A stretch of 43,819 nt of DNA from an uncultured Oscillospiraceae bacterium. Lineage in GTDB: Bacteria; Bacillota; Clostridia; Oscillospirales; Oscillospiraceae. Position numbers and translations under genes: made by a program. Where the stretch lies: contig CANQBA010000029.1 in assembly GCA_947589545.1 (NCBI GenBank), positions 1 through 43,819 of the forward strand, read 5' to 3'. Position 1 is the first letter of the stretch. Every line of letters begins with the position of its first letter. Shown one piece after another: positions 1 to 43,819 of the stretch. A model generated the notes under the pieces. It did not search any database and was not told the DNA's origin. It was given only the letters and a program-made list of their open reading frames with translations.

Positions 1-79
1 AGCACTACCATATTTTCTATTTTCGGCCACCCATACGCCCGCTTACGCTGGGCGTGAGGTGGTTTTTTGACAGACTGCT

Positions 80-171
80 CCCATCCGGGCGACAGCCCGG
101 ATGGGTTCTCTTTCGCCTTCACTCGCACGGTTCGCTCCTCCTTTCCCCATCGGGCGACAGCCCGATAGGGG
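80..171. repeat. Two GACA-loop hairpins downstream of the phage operon
   Basis: Two related stem-loops share the core GGGCGACAGCCC. The first (80-105) has a perfect 11-bp stem around a GACA loop. The second (145-171) has an 11-bp stem with one bulged base around the same loop. They follow the 3' end of the leftward gene at 212-487. Neither has a T-run on that strand, so they resemble a dispersed palindromic repeat or RNA-stabilising hairpins more than classical terminators. A weaker inverted repeat, ACGCCC...GGGCGT, lies at 35-55. I see no gene in 1-211. Confidence 0.6.
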
Positions 172-211
172 CCCCTTTATGGCCTCTCATACCTGCGCCC
201 CCTGTGATCCT

Positions 212-487
212 TCATCCCGACACCTCCTCATCCATCTTGTGACCACAAGTGTCACAGTAGGGAGCCCGATAGTCACCCCATTCGTGTTCCTCGCCGCAGT
301 TTGAACAAATTTGGAAATCTCCATCTTCAATCCAATGTGCGTGCTTCTCCGTGTCAACGGTAGGGGCGTTGTCAATACACATGAGTATCAATTCCTTATC
401 GGGCATCTGACCGTGATTCTCCAAAGTATCAAATACCGCAGAAATATGGTCATGAAGTATAGTTGCGTCGATCAACCTCTTATCCAT
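212..487 (-). CDS. Small phage-type zinc-ribbon protein, 91 aa
   Basis: Function unknown. The C-terminal third has two cysteine pairs, CSNCG and CDTCG, about 20 residues apart, which form a probable zinc ribbon. An acidic helical N-terminal half precedes it. Small proteins with a PTVD segment followed by such a ribbon are, to my knowledge, common in Clostridia prophages and are usually left as hypothetical. The start is set by GAGGTGATACAAA before the ATG. The gene follows the SleB-type hydrolase by 11 nt, so it is the last visible gene of the leftward early operon, followed by the hairpins at 80-171. A nucleic-acid-binding role is only inference. Confidence 0.7.
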   Translation of the reverse strand: MDKRLIDATILHDHISAVFDTLENHGQMPDKELILMCIDNAPTVDTEKHAHWIEDGDFQICSNCGEEHEWGDYRAPYCDTCGHKMDEEVSG

Positions 488-498
488 TTTGTATCACC

Positions 499-1194
499 TC
501 AGCTTTCATACGGGCTCGGCAGGGAATAATCCCACTGCTCCCCGCCCTTATAGGCGTTGCGAAACCAATTGTGCCCGTCGCGCCCCACAAACCACCGGTA
601 ATCTGCGGGCAGTACCCGCCCGGCCCGCTTGCAGCCCAGGCTCTCCATCGTCCACCGCTCCAGCACGTCCCGCGCCAGCGCGTAGAGATCATCCAGCACG
701 GGGAAGGAATCCCGGTAGTAGAACCGGTTGGGGGACGTAATGACCGACGCCACCGTCACCGGCTCCGTCTGGTCGTCCACCCGGTTGCAGACCACCCAGC
801 CGATGCAGGCCACCTCCGTCCGGCTCTCGATGCCCCCGGCCTCGCCCCACATGAGCTTCGCCAGCATCACGACCTCCGCCTCCGTGTACCGTGGATATAG
901 CCTCGCCTGACACCGCCACCACTCTTCTTGAAGAGCCTTGATGCCGTCGGAATCCTCTTTGATGCCCAGCGACCTCAGTAAATCCGCCGCGGCGTGTACT
1001 TCCTCCTGCCTTGCCAGCAGTTTCTCCGGCCCCGCCGCCCTCGCCGCGAAAGCCCCCACCAGCACCAGCGCCGCGATCATCGCCAAGGCAATCAGCCCGG
1101 CCAGTATGTAGGTGACCGCCGTAGATTGCCACCAGCCCCGTTTTCGCCAGCATCGCAGACCGTATCCGCCGGATTTCAGATGGCTTGCACACAT
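499..1194 (-). CDS. SleB-type cell wall hydrolase with N-terminal membrane anchor
   Basis: This is probably a peptidoglycan hydrolase of the Hydrolase_2 (SleB/CwlJ) family, cleaving glycan strands for lysis or wall remodelling. One hydrophobic segment (YILAGLIALAMIAALVL) lies near the N-terminus, and the catalytic domain fills the C-terminal half. The motif AKLMWGEAGG, containing the family's glutamate, is followed by VACIGWVVCNRV and an FYYRDS segment. The start is uncertain: I chose the ATG at 1194. An in-frame TTG at 1236 would overlap the small upstream ORF more deeply. Family assignment is firm, the biological role is not. It sits between small zinc-ribbon genes in the prophage early operon. 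Confidence 0.75.
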   Translation of the reverse strand: MCASHLKSGGYGLRCWRKRGWWQSTAVTYILAGLIALAMIAALVLVGAFAARAAGPEKLLARQEEVHAAADLLRSLGIKEDSDGIKALQEEWWRCQARLYPRYTEAEVVMLAKLMWGEAGGIESRTEVACIGWVVCNRVDDQTEPVTVASVITSPNRFYYRDSFPVLDDLYALARDVLERWTMESLGCKRAGRVLPADYRWFVGRDGHNWFRNAYKGGEQWDYSLPSPYES

Positions 1195-1271
1195 GGAACA
1201 CGGCTCTTTTCCACAGGCCTTTTTATGTATCTGCAATTACTGCACATATTCGTTATTTTTTTGTTTCCCAT
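1176..1271 (-). CDS. Very short cysteine-containing ORF, 31 aa
   Basis: The ATG lies 2 nt after the stop of the lipoprotein gene, with GGAAGGAACGTGAGA upstream. The product has a CSNC pair and one further cysteine (VPCV), resembling the first half of a phage zinc-ribbon protein. In an overlapping frame the same DNA reads GKEPCSMC, which would supply a second CxxC pair. The present ORF may therefore be a zinc-ribbon gene shortened by a frameshift. No function can be assigned. Confidence 0.35.
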   Translation of the reverse strand: MGNKKITNMCSNCRYIKRPVEKSRVPCVQAI

Positions 1272-1273
1272 TC

Positions 1274-1531
1274 TCACGTTCCTTCCTCCCCACGTATAAG
1301 TACAACGTTTCTTGCGTGCGTCAGGTAGATCACACCATCCACCTTCACCTGAACCATATCGCTGTTCTCGTAGTTCCACCATTCCTCCACACGCCCGCGA
1401 ACGACGCTCCCATCCGGCATGGACAGGATAACCGAGTCAAATTTCTGGTGGATATCAAAGATTCCCCGGTTGCACCCCGTCACGGTCAGGGCCAGCACAA
1501 CCGCAAGGACTATCAAAATCGCGCGTTTCAT
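1274..1531 (-). CDS. Small phage lipoprotein, 85 aa
   Basis: This is a predicted secreted lipoprotein. A positively charged start (MKRA) and a hydrophobic stretch end in a lipobox, VTGC, after about 20 residues. The mature part is about 65 residues and rich in beta-forming sequence (GSVVRGRVEEWW, VKVDGVIYL). The start is the ATG at 1531, which overlaps the natural TGA of the upstream zinc-ribbon gene. An uninterrupted in-frame extension to 1684 exists only because of the one-base shift in that gene, and it would bury the signal peptide. The role is unknown; some phage lipoproteins act in superinfection exclusion, which is only a possibility here. Confidence 0.65.
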   Translation of the reverse strand: MKRAILIVLAVVLALTVTGCNRGIFDIHQKFDSVILSMPDGSVVRGRVEEWWNYENSDMVQVKVDGVIYLTHARNVVLIRGEEGT

Positions 1532-1684
1532 TCCTGATCTCCTTTCTTGTCGACCACCAGCCGGTACCTCCCCGGCGCGGATCCTCCTGATCCGCTCGGC
1601 CTGCACCGACCGCTCAAATCCGCACCGCGAGCAGGCATGGCACCTCGGCTGACCGGGCTCCCGGCCCAAAACGCAATCTGTCAT
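1528..1684 (-). pseudogene. Zinc-ribbon phage gene with a one-base frameshift
   Basis: The ATG at 1684 overlaps the stop of the upstream PAPS-reductase-like gene. The N-terminus (MTDCVLGREPGQPRCHAC) is cysteine-rich, with CHACSRCGFE. Removing one base from the GGGG run (plus-strand CCCC at 1570-1573) converts RAGEVPAGG into RAGRYRLVVDKKGDQE followed by a TGA that overlaps the lipoprotein ATG. This restores a tidy ATGA-coupled gene of about 51 aa. As read, the frame instead runs into the lipoprotein. The cause could be a real mutation or a sequencing error in the homopolymer. Confidence 0.6.
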
Positions 1685-2507
1685 TTCACTACCTCCTGAA
1701 ATATGGGCGTCTGACTAGGAAGAAAACCTTTCATTCGTTTCTCTTTATAATCGTTGTATTTCCGGCGGTACTCGCAGCTCTTGCCGAAGATGCTCCACGC
1801 CGCTTTGACCACGTTGGGCTCATAGGGGCGGATCTTCTCCAGATCCTCCACGGCCTTGTAGGAGATGGAACAGCCGCAGCAGCCCGTCCGGGTGAGGCCG
1901 TAGACCTCGTAGGCGTCGGAGTAGCGGATCCCGTAATGCTCCTTGTACCAGGCTTTGTCCTAGTCGGAGACGTAGTAGAGCAGGCGGAGACGGTACTGGC
2001 CGTTACCCGTCTCGGTGAAGCACAGGGAGGTGTTGTCCTTCCGGGGGACGGAGCGCATACCGCCCTCGTCCCGGCGCTCGCCGGTATGGAAAGGGGGACG
2101 CCCTTTTTCTGCCACTCAGACAGCCCGGCGGACATGATCTTGCTGATGAAGGGGATACCGTAGCGGCCGGAGGCGGTGACGATATTGACCTTGGGGCGGC
2201 ACTCCTGGATCTCCACGCCGTACTTTTCCGCCACAGCCTTGACGTGATCCTTTGTGGCCCGCATCTCCAAACCCGTGTTAAAGAATACATACTTGATGGG
2301 CGGGAGGCCGAAATTCCGGCGCGTCCGCTCGATCAGGTCGATGAGGATGTCGCTGTCGGCGCCGCCGGAGTAGGAGCAGATAGCTTTGGGGTACTCCGTC
2401 AGGCGCTTGGCGATGATGCTCTTGACAGCCTCGAATTTCGACGGAGGGGCAAAATCCGCGTAGTCCGGGCGGTTTGTGTAGACGGCACTTTTATAAGCTT
2501 CTTTCAT
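1681..2507 (-). pseudogene. PAPS-reductase-family gene, frameshifted and with an in-frame stop
   Basis: The N-terminal half is a phosphoadenosine-phosphosulfate reductase-like (ATP pyrophosphatase-fold) domain with the P-loop SYSGGADSD near residues 45-53. Phage copies of this family are often proposed to act in nucleic-acid or sulfur modification. The reading frame is lost around 2090-2105, near an A5/G3 run. The conserved C-terminal half continues in another frame, with VPRKDNTSLCF and the cysteine motif TGCCGCSISYKA. That half contains a TAG at 1960-1962, inside a segment reading LLYYVSD-stop-DKAWY. Its natural stop at 1681-1683 overlaps the next ATG. With two separate lesions, it is not functional. 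Confidence 0.8.
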
Positions 2508-2784
2508 CGTTCCACCCCCGGCCAGCCCTCCGGCTTGTCCACCCTCACCCCCGTGGCCTCAAACCCCTCATCCGGCTTTTGCTCCAGCCCTTCGGCCACG
2601 GCTTGCATGATTTTGTCGGCAATGAGCCATTCCGGCTCCCCCGCCGCCCGCAGGCAACGAGCCAGATCGCCGACGGCATTGGTATAACATTCAAATGGCA
2701 CTTCACCGGCAGATCGCATACCTCCGCATTGTATCGCAAGCTCTCGTCCGCAAGCGTTTCCGCCGTAATCGTTAACTTTCCCAT
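2504..2784 (-). pseudogene. Unknown phage gene, frameshifted
   Basis: A reading frame starting at the ATG at 2784 (AAAGGA upstream) gives MGKLTITAETLADESLRYN and then VCDLPVK. Around 2695-2705 the sensible frame moves by one base and continues as FECYTNAVGDLARCLRAAG to a TGA at 2504, which overlaps the ATG of the PAPS-reductase-like gene. The combined product would be about 93 aa, mostly helical, and unrecognised. Operon position and overlap suggest it was once an early phage protein. Confidence 0.5.
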
Positions 2785-2802
2785 TGACAACTCATCCTTT
2801 CC

Positions 2803-2874
2803 GGGCTACAATAGCCCTGTAATAGTTCTCTCTTGACCCTTGGCGGGCCGCTCTTTGCAGTAGGGCGGCCCGCC
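2803..2874. other. Two hairpins in an operon gap
   Basis: GGGCTA-CAA-TAGCCC lies at 2803-2817. A stronger GC-only stem lies at 2842-2851 paired with 2865-2874 (GGCGGGCCGC with GCGGCCCGCC). They separate the 49-aa gene from the frameshifted gene that follows. No T-run follows on the minus strand, so transcription attenuation or RNA processing is only a possibility. Confidence 0.4.
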
Positions 2875-2878
2875 CTCT

Positions 2879-3028
2879 TTATGCCCCCAGGAGCCGGGCC
2901 AGCCCCTCCGCCAGGGCCGCGCAAAGCCCGAACGTCCCCAGGAACACGCCGCAGTAAACGGCGTCCTCAACGCCCCGGACGATCCGCCGGCGCCGCGCGG
3001 CTGTGGTTGACAGCTTCCGCTTCTCCAT
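2879..3028 (-). CDS. Small membrane protein, 49 aa
   Basis: An ATG at 3028 preceded by GGAGGTGAAGGC gives a 49-residue protein. Its N-terminus is strongly basic (residues 1-18, five arginines in a row), followed by a hydrophobic segment of about 22 residues (VYCGVFLGTFGLCAALAEGL), so one membrane helix with N-in topology is likely. It lies within the leftward early phage operon. No homologue is recognised. It could be an accessory lysis or superinfection protein, but nothing in the sequence proves that. Confidence 0.6.
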   Translation of the reverse strand: MEKRKLSTTAARRRRIVRGVEDAVYCGVFLGTFGLCAALAEGLARLLGA

Positions 3029-3040
3029 GCCTTCACCTCC

Positions 3041-3298
3041 TCACTGGTCACCCCAGGCCACGCCCAGGGCCGCGCAGACCGCCCGGCCCGTGAGACCCAG
3101 CTTGCGCGCCATCAGCCCGAATTTGTAGACGTCCATGTTCTGAAAGCCCTTCTTCTTGCTCCGGCAGAAGGTGGCTTCCGAGACGCCGATCGCCATAGCC
3201 ACGTCCACATCGCGGGCGTACCCCTTTTGGGCCTTCCCGCGGGCAATCGACGCCATCAGCGCCCGCTCCCGCTTCTGCTGTTCCGTTTCCCGTGCCAT
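3041..3298 (-). CDS. Phage HTH-type small protein, 85 aa
   Basis: The start is the ATG at 3298, preceded by AAAGGAGG with good spacing. An upstream in-frame ATG at 3328 lies inside the previous gene and has no ribosome site. After a charged helix (ETEQQKRERALMASIARGK), the segment VDVAMAIGVSEATFCRSKKK looks like a helix-turn-helix, and the C-terminus has LTGRAVCAALGV. Similar short proteins occur in Clostridia prophage early regions and are probably DNA-binding. It follows the antirepressor gene by 14 nt. The exact target is unknown. Confidence 0.65.
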   Translation of the reverse strand: MARETEQQKRERALMASIARGKAQKGYARDVDVAMAIGVSEATFCRSKKKGFQNMDVYKFGLMARKLGLTGRAVCAALGVAWGDQ

Positions 3299-3312
3299 GC
3301 TCAGGCCTCCTT

Positions 3313-4053
3313 TCACATCCCCGCGCACAGGCGCCGGAACCTCTCCCGTCCCTTTGCCGTGATGAGCGTTTGCAGGGGCATGGGACCCGACTTTCCCACA
3401 TACTCCCGGACCTCAAAGTAGCCGCGGTTTTTCTCCGACATGGGCATGAGCTTGTGGCGCTTGTCCCGGTAGACAAATTCCTGGCTCAGAAGCAGTCCGA
3501 TGAACTTGTCCTCCTTCACCTTCAAAAGCTTCGCCGTCTCCCGGAAGGTCGTCAGGTCGTTCCGTTCCATCATCGCGTTGTAGTGCTCCACCTTCGGCCT
3601 CGCGTCCTCCAGCGCCTCCAGGAGCGAGGCGTTGGCCGCTTCCAGCTCCCGGCGCTTGTCCCGCTCGTCCTTCAACGCGGTCAAGATCCTGATCCCGAAC
3701 TCCGGCTCGGCGATCGCCCGCCCCAGCGCCTCCGGCGTCATATACGCCCCGTGCCGGCGTATGGTGGGGATCACCTCATCGGCGATCTTCGCCTGGAACC
3801 GCTCCGCCGTCTCGTTCTTGGCCTTCATAGCCAGCCGGTAGAAGATGTTTTCGGGGATAAAGGCGTCTTTCCCCACTTCTGGGGAAAATCCAAGTTCATC
3901 CAAATATCCGGAAACACGTTCCCACTTGACGTATTCAACGCCATTCTTTTCTTGGGTGAACCCCAGCCCGCGGGCCACGGTCTCCAGCTTCAGGTAGGCG
4001 GTGCCGTCCCGCTCGTAGCAGTCGATCCCGTCGATGGTCATAATGTCGTTCAT
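3313..4053 (-). CDS. Phage antirepressor protein, 246 aa
   Basis: The two-domain architecture is typical of phage antirepressors. A Bro-N-like N-terminal domain (about residues 1-110) contains YLKLETVARGLGF and the FIPENIFYRLAMKAKN segment. A C-terminal KilA-C/ANT-like domain (about 150-246) contains TTFRETAKLLKVKEDKFIGL and ends in TLITAKGRERFRRL. Such proteins bind phage repressors or operators to favour lytic growth. The gene starts 4 nt before the end of the four-HTH regulator gene (ATGA overlap), so the two are translationally coupled. This supports a role in the same lysis-lysogeny switch. Confidence 0.85.
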   Translation of the reverse strand: MNDIMTIDGIDCYERDGTAYLKLETVARGLGFTQEKNGVEYVKWERVSGYLDELGFSPEVGKDAFIPENIFYRLAMKAKNETAERFQAKIADEVIPTIRRHGAYMTPEALGRAIAEPEFGIRILTALKDERDKRRELEAANASLLEALEDARPKVEHYNAMMERNDLTTFRETAKLLKVKEDKFIGLLLSQEFVYRDKRHKLMPMSEKNRGYFEVREYVGKSGPMPLQTLITAKGRERFRRLCAGM

Positions 4054-5033
4054 GTTGAACCTCCTTTTAGTATGATGATCGTGATGTCGTCGTCCGCCTT
4101 GCGCTGATACTCCGGATTCCCCGCGATGATCTCAACGATTTCAGCGGCCTTTTCCCGCCCCGCGTCGGTGAGCTTTTCACAGGCCTCCGCGATCCGCCGG
4201 AGGGGATCTCCGGCGGGGTGGGGTGCCTCCTCCGTATCCGCCAGAGAATAGAAGTCCACCCCCAACGCCTCCGCCATCCGCTTCAAGGTCTCGATTTTCG
4301 GACAAACCTTCCCGGATTCATACTTTCGAATCGCCGAATCAGCCATATCGCATTTTTCAGCTACCTGTTTCTGCGTCATGCCCTTTTCGATTCTCGTCTT
4401 ACGAATTTTTTCGCCTATGGTGGGGGCTACATCTCCGTCAAGAATGATGCTCTTGGGAATCTCGAAATAATCGGCCATCCGCTGGACTGCCTCCATACGT
4501 GGAACCTTTGTGTCGGCCTCCCAGGTGGAAACAGCCTTATCCGTGACCCCGGCGATCTTCCCCAGTTCCGTTTGCGTCATCCCATGAGATTCCCTTAACT
4601 GCTTAATATTTTCGCCGATGGTCGATGCCCGGACTTTCCGTCTCAGCAGATAATCGGTGCCGCACTGGAACAACTGGGCCATCTGCTCCAGCTTTGACTG
4701 CGGGATATTTCCCTTTGAGAGCCAGGAGTAAACTGTCTTCCTGGTGACCCCCATCTTCTCCGCGAAGTCCTCGTAGGTCATATTCCGTTTTGCTCGTTCC
4801 GCTTCTATGTTTGGAAACTCGCTCGGGAACTTCATTAAGTCACCTCCTGTTAGTAATTCCTCCGCCGGGATGCCCAGCACTTCCGTCAGTCTCTCGAGCT
4901 GCTTCAAAGAAGGAAGTATCTCGCCGGTTTCATATTTTGAGATAGTCGCCCGGTTGACTTTCAGCCTGTCAGCCAACTCAACTTGCGTCATGTGCAGCGA
5001 CTTCCTCGCTTCCCTGATGATCTCGAAATTCAT
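4050..5033 (-). CDS. Regulator with four tandem XRE/Cro-type HTH domains, 327 aa
   Basis: Four helix-turn-helix domains follow one another: about residues 1-60 (MTQVELADRLKVNRATISKY), 70-130 (YEDFAEKMGVTRKTVYSWL), 137-197 (MTQTELGKIAGVTDKAVSTW) and 206-265 (MTQKQVAEKCDMADSAIRKY). A tail follows, reading EKLTDAGREKAAEIVEIIAG. The tail is nearly the same as that of the divergent repressor at 5375-5743. The usual phage repressor has one such domain. An internal ribosome site, AGGAGGTGACTTA, precedes an in-frame ATG at 4835 (residue 67), so a shorter three-domain product may also be made. The gene overlaps its upstream neighbour by TAATG and the antirepressor by ATGA. It may be a fusion of ancestral regulators. 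Confidence 0.85.
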   Translation of the reverse strand: MNFEIIREARKSLHMTQVELADRLKVNRATISKYETGEILPSLKQLERLTEVLGIPAEELLTGGDLMKFPSEFPNIEAERAKRNMTYEDFAEKMGVTRKTVYSWLSKGNIPQSKLEQMAQLFQCGTDYLLRRKVRASTIGENIKQLRESHGMTQTELGKIAGVTDKAVSTWEADTKVPRMEAVQRMADYFEIPKSIILDGDVAPTIGEKIRKTRIEKGMTQKQVAEKCDMADSAIRKYESGKVCPKIETLKRMAEALGVDFYSLADTEEAPHPAGDPLRRIAEACEKLTDAGREKAAEIVEIIAGNPEYQRKADDDITIIILKGGST

Positions 5034-5227
5034 TAAACCGCTCCCCTATCAATGATTTCGGATCCCAATACCGAAATCAGCTTTTCAGCGGTTTCCTTGG
5101 AACAGCTTTTCCCGGTACGCACTGCAGTCATGGTTATACGGGATATCCCTGCCTTTTCAGCCAGTTGTTTCCCGTTCAAATCATGACGAACCATAGCAAC
5201 AGCCAATTTTTCACGATTTATACGCAT
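5033..5227 (-). CDS. Small XRE/Cro-like regulator, 64 aa
   Basis: This is a single helix-turn-helix domain (LNGKQLAEKAGISRITMTAV) covering most of the protein, in the size range of phage Cro proteins. The start is the ATG at 5227, preceded by AGGAGGTGATTATA. An in-frame upstream ATG at 5341 lies beyond the promoter and is rejected. It is the first gene of the leftward early operon and stands back-to-back with the CI-like gene at 5375, the classical repressor/Cro arrangement. Its stop overlaps the four-HTH gene (TAATG). It probably competes for operators in the intergenic region (inference). Confidence 0.75.
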   Translation of the reverse strand: MRINREKLAVAMVRHDLNGKQLAEKAGISRITMTAVRTGKSCSKETAEKLISVLGSEIIDRGAV

Positions 5228-5254
5228 TATAATCACCTCCTGACTTTTTCGTTT

Positions 5255-5356
5255 GACTGTATTGCAAGCTATAACACAGTCATCTGCAAAAATCAACAAT
5301 TTTTCTGTCTTTTGTAAAAATTTTTTCTTGACCTTTTGCATTTGCGGATGTATTAT
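5255..5356. promoter_or_regulatory. Divergent phage switch promoters with dyad operator
   Basis: Rightward promoter: TTGACC at 5328-5333, 17-bp spacer, TATTAT at 5351-5356, serving the repressor at 5375. Leftward promoter: TTGATT (plus-strand 5291-5296), 17-bp spacer, TATAGC (plus-strand 5268-5273), serving the operon starting at 5227. An inverted repeat, GACTGT-N15-ACAGTC (5255-5281), straddles the leftward -10 and is a candidate operator. AAAAAT...ATTTTT (about 5288-5304) is a second, weaker dyad. Confidence 0.65.
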
Positions 5357-5374
5357 ATAGGCGAGGTGATTTAC

Positions 5375-5743
5375 ATGAGTACTGGACAGCGCATCAAAGA
5401 CGCTCGCAGAAAAGCCGATTTAACTCAAAAAGAGCTTGGCACCAAATTAGGAGTAGCGTATCAGACCGTCGCTCAATGGGAAAATGATTTGCGCAAACCG
5501 AAAATAGAAACATTAACGCGAATAGCCGAAGCGTTAGGCGTAGACCCCTATTCTCTTGCCGACTGGGATACAGCCACACGCATGATTGAAAATGATATAA
5601 ATTCCGTCGATGACTCCCGCCAGCGCATAACTGCCGCCTATGAAAAGCTTACCGGTGAGGGGAAGGCAAAGGCCGCAGAGATTGTCGAGATCATAGCCGG
5701 CAATCCACAATATCAGTGCAAAAAGAGCGATAAAGGCAAATAA
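5375..5743 (+). CDS. CI-like XRE repressor, 122 aa
   Basis: An N-terminal helix-turn-helix (LTQKELGTKLGVAYQTVAQW) is followed by a linker and the tail AYEKLTGEGKAKAAEIVEIIAG, which probably mediates dimerisation. It lacks the LexA-like autocleavage domain of lambda CI, so induction would have to go through an antirepressor such as the one at 3313-4053 (inference). The start is the ATG at 5375 with GAGGTGATTTAC upstream. The shared tail with the four-HTH protein shows common descent. It is transcribed from the rightward promoter at 5328-5356 and is the likely lysogeny repressor of this prophage. Confidence 0.8.
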   Translation: MSTGQRIKDARRKADLTQKELGTKLGVAYQTVAQWENDLRKPKIETLTRIAEALGVDPYSLADWDTATRMIENDINSVDDSRQRITAAYEKLTGEGKAKAAEIVEIIAGNPQYQCKKSDKGK

Positions 5744-5765
5744 CCGCCCCCGGCACCGGGGACGG
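5744..5765 (+). terminator. Hairpin after repressor gene (CCGCCCCCGG family, copy 1)
   Basis: The stem CCGCCCCCGG / CCGGGGACGG with a 2-nt loop immediately follows the TAA of the repressor gene. One of ten pairs is mismatched and there is no T-run. Two close relatives occur at 6338-6367 and 6921-6950, always just downstream of a small rightward gene. Confidence 0.5.
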
Positions 5766-5793
5766 TCAAACGGTAAACAAGGAGGTATTTTTC

Positions 5794-6066
5794 ATGATGT
5801 ATCCCTTTTTGACGCTGGATGATGATACCGAGATCACACACTCCGAGATGCGGGAGGACGGGAGCGTGAAGGTGTATATTGAGACGCCCGATGAAAAGGA
5901 CGGCTTTCATGACGCCACCTGCTTCCTGCCGGGATACCGGTGGACGGACGTGCACGGCTACTCCGAGGAAGAAATGGAGCGCTTCAGACATCTCCTGTGC
6001 AACAACGCCCACCTGATCCTTGAGTTTTCACAGAAAGGCGGAGTACTGCATGCCGCAAATTTTTAG
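5794..6066 (+). CDS. Hypothetical partner of DUF4160 protein, 90 aa
   Basis: The ATG is preceded by AAGGAGGTATTTTTC. The product is acidic, with SVKVYIETPDEKDGFHDATC and RWTDVHGYSEEEMERF, and no membrane segment. It overlaps the DUF4160 gene that starts at 6050 by 17 nt. Small proteins of this kind next to DUF4160 genes are familiar from Clostridia. DUF4160 commonly pairs with small partner proteins in toxin-antitoxin-like modules, so an antitoxin or partner role is plausible but unproven. This copy is intact, whereas the DUF4160 gene is broken. Confidence 0.6.
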   Translation: MMYPFLTLDDDTEITHSEMREDGSVKVYIETPDEKDGFHDATCFLPGYRWTDVHGYSEEEMERFRHLLCNNAHLILEFSQKGGVLHAANF

Positions 6067-6328
6067 AGTCGGGCCGTATATCGTCTAATTCTGGTCAAAT
6101 GAAAACGACCCGCTGGAGCCGGTACACGTTCACATAGCGGAGGGGCGGTCGACCGCGAACGGGACAAAGGTGTGGATCACCAGCCGCGGGAAAGCCCTGC
6201 TTGGCAGCAACAACGCCAGGATCCCCGCTCCTGTTCTGCGTGATCTCCTTCGCATTATCGAGGCCAACAGCGACGACATTATTCGGAAGTGGTCTGATCA
6301 TTTCGGACAGATAGATTACTTTTGCTGA
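6050..6328 (+). pseudogene. DUF4160 gene with early nonsense codon
   Basis: Reading from the ATG at 6050 gives MPQIFRVGPYIV, then TAA (6086-6088, codon 13), then FWSNENDPLEPVHVHIAEGR and WITSRGKALLGSNNARIPAP to a TGA at 6328. These are the hallmark segments of DUF4160, a family of about 90 residues. The family normally has an aromatic residue where the stop now stands, so a TAT or TAC to TAA change is the simplest explanation. No ATG restart lies close behind the stop. The gene overlaps its upstream partner, as is usual for coupled two-gene modules. Confidence 0.8.
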
Positions 6329-6337
6329 AATAAAAAG

Positions 6338-6367
6338 CCGCCCCCGGTGCCGAAGCACCGGAGACGG
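6338..6367 (+). terminator. Hairpin after DUF4160 gene (copy 2)
   Basis: The stem CCGCCCCCGGTGC pairs with GCACCGGAGACGG around a CGAA loop, with two mismatches. It begins 10 nt after the DUF4160 stop. It belongs to the same hairpin family as 5744-5765 and 6921-6950. Confidence 0.5.
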
Positions 6368-6436
6368 AACAGGAAAGTCTGAGCCGGACTGAAAGCAAGC
6401 TCAGGACAAAATATAGGAACGAGGTGTTGCGCAAAA

Positions 6437-6670
6437 ATGGAGATTCATTACTCGAAGCAGGCCGTTAAATTTCTTTCAAAGCAAAACGCCGCCACAAGGA
6501 CCCGCATCATCAACGCCGTCGCTCTTCTTCCGGCGGGCGATGTGAAGAAGTTGACCGGCCAGCCCTACTACCGGCTGCGTGTCGGCGATTACCGTGTCCT
6601 GTTTTTGAGGGACGGCACTGTTGTCGATGTGACAAAGATAGACAATCGCGGCCAGGTTTATAAGAATTAG
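6437..6670 (+). CDS. RelE/ParE-superfamily toxin, 77 aa
   Basis: The protein reads MEIHYSKQAVKFLSKQ...YYRLRVGDYRVLFL...DVTKIDNRGQVYKN, the full pattern of a RelE-type toxin. It has the basic core helix, the central RLRVGDYRV strand pair and the C-terminal tyrosine that RelE enzymes use in mRNA cleavage on the ribosome. Length is normal for the family. A GAGGTGTTGCG region precedes the ATG. The presumed antitoxin follows 11 nt downstream, so this is a toxin-first module, unlike the second module at 10279-10743. It stands in the lysogenic part of the prophage and could act in plasmid-like maintenance or phage defence (inference). Confidence 0.85.
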   Translation: MEIHYSKQAVKFLSKQNAATRTRIINAVALLPAGDVKKLTGQPYYRLRVGDYRVLFLRDGTVVDVTKIDNRGQVYKN

Positions 6671-6681
6671 GAGGTGTTATC

Positions 6682-6909
6682 ATGAGCGAAATCAAAGCCC
6701 GCCTGATGGGCGCCATTACCGTGATGGATGAGGAAGCCGCGCGGCGTCTTTGGAACATGATCGAGCGTATGTATTCCGCGCCCGATTGGGACGCCGTTGA
6801 GGAGGAGGCCCCGGACGAGATCGACCTTGCAATGATCCGCGAGATTCGGGAGGACCCGGATTGCACCGCCCTCGCCTCCGACGAGGAAGTCCGGGCGCTT
6901 TTGAACTGA
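6682..6909 (+). CDS. Antitoxin of the RelE-type module, 75 aa
   Basis: This is a short acidic protein (MSEIKARLMGAITVMDEEAARRLWNMIERM) with a C-terminal half rich in Asp and Glu, the part that usually wraps around the toxin. The N-terminal helical segment is typical of antitoxins found next to Clostridia RelE toxins. AGGAGGTGTTATC precedes the ATG, a stronger ribosome site than the toxin's, consistent with excess antitoxin. No classical HTH or RHH motif is obvious, so its own DNA-binding role is uncertain. A hairpin at 6921-6950 follows. Confidence 0.7.
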   Translation: MSEIKARLMGAITVMDEEAARRLWNMIERMYSAPDWDAVEEEAPDEIDLAMIREIREDPDCTALASDEEVRALLN

Positions 6910-6920
6910 GCAAAGAAAAA

Positions 6921-6950
6921 CCGCCCCCGGTGTTGGCGCACCGGGAGCGG
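6921..6950 (+). terminator. Hairpin after antitoxin gene (copy 3)
   Basis: CCGCCCCCGGTG pairs with CACCGGGAGCGG (one mismatch), starting 12 nt after the antitoxin stop. It is the third member of the hairpin family that also follows the repressor and DUF4160 genes. Confidence 0.5.
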
Positions 6951-6990
6951 TAAAGAGGGTAGTAAGTTTTCTGACGGCCTACCACCCTTC

Positions 6991-7007
6991 AATATTAACA
7001 TAATATT
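6991..7007. promoter_or_regulatory. Perfect dyad before the integrase ribosome site
   Basis: AATATTA-ACA-TAATATT is a perfect 7-bp inverted repeat ending at the ribosome site (TTGGAGG) of the integrase gene. It could be an operator, or an RNA hairpin that masks the ribosome site. Which of these holds is unknown. Confidence 0.35.
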
Positions 7008-7019
7008 GGAGGTTTTACA

Positions 7020-8174
7020 ATGGGAAAAGTGAAAAAAGTTGACTATGGAGCCATGTTTTCCTATGACGAAAAGCGTGGGCTCTATTACTGTTCCAGGGTC
7101 ATCAACGGCGTCACCTGAAAATTCCGCGCCAAGGACGCCGAGGCCCTATACCACAAGGTCGAGACCGCCATAAAGCCGTCCATCCCGACTTTTAAGGAAA
7201 TAGCGGAAGCTTGGTGGGCGGTAATAATTGAAGCCATACAGGACAATACGCGTGTTTCCTATGCACCGTATTACAACGCTGCCATTAAGGAATTTGGCAG
7301 CCGCCCCATCAATGAAATCATTCCCGCTGATGTGGAACGGATCATTCTCCGCATGAAGTCCCAGAATTTTGCCGCCAAAACGGTAAAGACCCAGAAGGGC
7401 GTCATTAAGATGATCTTCGATTATGCCATTACGCAGGATCGCCCATGTATAGCCTTCAATCCAGCTTCTGCAATAACGATCCCCCGCGGGTTGAAACGCA
7501 AGAAGCGCTCAAGTCCAGATGACAATGCTATGCAAATCGTCATTGACAACGTCGAAACGGCCACCTTCGGCCTGTTTCCTTATCTGCTCCTCCATACCGG
7601 ATGCCGACGCGGTGAAGCCCTGGCCCTGACGTGGGGAGACATCGACGCCAAGAACAATAAAATCAGCATCACAAAGGAGTATACATATCCGTCTGGAATG
7701 CCCGTCCTTAAAGAGCCGAAAACGGAATCCGGCGTCAGATCGGTCGAGCTCCTGCCCAGGCTTAAGGCACACCTTAAAAGGCCGAAGGACGACAAGGACG
7801 ACACACTCATTTTCGCCGCGCCAGACGGCCGCCCGTTGCAGGAAAACGCTTTCCGCCGGCGCTGGCGCCACTACTGCAAAGACGTGGGCCTGGTGGTCGA
7901 TATCCCAGAAGTGAGAAAGAGCAAGACCGGGAGAACCTACATCTACCACAACATCAAGCCCACGCTGACGCCGCACCAGCTCCGTCACGGCTGCGCCACC
8001 CTCCTCTATGAGAGCGGAGTAGATATGAAAACTTCCCAATCCCAGCTCGGTCACGCCGACGTCCATACCACCATGCAGATCTACACCGATATCCGGGAAA
8101 GCCACCGGAAGGATCAGCTCGGCAAACTCACTTCTTACATGTCTACAAAGTACGGCGAAATCGCTAAAGCCTAA
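7020..8174 (+). pseudogene. Tyrosine-recombinase integrase with TGA at codon 33
   Basis: Read from the ATG at 7020 (TTGGAGGTTTTACA upstream), the frame encodes 384 residues but has a TGA at 7116-7118, a probable CGA-to-TGA change (GVT-stop-KFRAKDAEAL). Downstream lie the AP2-like arm remnant, the SAM-like core-binding domain and an intact catalytic domain with R196 (HTGCRRGEA), H319 and R322 (HQLRHG), H345 (QLGHAD) and the nucleophile Y355 (IYTD). A shortened protein could start at an internal GTG at 7332 but would lack the N-terminal arm-binding domain. The gene lies 65 bp from the tRNA attachment site, as expected for an integrase. The element is probably immobile. Confidence 0.85.
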
Positions 8175-8239
8175 CGCTATGGACACCCAACTGGACACCA
8201 ATCTCGTTTTGGCCTGATTTTTCAGTTGTTTCTATTTCG

Positions 8240-8284
8240 TTCGGGGCCAAGAGGCCGCGGGTTCAAATCCCGCCGCTCTGGCCA
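8240..8284 (+). other. Attachment site: 3' part of a tRNA gene, probably tRNA-Pro(CGG)
   Basis: The sequence matches a tRNA from the anticodon loop onward: loop TTCGGGG (8240-8246), 3' anticodon stem CCAAG, variable AGGCC, T-arm GCGGG-TTCAAAT-CCCGC (8257-8273), acceptor CGCTCTG, discriminator G, CCA at 8282-8284. The 5' half is absent; upstream is phage DNA. With U33 at 8241, the anticodon reads CGG (proline), and an acceptor starting with C1 fits tRNA-Pro. This is what recombination at a tRNA 3' end leaves behind. The intact tRNA should lie at the other end of the element, left of the window. Confidence 0.75.
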
Positions 8285-8290
8285 ACATTT

Positions 8291-8330
8291 AAGGCTTGAA
8301 ACAGCAAAGTTTTGAGCCTTATTTGTTTTT
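8291..8330 (+). terminator. Rho-independent terminator after the tRNA fragment
   Basis: AAGGCTTGAAAC pairs with GTTTTGAGCCTT (8309-8320; ten of twelve pairs) and is followed by ATTTGTTTTTT. It is the expected terminator of the original tRNA gene, preserved at the chromosomal side of the attachment site. Confidence 0.7.
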
Positions 8331-8418
8331 TATAGAACTTTTTTACGGTTCTCTGCTTTTTGAATTCAATGGAGTATCAACAAAATATGTCAACATTTTT
8401 GGCATTTTCGAAAAAATG

Positions 8419-8442
8419 AGCCGGAGGACGTGCCCCCGGCTC
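8419..8442 (-). terminator. Hairpin after leftward phage genes
   Basis: GAGCCGG (8419-8425) pairs with CCGGCTC (8436-8442). On the minus strand the stem is followed by CATTTTTTCG, so it is a plausible terminator for the leftward operon ending at 8457. Confidence 0.6.
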
Positions 8443-8456
8443 TATAATCGACCACA

Positions 8457-8612
8457 TTAAAAGCTATGTAACAGCGCCCCGACAAACCCGGCCATGAGCG
8501 CCGCGCCTATCGCCCACAGCCCCGTGAGTTTCACCAGGATCACCAGCACCACCGCACCGATGGTCGTAAGTACCAGCGTGTACTTCTGCTTCGCCGTAAA
8601 GTGTTCCTCCAT
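8457..8612 (-). CDS. Small two-helix membrane protein, 51 aa
   Basis: The ATG at 8612 gives a short hydrophilic start (MEEHFTAKQKY), then two hydrophobic stretches (LVLTTIGAVVLVILV and LWAIGAALMAGFVGALL) separated by KLTG. The stop is TAA at 8457. Two short helices and small size are compatible with a holin-like or other phage membrane protein, but no family is recognised. It is the last gene of the leftward operon running from about 9530 and is followed by the hairpin at 8419-8442. Confidence 0.55.
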   Translation of the reverse strand: MEEHFTAKQKYTLVLTTIGAVVLVILVKLTGLWAIGAALMAGFVGALLHSF

Positions 8613-8665
8613 TCAGCGTGGTACTCAGCACGCTCCTCTTGAATGGAGAAGTCCACACGTCTCAT
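8540..8665 (-). CDS. Possible short phage ORF, 41 aa
   Basis: An ATG at 8665 is preceded by GGAAGGGGGTGAAGAT, a good ribosome site, and opens a 41-codon frame beginning MRRVDFSIQEERAEYHAEW. It overlaps the membrane-protein gene in another frame. The first 20 residues look protein-like, while the arginine- and tryptophan-rich remainder looks like out-of-frame reading. It may be a shortened gene damaged near 8610. Confidence 0.3.
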   Translation of the reverse strand: MRRVDFSIQEERAEYHAEWRNTLRRSRSTRWYLRPSVRWCW

Positions 8666-8741
8666 ATCTTCACCCCCTTCCCCGTTGGAGCGGGCCGGTA
8701 AACTCCCGCTCTGACGGCTTTGTTGTAGACCAGGTCGCCGT

Positions 8742-8975
8742 TTAATTGATTGCCCCCAGAAACGGAAAGCATTCGGTTAGAGGCAAACCATCGGCTCCGG
8801 CCTGATATGCCAGCACCAGAAGTGGGGAAACGGCCTCATACCACCTGACGGTCCCCGGTTTCAGTTCTTTCCCGTGCGTGGCCTCGTTGTAGACCCGGGT
8901 CAATGTGTCATAGTTGAGACAGTAACCACACTCTTTCAGCAGGTCGTTCTTCGTCTTGCCCTCGTTTTCTTTCAT
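8742..8975 (-). CDS. Unknown phage protein, 77 aa
   Basis: The ATG at 8975 gives MKENEGKTKNDLLKECGYC, followed by DTLTRVYNEATHGKELKPGT and a C-terminal segment AVSPLLVLAYQAGADGLPL. A weak ribosome site (AGAGAGGAAG) lies upstream; longer in-frame starts run into low-quality sequence. The protein is soluble in appearance, with no recognisable domain. It lies between two other leftward phage genes and was probably co-transcribed from the promoter at 9555-9583. Confidence 0.5.
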   Translation of the reverse strand: MKENEGKTKNDLLKECGYCLNYDTLTRVYNEATHGKELKPGTVRWYEAVSPLLVLAYQAGADGLPLTECFPFLGAIN

Positions 8976-9105
8976 CCGTTTATTGACTTCCTCTCTTGTA
9001 TTTTTGGGTGGGAGCGGGTATAATAGATATGTCCGCCCCCTCGTTGGGGCTTGGCGGGGGCCTCTTGCATCTGGCTTTGCTCGGCGTTGATGCAAGGGGC
9101 CTTTC

Positions 9106-9384
9106 TCATACGCTCAGTACAAACCGGGTCGTGGTGGTGGGCTTGCTGTACTGACCGTAAAGGTCGGCGTGCTCAGCCTTGAAAGTCTTGCTGTCGAAGC
9201 GGTTGCTCACTACGTTCTTCCAGGTGGCCTTCCAGCCGTCGCCCTGGAGGGTTTCGGTGCCCTGCTCAACCATTGCGGCCTTGAGCTTGTCGGTGAGGGC
9301 TTCGGCCTCGGCCTGCAGCTCCTCGATCATGGCCCTGACGCTCAAAAGGTCCTTCGCGGTGGTGTTGATCTCGATTGCGCTCAT
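9106..9384 (-). CDS. Phage hypothetical protein with coiled-coil start, 92 aa
   Basis: The ATG at 9384 follows AAGGAGGTAAAACAA. The N-terminal 45 residues form a likely coiled coil (LLSVRAMIEELQAEAEALTD). The C-terminal half, with TWKNVVSNRFDSKTFKAEH and YSKPTTTTRFVLSV, is a pattern seen in small proteins of Firmicute prophages that sit with recombination genes. Function is unknown. It belongs to the leftward operon driven from the bidirectional promoter region near 9560. Confidence 0.65.
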   Translation of the reverse strand: MSAIEINTTAKDLLSVRAMIEELQAEAEALTDKLKAAMVEQGTETLQGDGWKATWKNVVSNRFDSKTFKAEHADLYGQYSKPTTTTRFVLSV

Positions 9385-9397
9385 TTGTTTTACCTCC

Positions 9398-9529
9398 TTA
9401 ATGTTTGGAGAACTCCGGAGGTGGGTGGCTATCTTTCACTTTTCGTGCGTCTCGCGCCTTACCGAATCCGTTCCCGCACTTGCGGGGCGTTCTTGCTGTT
9501 ACCCGTCCGCCCTCGCCGGTGCCTTTCAC
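9398..9529 (-). CDS. Possible GTG-start small basic ORF, 43 aa
   Basis: AAGGGAG lies upstream of a GTG at 9529, opening a basic, proline-containing frame (ARTPRKCGNGFGKARDARKV) that ends in TAA just before the ribosome site of the 92-aa gene. Position just after the leftward promoter favours a real first gene of the operon. The composition is unusual and no family is recognised. Confidence 0.35.
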   Translation of the reverse strand: MKGTGEGGRVTARTPRKCGNGFGKARDARKVKDSHPPPEFSKH

Positions 9530-9554
9530 TGTTTTGTTCTCCCTTGATGATACT

Positions 9555-9661
9555 ATTATACTGCCGTCAGTATATAAAGCCAACATGGAATATTGCACAA
9601 ATATACTGACGGCATTTTGTTCATATTGTATATTGACAGCAGTAGACCTGTGGGGTATAAT
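9555..9661. promoter_or_regulatory. Bidirectional promoter with three operator-like repeats
   Basis: Rightward: TTGACA (9633-9638), 17-bp spacer, TATAAT (9656-9661), a perfect consensus. Leftward: TTGGCT (plus-strand 9578-9583), 17-bp spacer, TATAAT (plus-strand 9555-9560). Three related sites occur: TGCCGTCAGTATAT (9562-9575, inverted) inside the leftward spacer; ATATACTGACGGCA (9601-9614), its exact reverse complement; and TATATTGACAGCA (9629-9641), overlapping the rightward -35. This layout would let one repressor close both promoters. The adjacent ribbon-helix-helix gene is the obvious candidate (inference). Confidence 0.75.
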
Positions 9662-9726
9662 ATAGCTATGCTGGGAAAAGAGGCCGTATTATGTGGCCTC
9701 CCCAAGCGGCAATGGAGGGGATAAGG

Positions 9727-9921
9727 ATGCCCATAAAGAGTGATGCCCAGCGGCGGGCCGTGGCTAAATATAACGCGGCAAACTATGAGCGGGTCGAGCT
9801 GCGACTTGAAAAGGGCAAGAAAGACGTTGTAAAAGCCCACGCAGAGGGTCATGGGGAAAGTCTCAACGGCTTTATTAACCGCGCCATTGTGGAGACGATG
9901 GAGCGGGACCAGGAAGGTTGA
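9727..9921 (+). CDS. Arc/MetJ-type ribbon-helix-helix protein, 64 aa
   Basis: This is a short protein with a beta-strand segment (YERVELRLEKGKKDVVKAHA) followed by two helices (GESLNGFINRAIVETMERD), the size and pattern of ribbon-helix-helix DNA-binding proteins. They bind operators as dimers through the strand. The ATG at 9727 has GGAGGGGATAAGG upstream; an in-frame ATG at 9691 lies closer to the -10 and has no ribosome site. It is the first gene behind the consensus promoter at 9633-9661 and probably represses it. Confidence 0.75.
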   Translation: MPIKSDAQRRAVAKYNAANYERVELRLEKGKKDVVKAHAEGHGESLNGFINRAIVETMERDQEG

Positions 9922-9975
9922 AAGGTTTCGGAATGAAGCAAGCGGCTTCATAATTTGTTGTAAGGAGGTTTTATT

Positions 9976-10206
9976 TTGCCTCGAACAAAAGTTGGTATTC
10001 CCTGGGAACAGCAAGAGCTTGAAGCGGAGCTCCGGGAACGGTACGGTGGGTACATGATGATTCCTCAAATAAGGGAAGAGCTGGGCGTATCTGAGCCTAC
10101 GGTTCGCAAGTTCATGGACGGTGCGGATTGGTTCCGGGTCGGACGGGCAAGAAAATACAGGGTCAGGGACGTGGCAAAACGAATTTATGAGAGTAAGGGG
10201 AAGTAA
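9976..10206 (+). CDS. Excisionase-like winged HTH protein, 76 aa
   Basis: A TTG start at 9976 follows TAAGGAGGTTTTATT. The product has a helix-turn-helix (IPQIREELGVSEPTVRKFMD) then a wing-like segment (WFRVGRARKYRVRDVAKRIYE), the layout of small MerR-like excisionase or helix-turn-helix DNA-binding phage proteins. It is downstream of the ribbon-helix-helix gene and likely co-transcribed. It could direct excision of the second element, but no integrase for that element is visible. An alternative is a replication or transcription accessory protein. Confidence 0.65.
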   Translation: MPRTKVGIPWEQQELEAELRERYGGYMMIPQIREELGVSEPTVRKFMDGADWFRVGRARKYRVRDVAKRIYESKGK

Positions 10207-10278
10207 AATGGTGGTAATGGAGCGGGGCTCACTTACCAGTGGTATCAACAGTTACATATCAAATGGAGGTGTGCAGGA

Positions 10279-10500
10279 ATGAGCGAAAAGGAAAAAGCGG
10301 CTGCAATGCTTGATATGGTCCCGGCGTATAAGATGGGCTATGTTATCGCCTATCTGCAAGGGCTTATGGACGACGAGGCCCAGGACGATGCCTTTTGCGC
10401 CGATATGCTCAAAGAGTACATGGAAGACCCCGACCCACACAAGCACGACACGATCTCGATTGAAGACCCTGCCGCGCAGTTGGGGGTCAAGCTCCCATGA
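10279..10500 (+). CDS. Antitoxin of second RelE-type module, 73 aa
   Basis: This small acidic protein begins with MSEKEKAAAMLDMVPAYKMG, then GLMDDEAQDDAF, and has a disordered acidic tail (EDPDPHKHDTISIEDPAAQ). GGAGGTGTGCAGGA precedes the ATG. The stop overlaps the toxin start (ATGA at 10497-10500), an arrangement that ties toxin translation to the antitoxin. The assignment rests on size, charge and the adjacent RelE-like gene. No DNA-binding motif is clear. Confidence 0.65.
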   Translation: MSEKEKAAAMLDMVPAYKMGYVIAYLQGLMDDEAQDDAFCADMLKEYMEDPDPHKHDTISIEDPAAQLGVKLP

Positions 10501-10743
10501 CTTGCCACGTTATCATTGAGAAAAGGGCAGAGAAATTTATCCGCAGGCAGACAAAGGAAAATCAAGACCGGCTTATCACGGCCATATACAAGATGCCGTT
10601 TGTCGGTGACATTAAGCCGATGGAGGGAAAGAGCGGATATTACCGGCTCCGTGTCGGAGATTTCCGGGTGATCTATACCGGAGCAAGAGATCGTCACCGT
10701 CCGGGTGCTGGACGCCGGGAACCGTGGGGACGTGTACAAATAA
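10497..10743 (+). pseudogene. RelE-type toxin gene with frameshift near its end
   Basis: The first 60 residues (MTCHVIIEKRAEKFIRRQ, SGYYRLRVGDFRVIYT) are a standard RelE core. After TATACC (around 10680) the family's ending continues only in another frame: EQEIVTVRVLDAGNRGDVYK, then TAA at 10741-10743. A 2-nt loss, or a 1-nt gain, explains this. The frame as read instead continues to 10859 with unrelated sequence and loses the C-terminal tyrosine region needed for catalysis. The toxin is probably inactive while its antitoxin is intact. Confidence 0.8.
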
Positions 10744-10747
10744 ATCA

Positions 10748-10782
10748 AGGGCCGTGGGATTGCTCCTACGGTCCTTATTTTG
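10748..10782 (+). terminator. Terminator after the second toxin gene
   Basis: AGGGCCGTGGGA pairs with TCCTACGGTCCT around TTGC (two imperfect pairs), followed by TATTTT. It begins 5 nt after the toxin's original TAA, which supports that stop as the true gene end. I see no gene in 10783-10854. Confidence 0.65.
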
Positions 10783-10854
10783 CGTTGTACGGGTTTTGCG
10801 GTATACTACAAAGACAGGAAAATCAATTCTGCGGCATTGTGGGGCGTCACGCGG

Positions 10855-11822
10855 CGTAATCGCCATTGCAGTTTTGCAGGCAGCGATTGCCGCAGTCACG
10901 CCCGCAATGACCGGTGTCGGTTCGTACATTTAACTGAATCTGCAGCCCTTCCAATGCGCTTTTGAAAATGGTGACATCCCCGGTGAGATTATCCTGCATG
11001 GTATTTGCCATCTGGAGTGCCGCACCGTCAGCGTTTGAAATGGCGTCCGCCAGCTTTGAAACGTCTGCTTCGCTGGCGTTCATAATGGCGTTCCAGCCTG
11101 AAATCGCTTCCTGTCCGGCAATCTTGTTGGCGTAGTTGATCTGTTCCTCTTGCGTCAGGCCTTTCCACGCCTCGCGCGTCTCCATCAACGCGTAGCCAAA
11201 GTCGCGCGCGCTGCCGTCCGCGTTGTAAAACTGTACGCCCAGCTCGTCCGTCAGAATGCCAAGTGCGCCGAGGCTCTTGGAGCTGGCGCCCGCATCCGTG
11301 GAAAACCGCGTAATGATGGATCGCAGGGCTGTGATGCCTTAATTCCGCTGTTTGCCATGAGCCCGATGGCGAGCGCTGCGTCCTCCGCCGAGCAGCCCAT
11401 CGAGCCCGCTACCGGCGCAACGTACTTGAATGTCTCGCCCATCATGCCGACATTGGTGTTTGCGTTGCTGGACGCCACAGCCAGCACGTCGGCAAAGTGG
11501 CCGGAATCCTCTGCCGACAGGCCAAACGCGGTAAGTGCGTCGGTGACGATATCGGAGGTGGCAGCCAAGTCCTCACCGCTGGCGGCGGCAAGGTTCATGA
11601 TGCCCTCGATGCCGCCCAGCATATCGCCGGTTTTCCACCCGGCCATTGCCATATAGTTGAACGCTTCAGCGGATTCAGTGGCGGAGAATTTTGTCTTTGA
11701 CCCCATCTCCACAGCCTTATCGCGGAGTGCATCAAATTCGTCTCCGGCCGCCCCGGAAATCGCCGCCACTTCGGACATAGCGGCGTCAAACTGAGAGTCC
11801 GCGTCAATAGACGCCTTCGCAT
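10855..11822 (-). pseudogene. Phage tail tape-measure fragments, frameshifted
   Basis: The minus strand carries pieces of a TP901-type tape-measure protein core. The first piece reads AMSEVAAISGAAGDEFDALR through MGETFKYVAPVAGSMG and LMANSGIKAS; the second, in another frame from about 11335, reads ALRSIITRFSTDAGASSKS through TREAWKGLTQEEQINYANK and IAGQEAISGWNAIMN. A third frame from about 10930 continues as TPVIAGVTAAIAACKTAMAI. Together they cover under 330 codons of a protein usually longer than 600. Both ends are lost: the 5' end joins an early-gene fragment at about 11820, and the 3' end runs out near 10855. It is clearly a relic. Confidence 0.85.
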
Positions 11823-12152
11823 GCGTTTGTTACATCCATCTTGCTTATCAAAATTGGCACTTGCTGCGTTTGCTATAACTTGCTTGGAGTTTTCCGATTT
11901 TGCAACGCCGCCCTTATGCCCTGCGTCACGGCGTTTCTCCCTTATCTCCAGCCACTTTTTTGTATCCCGCGATATCTGCGCCGATATGAAGCTAAATGCC
12001 ATGCTTGCCGCCGGGGGCAGGCCGATGGGTTCCGTGCCATCGGAGGCAAACGCAACGAGACCCTTAAAAAGCCGTCCTGCCTCCTCGTCTGTCAGCCGGT
12101 CAAGATGCTGCCCTATATCAGCATATAAGACAAAACTATTCTTCTCACTCAT
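11820..12152 (-). pseudogene. DUF6291-type phage gene truncated by fusion to tape-measure DNA
   Basis: From the ATG at 12152 the product reads MSEKNSFVLYADIGQHLDRL, then TDEEAGRLFKGLVAFASDG and FSFISAQISRDTKKWLEIRE. This is the N-terminal domain of phage proteins usually placed near replication genes (DUF6291, from memory). After NAASANFDKQDGCNK the sequence switches abruptly at about 11820 into tape-measure sequence in another frame, so the C-terminal half is gone. Its start overlaps the stop of the gene at 12145-12450. A deletion between early and tail modules of the phage is the simplest cause. Confidence 0.75.
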
Positions 12153-12450
12153 CATCTGCCCACCCATCCATAACCGTCTGCCCCGTCATCTCCAACAATG
12201 CCTCCTCTGCGGCCTTGCAGATCTCCCGAATTTCAGCCGCACGGTGGTACATCTGACGGATAAATGCTTGAGCATCAGCGGGACCTTCTGGAAGAAAATA
12301 CCCGTTTTTGCAATCCGCCATAATGACAGCGCCGGTTTTACGTTCACATTGGATTTGCCGCCGTAGTGCCCGCTCGTCTAATCCCATCATATCAGCCAGA
12401 TTGGTGCGCTTAATCCCACGGCTCCGCCCGACGCGGAGGAAAGAGGACAC
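12145..12450 (-). CDS. Phage HTH early protein, N-terminus uncertain, about 101 aa
   Basis: This is a recognisable phage early-region protein. A helix-turn-helix-like segment (GIKRTNLADMMGLDERALRR) is followed by GAVIMADCKNGYFLPEGPAD, and then a helical tail (YHRAAEIREICKAAEEALLEM). I place the start at a GTG at 12450 because sequence before the HTH remains protein-like only to about there. No ribosome site is seen, and the IS remnant begins 76 bp upstream, so the true start may be lost. The stop overlaps the DUF6291 gene start. Such proteins accompany phage replication genes. Confidence 0.5.
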   Translation of the reverse strand: MSSFLRVGRSRGIKRTNLADMMGLDERALRRQIQCERKTGAVIMADCKNGYFLPEGPADAQAFIRQMYHRAAEIREICKAAEEALLEMTGQTVMDGWADDE

Positions 12451-12472
12451 TTGACGGCGGCGGGAGAGGGTG

Positions 12473-13023
12473 TTAAAATCGGGGTAAGGAAAAAACGTGC
12501 CCGCGCAAGCCGCCAGTCCTGCCTTTGGGGCTGTGAAATTTGTAAAGGTTATGCCCAACAGCCACCAGCAGAAGCTCAAGCTTTACCTTCTCCAGCCCCC
12601 GCCGGCGTATTCTTCGGTACCCACGATCCCGTTTGACGACGCCGAAGGTACCCTCCGCCTGAATCGATCGGTTCATCCGCAACAGTGCTCCGTGGGTGCT
12701 GTTCCGGTTGCGGAGAACTTTCTCGTGCATCGCGGTCAGCTCCAGACTCTCGGGACTGTACTCGGTGTTCACCGGGATATGGACACCGGCTGTGCGGCAG
12801 CTGGGCGTCTCGTTCTTCATGAGATGTCTGTACCTGAGATTCACCTTGCAGGCGTCCTCAAGCTCCCGAAGCGTCGCCAATATTTTGTCCATCGCTCCAA
12901 ACAACGCGGTCTTCAAAAGATCGACCCTATTGTACCCTGGCCGGCCCAACTTGCTTATCTTCCCCGGCTTCAGATACTGCTCTGCGTTGGGCTATACTGT
13001 GTGCCGGTATGGTTTGCTTTCAC
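12473..13023 (-). pseudogene. Transposase remnant (IS1182-type), deleted and frameshifted
   Basis: A GTG at 13023 opens VKANHTGTQYSPTQ. One base later the frame changes to QYLKPGKISKLGRPGYNRVD, then LRELEDACKVNLRYRHLMKN, the N-terminal region of this transposase family. The sequence then jumps to NTEYSPESLELTAMHEKVL and the C-terminal GTFGVVKRDRGYRRIRRRG, skipping the central part with the first catalytic acidic residues. The C-terminus FHSPK is encoded by the terminal inverted repeat itself, and the frame runs out of the element to 12473. No active enzyme can be made. Confidence 0.8.
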
Positions 13024-13110
13024 AAAATAATTATACCAAAAAAGAAGAGAGTTACCAGGGCCTTCCTTGTTAACTCTCTTCCCTTTTTACGGGGCTTTTT
13101 TCACAGCCCC
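12527..13110 (-). mobile_element. Internally deleted IS1182-like insertion sequence, 584 bp
   Basis: The element is bounded by perfect 12-bp inverted repeats: GGGGCTGTGAAA at 12527-12538 and TTTCACAGCCCC at 13099-13110. Inside is a leftward transposase with its centre missing. The 5' part holds an 11-bp hairpin at 13044-13081. Intact elements of this type are about 1.5 kb or more, so most of the transposase is lost while both ends remain, giving a MITE-like structure. Flanks share only TTT, so a target duplication is not certain. Confidence 0.75.
13044..13088. terminator. Strong hairpin inside the IS end
   Basis: GAAGAGAGTTA (13044-13054) pairs perfectly with TAACTCTCTTC (13071-13081), followed by CCTTTTT. 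It can stop transcription entering the transposase from outside, a common feature of IS ends, and also insulates the host operon from phage transcripts. A second small hairpin, GGGGCT...AGCCCC, follows at 13091-13110. Confidence 0.65.
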
Positions 13111-13211
13111 TTTCGTTTTCCGGAAGGCGTCAGGGGATTTTGTTCAATTTATAAAGTGCACAAAAACAGGTGTAATTATTTGTACAATGTGTTGATTTTT
13201 CGCTTTTGCCC

Positions 13212-13240
13212 TTGAAATCATGAATGAAAAATAGCATAAT
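13212..13240 (+). promoter_or_regulatory. Promoter of the galactoside operon
   Basis: TTGAAA (13212-13217), 17-bp spacer, CATAAT (13235-13240), 33 nt before the GH2 start. Just upstream lies the 8-bp palindrome TTGTACAA (13180-13187) in AT-rich DNA, a possible operator, though too short to be convincing alone. The leader region starts 102 bp after the IS remnant, so the insertion lies very near the operon's control region. Confidence 0.6.
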
Positions 13241-13273
13241 ATGGGGTAGAAAAATCACACTTGGGAGGGGCTT

Positions 13274-15625
13274 ATGACACGGCTCAACAACGACTGGGAA
13301 TTTACGCCGGAATGGAGCGAGGCGTTCCTCTCCGGCGCGGGGACATATGAACCGGTGCGCCTCCCCCACACGGTAAAGGAGACGCCTCTCCACTACGCCG
13401 ACAGCGCAAGCTATCAGATGATCTGCGGATACCGCCGCGTCCTGCGCATCCCCGGGGACAGCGCCGGCAGGCGGGTCTTTCTGCGCTTTGACGGCGCGGC
13501 GCACATTGCCACCGTGTATGTGAACGGGCGGGCGCTTATGACCCACCGCTGCGGCTACACCGCCTTCCGGGTGGAGGCGACGGACGCGCTGACGCCCGGG
13601 GATAACCTGCTGGCGGTGCGGCTGGACACCACGGAAAACCCCGAAGTCCCGCCCTTCGGCTACGTCATCGACTACCTGACCTTCGGCGGGCTTTACCGGG
13701 ACGTATGGCTGGACGTCCGGCCCCGGAAGCTGATTTCCGACCTCTTTGTGACCACGCCGGATCTAAGCTCGGTGAATATTTCCTGCTCGGCCGATCTGGG
13801 GCCGGGGGACGCCCTGCGCTATGACATCATCGACCCGGAGGGCCGTACTGTGGCGACGGCAACAGGCGGGACGGAGGCGACTGTACGCGCCGAGGTGATA
13901 ATTCGCCCCTGGAGCGTGGACGATCCGGCGCTCTACCGCTGCCGGGCTACCCTGCTGGAAAACGGCGTCCAGGGGGACGTTCAGGAGACCTCCTTCGGCT
14001 TTCGCACGGCGGAATTTAAGGCGGACGGATTTTATCTCAACGGGGAAAAGCTCTTCCTCCGGGGCCTCAACCGGCACCAGTCCTATCCCTACATAGGCTA
14101 TGCCGCCCCGGAGAGCCTCCAGCGGGAGGACGCCAGAATTTTAAAGAGGGAGCTGTGCTGTAACGCCGTCCGCACCAGCCACTACCCCCAGAGCCAGTAT
14201 TTTATCGACGAGTGCGACCGGCAGGGCCTTCTGGTGTTCACCGAGCTCCCCGGCTGGCAGCATGTGGGCGGCGCCCGGTGGCAGGATCAGGCGGTGGAAA
14301 ATCTGCGGGAGATGGTGATCCAGTACCGCAATCACCCCAGCGTCATCCTGTGGGGCGTGCGCATCAACGAAAGCCTTGACTACGATGATTTCTACACCCG
14401 CACCAACGCCGAGGCCCGCGCCCTGGATCCCGCCCGCGCCACCTCCGGCGTCCGCGACCGGGTGCAGAGCAGCTTTTTGGAGGACGTGTACGCCTACAAC
14501 GATTTCTCCCACAACGGCTCCAACGCATGGTGCCGGGAGAAGCGGGACGTGACGCCCGACATGGGAAAGGCGCTTCTGATCTCCGAGTCCGTGGGCCACA
14601 TGTTCCCCACCAAGCCCTTCGACCCCTGGTCGAAGCGCCAGGAGCACGCCCTGCGCCATGCCAGGGTCATGGACGCCGCCATGGCGGACGGGGAGCACGC
14701 CGGCTTTTTCGGCTGGTGCATGTTCGATTACAACACCCACAAGGATTTCGGCTCCGGGGACCGGATCTGCTATCACGGCGTCCTGGACGCCTTCCGCAAC
14801 CCCAAGCCGGCCGCCGCCGTCTACGCCGCCCAGGGGGACGAGGCGCCGGTGCTGGAGGTGGGCTCCTCCATGGACATCGGCGAGTACGACGCCTGCGACC
14901 CGGGAACGGTCTGGGTATTCTCCAACGCCGATGAGGTGCGCCTTTACCGGAACGACTGTTTCGTCACCGTCCTGAAGCCCGGCGCGGCCTTCCACGCCCT
15001 GCCCCGGAAGCCCCTGGAGGTGACGGACACCGTGGGTGAGCTGCTGGTGACCGCCGAGGGCTTTGACGGGGACAAGGCCGCCGCCGTCCGGGAGCTCCTT
15101 ACTTCCTGGAAGGGCCGGGGCCCGGAGGGCCTCACTCCCCAGGAGCGGCAAGATGCCGGTGCGGCGCTGGAAAAATTCGGCCTCACCCTCCGGGACGCCG
15201 CCCTGCTCTACGGAAAATACATGTCCAACTGGGGCGGCCTGTCCACCGTCTGGCGGTTTGACGCCATCCGTGACGGAAAGCCCGTCTCCTCCGTCACCCG
15301 GGGCGGCGCGCCCAGCGCGCTCCGCCTGGAGGTGAAGGCCAGCAGTTTGGAGCTTTGCGAGGGGGACGCCTATGACATGAGCGCCGTGCGGGTGCGGATC
15401 CTGGACGGCTATGGAAATCTGGCCCCCTACGCCCAGCTGCCGGTGACCTTCAGCGTCCGGGGGGACGCAGAAATCGTGGGGCCCGCCACAGCCGTCCTGG
15501 AGGGCGGCTCCACAGGCACGTACATCAAAACGGCGGGGCGCGCCGGGAGCGCCGTGCTCACCGTTTCAACGGCTCAGACCGAGCCGGTAGATGTGATCTT
15601 TACCATACGGGAGGAACGCAAATGA
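13274..15625 (+). CDS. GH2-family glycosidase (beta-galactosidase-like), 783 aa
   Basis: This is a retaining glycoside hydrolase of family 2, probably hydrolysing beta-galactosides in the cytoplasm (no signal peptide). A sugar-binding jelly-roll domain (about 1-150, with VFLRFDGAAHIATVYVNG), an Ig-like domain (about 155-245) and a TIM barrel (about 250-520) are followed by C-terminal Ig/DUF4982-like domains. The acid/base is E366 (LWGVRINES) and the nucleophile E438 (LISESVG). GGGAGGGGCTT precedes the ATG. The gene overlaps the sugar transporter by ATGA and heads a four-gene operon. Beta-glucuronidase or another GH2 specificity cannot be excluded; the alpha-galactosidase neighbour favours galactosides. 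Confidence 0.85.
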   Translation: MTRLNNDWEFTPEWSEAFLSGAGTYEPVRLPHTVKETPLHYADSASYQMICGYRRVLRIPGDSAGRRVFLRFDGAAHIATVYVNGRALMTHRCGYTAFRVEATDALTPGDNLLAVRLDTTENPEVPPFGYVIDYLTFGGLYRDVWLDVRPRKLISDLFVTTPDLSSVNISCSADLGPGDALRYDIIDPEGRTVATATGGTEATVRAEVIIRPWSVDDPALYRCRATLLENGVQGDVQETSFGFRTAEFKADGFYLNGEKLFLRGLNRHQSYPYIGYAAPESLQREDARILKRELCCNAVRTSHYPQSQYFIDECDRQGLLVFTELPGWQHVGGARWQDQAVENLREMVIQYRNHPSVILWGVRINESLDYDDFYTRTNAEARALDPARATSGVRDRVQSSFLEDVYAYNDFSHNGSNAWCREKRDVTPDMGKALLISESVGHMFPTKPFDPWSKRQEHALRHARVMDAAMADGEHAGFFGWCMFDYNTHKDFGSGDRICYHGVLDAFRNPKPAAAVYAAQGDEAPVLEVGSSMDIGEYDACDPGTVWVFSNADEVRLYRNDCFVTVLKPGAAFHALPRKPLEVTDTVGELLVTAEGFDGDKAAAVRELLTSWKGRGPEGLTPQERQDAGAALEKFGLTLRDAALLYGKYMSNWGGLSTVWRFDAIRDGKPVSSVTRGGAPSALRLEVKASSLELCEGDAYDMSAVRVRILDGYGNLAPYAQLPVTFSVRGDAEIVGPATAVLEGGSTGTYIKTAGRAGSAVLTVSTAQTEPVDVIFTIREERK

Positions 15626-17004
15626 AGCTGACAACCTCGCAGAAGATCGCCTTCGGCGTCGGCGCCGTGGGCAAGGACATGGTGTACGCCCTGTCGGCCA
15701 CCTATGTCATGTACTACTATCAGGACATCCTGCACCTGTCCTCCGTCTTTGTGGGCACCATCCTCATGATCGCCCGCATCTTCGACGCCCTGAACGACCC
15801 CTTCATGGGCATCTTAGTGGCCAAGACGAGGACCCGCTGGGGCCGCTTCCGGCCCTGGCTCCTGTCCGGCTCCGTCCTCAACGCCTTCACCCTCTACGCC
15901 CTCTTTGCCGCCCCCGGCATCCAGGGCACCGGCCTGATGGTCTATTTCACTGTCATCTACATCCTCTGGGGCACCACCTACACCATGATGGATATCCCCT
16001 ACTGGTCCATGATCCCGGCCATCACCTCCACCCCCGGTGACCGGGAGAACCTGTCGGTCATCGGCCGCACCTGCGCCGGCGTGGGCTCAGCCCTGATCCA
16101 GGTGGGAACGGTCATCGCCGTGGGCTTTTTGGGCGGCGAAAACGAGCGGCGGGGCTTCGCCCTTTTCGCCCTGATCGTGGCGGTCATTTTCGTCCTGGCG
16201 GAGATCGTGTGCACCCTGAAGGTGCGGGAGCACGATATCGGCCGGATGGAGACATCCACCATCCCCCAGATGTTCAAGGCCCTGTTCCGCAACGATCAGG
16301 CCATGATCACGGTGCTGGCCATCCTCATGATCAACAGCGCCCTCTACCTCACCAGCAACCTGATCATCTACTTCTTCAAATATGATTTCGGCGGCGCCGG
16401 CTGGAAGGGAAGCTACACCATGTTCACCATGGTGGGCGGTGTCTTCCAGATCTTGGGCATGATGGTGGTCTATCCCCTGCTGCGCAAAAAGCTCGGCAAT
16501 ACCCAGATCTTCAAGGGCGCTTTAGGCGCCGCCATGCTGGGCTACGCCCTCATTCTGGCCGTTTGCTTCGCGGGCTTCGCCTCCAATATGGCCCTCATCT
16601 GCGTGTGCGGGGCCCTGGTCTTCGCCGCCAACGGGATCCTCACGGTGCTGACCACCGTGTTCCTCTCCTCCTCCGTGGACTACGGGGAGCTGAAGACCGG
16701 CAAGCGGGAGGAATCCGTCATCTTCTCCATGCAGACCTTCGTGGTGAAGGCCGCCTCGGGCCTGGCCGTCTTCATCACCGGCATCGGCCTCGATCTCATC
16801 GGCCTGGAGGGCGACGCGGAGGAGACGGGCGAGATCATCGCCCAGTCCGCCTCCACCATCACGGGCCTTCGCCTGCTCATGACAGTTTTGCCCATCATCG
16901 GGCTTGTGACGGCGTTCGCCTTCTTCGTGAAGAAATTCACCCTGACGGACAAGCGGGTGGAGGAGATCGGCGAGACGCTGAAGACGAGAAAGGGCGTTGA
17001 ATAA
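15622..17004 (+). CDS. GPH-family sugar:cation symporter (MelB-like), 460 aa
   Basis: This is a twelve-helix transporter of the glycoside-pentoside-hexuronide family, which brings in oligosaccharides with sodium or protons. Family signs are GVGAVGKDMVYALSATYVMY at the N-terminus, DALNDPFMGILVAKTRTRWG with the conserved acidic residues of helix II, GRFRPWLL, and the central IPYWSMIPAITSTPGDRENL. Length is typical (about 460). Its ATG overlaps the GH2 stop and its TAA overlaps the GH36 start (TAATG), so the three genes are translated together. The cargo is likely a galactoside cut inside the cell by the two neighbouring enzymes. Confidence 0.9.
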   Translation: MKLTTSQKIAFGVGAVGKDMVYALSATYVMYYYQDILHLSSVFVGTILMIARIFDALNDPFMGILVAKTRTRWGRFRPWLLSGSVLNAFTLYALFAAPGIQGTGLMVYFTVIYILWGTTYTMMDIPYWSMIPAITSTPGDRENLSVIGRTCAGVGSALIQVGTVIAVGFLGGENERRGFALFALIVAVIFVLAEIVCTLKVREHDIGRMETSTIPQMFKALFRNDQAMITVLAILMINSALYLTSNLIIYFFKYDFGGAGWKGSYTMFTMVGGVFQILGMMVVYPLLRKKLGNTQIFKGALGAAMLGYALILAVCFAGFASNMALICVCGALVFAANGILTVLTTVFLSSSVDYGELKTGKREESVIFSMQTFVVKAASGLAVFITGIGLDLIGLEGDAEETGEIIAQSASTITGLRLLMTVLPIIGLVTAFAFFVKKFTLTDKRVEEIGETLKTRKGVE

Positions 17005-18605
17005 TGCTGATCGTCTGGAAAGCGCTGGTGGACACGGTGGAGGGGCGCAGGGCCCTCTCCGGCCAGGTTCCCTTTGACTGGAACAGCCCTGTGCATATTT
17101 CCGCCCCGCTCCCCGAGGGCGCCATCGTCTCCGTCACCGCCCGGATCCCCCTAGCGGCGCTGGAGTACGACAGGATCTTCATGAACGGCTACCAGACCTG
17201 GACCAGTTGCCCGGAGTACGGCGTCCACGACAGGATCTGGGATCTCCGGCGGGTGCCCGCCGCCGCCGTTCGAAAATACGCCTTTGACCGGTACGGGGAT
17301 TACCACTTCGTCCCCTACCCCTGCCGGGAGGGGGTCACCCACGGCTTCTCCTGGTGCTATTTCCGGCGGAGTCAGGACTTCCGGCTCCTGGCGTCCCTGG
17401 ACGAAGCCCCCGGCTACACCATGTTCACCTACGACGCCGGCCTTTCCAGCCTCCGGCTGGAGCGGGACTGCAAGGGGATCCGGTGCGGCGGGGAATACCC
17501 CCTCTTTGACCTGTACGCCGCCCGGGGCGGCGAGGAGCAGGTCTTTGACGGCTGGTTCGCCGCTATGGGCGTAAAGCCCCTGCCCGCCCCGCCTCTGCGG
17601 GGGTACACCAGCTGGTATAACCGCTACGAGGACATCACCGAAGGGACGATCCGGGCCGATCTTGAGGGCTGTCGCGCCCTCCTCTCCCCCGGCGACCTTT
17701 TCCAGATTGACGACGGCTGGGAACCGGCGGTGGGCGACTGGCTGGAGACGGATCCCGCCAAATTCCCCAACGGCCTCAAGCCCCTGGCGGAGGAGATCCA
17801 CGCCGCCGGCTTCAAGGCCGGCCTGTGGCTGGCCCCCTTTGTGGCGAGATGCAACTCCCGCCTTGCCCGGGAGCACCCGGACTGGCTTCTGCGGGTTGAC
17901 GGTGAGCCCTGGCTCCTGGGCTCCAACTGGGGCGGCTTCGTGTCCCTGGACATCGACAACCCCGCCGTCACGGACTATCTGCGGCGGGTCTTTGACCGGG
18001 TCGTCCGGGAGTGGGGCTTCGACCTTCTGAAGCTGGATTTCCTCTACGGCGCGGCCCCCTTCGGCACGGCGCGGGAGACCCGGGCCGGCCGGATGATCCG
18101 GGCCATGGAGCTTCTGCGGGGGCTGTGCGGCTCCGCCGTCCTCTTGGGGTGCGGCGTCCCCGTGATGCCCGCCTTCGGCCGGGTGGAGTACTGCCGCGTC
18201 AGCTGTGACGTGAGCCTTGACTGGGACGACAAGCCCTTCATGCGCCTTTGTCACCGGGAGCGCGTCAGCACAAAGCAGGCCATCCTCAACACCCTTTTCC
18301 GCCGGGAGCTCAACGGGCGGGCGTATCTCAGCGACCCGGACGTGTTCTTCCTCCGCCAGGACAACATCGAGCTCCGGGACGACCAAAAGCTCCTGCTGGC
18401 CAGGCTCAACGCCCTCTTTGGCGGCGTCCTGCTCCTGTCCGACGACCCGGGGTCTTACACGGAAAAAGAGCGCGGCCTGTACCGGGAGCTTCTGGCCCTC
18501 ACGCGGGCGCAAAACGTCCGCTTCGACGCCGACAACTTTACGGTCAGCTTCTCGCTGGAGGGCGAGGAATATCTGCTGCCCGTGCCGAAAGAACTGTTTG
18601 AGTGA
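17004..18605 (+). CDS. GH36-type alpha-galactosidase-like enzyme, 533 aa
   Basis: A probable intracellular retaining alpha-galactosidase (clan GH-D). The barrel begins around GYTSWYNRYEDITE (about residue 200). The nucleophile D345 lies in LLKLDFLYG and the acid/base is D402 (RVSCDVSLDW). FQIDDGWEPAVGDW and GLKPLAEEIHAAGFKAGLWL are family signatures. At 533 residues it is shorter than classical GH36 enzymes (about 700), mainly in the N-terminal beta-sandwich. No signal peptide is present, so it acts on imported sugar. The start ATG overlaps the transporter stop. Exact substrate (melibiose, raffinose-type or host glycan galactose) is unknown. Confidence 0.85.
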   Translation: MLIVWKALVDTVEGRRALSGQVPFDWNSPVHISAPLPEGAIVSVTARIPLAALEYDRIFMNGYQTWTSCPEYGVHDRIWDLRRVPAAAVRKYAFDRYGDYHFVPYPCREGVTHGFSWCYFRRSQDFRLLASLDEAPGYTMFTYDAGLSSLRLERDCKGIRCGGEYPLFDLYAARGGEEQVFDGWFAAMGVKPLPAPPLRGYTSWYNRYEDITEGTIRADLEGCRALLSPGDLFQIDDGWEPAVGDWLETDPAKFPNGLKPLAEEIHAAGFKAGLWLAPFVARCNSRLAREHPDWLLRVDGEPWLLGSNWGGFVSLDIDNPAVTDYLRRVFDRVVREWGFDLLKLDFLYGAAPFGTARETRAGRMIRAMELLRGLCGSAVLLGCGVPVMPAFGRVEYCRVSCDVSLDWDDKPFMRLCHRERVSTKQAILNTLFRRELNGRAYLSDPDVFFLRQDNIELRDDQKLLLARLNALFGGVLLLSDDPGSYTEKERGLYRELLALTRAQNVRFDADNFTVSFSLEGEEYLLPVPKELFE

Positions 18606-18614
18606 GGTCAAACC

Positions 18615-19487
18615 ATGATCAGAATTTACGCCGACAGCACCAACGACCTGACCCCGGAGCTCTGGGAAAAATACCATATCAGGATCATCCCCCTCTACGT
18701 GAACATGGGGGACAGGACCTATATCGACTGGCAGAACATCACCCCCGACGAGCTCTACGCCTGGTCAGACGCACACAACACAACCCCCGTCACCGCCGCC
18801 TTCTCTGTGGGCGACGCGGAAAACGCCCTCCGGGAGGCTGTGGAGGCCGGCGACGACGTGCTCTTTTTCGGCATCTCCACGGGCCTCTCCGCCTCCTGCA
18901 ACACCTTCCGCATCGCGGCGGAGAATCTGGATTACGCCGATCACGTGGCGGTCGTCGACTCCCAAAACCTCTGCACCGGCATCGGCCTTCTCATTCTGAA
19001 GGCCGCCGCCCGCATCGAGGCCGGGGAGACGGATCTGCGGGCGGTGGAGCGTTATGTAAACTCCTTCATCCCCAAGGTGCGCACCACCTCGGTCATCGAG
19101 CAGCTCACCTACATCCACCGGGGCGGCCGCTGTTCGGCGGCCACGGCGCTGGTGGGCGGCGCGCTGAAGATCAAGCCCAAGATCCTGGTGAAGGACGGCG
19201 GCCTGGGGGTGGCGAAGAAATACCGGGGGCACCAACCCGACGTGATCCGCAAATACTACGAGGATCTGGAGCCGCTTTTGAAGGAGGCCGACCCCGACAA
19301 CGTGTTCATCTCCCACACGGGCCGTCTCCCCCAGGAGATCATCGACGAGATCGCGGACAGGGTGCGCGCGCTCCACCGGTTCAAAAACGTCTACGTGACC
19401 CGCGCCGGCAGCGTGGTCACCATCCACTGCGGCCCCGGGACATTAGGTGTCTTCTACATCGCCTCCGACGAGAACGCCGGGTGGTAA
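18615..19487 (+). CDS. DegV-family fatty-acid-binding protein, 290 aa
   Basis: DegV proteins (FakB type) bind a single fatty acid and present it to the kinase FakA for phospholipid synthesis. The N-terminus MIRIYADSTNDLTPELWEKY, the central FGISTGLSASCNTFRIAA and the C-terminal HRGGRCSAATALVGG and ISHTGRLPQ are hallmark segments. Length is typical. It starts 9 nt after the GH36 stop with only a weak ribosome site (GTGAGG), so it depends on the galactoside operon. A terminator follows at 19511. Why a lipid gene is tied to sugar use is unclear. A second DegV gene is at 22089-22991. Confidence 0.85.
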   Translation: MIRIYADSTNDLTPELWEKYHIRIIPLYVNMGDRTYIDWQNITPDELYAWSDAHNTTPVTAAFSVGDAENALREAVEAGDDVLFFGISTGLSASCNTFRIAAENLDYADHVAVVDSQNLCTGIGLLILKAAARIEAGETDLRAVERYVNSFIPKVRTTSVIEQLTYIHRGGRCSAATALVGGALKIKPKILVKDGGLGVAKKYRGHQPDVIRKYYEDLEPLLKEADPDNVFISHTGRLPQEIIDEIADRVRALHRFKNVYVTRAGSVVTIHCGPGTLGVFYIASDENAGW

Positions 19488-19510
19488 AAACCAAAGCCAA
19501 TCTTTAAAGA

Positions 19511-19541
19511 CAGGGCGGGGCAATTTCCCGCCCTGCTTTAC
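19511..19541 (+). terminator. Terminator of the galactoside operon
   Basis: CAGGGCGGG (19511-19519) pairs perfectly with CCCGCCCTG (19527-19535), then CTTTA. It closes the four-gene operon 13274-19487. The T-run is short. Confidence 0.7.
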
Positions 19542-19575
19542 TGCTCAGATAAAGTCAGATTTCACAAAATTGTTG

Positions 19576-19604
19576 TTGATTTTCGTCTCTTTTCCTGTTA
19601 TTAT
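19576..19604 (+). promoter_or_regulatory. Promoter of the MFS transporter gene
   Basis: TTGATT (19576-19581), 17-bp spacer, TATTAT (19599-19604), 28 nt before the ATG at 19633. It lies immediately after the galactoside operon terminator, so the transporter is a separate unit. Confidence 0.65.
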
Positions 19605-19632
19605 GATAGCAAAGGAAAAAGGAGGAAGATCC

Positions 19633-20982
19633 ATGGAAAAGGAAACCCTGAAGCTCAACAACAAGCGCACCATCCTGGTGGGCCTGGCGTTTTTGTCCAT
19701 CAGCGCCTTCTGGCAGATGTACGACAACGTGGTGCCCAAGATTTTGACCCTGACCTTCCACATGCCCGAGTCCCTGGCCGGCGTCATCATGGCGGCGGAC
19801 AATATCCTGGCGCTGTTCCTGCTGCCCCTTTTCGGCGGCCTGTCCGACAGGACCAACACGAAGCTGGGCCGCCGTATGCCCTACATCTTAGGCGGCACCG
19901 CCGGGGCGGTGATCCTCATGAACCTCCTGCCGGTTCTGGACAACAGCTACGCCGCCGAGGCCGCGCCCTTCAAATTCGCCTCCTTTGTGGTGGTACTGGG
20001 GCTGCTGCTCATCGCCATGGGCACCTACCGTTCCCCCGCAGTGGCGCTGATGCCCGACGTGACGCCAAAGCCCCTGCGTTCTAAGGGCAACGCCATCATC
20101 AACCTGATGGGCGCCGTGGGCGGCATCATCTACCTGGGCGTGGCCGCCGTCCTCTATCCCAAGGCGAAGGTGGAGGGCCTGGCCCACGTAGACTATCAGC
20201 CTCTCTTTATCATCGTCTCCGCGCTGATGGCGGCGGCGGTGGTGATCCTGCTCCTCACCATCCGGGAACCGAAGCTGGCCTCCGAAAACCAGGCCCTGGA
20301 GAAGAAGCACCCGGAGTGGGATCTGGCCCGGGACGACGGCTCCGGCAACGAGATCCTGCCAAAGCCGGTGAAGAAGTCCCTGGGCTTCCTCCTGGCCTCC
20401 ATCGCCCTCTGGTTCATCGGCTACAACGGCGTCACCACCTGGTTCACCACCTACATCGACGTGGTCATGGGCGAGGGCCTGGGCGGCGCGTCCACCTGCC
20501 TCATGGTGGCCACCGGCGGCGCCATCGTCAGCTATATCCCCATCGGCGTCGTGGCCTCCAAAATCGGCCGGAAAAAGACCATCCTGGGCGGCGTCATCCT
20601 GCTGGCCGTCTGCTTCCTGCTGGGCGGGATCCTGACCAACGTGTTCGACTCCATCAACGCCGTCATGTACATCGCCTTCGCCCTGGTGGGCCTGGCCTGG
20701 GCGGCCATCAACGTCAACTCCCTGCCCATGGTGGTGGAGATGTGCAAGGGCTCCGACGTGGGCAAATTCACCGGCTACTACTACACCGCCTCCATGGCCG
20801 CCCAGGTGATCACCCCCGTCATCGCCGGCTGGCTTTTGGAGCATGTGGGCTACTGGACGCTGTTCCCCTACGCCGCCCTCTTTGTGGGTCTGAGCTTTGT
20901 GACCATGCTGTTCGTGAAGCACGGCGACGTGAAGGCCGAGCCTAAGCGCGGCCTGGACGCTTTCGAAGATATGGATGACTAA
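19633..20982 (+). CDS. MFS transporter, SLC45/sugar-type, 449 aa
   Basis: This is a twelve-helix major-facilitator protein, probably a sugar/proton symporter. The N-terminal half has SISAFWQMYDNVVPKILTLT and the loop motif GGLSDRTNTKLGRRMPYILG; the RSPAVALMPDVTPKPLRSKG segment resembles SLC45/sucrose-type carriers. A central cytosolic loop of about 40 residues (EKKHPEWDLARDDG) separates the halves. The ATG at 19633 has AAAGGAGGAAGATCC upstream; the longer in-frame start at 19447 lies inside the preceding gene. Cargo cannot be read from the sequence; proximity to the galactoside operon suggests a sugar. Confidence 0.8.
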   Translation: MEKETLKLNNKRTILVGLAFLSISAFWQMYDNVVPKILTLTFHMPESLAGVIMAADNILALFLLPLFGGLSDRTNTKLGRRMPYILGGTAGAVILMNLLPVLDNSYAAEAAPFKFASFVVVLGLLLIAMGTYRSPAVALMPDVTPKPLRSKGNAIINLMGAVGGIIYLGVAAVLYPKAKVEGLAHVDYQPLFIIVSALMAAAVVILLLTIREPKLASENQALEKKHPEWDLARDDGSGNEILPKPVKKSLGFLLASIALWFIGYNGVTTWFTTYIDVVMGEGLGGASTCLMVATGGAIVSYIPIGVVASKIGRKKTILGGVILLAVCFLLGGILTNVFDSINAVMYIAFALVGLAWAAINVNSLPMVVEMCKGSDVGKFTGYYYTASMAAQVITPVIAGWLLEHVGYWTLFPYAALFVGLSFVTMLFVKHGDVKAEPKRGLDAFEDMDD

Positions 20983-20989
20983 GAAGACT

Positions 20990-21019
20990 GTCGAAAAAGC
21001 CCGGGGGGCTTTTTCCGAC
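20990..21019 (+). terminator. Hairpin after the MFS gene
   Basis: GTCGAAAAAGCC pairs with GGCTTTTTCCGAC (one bulge), starting 8 nt after the MFS stop. The T-stretch lies inside the stem, so termination may be partial and allow read-through to the phosphodiesterase gene 40 nt further on. Confidence 0.5.
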
Positions 21020-21058
21020 TGGATCAAGGATCTTGTATTGAACGAAAGGAGGCATCCT

Positions 21059-21934
21059 ATGAGATCCCTTTCCAAGGCCGCCGCCGGACTGACCGCCGGC
21101 GCGGCGCTGACAGCGGGGGCGTATCTGGCCGCCCTGACGCCCCGGCGGGATATGCCGGGGTGGGAGGCCCTGCAAAAATTCCGCTACGCCCACCGGGGCC
21201 TGCACGATCTGGACGCGGGCCGGCCCGAAAACTCCCTCTCCGCCTTTCGTGCCGCCGTGGAGCACGGCTTCGGCGCGGAGCTGGACGTCCACCTGATGCG
21301 CGACGGCTCCCTGGCCGTGGTGCACGACAGCAATCTTGCCCGCGTCACCGGCAAGGCCGTCCTGGTGGAGGAGCTGGCGGCGCGGGATCTGGCCGCTTAT
21401 CCCCTGAAGGGCTCCGGCGAGACGATTCCCCTCTTCGAGCAGGTGCTGGAGGTATTCGCCGGGAAAACGCCGCTGATCGTGGAGCTGAAAACCTCCGGCG
21501 GCAACGCCGCCGCCCTCACCGGCGCCGTGATGCAAAGGCTCCGGACCTACCAGGGCCTCTATTGCCTGGAATCCTTCGACCCCTCGGTGCTTCTGTGCCT
21601 CAAAAAGAGCTGCCCTGACGTGATCCGCGGCCAGCTTAGCGAGAACTTTCTGCGCTCCAGGCCCGCCTCCCTCAATATCCCCCAGCGGGCCGTCATGACG
21701 TATCTGCTGACCACCTTCCTCACCAGCCCGGACTTCATCGCCTACAACTGGATCGACCGGCGCCAGCCCAGCCTGAAGCTCATGAAAAAGCTCTACGGCG
21801 TCCACGAGGTCAGCTGGACCGTCCGGGATCCTCAGCTGATGCGGGCCCTGGAGGCGGAGGGCGTCGTCCCCATCTTCGAGGGCTTCGTCCCCGAGCCCCG
21901 CTCCGGCAATACTTCCGGCCAGGCGGGCCAATAA
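21059..21934 (+). CDS. Glycerophosphodiester phosphodiesterase with N-terminal anchor, 291 aa
   Basis: The enzyme hydrolyses glycerophosphodiesters to glycerol-3-phosphate and an alcohol. Catalytic segments are AHRGLHD (general-acid His), ENSLSAFRAAVEHGFGAELD (metal-binding Glu and Asp) and LAVVHDSNLARVTG (second His). An N-terminal hydrophobic segment (about residues 8-28, AAAGLTAGAALTAGAYLAAL) points to a membrane-anchored protein. The ATG at 21059 has AAAGGAGGCATCCT upstream and is preferred to an in-frame ATG at 20975. Its product could feed the glycerol-3-phosphate dehydrogenase-like protein at 39706-41142, though they are 18 kb apart (inference). Confidence 0.85.
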   Translation: MRSLSKAAAGLTAGAALTAGAYLAALTPRRDMPGWEALQKFRYAHRGLHDLDAGRPENSLSAFRAAVEHGFGAELDVHLMRDGSLAVVHDSNLARVTGKAVLVEELAARDLAAYPLKGSGETIPLFEQVLEVFAGKTPLIVELKTSGGNAAALTGAVMQRLRTYQGLYCLESFDPSVLLCLKKSCPDVIRGQLSENFLRSRPASLNIPQRAVMTYLLTTFLTSPDFIAYNWIDRRQPSLKLMKKLYGVHEVSWTVRDPQLMRALEAEGVVPIFEGFVPEPRSGNTSGQAGQ

Positions 21935-21980
21935 TCCGACACTTTTCAAAAATCTGTTCCCGCAAAATCCACAGTTCAGT

Positions 21981-22022
21981 AAAATCCTGCCTATTGTCAA
22001 GGGCGGGATTTTGCTGTAATAT
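21981..22022 (+). promoter_or_regulatory. Promoter of second degV within a dyad
   Basis: TTGTCA (21994-21999), 17-bp spacer, TAATAT (22017-22022), 67 nt before the TTG start. AAAATCCTGCC (21981-21991) is a near-perfect inverted repeat of GGCGGGATTTT (22002-22012), with the -35 in its loop. The dyad could be the terminator of the phosphodiesterase gene, an operator, or both. Confidence 0.55.
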
Positions 22023-22088
22023 AGTAAGCAGGAAAAAGTACACTGTGTCGATTTAATCAGATCCCCTCAACATCTGGAGGTGTTTAGC

Positions 22089-22991
22089 TTGGCGTACAGG
22101 ATCATTTCGGACGGCTCCTGCGATCTGCCGGAGGCTCTTTGCAAGGAAAAGGGCATTCATGTCGTCCCCTTCTACGTCACCATGGACGACAAAAATTACA
22201 TCAAGGAAAATGTGGAGATCTCCAAGGCCGATTTCTACAAGTGGATGGTGGAGCACCAGGGCAGCTTCCCCAAGAGCTCCATGCCCCCCACCAGCGACTT
22301 TCTGGAGGCATTCGAGCAGGCCGCCAAAGCCGGCGAGGACATCATCTGCATCACCATTACCCGCAAGTTCTCCTCCTGCTATGAGGTGGCCCTGGCCGCC
22401 AAGGAGCTTCTGGCCGACGAGTACCCGGACATCAAGGTGGAGGTCATCGACTCCACCGTGGATACCGTCCTCCAGGGGCTGGTGGTGCTGGAGCTTACGA
22501 AGCTCCGGGACGCCGGATTTGATTTTGAGGAATCGGTAAAGCGCCTCCGGGCCATCCTCCCCACCGGGCGCATCTTCTTCACCGTGGGGAACCTGGACTA
22601 TCTGCGGGCCGGGGGCCGCATCGGAAAGCTGACCGGGATGGCCGGGTCGCTCCTGGGCATCCGCCCGCTGATCACCCTGAAGGAGGGCGAGATCTTCCCC
22701 TCTGGCATCACCCGCTCCCGCCGGAAATCCATGGACATGGTGGGCAAGCTTGCGGTGAAGTACGTAACCGAGACCTTCGCTTCCACAGACGCCTACGTGG
22801 CCGATATCGGCTACGGGTACGACTACGAGGAGGGCAAGGCCTTCCGGGAGGTGATCGCCGCGCATCTGCGGGAGGCCGGCCACCGGCCCGATCTGCCCAT
22901 CTACCACATCGGCGCGGCCATCTCCGTCCACACCGGCCCCTACCCCCTGGGCTTCAGCCTCATCCAAAAAGCCGATTTATCCAAAAATTGA
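22089..22991 (+). CDS. Second DegV-family fatty-acid-binding protein, 300 aa
   Basis: A second FakB-like protein. AYRIISDGSCDLPEALCKEK opens the fold, ITITRKFSSCYEVALAAKEL corresponds to the lipid-gate region, and LRAGGRIGKLTGMAGSLLGI and HIGAAISVHTGPYPLG close it. The TTG at 22089 lies 8-9 nt behind TGGAGG; the longer GTG frame at 22080 starts inside the ribosome site. It has its own promoter at 21994-22022 and a bidirectional terminator at 23012-23037. The gene next to it encodes a phosphodiesterase acting on phospholipid breakdown products, which fits a membrane-lipid theme. Sequence differs enough from the first DegV to suggest a different fatty-acid preference (inference). Confidence 0.85.
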   Translation: MAYRIISDGSCDLPEALCKEKGIHVVPFYVTMDDKNYIKENVEISKADFYKWMVEHQGSFPKSSMPPTSDFLEAFEQAAKAGEDIICITITRKFSSCYEVALAAKELLADEYPDIKVEVIDSTVDTVLQGLVVLELTKLRDAGFDFEESVKRLRAILPTGRIFFTVGNLDYLRAGGRIGKLTGMAGSLLGIRPLITLKEGEIFPSGITRSRRKSMDMVGKLAVKYVTETFASTDAYVADIGYGYDYEEGKAFREVIAAHLREAGHRPDLPIYHIGAAISVHTGPYPLGFSLIQKADLSKN

Positions 22992-23011
22992 ATCAATTGT
23001 CCGAACATGGA

Positions 23012-23037
23012 AAAACCCCGGATTTCTCCGGGGTTTT
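23012..23037. terminator. Bidirectional terminator between convergent genes
   Basis: AAAACCCCGGA pairs with TCCGGGGTTTT around TTTC. Runs of A before and T after make it function on both strands, closing the rightward degV gene and the leftward five-gene operon ending at 23144. Confidence 0.8.
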
Positions 23038-23092
23038 CTGTTGTCTTGGCATGCGAAGCATCAAAATATTTAGAATTATTTTAAAATTATGC

Positions 23093-23121
23093 TTGACAAA
23101 TACTTAAGCGTGTGGTATAAT
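23093..23121 (+). promoter_or_regulatory. Perfect consensus promoter facing the end of a convergent gene
   Basis: TTGACA (23093-23098), exactly 17 bp, TATAAT (23116-23121). No ORF with a ribosome site lies behind it. Transcription would start near 23128 and run antisense into the 3' end of the DUF4340 gene (23144-24481). See findings. Confidence 0.6.
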
Positions 23122-23143
23122 ACGCATATAGGCAAAGCACCGG

Positions 23144-24481
23144 TCAGCCCAGGACGATGGAATTCACCGCCTCGATGAGGGTGACCACCGTGGAACGGGA
23201 CACCGTTGCCGCTGTCTCGCCGTTGACCTTGGCGGTGCAGAGGGAGCCGTCCAGGCGGTACAGCTCCAGGGTAAGGGTGGGGTGCGCCTCATCGCTCAGG
23301 CGGAGCGTCAGGCCAATCTCCAGCTTGCCCGCGGGCTCCTGGTCGGTGAAGCCGTGGGCGGAAAGGGCCTCCACGGCGGCCTCCAGGGAGGAGAAGGACG
23401 TCTCCTGGCCGTTCAGCGTCCAGACCGTCTCGCCGTCGCTGTTCTCGCTCTTTTCAAAGTCATAGCTCTCCCCTTCCAGCGTCACGGTAAGGCCCGTCAC
23501 CGTCTCAAAGGGCGCGGTGACAAGCTCCCTGTGGCGCAGGTCGTCATACCCGCACTGAGAAAGGAGGGTGTAGGTGTCAGGATCCAGGGAATAAACAAGC
23601 TTGCTCTCCCCTACGCGCAGATACGCCTTGGTCTCCTCCCCGCTGTCCTCCGGGGGCACGATTTGGGAGAGGGCCAGGGTCAGCGTGTCCCCCTCCTTGG
23701 GCGTGACCGTGACGGTCAGATCGGGCTCCGCAAGGCCATACTCGTCAAGCTCCTCGTCCGTGGCGTTGTAGGTCACATAATCGGTCAGCGTCAGGGACTC
23801 AAACCTGTCAAGCCAGTCCTCCACCCGGTCCGTATCCAAAGGCAGGCCGTCCGCTGTGAAGTACACGTCCTCGGGGCAATAGCTGTCGCCCTCCTCGTTG
23901 TACGTCGCGCTCATCTCCGCCGCGCCGGTCGCCGTGAAGGACGCCGGATCCAGGGCGGGGATGGTGTCGTGCCGGATCAGATCCGACAGCTCCACACCGT
24001 AGTCGTCCAGGGGGTCGTCCGCCACCAGGTACACTTTGCCGTCGCCGATGTCCACATAGCGCTGTTCATCCAGCGCGCTGTACGACCCCAGCTTCACCGT
24101 CGTCTCCGTCTCCCCTTGTGTGAGGTGGACGGTGCACGCCGGCTCTTCAAGGCCGTACTGCCCGTAGTCCGTCACGTCGTCGATGACAAAGGCGGCGGCC
24201 ATACTTTCAAAGGGGGCCAGGAGCTTCGCTATCTTCTCCTGATCCACAGGGAACGCCCCGTCGCCGTCCCAAAGCCAGTTGTCCTCCTTGTGGAAGGCAA
24301 GGCTCGTATCGCCGTTCGTCCAATCAAGGGCCGTCACGCTGTCGGCGGGGACGGCGAGGAACGTCTCGCCGGAGGTCTTGATGGCCTCCCGCCGCTCCCG
24401 CATATGGGAGACGGCGAAGGCGGCGGCCACTACGATCACCAGCACGCCCAGCAGAATAAAGACGCGTTTATACCGTTTCAT
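23144..24481 (-). CDS. DUF4340-domain membrane-anchored protein, 445 aa
   Basis: An N-terminal anchor (VFILLGVLVIVVAAAFAVSH) is followed by two or three repeated DUF4340-type beta-rich units outside the membrane. LAVPADSVTALDWTNGDTSL opens the first, and EEPACTVHLTQGETETTVKL and LAEPDLTVTVTPKEGDTLTL are corresponding strands in successive units. The family typically accompanies ABC systems like the GldA/F/G-like set upstream, but its molecular function is unknown. Its start overlaps the upstream GldG-like gene by 14 nt, and it is the last of five coupled genes. The downstream terminator is at 23012-23037. Confidence 0.8.
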   Translation of the reverse strand: MKRYKRVFILLGVLVIVVAAAFAVSHMRERREAIKTSGETFLAVPADSVTALDWTNGDTSLAFHKEDNWLWDGDGAFPVDQEKIAKLLAPFESMAAAFVIDDVTDYGQYGLEEPACTVHLTQGETETTVKLGSYSALDEQRYVDIGDGKVYLVADDPLDDYGVELSDLIRHDTIPALDPASFTATGAAEMSATYNEEGDSYCPEDVYFTADGLPLDTDRVEDWLDRFESLTLTDYVTYNATDEELDEYGLAEPDLTVTVTPKEGDTLTLALSQIVPPEDSGEETKAYLRVGESKLVYSLDPDTYTLLSQCGYDDLRHRELVTAPFETVTGLTVTLEGESYDFEKSENSDGETVWTLNGQETSFSSLEAAVEALSAHGFTDQEPAGKLEIGLTLRLSDEAHPTLTLELYRLDGSLCTAKVNGETAATVSRSTVVTLIEAVNSIVLG

Positions 24482-25904
24482 TTGTCAGCCTCCTTCTGCG
24501 GATCACAACGGCGATCCCGATGCCCAGAAAAGCCAGGGGCACAAGGCCGATCATCACCGTTTTCAGCACATTGGAGGCGGATTCGGAGATGGTCAGGTAG
24601 TTATAATTCAGGGATTTGGAGCGGATGGCCAGGGCCTCCCGCTCGCCGATAAGCTTGGAGAGGGCATTCATCACAAGGTCGCTGTTGGCCCCGGAGGAGT
24701 ATGCGTTATACATATCCTCCAGGAATTGGCCGCTCCCGAACCAGATGAGCTCCCCGCCCCCGTCGTCCTCGATATCCACCGCCAGAGCAAAGGGGCCGTC
24801 GATGTCGCCCTCCTCCTTCTCGTAGGTAGTAAGGTCAAAGCCGGCCAGCTTGCTGAAGGCCGCGTCGGAGGTGGTGAGAAGCTCCGTCACCGTGCCGTTC
24901 ACGTCGCCGCCGGTCACAAGGCCCTGGGCGATGGGCAGCATGGGGAAGTAGCGCTCCTCCGTCAAGGGCTCGGTAATCTCGCTTACGCCCAGATCCGGGA
25001 TGAGGATGAGGGGCTGTTGGAAGCCGTAGTGGGCCCGGTCGGCCTCCACGACGATGCCGTCTTGGGCGGTGACGCCGTAGTTTTCCAGCAGGGCGGTGAG
25101 ATTGGTCAGCGCCCCGTCCTCCACGGGCCCGGCCAGCACCAGGAGCTTGCCGCCGTCCTGGACGTACCCGGCCAGCATGGTCTTCTCCTCCTCAGAGATA
25201 TCGCTTTGCGGCGCGTAGATCATCACCGCGTCCGCGTCATCGGGGATCTCATCTACGGTGGCAAGGGTGAGCCCCGCCGTCTCGATATTCTCCTTGGCCA
25301 GCGTTTCGGCAAAGCCGCCGGGCAGCTCCGCCTCGCCGTGGCCCTCCACCAGGTACAGCGTGGGCAGGTCGTCGCTCGTGACGTAATCGATGGCGGAGGT
25401 GATGGCCCCCTCGCCGTCAAAGCTGGTGGTATAGGCGTAAGAGTAGTAATCCACATCCGTCACAAAGATGTCGTCATAGGCGATATACCGGCTCCGGTCG
25501 CCGCACTCCACCACCAGGGAGTTGTTTTGCGCCTGCTCGTCGGTATATTTCTCCACAAAGGTGGGGTACACGTCCGGGTTGCGCTTCACCACCGTCAGGT
25601 GGTCGGAGAGGCTTTCGTATTTCTCCAAAAGCCGCTCTAAGATGGTGTTCTCCTGATCGGCCTGGACGATCCAGTAGATAGTCACATCGTCCTCCAGGCC
25701 GTTGACGACCACCTTCGTGTTGCCGGTGACGGAGTAGAGCTTCCCGGCGGAGATATCCGGCTTGGTGGCCGTGGCGGGCAGGCTCTCGGCGAACACATTC
25801 ACCGCGATCAGGAGAGCCAGCACCACGGCGGTGATGATCAGGGAGTACACCCCGCCCCGGAGGGCCAGGGCGTTGCGCTTTAACTTTCCTGTTTCCTTTT
25901 TCAT
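24468..25904 (-). CDS. GldG-like ABC auxiliary protein, 478 aa
   Basis: This protein belongs to the ABC_transp_aux/GldG group: an N-terminal membrane helix (SLIITAVVLALLIAVNVFAE), a large extracytoplasmic domain resembling an inactive IFT52/glutamine-amidotransferase fold (ALAVDIEDDGGGELIWFGSG), and a C-terminal helix (VMIGLVPLAFLGIGIAVVI) ending in RRRRL. In Bacteroidetes GldG works with GldA and GldF in gliding. In Firmicutes homologous sets occur without gliding and have no established role. It overlaps the permease gene by one base (26-kb operon order: ATPase, permease, this gene, DUF4340). Evidence for the family is good, for function slight. Confidence 0.8.
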   Translation of the reverse strand: MKKETGKLKRNALALRGGVYSLIITAVVLALLIAVNVFAESLPATATKPDISAGKLYSVTGNTKVVVNGLEDDVTIYWIVQADQENTILERLLEKYESLSDHLTVVKRNPDVYPTFVEKYTDEQAQNNSLVVECGDRSRYIAYDDIFVTDVDYYSYAYTTSFDGEGAITSAIDYVTSDDLPTLYLVEGHGEAELPGGFAETLAKENIETAGLTLATVDEIPDDADAVMIYAPQSDISEEEKTMLAGYVQDGGKLLVLAGPVEDGALTNLTALLENYGVTAQDGIVVEADRAHYGFQQPLILIPDLGVSEITEPLTEERYFPMLPIAQGLVTGGDVNGTVTELLTTSDAAFSKLAGFDLTTYEKEEGDIDGPFALAVDIEDDGGGELIWFGSGQFLEDMYNAYSSGANSDLVMNALSKLIGEREALAIRSKSLNYNYLTISESASNVLKTVMIGLVPLAFLGIGIAVVIRRRRLTNETV

Positions 25905-26767
25905 CAGTTGTACCTCCGCTTCTCCAGGGACTGGACGGATAAAAAGAGGAAAAAGACGATGGCGGTCAGGTAAAAAATGACGCTTGTCAGGTCAAAGACC
26001 CCGTCCACAAAGGTATAAAACCGCTCAAAGAAGGAGAGCTTTTCCATAATCCCGGGCAGAAGCCCCTCCAACAGCTCCGGCTTGAAATACAAAACGCCGG
26101 AGAGGCCCAGGATCAGCACCACCGCCGCGCCGTAGGCCAGATTTGCGTTTTTCGTCATATACCAGATAAGCAGACACAGCAGAACGGCCAAAACCGCCAG
26201 GGCGGCGCCGGAACCCACGGTGGTGCGGGAGACGTACTCCGACAGGCTGACGCTGTAGTAGTTAAAAAGCATCACAGCCACGCCCAGTCCGGCGGCGAAG
26301 CCCTGATTTTCAGTGAGGGAGGAGATGAAGACGCCCAGGGCGATCAGCGCCGCGCCCATCAGGAAGAAGGCCCCGATGGAGCCGTAGGCGGTGGGCAGGT
26401 AAACGTCGCCGTACTGCGCGAAAATCAGCGGGTAGAGGCACACGATCAGAAGCGGAATGGCAAACAGGATCAGCAGCGCCAGGTATTTCCCCAGCACCAC
26501 CTGGGTGGTGGTGACGGGCAGGGAATAGATCAGCTGGTCGGTTTTCTGCCGCCGCTCCTCGGCTATGGTACGCATGGTCAAAAGCGGCACGATGATCGCC
26601 AGGATGATGGCGCAGTAGCCCAGCACATACTCAAAGTTGCTGACAGCCGCCTTCAGATTGTATTGGAGCGCCCCGATCCCCACGAAGCACAGCAGAAACG
26701 CGCCGAAGACCCAGGCGGTGAGGGAGTGGAAATGGGCCCTCAGTTCATGCTTCAGGATCGCCGTCAT
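25904..26767 (-). CDS. ABC-2 type permease (GldF-like), 287 aa
   Basis: This is the membrane part of the ABC system, with six predicted helices. Family signs are the N-terminal MTAILKHELRAHFHSLTAWV, then PLLTMRTIAEERRQKTDQLI, which is the cytoplasmic motif of this permease subgroup, and VLGKYLALLILFAIPLLIV. It starts 23 nt inside the ATPase gene and is coupled to it. Such permeases typically pair with one ATPase as a dimer; the GldG-like protein probably completes the complex. Substrate is unknown; the presence of htrA in the same transcript suggests an envelope function. Confidence 0.85.
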   Translation of the reverse strand: MTAILKHELRAHFHSLTAWVFGAFLLCFVGIGALQYNLKAAVSNFEYVLGYCAIILAIIVPLLTMRTIAEERRQKTDQLIYSLPVTTTQVVLGKYLALLILFAIPLLIVCLYPLIFAQYGDVYLPTAYGSIGAFFLMGAALIALGVFISSLTENQGFAAGLGVAVMLFNYYSVSLSEYVSRTTVGSGAALAVLAVLLCLLIWYMTKNANLAYGAAVVLILGLSGVLYFKPELLEGLLPGIMEKLSFFERFYTFVDGVFDLTSVIFYLTAIVFFLFLSVQSLEKRRYN

Positions 26768-27797
26768 GGCCGGTCGCCTCGCTTTCCTTAATTTCCTCCG
26801 CCGCGCCGTCCACCGGCGCGCTGTCCTCCGCGATACTGTCCTCCGGCGCGGGGAGGCCGGAGCCGTCCTTTTCCGTAAGCTCCAAAAAGACGTCCTCTAA
26901 GGTAGCCTTTTTGACGCTCATCTCCAGGATGGCCGTGTCCGCTTTGGCAAAGGCGCCGAAGAGGGCGCGGGTCATAGCGTGGGGGTCGCCGTCTCCGGCG
27001 GCCAGCCGGAAGGTGGAGACGCCCCCCTCCCCCGTGACCTCCAGGGCGTGAAGCCCCTCCACGGAGGCTACGATTTTCGCCGCCGTCAGGTCGTCCGCGT
27101 CCGCAATGAGCCGGATCTCCGTCTCCCCGGCCAGCTCCCGCTCCAGCTCCTCCGGCTTGCCCTGGGCCACAAGCCGGCCGTGGGCGATGATGAGGATCCG
27201 GTCGCAGACGGTCTGCACCTCGGAGAGGATGTGGGAGGAGAAGATGACGGTGTGGGTGCGGCCAAGCCGGCGGATAAGGTCCCGGATCTCCAGGATCTGG
27301 AGGGGATCCAGGCCCACCGTGGGTTCGTCCAGAATGATGACCCGCGGGTCGCCCAGGAGCGCCTGGGCGATGCCCACCCGCTGACGAAAGCCCTTGGAGA
27401 GGGCGCCGATGCGCTTATGACGCACCGGCTCGATGCCCGTGGCCTCAATGGCGGCCTCCAGCTCCGCCCGCAGACGCTCGCCCCGCAGGCCCTTGGCCTG
27501 CCCCACGAAGTGAAGGTACTCCTCCGGCGTCTCCCCCGGATACAGGGGCGGCTGTTCGGGCAGGTACCCGATGAGCTTTTTCGCGGCCTTCGGCTCCTCA
27601 AAGATGTCGTGGCCGTCGATGCTCACCGACCCTTCCGTAGCGGAGAGGCACCCGGTCATGATGTTCATGGTGGTGGATTTCCCCGCCCCGTTGGGGCCCA
27701 GGAAGCCGTAGACGTGGCCCTCGCCGATCTCAAAGGACAGGTCGCTGACGGCCAGGTGCCGGCCGTAGTATTTCGTCAGGTGACTTACGGTGATCAC
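26745..27797 (-). CDS. ABC transporter ATPase (GldA-like) with acidic tail, 350 aa
   Basis: The nucleotide-binding subunit. Walker A is GPNGAGKST (residues 34-42), the signature region LSKGFRQRVGIAQAL (133-147) and Walker B VIILDEPTVGLDP (153-165); the H-loop is in VIFSSHILSEV. A C-terminal regulatory domain follows, and the last 45 residues are an unusual acidic tail (EDSIAEDSAPVDGAAEEIKE), not part of the core fold. The ATG overlaps the htrA stop by 4 nt, and the gene's 3' end overlaps the permease. It powers the GldF/GldG-like membrane complex. Confidence 0.9.
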   Translation of the reverse strand: MITVSHLTKYYGRHLAVSDLSFEIGEGHVYGFLGPNGAGKSTTMNIMTGCLSATEGSVSIDGHDIFEEPKAAKKLIGYLPEQPPLYPGETPEEYLHFVGQAKGLRGERLRAELEAAIEATGIEPVRHKRIGALSKGFRQRVGIAQALLGDPRVIILDEPTVGLDPLQILEIRDLIRRLGRTHTVIFSSHILSEVQTVCDRILIIAHGRLVAQGKPEELERELAGETEIRLIADADDLTAAKIVASVEGLHALEVTGEGGVSTFRLAAGDGDPHAMTRALFGAFAKADTAILEMSVKKATLEDVFLELTEKDGSGLPAPEDSIAEDSAPVDGAAEEIKESEATGHDGDPEA

Positions 27798-29104
27798 AGC
27801 TCCTCGCCCTCCGATCTGCCCCGGACGGTATTGCCGCCGAAGGGCCAGAAAGCGTACTCCTCCTGTTCCTCCGCCGGGGCCTCACTGGCGGCGGAGGTGT
27901 TCTTCTCGTCCAGGGTGACGGCGAGGTTGACGCTCTCGCCCTGACGGGTGAGGGTGACGTTCACCGTGTCCCCGGCGCGCTTTGTTTTCACAGCCGTGAC
28001 CAGATCGTCGCCGGAGGCAATTGCCTTGCCGTCAAATTCGGTGATGACGTCGCCCACCTGGATCCCGGCCTTCTCGGCGCAGGAGCCGGATTCCACCGCT
28101 TCTACCGCCGCGCCGGCGGGGATGCCGTAGCGGCGCAGGGCGCTGGATACAGTGCTGACGGTGACACCCAGCTGGGGCTTGCCCGTCACATAGCCGTAGG
28201 CGATGATATCGGACAGCATGGCCTTCACGTCGTCAATGGGGATGGCGAAGCCCAGGCCCTCGGCGCTGACGCTGTTGGAGGCATTGGTAAACTTGGCGGT
28301 GACGATGCCCACCACACGGCCGTACGCGTCAAAGAGCGGGCCGCCGGAGTTGCCGGGGTTGATGGCGCAGTTGGTCTGGAGCATGTTCATGCTCTCCCCA
28401 TCCTCCGTGGCGATGACACGGTCAAGAGCGGAGACGCACCCGTCGGAGAAGGAGAAGGTCAGCTCCCCCAGGGGGTTGCCCACGGTGCACACCCACTGGG
28501 CCACCCGCAGGGAACCGCTGTCCCCCAGGGTGACGGGGGTCAGGCCCTGGGCGTCGATCTTGATGACGGCCACGTCGGCCTCCTCATCGCCGCCCACCAG
28601 CGTGGCGGTGTACCGGCTGCCGTCGGCGAAGGAAACCTCGATGGCGGCGCTGCTCCTGGCGGCCTCCTCAATGACGTGGTAGTTGGTGGCGATGTAACCG
28701 TCGGCGGTGAGCACGAAGCCGGAGCCGGAGGCGGCGGAGGTGGTGGTCTGGCCGAAAATGTTCACCGTGGTGGAGACGGTGATGCCCACGCAGGAGCCCA
28801 GCACCGCCTCATAGAGATCCTCGGCGGACAGCTCGCTCCCCGCCAGGGCGGACATATTCACCGGCGCGCTGGGGGTATCCCCGGTCAGTGTAGCCTCCGC
28901 GGGCGGGTTGAGCCTTGCGTAAAGGGCCGCGCCGCCAAGGCCGGAGACGCCGCACAGCAGGGCCAGCGCCAGCAGCAGGGCGGTGAATTTCAAAAGCTTA
29001 CCGTGACGGCGGGACTTCCTCCGGGGAACCAGGGCGGTCTCCCCGCTCCGGCTGTCCGCGCTCTCTTCCGCGCTCTCTATGGTGTATTCATATTTTTCAT
29101 CCAT
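27794..29104 (-). CDS. htrA: HtrA/DegP-type serine protease with membrane anchor and PDZ domain, 436 aa
   Basis: This is an envelope quality-control protease. Residues 1-35 are cytosolic, a membrane helix follows (about 38-62), then a trypsin-like domain with triad H143 (TNYHVIEE), D177 (EEADVAVI) and S253 (NPGNSGGPLF), then one PDZ domain (about 330-415). The ATG at 29104 has AAAAGGAG upstream; the in-frame start at 29203 would lie upstream of the promoter. It heads a five-gene operon whose other products form a GldA/F/G-like ABC system. The promoter carries the TGAA repeats at 29164-29200 and a small GGGGC-GAG-GCCCC hairpin sits in the leader beside the ribosome site. Confidence 0.9.
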   Translation of the reverse strand: MDEKYEYTIESAEESADSRSGETALVPRRKSRRHGKLLKFTALLLALALLCGVSGLGGAALYARLNPPAEATLTGDTPSAPVNMSALAGSELSAEDLYEAVLGSCVGITVSTTVNIFGQTTTSAASGSGFVLTADGYIATNYHVIEEAARSSAAIEVSFADGSRYTATLVGGDEEADVAVIKIDAQGLTPVTLGDSGSLRVAQWVCTVGNPLGELTFSFSDGCVSALDRVIATEDGESMNMLQTNCAINPGNSGGPLFDAYGRVVGIVTAKFTNASNSVSAEGLGFAIPIDDVKAMLSDIIAYGYVTGKPQLGVTVSTVSSALRRYGIPAGAAVEAVESGSCAEKAGIQVGDVITEFDGKAIASGDDLVTAVKTKRAGDTVNVTLTRQGESVNLAVTLDEKNTSAASEAPAEEQEEYAFWPFGGNTVRGRSEGEEL

Positions 29105-29146
29105 ATAAAACACTCCTTTTGGGGCCTCGCCCCTTTGATTGTCTCC

Positions 29147-29200
29147 ACTATACCCCCCGAACCTGAAAGAACCCTGAAAAATCGTTGAACTCTTTTTGAA
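29147..29200 (-). promoter_or_regulatory. htrA operon promoter with four 11-bp phased TGAA repeats
   Basis: The -10 is TATAGT (plus-strand 29147-29152). On the plus strand TGAA starts at 29164, 29175, 29186 and 29197, exactly 11 bp apart, the first two as CCTGAAA. The first repeat begins 11 nt upstream of the -10, occupying the place of a -35. The same arrangement is at 32384-32426 and 34345-34376. Phased direct repeats of one helical turn are typical of OmpR/PhoB-type response regulators. Confidence 0.75.
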
Positions 29201-29222
29201 CAAAACGTGGAAAAAATATGAA

Positions 29223-29253
29223 CACAGCCGGAAGACTCGTGCTCCCGGCTGTG
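29223..29253 (-). terminator. Terminator of the VTC operon
   Basis: CACAGCCGG (29223-29231) pairs with CCGGCTGTG (29245-29253); on the minus strand it is followed by TTCATATTTTTT. It separates the VTC operon from the htrA promoter. Confidence 0.8.
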
Positions 29254-29269
29254 AAAGGAAAAATCAATG

Positions 29270-30961
29270 TCAATGCTTGACCTTTATGGCGATGAAAATG
29301 CCCGCCAGCAGGAGAAGAGCGGAGACGCCCGTCAGCAGGAGCGCCCGGGGATCCGTGGAGGCGGTCTGGGGCTCCGTTTGGCCGCCGGTCTGCGTCCATT
29401 GGCCGTTCATACCCGGCCTCTGGGACCCCATATCGGGCCTTTGAACGCCCGACTGTCCACCCATATCGGGCATCTGACCGTCTGTCTGACCGCCCATGCC
29501 GGGGCGCTGTGCGCCAAGCTGGCCGTCCGTCTGCCCGCCCACATCGGGTATTTGACCGTCCGTTTGACCGTTCATGCCGGGGCGCTGGCCTCTGCCGCCG
29601 CCCATGCCGCCGAAGCCCCCGAAGCCGCCCATGCCGCCAAAGCCCGAGGCGGACTGGTTGGTGACGGTGACAACCGTCTCGGCGCCGTCCACGGACAGCG
29701 TCACGGCGTCCCCCACCGCAAGGCCCGGGGTGCTGAGGATCAGGCTGGAGAAGGCACAGGGGACGGTTTCGCTCAGGAGCGTATTGCCCTGGGCGTCGGT
29801 CAAAACGACCTCCGCCCCCGCCGCACCGCTGACGGTCTGGGACACGAAGCCCTGGGGGGAGGCGGCGTCGAAGCTCTCCGCCATCATGGCCGAGCCGGCG
29901 GCAAAAACGGCGCCGCCGGAGATCAGGCACACGCCGCCCGTCTCGGCCCCGGCGTCCAGGGCCGCGTTCCCGCCGGTGTCGGACAGGCTGATGAACACGC
30001 TCCCGCCGGTGATATAGATACTGCCGTTGGAGTCCAGGCCGTCCGCGTCCCGGCCCGTCTCGTTGACGACGCGGACACTGCCGCCGGAGACGGTGATCAC
30101 GGAGCCTGTCTCCTTGGCGTTGAAGCCGTCGTCCTGGGGCCGGATGTCGATGCTTCCGCCGGCCACGGCGATCTGCTGGCCCTCCACACCCTCATAGCAG
30201 GCGGGGACGGTGAGTGTGCCGGACTCCATGTAGAAGAAGCCGGTCAGCGCGTCGTTGGAGACGGTGACGCCGTCGTCCCCGGCGTTTACGGTGATTTCCG
30301 CATCCCGGATCCGCACGCTGTCGTTGGCGTGAAGGCCGTCCTGGGCGGCGGTGATGTCAAGGCGTCCGCCGGCGATCACCAGATCGTCGTTGCCCACGAT
30401 GCCGTGGCCGGCGCTCTCCACCGTCAGGGAACCGGAGCCGTTTACAGTCAGGTCGTCCCGGGAAAAGACGGCCCCATCCACGCCGGAGGCGGTATCGGTG
30501 AAGCTTTGGGAGACAAGGCTGTTCTCCGTGCCCTCCTTAAGCGTCAGGAACACCTTTTCCGCCTGCTCTATCTCCAGGGCCGCGCCGTCCGGGTTCGTTA
30601 CCGAGGCCCCGGCCAGGCACAGCCAGATCTTATCGGTATTCTGGGCGTCGATCAAAATCCGGCCGCCGTCCAGCGTCCCTGTGACCGCGTATCTGCCCGC
30701 CGAGACGATGTGGACGGCCCCGTCCAGGAAGTACGCCCCGCCGGAGATCTCCGCGCCGGCTCCCGTGAGGGTCACGGTATACGCGCCGGCGGTGTCCCAG
30801 GCGCCGTCCAGGTCGTTCTCCGTAAAGTACCCCTCCCCCGTGTCGCCGTCGCCGGCGGGGGTGAGGCCCAGGGCCGCGCCGTTCATGAATAGGACGGTGA
30901 GGATCACTGTCAGGGCCGTGATGACGGCGCAGATCGCGTCGATTCGTTTGCTCCCGGCCAT
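29270..30961 (-). CDS. Cthe_2159/DUF4353-type surface carbohydrate-binding protein, 563 aa
   Basis: A cell-surface protein. An N-terminal membrane/signal segment (AICAVITALTVILTVLFM) precedes a long right-handed beta-helix domain (about 30-400) with repeating strands such as DDLTVNGSGSLTVESAGHGI and DDLVIAGGRLDITAAQDGLH, as in the polysaccharide-binding protein Cthe_2159 of Clostridium thermocellum. A glycine-rich stretch and a low-complexity region (about 455-530) built on QRPGM, GGQTDGQ and PDMGGQ units follow. A final helix (LLLTGVSALLLLAGIFIAI) anchors the C-terminus; no LPXTG motif is seen. The start at 30961 has GGGGTGA upstream. Together with VTC and DUF4956 it forms a recurrent Firmicute gene set. 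Confidence 0.8.
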   Translation of the reverse strand: MAGSKRIDAICAVITALTVILTVLFMNGAALGLTPAGDGDTGEGYFTENDLDGAWDTAGAYTVTLTGAGAEISGGAYFLDGAVHIVSAGRYAVTGTLDGGRILIDAQNTDKIWLCLAGASVTNPDGAALEIEQAEKVFLTLKEGTENSLVSQSFTDTASGVDGAVFSRDDLTVNGSGSLTVESAGHGIVGNDDLVIAGGRLDITAAQDGLHANDSVRIRDAEITVNAGDDGVTVSNDALTGFFYMESGTLTVPACYEGVEGQQIAVAGGSIDIRPQDDGFNAKETGSVITVSGGSVRVVNETGRDADGLDSNGSIYITGGSVFISLSDTGGNAALDAGAETGGVCLISGGAVFAAGSAMMAESFDAASPQGFVSQTVSGAAGAEVVLTDAQGNTLLSETVPCAFSSLILSTPGLAVGDAVTLSVDGAETVVTVTNQSASGFGGMGGFGGFGGMGGGRGQRPGMNGQTDGQIPDVGGQTDGQLGAQRPGMGGQTDGQMPDMGGQSGVQRPDMGSQRPGMNGQWTQTGGQTEPQTASTDPRALLLTGVSALLLLAGIFIAIKVKH

Positions 30962-30965
30962 CCCG

Positions 30966-31637
30966 TCACCCCATGTACTCGCCGTTGTAGCTGACAAGCG
31001 CCGCGCTCCTGACACCCGCAAGGGTGGAAAGGGCGTTCACAAAGCCGGTGTCGCCGTCCTTGAGGCGCACGTCGTAATTGACCTCGATCTGGCCGGGACG
31101 CACGGTCTTGCTCTTGACGCGGCACAGCTTCGTGGCGTTTTGCAAAAGCTCCCCGGCCCGCCGCTCGCTGTCCTGCCCGTCGCAGGAGAGCACCAGGATA
31201 TAGGGGTCGGCGTGGGACTTGCGGTTGACGAACACCAGCAGGATGACGCCGATGATGACGCTGCCGATGACCGCCAGGGGGATCATGCCCGCCGCCAGGA
31301 CGATACCGGCGGCGATGGCCCAGAAGAGGAAGGCGATGTCCAGCGGCTCCTTGATGGCCGTGCGGAACCGAACGATGGACAAAGCGCCCACCATGCCCAG
31401 GGACAGCACCACGTTGCTGGTCACCGCCAGGATGACCAGGGTGGTGATCATCGTCAGGGCGATAAGGGTCACGCCGAAGGAGGTGGAGTACATCACGCCC
31501 TGATAGGTCTTTTTATAGACCAGAAAGATGAATACGCCCAGGCCGAAGGACAGGACAAGCGCCAGGGCCATATCCAGGACGCTCACCGCCGTCACGTTCT
31601 CCAGAAAGCTGGATTTGAAGATGTCCGAAAAAGTCAT
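30966..31637 (-). CDS. DUF4956 membrane protein, 223 aa
   Basis: The N-terminal two thirds hold four or so membrane helices (VSVLDMALALVLSFGLGVFI, TLIALTMITTLVILAVTS, IPLAVIGSVIIGVILLVFV) with the family signature MVGALSIVRFRTAIKEPLDI in a loop. The last 80 residues form a soluble ferredoxin-like domain. DUF4956 proteins are regularly next to VTC-domain proteins, and a role in membrane-coupled polymer synthesis or export is suspected, not shown. GGGAGGAAACAACA precedes the ATG. The stop lies 4 nt before the surface-protein start, so the two are closely linked. Confidence 0.85.
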   Translation of the reverse strand: MTFSDIFKSSFLENVTAVSVLDMALALVLSFGLGVFIFLVYKKTYQGVMYSTSFGVTLIALTMITTLVILAVTSNVVLSLGMVGALSIVRFRTAIKEPLDIAFLFWAIAAGIVLAAGMIPLAVIGSVIIGVILLVFVNRKSHADPYILVLSCDGQDSERRAGELLQNATKLCRVKSKTVRPGQIEVNYDVRLKDGDTGFVNALSTLAGVRSAALVSYNGEYMG

Positions 31638-31675
31638 TGTTGTTTCCTCCCGATTATTTTATCCGTATGACCGTT

Positions 31676-32356
31676 TTATCCGTAAATTCTGCTTTGCGCG
31701 TATTTGGAGAAGGCCCCCGCCCGCCGGCCGGGAAGCTCCAGGATGTCCCGGACGGTTCGGGGCAGGAAGCTGTCCCATTTGACCTCCAGGAGCGCCGGAT
31801 CCCCCGGCACCGGGACGGTGACAAGGCCCGGATCCAGAAGATCCGTGGCGGACAGGCCCGTGCGTATGCCGTAGTCCAGCGTCACCCGGACGCCGCCGGG
31901 GCCGTAAACAAAGGGCTCCCGGGTATAGTCCACTACGGTTTTGGGCCGCAGGCCCTCCGTGGTCATCTTGACGTAGAGCTCCCGCACAAGCGCGCGCCCG
32001 TCCTCCCGCATCCAGAGGGTGTCGCCGCGAAGAAGCCTCTCCGTCTCGGCGTATGTCAGCTCCGCCGTCTGCTTATTGCCCAAGCCGGCCAGCTTCAACT
32101 TTTTCTCCAGGTGGATGAGGGACGTGTCGCCGTTATATAAGCGCAGTCTGAACTTCTCCCGGCGGGAGACGCCGTCCAGCTTTTCCCGCAAAGCCCTGTC
32201 CGTGGGCGTCTCAAAGTAGAGACTGCGGATCAGATACCGGCCGTTCACCGCGTGGGGATCCGGCTCCAGCACCGCCCGCAGACGCTGACGGAGGATCAGC
32301 CTGTCGGCGGCGTTGATCTCAAATTTCCATTCGTGTCTCAGCTCCATATTCTCCAT
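31676..32356 (-). CDS. VTC-domain protein (polyphosphate polymerase-like), 226 aa
   Basis: This is a cytosolic tunnel-fold (triphosphate tunnel) protein related to the catalytic domain of yeast Vtc4, which makes polyphosphate from ATP. Matching segments are NGRYLIRSLYFETP, REKFRLRLYNGD, LIHLEKKLK, KTVVDYTREPFVY, RVTLDYGIRTGLS and ALLEVKWDSFLP, which supply the basic and acidic residues lining the tunnel. Length is normal for bacterial forms. The ATG at 32356 has GGGGAGGTGAACAC upstream. It is the first gene of a three-gene operon. Bacterial VTC proteins are not all proven polymerases, so activity on polyphosphate is likely but unproven. Confidence 0.85.
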   Translation of the reverse strand: MENMELRHEWKFEINAADRLILRQRLRAVLEPDPHAVNGRYLIRSLYFETPTDRALREKLDGVSRREKFRLRLYNGDTSLIHLEKKLKLAGLGNKQTAELTYAETERLLRGDTLWMREDGRALVRELYVKMTTEGLRPKTVVDYTREPFVYGPGGVRVTLDYGIRTGLSATDLLDPGLVTVPVPGDPALLEVKWDSFLPRTVRDILELPGRRAGAFSKYAQSRIYG

Positions 32357-32383
32357 GTGTTCACCTCCCCGCTGTTTGCGGTC

Positions 32384-32426
32384 ATTATACTAAGCCAGGC
32401 TGAAAGGAACCTGAAAAGGAAATGAA
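32384..32426 (-). promoter_or_regulatory. VTC operon promoter with three 11-bp phased TGAA repeats
   Basis: The -10 is TATAAT (plus-strand 32384-32389). Plus-strand TGAA starts at 32401, 32412 and 32423; the first is 11 nt upstream of the -10, as in the htrA promoter. No good -35 hexamer is present, so activation by a bound regulator is likely. The region begins 17 bp downstream of the histidine kinase stop. Confidence 0.8.
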
Positions 32427-32442
32427 CAATTTGTAAACACCC

Positions 32443-33648
32443 TCAGCCCGCCGTGGGCAGCTCCACGAGGAAGGTGTTGCGCCCCTCGGCGCTCTCCGCC
32501 CAGATCCGGCCCCGGTGCTCCGTGACGATCTCCCGGGCGATGGCAAGGCCCAGGCCGTAGCTGTCGTCCATGGCTCTGGCCTTGTCGGCCCGGTAGAAGC
32601 GCTTGAAGATATCGGAAAGCTCCTCCTTGGACAGCGCCGCTCCCGGCGTCGACACGGCCAGTACGCACCGGCGGCCCTGCTTCCCCAGGCGCACCGTGAC
32701 GGTTCCCGGCGCGTCGGCATACTTAAGGCCGTTGTCCAGCAATATTTCCAGCGTCTGGCGCAGATGCGGCGGCGAGCCGTTCACCCGGATCCCCGGCGTA
32801 AGCTCGCTCTCCAGGGTCAGTCCCCGCTCAAAGTAGAGGGGCTCAAAGGGCAGCAGGGCCTCCTCTATAAGGGCGGAAAAATCCAGGCGCTCCATGGTCT
32901 TCTCCACCGCGCCGTTTTCCACCCGGGTCAAATCGAGTAAGCTCCCCACCAGGCCCCGCATCCGGTTAGCCATGGTGAGGATATCGCCGGCGTACCGGGC
33001 CTTCTGCTCCTCCGTAGCCGCGGGGGAGCCCAGCAGCTCCGCGTCGGTGAGGATCACCGCCAGGGGCGTTTTCAGCTCGTGGGAGGCGTCGGCCACGAAT
33101 TGCCGCTGCTGCTCCCAGGCCCGCTCCACGGGCCGGACGGCCCAGCGGGCCAGAAAGAGGCTGATGAGGAAGAAGGCCGCCAGCGCCACAGTGCCGATGG
33201 CAAGGCACGTCCGCACCAGATTGGTCAGGGTGGCCCGCTCGCTGGAGATGTCCGCGAAGACCACGCACTCCCCCCAGACGCTCCTGCCGAAGCAGTAGCG
33301 GAAGCCGTAGGTCGGCAGGTCCCCCATCTCCTGTCCGTCGGCCCTGGCGGCCTCCAGAAGCTCCGACAGCATCGCCTGGTCGGTGAGGTCGAAATGACCG
33401 CTTACCGCCGCCAGACTCCCGTCCGGGCCGAACTGGAGTACGAAATAGGGCAGCTGGATCCGGTCATTGCGATCCCCCGGCCGCCACATCCGCATGGGCT
33501 CCGCCGCCACGGATCGGAGCATCTGGACGCTCTCCTCCCGGAGATCCCGGCTGGTGATGCCGTACACCAGGCCGAACATGACAAGCAGAACCGTCAGCAC
33601 AAGGCCCATGTTGATGGCGATAAATTTGGCTTTCAGCTTTCCGAGCAC
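32443..33648 (-). CDS. Sensor histidine kinase, 401 aa
   Basis: A membrane kinase partnered with the response regulator upstream. Two helices (about 9-31 and 149-167) flank an extracytoplasmic sensor of about 115 residues, then a short HAMP-like linker, a HisKA domain with H190 (ADASHELKTPLAVI) and an ATPase domain with N306 (LLDNGLKYA) and FKRFYRADKAR. The G1 box reads STPGAALSKEEL, so the usual Asp or Asn of DxGxG is replaced. The last glycine box is SYGLGLAIARE. The start overlaps the regulator gene by 16 nt. The sensor domain is not a known type; the regulon suggests it senses envelope state. Confidence 0.9.
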   Translation of the reverse strand: MLGKLKAKFIAINMGLVLTVLLVMFGLVYGITSRDLREESVQMLRSVAAEPMRMWRPGDRNDRIQLPYFVLQFGPDGSLAAVSGHFDLTDQAMLSELLEAARADGQEMGDLPTYGFRYCFGRSVWGECVVFADISSERATLTNLVRTCLAIGTVALAAFFLISLFLARWAVRPVERAWEQQRQFVADASHELKTPLAVILTDAELLGSPAATEEQKARYAGDILTMANRMRGLVGSLLDLTRVENGAVEKTMERLDFSALIEEALLPFEPLYFERGLTLESELTPGIRVNGSPPHLRQTLEILLDNGLKYADAPGTVTVRLGKQGRRCVLAVSTPGAALSKEELSDIFKRFYRADKARAMDDSYGLGLAIAREIVTEHRGRIWAESAEGRNTFLVELPTAG

Positions 33649-34319
33649 GGTTTTTTCACCTCCAGATGGTACCCCAGCCGCCGCGCGGAGACGATCTCCA
33701 CGTTGGAACCGATGGCCGCCAGCTTCTTGCGCAGAAAGCCGGCGTAGACCTCCACGTGGTTCTCCACTGCGTTGGAATCAAAGCCCCAGACGCGGGCCAG
33801 GATCGTCTCCTTGCTGAGATTCCGCTCCCCCGCCTGCATCAGGGCGCGCATCACGTCAAATTCCCGGGCCGAGAGCCTGACCTCCCGCTCCCCGCAGATC
33901 AGCGTGGAGGTGGACAGATCCAGGGACGTGTTGCCGTAACGCAGCTCGTCCACCTCGTTGCCCTGCCGCCGCAGGAGGGCGTTGACGCAGGCCAGCAGCT
34001 CCCGGGAGTCGAAGGGCTTCGTCAGGTAGTAGTCCGCCCCGGCGTTGAGGCCGGCGATCCTGTCCTCAATGGCGCTCCGGGCCGTCAGCATCAAAATCGG
34101 CGTGGCGTTGCGCTTGGCCCGCACAGCCCGCGCCACCTCCAGCCCGTTCATGCCGGGCATCATCACGTCCAGGATCAGCAGATCGTAGACCCCGGTGAGG
34201 GCGTAGTCCGCGCCGGATTCCCCGTCGTAGACCGCTTCGGCCTCAAAGCCCTTGTCCCGCAGAAGATCCGCCAGGGCGTTGGCCAGCATTTTTTCATCCT
34301 CAATGATCAAAATCTTCAC
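33633..34319 (-). CDS. OmpR/PhoB-family response regulator, 228 aa
   Basis: The receiver domain (1-120) has the phosphorylation site D51 (LLILDVMMPG), T79 and K101 (YLTKPFDS), and the winged-helix DNA-binding domain (about 130-225) has LSAREFDVMRALMQ and ENHVEVYAGFLRKKL. The start is the GTG at 34319 with GAGGAGGGGAATACC upstream; the apparent ATG at 34346 lies inside the -10 region and cannot be used. The gene's promoter and those of the VTC and htrA operons share 11-bp phased TGAA repeats, so this protein is the natural candidate for binding them and controlling its own synthesis. Confidence 0.9.
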   Translation of the reverse strand: MKILIIEDEKMLANALADLLRDKGFEAEAVYDGESGADYALTGVYDLLILDVMMPGMNGLEVARAVRAKRNATPILMLTARSAIEDRIAGLNAGADYYLTKPFDSRELLACVNALLRRQGNEVDELRYGNTSLDLSTSTLICGEREVRLSAREFDVMRALMQAGERNLSKETILARVWGFDSNAVENHVEVYAGFLRKKLAAIGSNVEIVSARRLGYHLEVKKPCSES

Positions 34320-34344
34320 GGTATTCCCCTCCTCTGTCCTTATC

Positions 34345-34376
34345 ATAGTACCATGTCAAGCTGAAATGAAGCTGAA
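34345..34376 (-). promoter_or_regulatory. Promoter of the two-component operon with TGAA repeats
   Basis: Plus-strand TGAA starts at 34362 and 34373, both as GCTGAAA, 11 bp apart. A -10 of TACTAT (plus-strand 34345-34350) gives the same 11-nt spacing to the first repeat as in the other two promoters; TATGAT (34342-34347) is an alternative. The arrangement indicates autoregulation. Confidence 0.7.
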
Positions 34377-34394
34377 AACTGTAAACTTTTTCGC

Positions 34395-34421
34395 AAAAAA
34401 ATCCCACCGGAGCCCGGTGGG
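34395..34421 (-). terminator. Terminator of the S-layer-homology gene
   Basis: CCCACCGG (34403-34410) pairs with CCGGTGGG (34414-34421); on the minus strand a run of seven T follows (plus-strand 34395-34401). It lies directly upstream of the two-component promoter. Confidence 0.85.
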
Positions 34422-34447
34422 AGGGATATGTATGGGGAAGGCGGCTT

Positions 34448-35902
34448 TCAGGCAAAAAGGGCATACGCGCGGGTGATGACGGCGGCGTATTCAGCCCGGG
34501 TAGTGATCCCTTCGGGGGCCAGGAGGCCGTCACTGCCGTTGATGACGCCTGCTTTGACGGCCCAGCTCATGGCGGTGACGTAGTCGGCGCCCACGGCGGC
34601 CCAGTCCGGGAACAGCTCCAGGGAATAGCCGTCGTCGGCGGGGCCTCCCACGGCCTTCCAGATCATGTAGACCAGCTCCTGCCGCTCCAGGGTGTCCGCC
34701 GGGCTCTTTCCGAAGGTAAGTCCGGCCTCCTCCGCCCAGCTCATGCCGGCGGCGTACCAGGGGTCGCCGGAGGTGTCGATCCCCAGGCGTCTGGCCAGAA
34801 CGGTGGCGGCCGAGCCCAGATCCATGGGCTTATCCGGGGCGAATTGCCCCTCGCCCACGCCCGTCATGATGCCGTGGATGAACACGAAATCCACATAGGG
34901 CGTGGCCCAGTGGCGCAGGGGGACGTCGGTGAAATCGGAGACGGAGCAGTTGACGGCGATATCGCCGGGCATGCCAGCGCCGGCGCTGGCCTCCATGAGC
35001 TTTTTCCAGCCGCTGGCGCTGCCGGTGAAGGTGACGGAGGCCAGGGCGGCGCACCCGGCAAAGGCGTCCTTGCCGATCTTTTCAAGACTGGCCGGAAGCG
35101 TCGCGTGCCGCAGGGCCTCACAGCCGGCGAAGGCCCGCTCCCCCACGGTGAGGACGCCGTCGGGCAGGGCGACGCTCTCCAGCTGGACGCAGTTTTCAAA
35201 CGCGCCGGCGCCGATGGCCGTCACGCCCCTGCCGTTGACCTTCGCCGGGATATTCGCCGCCTGGATATAGCCGTCGGCGTCCTTGACGACGCCCAGGGCG
35301 GCGTCAAGGTAGATGTTTCCGCCGTCCATGGTCAGCACGGCCTCGCCGTATCCGGCCATGACTTTGGCGGAATCCTCCACGGAGGCGGCGTAGGGCAGGG
35401 CCTCGGGATCCTTGGAGCAGACAAGCAGGAAGCTTTCGCTGAGGACTTCCTCCCCGTAGACGAGCCGGACGGTCTCAGCCCACGCGGTGTAGAGGGGCAG
35501 CTCACCCGGCGCGTAGAGATACCAGACCTCGTCGGGGGCGGGCCCCACGGGCTCCACGTTGTAGACTTCGCCAAGAATCTCGTCCTTGCCCGCCGGCCCC
35601 ACCTCCAGGGTGGATCCCATGCGCTCACAGGTCATCTTCCAGGCGCCGGGGCCCATCCGCTGGATGTCCCGGAACGCGCCCTCATAGGCCCATTGGTTGT
35701 AGGAATCCACATCCTCGTCATAGCCGCTCCCCTCAAAGGCTCCGCCGGCGTGCAGGGTGAGCTTTCCGGCCCAGGCGCCCGTGCCGCTTAAGTAGTCGAA
35801 GGTGAGGCTGTCAAAGGGAAGGGACTCCCCGGCCGACGCGGTCGCGGCAAGGCCGCACACAAGCGCCAGCGCCAGCAAAAGGGAAAAGACCCGTTTTTTC
35901 AT
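34448..35902 (-). CDS. Secreted leucine-rich-repeat protein with S-layer homology domains, 484 aa
   Basis: A signal peptide (KRVFSLLLALALVCGLAATASA) leads to an unknown beta-rich domain (about 30-210). A short BspA-type leucine-rich repeat block follows (GVTAIGAGAFENCVQLESVA, VGERAFAGCEALRHATLPAS, IGKDAFAGCAALASVTFTGS). Three S-layer homology modules close the protein (DVPLRHWATPYVDFVFIHGI, WYAAGMSWAEEAGLTFGKSP, FPDWAAVGADYVTAMSWAVK). S-layer modules hold proteins non-covalently on the cell wall. The ATG at 35902 has AGGAGGAACCTT upstream; the in-frame extension to 35983 overlaps the promoter. A role in surface adhesion or carbohydrate contact is inferred. Confidence 0.85.
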   Translation of the reverse strand: MKKRVFSLLLALALVCGLAATASAGESLPFDSLTFDYLSGTGAWAGKLTLHAGGAFEGSGYDEDVDSYNQWAYEGAFRDIQRMGPGAWKMTCERMGSTLEVGPAGKDEILGEVYNVEPVGPAPDEVWYLYAPGELPLYTAWAETVRLVYGEEVLSESFLLVCSKDPEALPYAASVEDSAKVMAGYGEAVLTMDGGNIYLDAALGVVKDADGYIQAANIPAKVNGRGVTAIGAGAFENCVQLESVALPDGVLTVGERAFAGCEALRHATLPASLEKIGKDAFAGCAALASVTFTGSASGWKKLMEASAGAGMPGDIAVNCSVSDFTDVPLRHWATPYVDFVFIHGIMTGVGEGQFAPDKPMDLGSAATVLARRLGIDTSGDPWYAAGMSWAEEAGLTFGKSPADTLERQELVYMIWKAVGGPADDGYSLELFPDWAAVGADYVTAMSWAVKAGVINGSDGLLAPEGITTRAEYAAVITRAYALFA

Positions 35903-35954
35903 AAGGTTCCTCCTGTTCCCGCAAAAAGGTCGTAAACAAACAGTTCTCGATCCT

Positions 35955-35983
35955 ACTATACAGGATTTTCCCCACTTTGTCAA
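35955..35983 (-). promoter_or_regulatory. Promoter of the S-layer-homology gene
   Basis: TTGACA (plus-strand 35978-35983), 17-bp spacer, TATAGT (plus-strand 35955-35960). The -35 begins only 2 nt beyond the stop of the upstream GH3 gene, with no terminator between, so GH3 transcripts may read through into this gene. No TGAA repeats are present, so it is not part of the neighbouring regulon. Confidence 0.75.
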
Positions 35984-35984
35984 G

Positions 35985-38126
35985 TTAAGGCGTCAAATCC
36001 GGCGGAGCTTCGCCCTCCGGTACGGTCACCTCAAAGCGAAGGGGCGTTTTGCCGGTGAGGGCGGCGGTGCGCTTATCCGGCTGGCCCGTGCCCAGGAAGA
36101 GGCGGAATTTCCCGCCATAGCGGCGGTTCCCCTCCCCGTCCACCACGGTGAAGGCCCGGGCGGGCAGAGGGATGGACACCGTGTCGTGGCCCCACACGGG
36201 CAGAAAGACGCGTTTTATGGCGCACAGGGAGGGATTGGGCGGGGAATCGGGGGAATCCAGCCGCTTGCAGTAGACCTGCAGGACCTCCCCGGTGTCCCGG
36301 GGGCCGCGGTTGCCGATGTCGGCCTCCAGGGTGAAGCCCTTTTGGGCGTCCCCCTTGAGGCGGGCGGAGCGGATGATCATGTTGCCGTAGGTGAGGCCGT
36401 AGCCAAAGGGATACTGAACGGGCTTTTGGAAATACCGGTACGTCCGGCCGGTCATGGCGTAGTCCTCAAAGGGGGGCAGATCCTCCGCCTGACGGTAGAA
36501 GGTGACGGGGAGCTTGCCGGAGGGGGACTGCTCCCCGAACAGGAGCTCCGCCGCGGCCCGTCCGCCCATGGAGCCGGGGTACCAGAGATCCAGGATGGCC
36601 CCGAAGTGCTTCTCGGCGAAGGTGAGATCCACAGCGCTCCCGGCCATCAGGCACAGGACGGTGGGCTTGCCGGCTTTGGCAACAAGCTCCATCAGCTCCC
36701 GCTGGACGCGGGGCAGCTCCAGGGTCTCCCTGTCGCCGGAGGCGGTGCTGTTGCCGGCGTCCCCCTCCTCGCCCTCCAGCGTCTCGTCCAGGCCCAGGAC
36801 CAGGATCACAACGTCGCTGGCCTGACACACCGCCGCCGCCTCGCTGAGACGGTCACCGCTTTTGGCCAGGCCCTCGGTTTTATCCCGGAAAAGGTCACAG
36901 CCCACGCCGGTGAGGATGCGGATGCCGCTGCCGTAGAGGTAGTCCTGAAGTCCCTCCTGGACGGTGATATACCGGGAGGCGGAGCCGTGATAGCTGCCTA
37001 AAAGCGCCCGGCGGCTGTCGGCGTTGGGGCCGATAACGCCCAGCGTTTTGATCTTCTCCCGGTCAAGGGGCAGGACGCCGTCGTTTTTCAGCAGGACGGC
37101 GCTCTCCAGGGCCGCTTTCCGCGCCAGATCCAGATGCTCCGGGGACTCCACCTCGGTGTAGGGGATGTTGTCCCAGCCGGTCTTGCCGAAAAGGCCCAGC
37201 ATGTAACGGGTGGTAAAGAGGCGCACACAGGCTTCCGTGATGGTGTCCTCCGAGACAAGGCCCCGCTCATATGCCTCCAGGATAAACTGGTAAGTACTGC
37301 CGCAGTTTAGGTCACACCCCCGGTTGACAGCCAGGGCCGCCGCGTCCACGGCGTTATCGCATACCCCGTGGCCGGTGAAGAAATCCTTAATGGCCCAGCA
37401 GTCGGAGAGGAAGTGGCCCTCAAAGCCCCACTCCCCCCGCAGCTTCTCCTGCAAGAAGGCGCTGGCGCAGGCAGGCTCGCCGTTGACCCGGTTGTAGGCG
37501 CCCATGACGGCCTCCACCTTCGCCTCACGAACCAATGCCTCGAAGGCGGGCAGGTACGTCTCCTCCAGGTCCTTTTTGGACACGCGGGCGTCGAAGCGGT
37601 GGCGCTCCCCCTCGGGGCCGGAGTGGACGGCGAAGTGCTTGGCGCAGGCGGCGGCAAGCATGGTGCCGCCCTGGGCGGGATCCGTGCCCTGCAAGCCCCG
37701 GACGAAGCCCACGCCCAGGCGGGCGGTGAGGTACGGATCCTCCCCGTACGTCTCCTGCCCCCGGCCCCAGCGGGGATCCCGGAAGATGTTGACGTTGGGC
37801 GACCAGAAGGTCAGGCCCTTATAGATGTCCCGGTCGCCAAAGCGGGACTGGACGTTGTATTTGGCCCGGGCCTCCCGGCCGATGGTCTCGCCGATCCGGC
37901 GCAAAAGGGCCTCGTCAAAGGTGGCCCCAAGGCCGATGGCCTGGGGGAACACCGTGGCGTTCCCGGCCCGGGCCACGCCGTGGAGGGCCTCGTTCCACCA
38001 GTTGTAGGCGGGGATCCGGAGGCGCTTGATGGCCGGGGCGTCGAAGCGCAGCTGGCTCGCCCGCTCCTCCAGGGTCATGCGCGCCACAAGGCGTTGGGCC
38101 CGCGCTCTCGCCTCCTTGCGCTTCAT
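35985..38126 (-). CDS. GH3-family beta-glycosidase, 713 aa
   Basis: A cytosolic family 3 glycoside hydrolase (no signal peptide) with the normal domain order: catalytic barrel (about 1-330), alpha/beta sandwich (about 345-560), and fibronectin-III-like domain (about 610-700). The nucleophile is D242 (FLSDCWAIKD). WWNEALHGVARAG near the start and KHFAVHSGPEGERHRF fit the beta-xylosidase/beta-glucosidase subgroup. The ATG overlaps the DUF1667 stop (ATGA), so this enzyme is tied to a glycerol-3-phosphate-type redox operon, an unusual partnership. Specificity for xylosides or glucosides cannot be decided from the sequence. Confidence 0.9.
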   Translation of the reverse strand: MKRKEARARAQRLVARMTLEERASQLRFDAPAIKRLRIPAYNWWNEALHGVARAGNATVFPQAIGLGATFDEALLRRIGETIGREARAKYNVQSRFGDRDIYKGLTFWSPNVNIFRDPRWGRGQETYGEDPYLTARLGVGFVRGLQGTDPAQGGTMLAAACAKHFAVHSGPEGERHRFDARVSKKDLEETYLPAFEALVREAKVEAVMGAYNRVNGEPACASAFLQEKLRGEWGFEGHFLSDCWAIKDFFTGHGVCDNAVDAAALAVNRGCDLNCGSTYQFILEAYERGLVSEDTITEACVRLFTTRYMLGLFGKTGWDNIPYTEVESPEHLDLARKAALESAVLLKNDGVLPLDREKIKTLGVIGPNADSRRALLGSYHGSASRYITVQEGLQDYLYGSGIRILTGVGCDLFRDKTEGLAKSGDRLSEAAAVCQASDVVILVLGLDETLEGEEGDAGNSTASGDRETLELPRVQRELMELVAKAGKPTVLCLMAGSAVDLTFAEKHFGAILDLWYPGSMGGRAAAELLFGEQSPSGKLPVTFYRQAEDLPPFEDYAMTGRTYRYFQKPVQYPFGYGLTYGNMIIRSARLKGDAQKGFTLEADIGNRGPRDTGEVLQVYCKRLDSPDSPPNPSLCAIKRVFLPVWGHDTVSIPLPARAFTVVDGEGNRRYGGKFRLFLGTGQPDKRTAALTGKTPLRFEVTVPEGEAPPDLTP

Positions 38127-38464
38127 AGGAGCTCCCTGGCGGCCACCACCGCCACGCCGGTGCCGCAGACGTCGTCGATCACCGTCTGGCCCACCTTCAC
38201 CGGCGCCGTGAGGGTGACGCGCCCGATGGCGTCCATCACCTCAAAAATTTTCTCCCTGGGCACCGGGGCGGCTGTCTTGACGGGACAGCGGGGATAGGCC
38301 GCGCCGGCGATCCGCACGGTGCTGGTGACCACGCGGGTGGGGTGAGTCAGCTCCGCCTTCGCGTAAGCGGCGCCCCGCGGGCAGAAATTCCCGGTGACGT
38401 TCAGGCTGTCGTCCACCTGCATGTGGCACCCTCTGGGACATACGATACAGATAAGCTCCCGCAT
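38123..38464 (-). CDS. DUF1667 iron-sulfur-type small protein, 113 aa
   Basis: The cysteines C6, C9, C13 (CIVCPRGC) and C28 (NFCPRG) form a metal- or cluster-binding pattern, with another in YPRCPVKT. The C-terminal part (VGQTVIDDVCGTGVAVVA) completes the DUF1667 family. These proteins regularly lie beside FAD oxidoreductases and anaerobic glycerol-3-phosphate dehydrogenases, and may pass electrons, as GlpC does (inference). The start lies 1 nt after the oxidoreductase stop and the stop overlaps the GH3 start. Confidence 0.85.
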   Translation of the reverse strand: MRELICIVCPRGCHMQVDDSLNVTGNFCPRGAAYAKAELTHPTRVVTSTVRIAGAAYPRCPVKTAAPVPREKIFEVMDAIGRVTLTAPVKVGQTVIDDVCGTGVAVVAARELL

Positions 38465-38465
38465 C

Positions 38466-39713
38466 TCACACCTCCCGAATTTCTACGGTGATCTCCCCGG
38501 CGACGCCCTCCAGGAGCTTCACGGGGACGGTTATATTCTCCATCTCGCCGGGGGCCAGCCTGTCCCGCTTGAAGCGGCAAAGCTCCCGCTCCCCGGCGGA
38601 GACAACGATCTCGCTTTTGCCGAAGATCCGGTTGACCCGGAAAAAGACGTTGAAGGATTTCTCCACATTTTGAGGCCGCACCCGCTGGGGGACGGTGCAG
38701 CTGACGCCGAAGCCGTTTTTCAGGGCGATATACTCCCCTGCCGCCGGGCCATGCAGGACATATTTTGCCGCCGCCGCGCCGGCGCGCCGGCTCTCGGCGC
38801 TGACGAAGTCCACCAGATCGTGGACGTGGGTCACGTTGCCGCAGGTGAAGATGCCGGGGACGGAGGTCTCCATGTTCTCATAGACCAGGGCCCCCTTGGT
38901 GCGGGGATCCATCACCACGCCGGCGCGCTCGGTGAGCTCGTTTTCCGGGATGAGGCCCACGGACAGCAGGAGCGTGTCGCAGTCGAAGACCATCTCCGTG
39001 CCGGGGATGGGCCTTCTGCTCTCGTCCACCCGGCTCACCACCACCTGTTCCACCCGGTCCTTCCCCCGGATCTCGGTGACGGTATGGCTCAGGTAGAGGG
39101 GGATATCGAAGTCCTGAAGGCACTGGACGATGTTGCGGGTGAGGCCGCCGGAGTAGGGCATCACCTCCACGCAGGCCAGCACCTTGGCCCCCTCCAGGGT
39201 CATGCGGCGGGCCATAATGAGGCCGATATCGCCGCTGCCCAGGATGACCACCCGTTTGCCGGGGAGCCAGCCCTCCACGTTCACGTACCGCTGGGCCGCG
39301 CCGGCGGTGTAGACCCCGGCGGGGCGTGTACCGGGGATGCCGATAGCCCCCCGGGTGCGCTCCCGGCACCCCATAGCCAGGATGACGCTTTTGGCCCGCT
39401 CGATCTTATACCCCGTGGCGGGGCCGGTCATATGCACCTGAAGGTCGGGCGTCACGTCCAGCACCATGGTGTCCGTGCGCACCTCCACCCCCGTCTTTGC
39501 GAGCATTTCAATGAACCGGTGGGCGTACTCGGGGCCGGTCAGCTCCTCCTTGAACCAGGTGAGGCCGAAGCCGTTGTGGATGCACTGGTTGAGGATGCCG
39601 CCCAGATCCCGGTCGCGCTCCACAATGAGGATGCGCCGCAGGCCGTTCTCCCAGGCCGCGCAGGCGGCGGCGAGGCCCGCCGGCCCGCCGCCCACCACGA
39701 TCAGCTCATACAT
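38466..39713 (-). CDS. NAD(P)/FAD-dependent oxidoreductase (GlpB-side partner), 415 aa
   Basis: This flavoprotein has two Rossmann folds. The FAD-binding GGGPAGLAAACAAWENG starts at residue 8, and a second nucleotide site GSGDIGLIMARRMTLEG is near 150. LGGILNQCIHNGFG carries a conserved Cys, and SVGLIPENELTE and IFTCGNVTHVHDLVDFV are typical of pyridine-nucleotide disulfide-type oxidoreductases. It lacks the CxxC disulfide motif of thioredoxin reductases. It overlaps the dehydrogenase-like gene upstream by 8 nt. In this family context it probably accepts electrons from the dehydrogenase and passes them on with the DUF1667 protein. Confidence 0.85.
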   Translation of the reverse strand: MYELIVVGGGPAGLAAACAAWENGLRRILIVERDRDLGGILNQCIHNGFGLTWFKEELTGPEYAHRFIEMLAKTGVEVRTDTMVLDVTPDLQVHMTGPATGYKIERAKSVILAMGCRERTRGAIGIPGTRPAGVYTAGAAQRYVNVEGWLPGKRVVILGSGDIGLIMARRMTLEGAKVLACVEVMPYSGGLTRNIVQCLQDFDIPLYLSHTVTEIRGKDRVEQVVVSRVDESRRPIPGTEMVFDCDTLLLSVGLIPENELTERAGVVMDPRTKGALVYENMETSVPGIFTCGNVTHVHDLVDFVSAESRRAGAAAAKYVLHGPAAGEYIALKNGFGVSCTVPQRVRPQNVEKSFNVFFRVNRIFGKSEIVVSAGERELCRFKRDRLAPGEMENITVPVKLLEGVAGEITVEIREV

Positions 39714-41142
39714 GCGCCGCGCCCCCTTTCGTCTCCTCCGTGAGGATGTTCATACCGGCTCTGTCCTTGACGATCTCACCGGGTGAGACTTTCAGCTCCC
39801 GGGAGAGGATCTCCACCACCCGCGGCGCGCAGAAGCCGCCCTGGCACCGGCCCATGCCGGCGTTGACGCGGCGCTTGACGCCGTCCACCGACACCGGCGG
39901 GATGGGGGCGCGCAGGCAGGCCAGGATCTCCCCCTCCGTCACCGTCTCGCACCGGCAGATCACCCGTCCGTAGGCGGGGTCGCGCTCCACCAGCGCCTGA
40001 CGCTCCGCCTCGGAAAGCTCCTTGAAGCGGACGCGGCGGCGCTCAAAAATAAACTTTTCCTTCTTCTCAAGGGCCAGTCCCTCCCCCGCCAGAAGCTCCA
40101 CGGCGTATTCGCCGATGGCGGGGGCCGAGGTGAGGCCCGGGGAGCAGATGCCTCCGAGATCCACAAAGCCGGGGGCGGCCACGCCGATGAGGAAGTCCTC
40201 CCGGCCCGTATTGGCCCGGATGCCGGCAAAGTTGCGGATGGATTTGGAGAAATCCACGGAGGGCACGGACAGCTTCGCCGTCTCACGGACGAAGTCAAGG
40301 CCCCGGGCCGTGGTGGCCAGGTCGTGCTTGTCCGAGCTCTCAGCGTTGGGGCCCACGATCAGGTTCCCGTGGACGGTGGGCGACACCAGAACGCCCTTGC
40401 CGCGCTGGGAGGGGCACTGGAAGACCACGGTGTTCACCCGCGTCCCCTCGGCCTTATCCAGCAGGTAATACTCCCCCCGGCTGGGCTTGACGTCAAAGCT
40501 GTGGGGGGCGGCCATATCGTGGACGGCGTCGGAGTCCACCCCGGCGGCGTTGACCACGTACCGTGTCTCGATATCCCCGGCATTCGTGTGGACGAGCCAG
40601 CCCTCCTCCCGCCTTTCAAGGCCGGTGACGGCGGTGTTGAGCCGGAGCTGAGCGCCGTTTTTCACCGCCGTTTCGGCGAAGGCCAGACACATCTCCCAGG
40701 GGGAGACGATGGCCGCCGTGGGCGCCCAGAGGGCCGCCAGGACGGTCTCCGCCAGCGCCGGCTCACGGGCTCTGGCCTCGTCCCCCGAGAGGATCGCAAG
40801 GCCGGGGACGCCGTTTTTGAGGCCCCGCTCCAAAAGCTCCCGGAGGGTATCGATCTCCCGCTCCGAAAAGGCCAGCACCATAGAGCCGCACTGCCGGTAG
40901 GGCACGTCCAGGGCGGCGCAGTACTCCTTTGCCAGCGCCGCGCCGCGCACGTTGAGGCGCGCCATCAGCGTGCCGGGTTTGGGGTCATATCCGGCGTGCA
41001 GAATAGCGGAATTGGCCTTGGTGGTTCCCACTGCCACGTCGTTTTCCCGCTCCAGGACGGTGATGTCCAGATCGTATCTTGAAAGCTCCATAGCCGCTGC
41101 GGCGCCGATGACGCCGCAGCCGATGATCACAACATCTGTCAA
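39706..41142 (-). CDS. glpA: FAD-dependent glycerol-3-phosphate dehydrogenase-like protein with Fer2_BFD domain, 478 aa
   Basis: A DAO-type flavoprotein. The FAD-binding IIGCGVIGAAAAMELSRYDL is at the start, followed by KANSAILHAGYD and a substrate domain (MAAPHSFDVKPSRGEYYLLD). The C-terminus has a [2Fe-2S] BFD domain (ICRCETVTEGEI and GRCQGGFCAPRV), as in GlpA-type anaerobic dehydrogenases. Glycerol-3-phosphate is the probable substrate; L-2-hydroxyglutarate or another 2-hydroxyacid is an alternative. The start is a TTG at 41142, 8 nt after AAGGAGG; a GTG at 41148 lies too close. It leads a four-gene operon. Confidence 0.8.
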   Translation of the reverse strand: MTDVVIIGCGVIGAAAAMELSRYDLDITVLERENDVAVGTTKANSAILHAGYDPKPGTLMARLNVRGAALAKEYCAALDVPYRQCGSMVLAFSEREIDTLRELLERGLKNGVPGLAILSGDEARAREPALAETVLAALWAPTAAIVSPWEMCLAFAETAVKNGAQLRLNTAVTGLERREEGWLVHTNAGDIETRYVVNAAGVDSDAVHDMAAPHSFDVKPSRGEYYLLDKAEGTRVNTVVFQCPSQRGKGVLVSPTVHGNLIVGPNAESSDKHDLATTARGLDFVRETAKLSVPSVDFSKSIRNFAGIRANTGREDFLIGVAAPGFVDLGGICSPGLTSAPAIGEYAVELLAGEGLALEKKEKFIFERRRVRFKELSEAERQALVERDPAYGRVICRCETVTEGEILACLRAPIPPVSVDGVKRRVNAGMGRCQGGFCAPRVVEILSRELKVSPGEIVKDRAGMNILTEETKGGAAHV

Positions 41143-41176
41143 ATCCACTGCCTCCTTCGTTAAAATACATAATAGT

Positions 41177-41205
41177 AGTATCCCTGTTTTGAGCCGTTTT
41201 GTCAA
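41177..41205 (-). promoter_or_regulatory. Promoter of the glpA-like operon
   Basis: TTGACA (plus-strand 41200-41205), 17-bp spacer, GATACT (plus-strand 41177-41182), 35 nt before the TTG start. It lies back-to-back with the promoter of the permuted GH3 gene at 41234-41262. Confidence 0.55.
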
Positions 41206-41233
41206 TAGTGAATTTGATCGTAGGAAGAAAAGA

Positions 41234-41262
41234 TTGCCAAACACGCGTCCTTGTGCTATGAT
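41234..41262 (+). promoter_or_regulatory. Promoter of the permuted GH3 gene
   Basis: TTGCCA (41234-41239), 17-bp spacer, TATGAT (41257-41262), 36 nt before the ATG at 41299. The two divergent promoters are 28 bp apart, so the GH3 and glpA units may be regulated together. Confidence 0.6.
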
Positions 41263-41298
41263 GGAGGCAGAATGTATTGCGCTGAAGGAGGGCTTTTG

Positions 41299-43716
41299 AT
41301 GGAAAAATACGAGCGTGAGCACCGGGAACGTGTACGGGAGCTGGCCGCCGGATGTGTGGTGCTGCTGCGTTCCGACGGCTCCTTCCCCCTGGAGGGGGCC
41401 TGCGACGTGGCGCTCTACGGCGGCGGCGCGCGCAGGACCGTCCCCGGCGGCACGGGCTCCGGGGAGGTGAACACGCGCTTTAACGTGTCCGTGGAGAAGG
41501 GGCTGGAGAAAGCGGGCTTTCACATCACCACCAAGGACTGGCTCACCCGGTACGATCAGGTCTATGAGGCCGCCCGGCGGCGGTTCGTCAGCGACATCCG
41601 CAAAAGGGCGCGGGCGGCCCATGTGAACGCCGTGTCCTTCGGCATGGGCGCGGTGATGCCCGAGCCGGAGTACCGCATCCCGCTGACCGGCGCGGGGGAT
41701 ACGGCCGTCTATGTGCTCTCGCGCAGCTCCGGCGAGGGGGCGGACAGAAGCCCCATCCCGGGGGACATCCTGCTCACCGAGACGGAGAAGCGGGACATCC
41801 TGTTCCTCCAGCAAAAATACAAACGCTTCCTGCTGGCGCTGAATGTGGGCGGCGTGGTGGATCTCTCCCCCCTGGCGGAGGTGAAAAATATCCTGCTGCT
41901 CTCGCAGCTGGGCTCCGTCACCGGCGAGGTGCTGGCGGATATCCTGCTGGGCAAGGCCGCGCCCTCCGGGCGTCTGGCCGCCACCTGGAGCGCCTGGGAG
42001 GACTACTGCCGGGAGGGCGAGTTCGGCGGCAGAAACGACACGCGCTACCGGGAGGGCATCTATGTGGGCTACCGGTATTTTGACGCGGTGGGCAAGGAGC
42101 CCCTGTTCCCCTTCGGGTACGGCCTCTCCTACACAAGCTTTTCCACGCAGATCGTCCAAACGGCTCTGGAGTGGGACACGGTGACGGTGACGGCGGAGAT
42201 CGAGAACACCGGCTCCCGGCCGGGGCGCGAGGTGCTGGAGGTCTATGTCTCCGTCCCCGCCGGCAGGCTGGATCAGCCGCCGAAGACCTTGGCGGCCTAC
42301 GCCAAGACGCGCACATTAAAGCCGGGGCAGGCGGAGACGGTGGCCGCCTCCTTCCGGCTTTCGGAGATCGCCTCCTTTGACGCGGAGCGCTCCGCCTGGG
42401 TGCTGGAGGCCGGGGATTACATCGTCCTGACGGGCCGGAACGCCCGGGAGGTGTCCCCCGCCGCCGTGGTGCGGCTCCCCCGGGAGGCGGTGACGCTGAA
42501 GGTCAGGGACGGCTTTGCCGGGGCCGGTTTTACCGATTGGAGGCCCGTGCCGCTCCCCAGGCCGGAGGTAGGTGAGCACGTACCCGTTCTGACGGCGGAC
42601 TGCGCTGTCATAGACGGCGGGCAGGTGAACTACCGGCGCGTGGTGGAGATCGAGCCGGCGGTAACGGCGCTGTCGGACGAGGAGCTGGCCTACTTGGGCA
42701 TCGGTTCCTTTGACCCCAAGGGCGGGATCATGAGCGTCATCGGCAATCAGGCCTCCGCCGTGGCCGGGGCCGCCGGACAGACCACCACGGCATTGACAGG
42801 CAAGGGCATCGGCTCCCTGGTGATGGCGGACGGCCCCGCGGGGCTGAGGCTGGCGCCGCGCTATTACCGGGACGCGGAGGGCGCTCACGGCCTGGGCGCG
42901 GGGATGCCGGAGAGCTTTTTGGAGTTTCTGCCCGCCCCCGCCAGGTCGGTGCTGAAGCTTCTGAACAGGCGGCCGCCCAAGGGCGCGGAGATCCGGGAGC
43001 AGTACGCCGTGTCCCTGCCCATCGGCACCGCCCTGGCCCAGAGCTGGGACACGGGCCTTTGCGAAGCCTGCGGCGACCTGGTGGGCAGTGAAATGGAGCG
43101 CTTCGGCGTCCATCTGTGGCTGGCTCCGGCGCTGAATCTGCACCGGGATATCCGCTGTGGGCGGAATTTTGAATATTACTCCGAGGATCCCCTGATCACC
43201 GGCCTGACGGCCGCCGCCGTCACCCGGGGCGTACAGCGGCATCCGGGACGGGGCGTCACCGTCAAGCACTTCGCCGCCAACAATCAGGAGACGAACCGCT
43301 ATAACTCCAACAGCCGGATCTCCCGGCGGGCGTTCCGGGAGATGTATCTTCGGGGGTTTGGGATCTGCGTGCGCAAGGCGCGGCCCAGGGCGGTGATGAC
43401 CTCCTACAATCTGGTGAACGGCGTCCACACCTCGGAGAGCCGGGAGCTTATCGAGGACGTCCTGCGGTGCGAATTCGGCTTTGACGGCATCGTCATGACA
43501 GACTGGGTCATCGCGGGACAGTCGGACGGCGCGTCCGTCCACCCCGGCGCCGCCAGCCCCCGGGTGGCAAACGCCGGCGGCGAGCTTTTCATGCCCGGCT
43601 CCCCCGCCGACTACAAGGCCCTGCTGGACGCCGTCAAGGAGGGCAAGATCCAGCGGGCGCAGCTCCTGCGAAACGCCTCCAGCCTTGTGCGGATGATCGA
43701 GGAGCTGATGGGATAA
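41299..43716 (+). CDS. Circularly permuted GH3 glycoside hydrolase, 805 aa
   Basis: The domain order is inverted compared with standard GH3 enzymes. The alpha/beta sandwich comes first (about 1-235, with ILLLSQLGSVTGEVLADILL and APSGRLAATW), then the fibronectin-III-like domain (about 285-390, PFGYGLSYTSFS at its start). The catalytic barrel is last (about 470-800): PAGLRLAPRYY, RCGRNFEYYSEDP, VKHFAANNQETNRY and the nucleophile D735 (GIVMTDW). No signal peptide is present. The ATG at 41299 has GAAGGAGGGCTTTTG upstream. The enzyme probably cleaves beta-glucosides inside the cell. It is unrelated by arrangement to the ordinary GH3 at 35985-38126. The gene ends with a strong terminator. Confidence 0.85.
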   Translation: MEKYEREHRERVRELAAGCVVLLRSDGSFPLEGACDVALYGGGARRTVPGGTGSGEVNTRFNVSVEKGLEKAGFHITTKDWLTRYDQVYEAARRRFVSDIRKRARAAHVNAVSFGMGAVMPEPEYRIPLTGAGDTAVYVLSRSSGEGADRSPIPGDILLTETEKRDILFLQQKYKRFLLALNVGGVVDLSPLAEVKNILLLSQLGSVTGEVLADILLGKAAPSGRLAATWSAWEDYCREGEFGGRNDTRYREGIYVGYRYFDAVGKEPLFPFGYGLSYTSFSTQIVQTALEWDTVTVTAEIENTGSRPGREVLEVYVSVPAGRLDQPPKTLAAYAKTRTLKPGQAETVAASFRLSEIASFDAERSAWVLEAGDYIVLTGRNAREVSPAAVVRLPREAVTLKVRDGFAGAGFTDWRPVPLPRPEVGEHVPVLTADCAVIDGGQVNYRRVVEIEPAVTALSDEELAYLGIGSFDPKGGIMSVIGNQASAVAGAAGQTTTALTGKGIGSLVMADGPAGLRLAPRYYRDAEGAHGLGAGMPESFLEFLPAPARSVLKLLNRRPPKGAEIREQYAVSLPIGTALAQSWDTGLCEACGDLVGSEMERFGVHLWLAPALNLHRDIRCGRNFEYYSEDPLITGLTAAAVTRGVQRHPGRGVTVKHFAANNQETNRYNSNSRISRRAFREMYLRGFGICVRKARPRAVMTSYNLVNGVHTSESRELIEDVLRCEFGFDGIVMTDWVIAGQSDGASVHPGAASPRVANAGGELFMPGSPADYKALLDAVKEGKIQRAQLLRNASSLVRMIEELMG

Positions 43717-43742
43717 GCGTTTTGACCCGTTAAAGCAACGAC

Positions 43743-43776
43743 AAGGGAGCTCCCCCGGCGGGGGAGCTCCCTTATT
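43743..43776 (+). terminator. Strong terminator after the permuted GH3 gene
   Basis: AAGGGAGCTCCCCC (43743-43756) pairs perfectly over 14 bp with GGGGGAGCTCCCTT (43760-43773) around GGC, followed by ATTTG. The remaining bases to 43819 hold nothing recognisable. Confidence 0.85.
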
Positions 43777-43819
43777 TGCGTTGTATGCTCGGGTTTTTTC
43801 GCTTTCTCAGCCCTCAAAG

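Follow-up and report, generated by a model that had tools for sequence, protein, structure and literature searches.

The three phased repeat arrays in the leftward gene cluster at 23144-34319 are, with high confidence, putative binding sites of the response regulator encoded in the same cluster, and would define a self-regulated, CiaR-like envelope-stress regulon. The targets would be the regulator and histidine kinase genes themselves, the htrA operon with its Gld-like ABC system, and the operon encoding the VTC-domain protein, the DUF4956 protein and a carbohydrate-binding protein. Envelope or secretion stress is probably the signal perceived by the histidine kinase, which would phosphorylate the regulator; regulator dimers would then occupy direct TTTCAG repeats spaced by one helical turn, at the usual location of a -35 element. 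The bound regulator is predicted to recruit RNA polymerase to promoters without a good -35, as suggested by the geometry of the sites and by the precedent of CiaR; operation may resemble that of streptococcal CiaRH, with a distant kinship. Judged from sequence comparison, the repeat-tagged gene set is probably real, and binding by the cluster regulator, activation and the stress signal are what we infer from the same comparison.

All ten genes of the cluster lie on the minus strand of the window, which is the whole stretch of DNA analysed (43,819 nt). The response regulator (33633-34319) contains a receiver (Response_reg) and a winged-helix Trans_reg_C domain, both above the Pfam cut-off, in agreement with its earlier assignment to the OmpR/PhoB type, and has the recognition helix HVEVYAGFLRKKL. 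Pfam matches further identified a membrane histidine kinase (32443-33648; HisKA and HATPase_c), a polyphosphate-polymerase-like VTC-domain protein (31676-32356; VTC), a DUF4956 protein (30966-31637), a Cthe_2159-type carbohydrate-binding protein (29270-30961), an HtrA-type serine protease (27794-29104; Trypsin_2 and PDZ_2), an ABC ATPase (26745-27797), an ABC permease (25904-26767), an ABC_transp_aux protein (24468-25904) and a DUF4340 protein (23144-24481). The best NCBIfam names of the three ABC genes were those of the GldA-GldF-GldG ABC system (GldA for the ATPase, GldF for the permease and GldG for the auxiliary protein), all with scores below the curated cut-offs. Terminator-like hairpins upstream of the regulator promoter (34402-34422) and at the boundary between the VTC operon and htrA (29223-29253, minus strand) fit separate transcripts. 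None of the predicted hairpins lies in the interval from the kinase gene to the VTC gene, and read-through from the kinase gene into VTC is possible. Directly upstream of the regulator promoter, beyond the hairpin, is a gene encoding an SLH and leucine-rich-repeat protein (34448-35983, minus strand). A perfect TTGACA-N17-TATAAT promoter with an extended TG (23093-23121, plus strand) is directed rightward toward the 3' end of the DUF4340 gene and is possibly antisense.

Read in the sense of the genes, TTTCAG-N5-TTTCAG is present at three promoters, with the end of the motif 10 nt upstream of the -10 box. The core is TTTCAGGGTTCTTTCAG followed by TATAGT (29147-29152) for htrA, TTTCAGGTTCCTTTCAG followed by TATAAT (32384-32389) for the VTC operon, and TTTCAGCTTCATTTCAG followed by TACTAT (34345-34350) for the regulator gene, all on the minus strand. 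The nine TGAA units at 11-bp steps described in the earlier note (29164, 29175, 29186 and 29197 at htrA; 32401, 32412 and 32423 at VTC; 34362 and 34373 at the regulator gene) are all exact. TGAA runs stepped by 11 bp occur nowhere else in the window on either strand, which bears out the claim that no other promoter carries the repeats, and runs at the remaining steps of 5-20 bp are never longer than two. The numbers of repeats given per promoter were exact for the units named, but the htrA array is longer than claimed, with a degenerate unit TGGA at 29208 and a further TGAA at 29219, both in phase. The htrA array (29163-29223, minus strand) thus comprises two TTTCAG repeats, GTTCA at phases -1, -2 and -4 and a degenerate unit at -3, corresponding to about three predicted dimer sites. 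At the VTC promoter a fourth phased unit, GTTTA (32434-32438), completes an array of two TTTCAG repeats, GTTCA and GTTTA (32400-32438, minus strand; two predicted dimer sites), and the regulator gene has the TTTCAG-N5-TTTCAG pair (34361-34377, minus strand; one predicted dimer site). The assumption of TACTAT as the -10 of the regulator gene is plausible at 10 nt, but TATGAT (34342-34347) at 13 nt is also a candidate; in the relatives L073 and L074, TATGAT/TATTAT is found exactly 10 nt from the repeat at the regulator gene. The claimed absence of a good -35 held: a scan of the minus strand from 23000 to 35000 for sigma-70-type promoters yielded none whose -35 was usable.

That the repeats arose by chance, or are kept only via neighbouring operons or recently duplicated sequence, is hardly credible. 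In first-order Markov windows the mean number of TGAA runs of two or more was 0.73, a run of at least three occurred in 0.15% of 2000 simulations and a run of four in none. Few genomic matches had been expected for CTGAAA-N5-CTGAAA, and the 3.83-Mb source genome contains three exact ones, all at these promoters and on one strand. The backwards-read pattern likewise occurs three times in the genome (2+1), and the bare-pattern count (3 vs 3) was dropped as proof; because the reversed pattern is equally frequent, position and not count was taken as the signal. When a -10 box was required and up to two mismatches were allowed, 11 genome matches were obtained vs 7 for the reversed control, namely the three known promoters, one match with one mismatch (on C27) and seven with two. 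The one-mismatch match lies inside open frames and was rejected as an additional regulon member. An N6 spacing was unsuitable as a control (108/150 genomes matched vs 85/150 for N5) since its 12-bp period falls in codon phase, and was replaced by the out-of-frame spacings N7 and N8 with a -10, which, together with the simulation and the other-spacing controls below, speak against chance.

Within the genus, 11 of 33 other genomes contained a regulator ortholog with 75% identity or more. The pair was found upstream of the regulator gene in eight of these 11, upstream of linked VTC genes in 4/4 (one with TTTAAG as the second repeat) and upstream of linked htrA genes in 7/7. In genomes G018 and G021 the VTC and htrA genes are on other contigs than the regulator genes and the pair is still present, indicating that the motif follows the target genes and not mere neighbourhood; no VTC or HtrA match was found within the 17.6 kb examined around the G018 regulator, and no regulator or kinase match within the 10.5 kb examined around VTC and HtrA of G021. 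The conservation in relatives that the earlier note looked to was thus observed upstream of the same genes, also where these are unlinked. The claim of self-regulation fared less evenly, as the pair was present at the regulator gene in 8/11 genus genomes and at 59/80 protein-selected loci (at most two mismatches) but missing in 3/11 (G021, G015 and G024) and 21/80. The pair has been lost from the regulator promoter of G021 but is retained at the targets. Judged by the presence of sites, self-regulation is not universal and can be lost. G015 and G024, whose regulator promoters have no repeats, share a TTTCAG-N5-TTTCAG pair located 12 nt from TATACT and away from the regulator promoter (L347, G015:C21:6363; L348, G024:C1:36915).

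For loci beyond the genus, selection was by regulator protein and not by DNA: of 589 regulator relatives the best 80 were kept, which by title belong to Oscillospiraceae, Ruminococcaceae, Lachnospiraceae and others, including Flavonifractor plautii, Ruminococcus flavefaciens and Acetatifactor muris. In Flavonifractor plautii ATCC 29863 (L277), the regulator gene and the ABC operon both carry the site. A pair was scored if it lay no more than 200 nt upstream and had no more than one mismatch. Matches starting after residue 15 and genes too near the locus end were dropped before counting, as were weak matches (regulator, kinase and ABC ATPase below 45% identity, HtrA below 30%). Among these best 80 of 589 loci, the pair was observed at operon heads, namely regulator 47/80, VTC 19/21, ABC ATPase 18/20 (here the head of the Gld-like ABC operon) and HtrA 1/1. 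At the same loci and threshold, no pair was found at the genes for the kinase (0/43), DUF4956 (0/19), permease (0/16), ABC_transp_aux (0/16) and DUF4340 (0/15) proteins, 0/109 in total, or for the carbohydrate-binding protein (0/2). Control ORFs (at least 150 aa, non-overlapping with homologs) had the pair in 3/757 cases; with two mismatches allowed, ABC_transp_aux reached 1/16 and the control ORFs 12/757. The best of four alternative spacings gave 3/80 for the regulator and 2/21 for VTC at one mismatch, and at the regulator promoter 59/80 loci had the pair at the 11-bp spacing when up to two mismatches were allowed, compared with 1-6/80 for spacings of 8-10 and 12-16 bp. Cases of HtrA outside the genus were few (one locus of the best 80 of 589, plus 2/130 sites of the DNA search). 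This operon-head conservation across genera and the retention of the motif at unlinked genes largely refute chance and neighbourhood as explanations.

The cluster regulator is regarded as the binder because exact sites occur only at these promoters and the pair stands at operon heads, not at internal genes, and because repeats at the regulator gene go with a VE[VA]Y...RKKL helix, which is unique among the 18 OmpR-type DNA-binding domains of the source genome. With this helix, repeats were present at 60/83 protein-selected regulators, with VW-type helices at 3/7, with other helices at 0/14, and at one regulator with an unparsed helix they were absent (0/1). The number of OmpR-type domains in the genome leaves room for another regulator of this type as the binder, with the cluster regulator merely one of its targets, and the target sites kept in G021, where the cluster regulator's promoter has none, would suit such an arrangement. 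We consider it very unlikely, as the helix is absent from the remaining 17 domains and the repeats at the regulator gene track it (60/83 vs 0/14). Mapping the motif label onto a tree of 77 sequences required 10 changes vs a mean of 24.4 in shuffles, in a sample with some sequences picked via the motif, only some own-genome paralogs and unsettled bootstrap values; the motif appears clustered on the tree yet gained or lost several times. Three genus genomes (G005, G004 and G003) encode regulators with VWVY-type helices, 43-45% identical to the window regulator and preceded by TTTAAG-N5-TTTAAG (L021, L023 and L024), which are perhaps a second CiaR-like paralog.

In a family-wide search by DNA pattern alone, the repeat with a -10 at an allowed gap of 9 to 11 nt was found in 114/400 genomes and 47/106 genera, and the two out-of-frame spacing controls in 14/400 genomes. 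A total of 130 sites were examined (126 of 150 among the matches listed and 4 unlisted), and the gap was 10 nt at 124 of them. Downstream genes were assigned with a second gene-calling rule, the first having left many sites without an ORF. At 96/130 sites the first downstream gene encoded a protein resembling one of the ten from the window (blastp, E ≤1e-5), comprising regulator 42, ABC ATPase 24, VTC 12, carbohydrate-binding protein 10, DUF4340 3, HtrA 2 and kinase, permease and DUF4956 1 each. Resemblance here does not imply orthology, as the lowest identities are about 25% and L228, counted among the 42 regulators, is only 29% identical. The same gene families were thereby recovered in other genera from the DNA pattern alone. 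At 30/130 sites the first gene was unlike all ten proteins, and at 4/130 an ORF was absent. Pfam naming of 10 representatives of the 30, in a scan that left out six singletons, gave an HlyD-type fusion protein (cluster of 9), SLH/beta-helix (3), PPIC foldase (3), NPCBM-associated domain (2) and methyltransferase RlmA (2), and as singletons subtilase, a penicillin-binding protein, sulfatase, Maf and one without assignment. The Maf and RlmA sites may be chance. The HlyD-type fusion, SLH/beta-helix, PPIC foldase, penicillin-binding-protein and sulfatase loci (including L207, L191, L214, L193 and L212) are in other genera. In a phylum-wide search, TTTMAG pairs were present in 74/398 genomes.

The few genomic matches, the conservation in relatives, the retention at unlinked genes and the DNA-only search are mostly in favour of the reading of one motif as one regulon. 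The regulon appears to span the Oscillospiraceae and the Lachnospiraceae, and its predicted targets include VTC/DUF4956 and Gld-like ABC operons. The ten-gene composition proposed earlier holds in the source genome and near kin, but other genomes keep subsets and add different genes. Regulon members in other genera would be predictable from DNA alone, with membrane-fusion/efflux, foldase, penicillin-binding-protein and sulfatase genes as candidates.

CiaR as the closest known system and the graded arrays described below are additions beyond the earlier note. CiaR of Streptococcus binds TTTAAG-N5-TTTAAG, with the first half refined to NTTAAG, was searched for with 10 nt to the -10, and has the recognition helix VVEVYVSKVRKKL (PMC3091779); it controls htrA and feeds back on its own genes (PMC3091779, PMC8317062). 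Both systems combine an OmpR-type regulator with a direct hexamer repeat, an N5 spacer, an 11-bp period and 10 nt to the -10, and this site geometry was observed at all three window sites. In a comparison limited to the helix, which ends in VEVY....RKKL in both, 8/13 residues are identical between the window regulator (HVEVYAGFLRKKL) and CiaR (VVEVY[VI]SK[VI]RKKL). Shared features, judged here by the presence of sites, are an htrA target and a site at the regulator's own promoter. In contrast, the window hexamer is TTTCAG and that of CiaR TTTAAG (NTTAAG); among 63 relatives, position 4 was C in 58 and A in 4 for the first repeat, and C in 44 and A in 19 for the second. The system is called CiaR-like and is not filed as CiaRH because the exact site differs and the comparison covers the helix, the site features and the htrA target. 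VTC/DUF4956 and Gld-like ABC operons are not among the CiaR targets given in the available text of PMC3091779 and PMC8317062, the arrays of the present system are longer and phased, and the bacteria are different; CiaRH was described as apparently absent outside streptococci, judged by the kinase (PMC3091779).

CiaR also represses one target, manLMN (PMC8317062), and the arrays adjoin the core promoter, so that the sites might be operators for repression by the same regulator. This is unlikely, given the lack of a usable -35 in the scanned region and the 10-nt gap at nearly all sites examined, which equals the distance used to find CiaR-activated promoters (PMC3091779). The proposed regulon would extend CiaR-like logic beyond streptococci and make the repeats a conserved regulatory code for gut bacteria.

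Two-component control of htrA-type proteases is also found in the CssRS and CutRS secretion-stress systems, and CssR of Bacillus subtilis recognizes direct octamer repeats. The CutR site is TAWATAAA (PMC12802291), unlike the TTTCAG repeats of the present system. For the VTC operon, known groups of VTC/polyphosphate polymerase, DUF4956 and CotH are located beside pel or with CotH (PMC7112168). The polyphosphate polymerase gene adjoins DUF4956 in both, whereas the third gene here is of the Cthe_2159 type, and TTTCAG regulation is not described in the available text of that source. No earlier description of this regulon was found among the open-licence literature listings examined. If VTC/DUF4956 and Gld-like ABC operons share a stress regulon with HtrA, this would suggest where to seek their function.

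To describe the arrays upstream of the core, half-sites (TTCA or TTTA in phase) were scored. In the genus, half-sites occupied phases -1, -2 and -4 in 8/8 htrA promoters and phase -3 in 0/8, phases -1 and -2 were filled in 5/5 VTC promoters, and the regulator gene had them in 1/9 at -1 and 0/9 at -2. Array length therefore appears graded and conserved in the genus, from about three predicted dimer sites at htrA through two at VTC to one at the regulator gene. In the family, the corresponding counts at -1 and -2 were 2/42 and 1/42 for the regulator gene (background rate 0.006), 8/24 and 6/24 for the ABC ATPase, 4/12 and 4/12 for VTC (12/36 and 10/36 for VTC and ABC ATPase pooled), and 0/2 and 2/2 for HtrA. 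Tentatively, and with some doubt, the arrays might encode a fixed 3/2/1 hierarchy in which the protease responds most sensitively or most strongly and self-amplification is damped, with the VTC/DUF4956 machinery placed in envelope-stress defence; the order of induction would hypothetically be set by array length.

At a distance from the cluster, a 327-aa protein with four HTH_3 stretches (4050-5033, minus strand) adjoins a phage-antirepressor-like Bro-N/KilAC protein (3313-4053).
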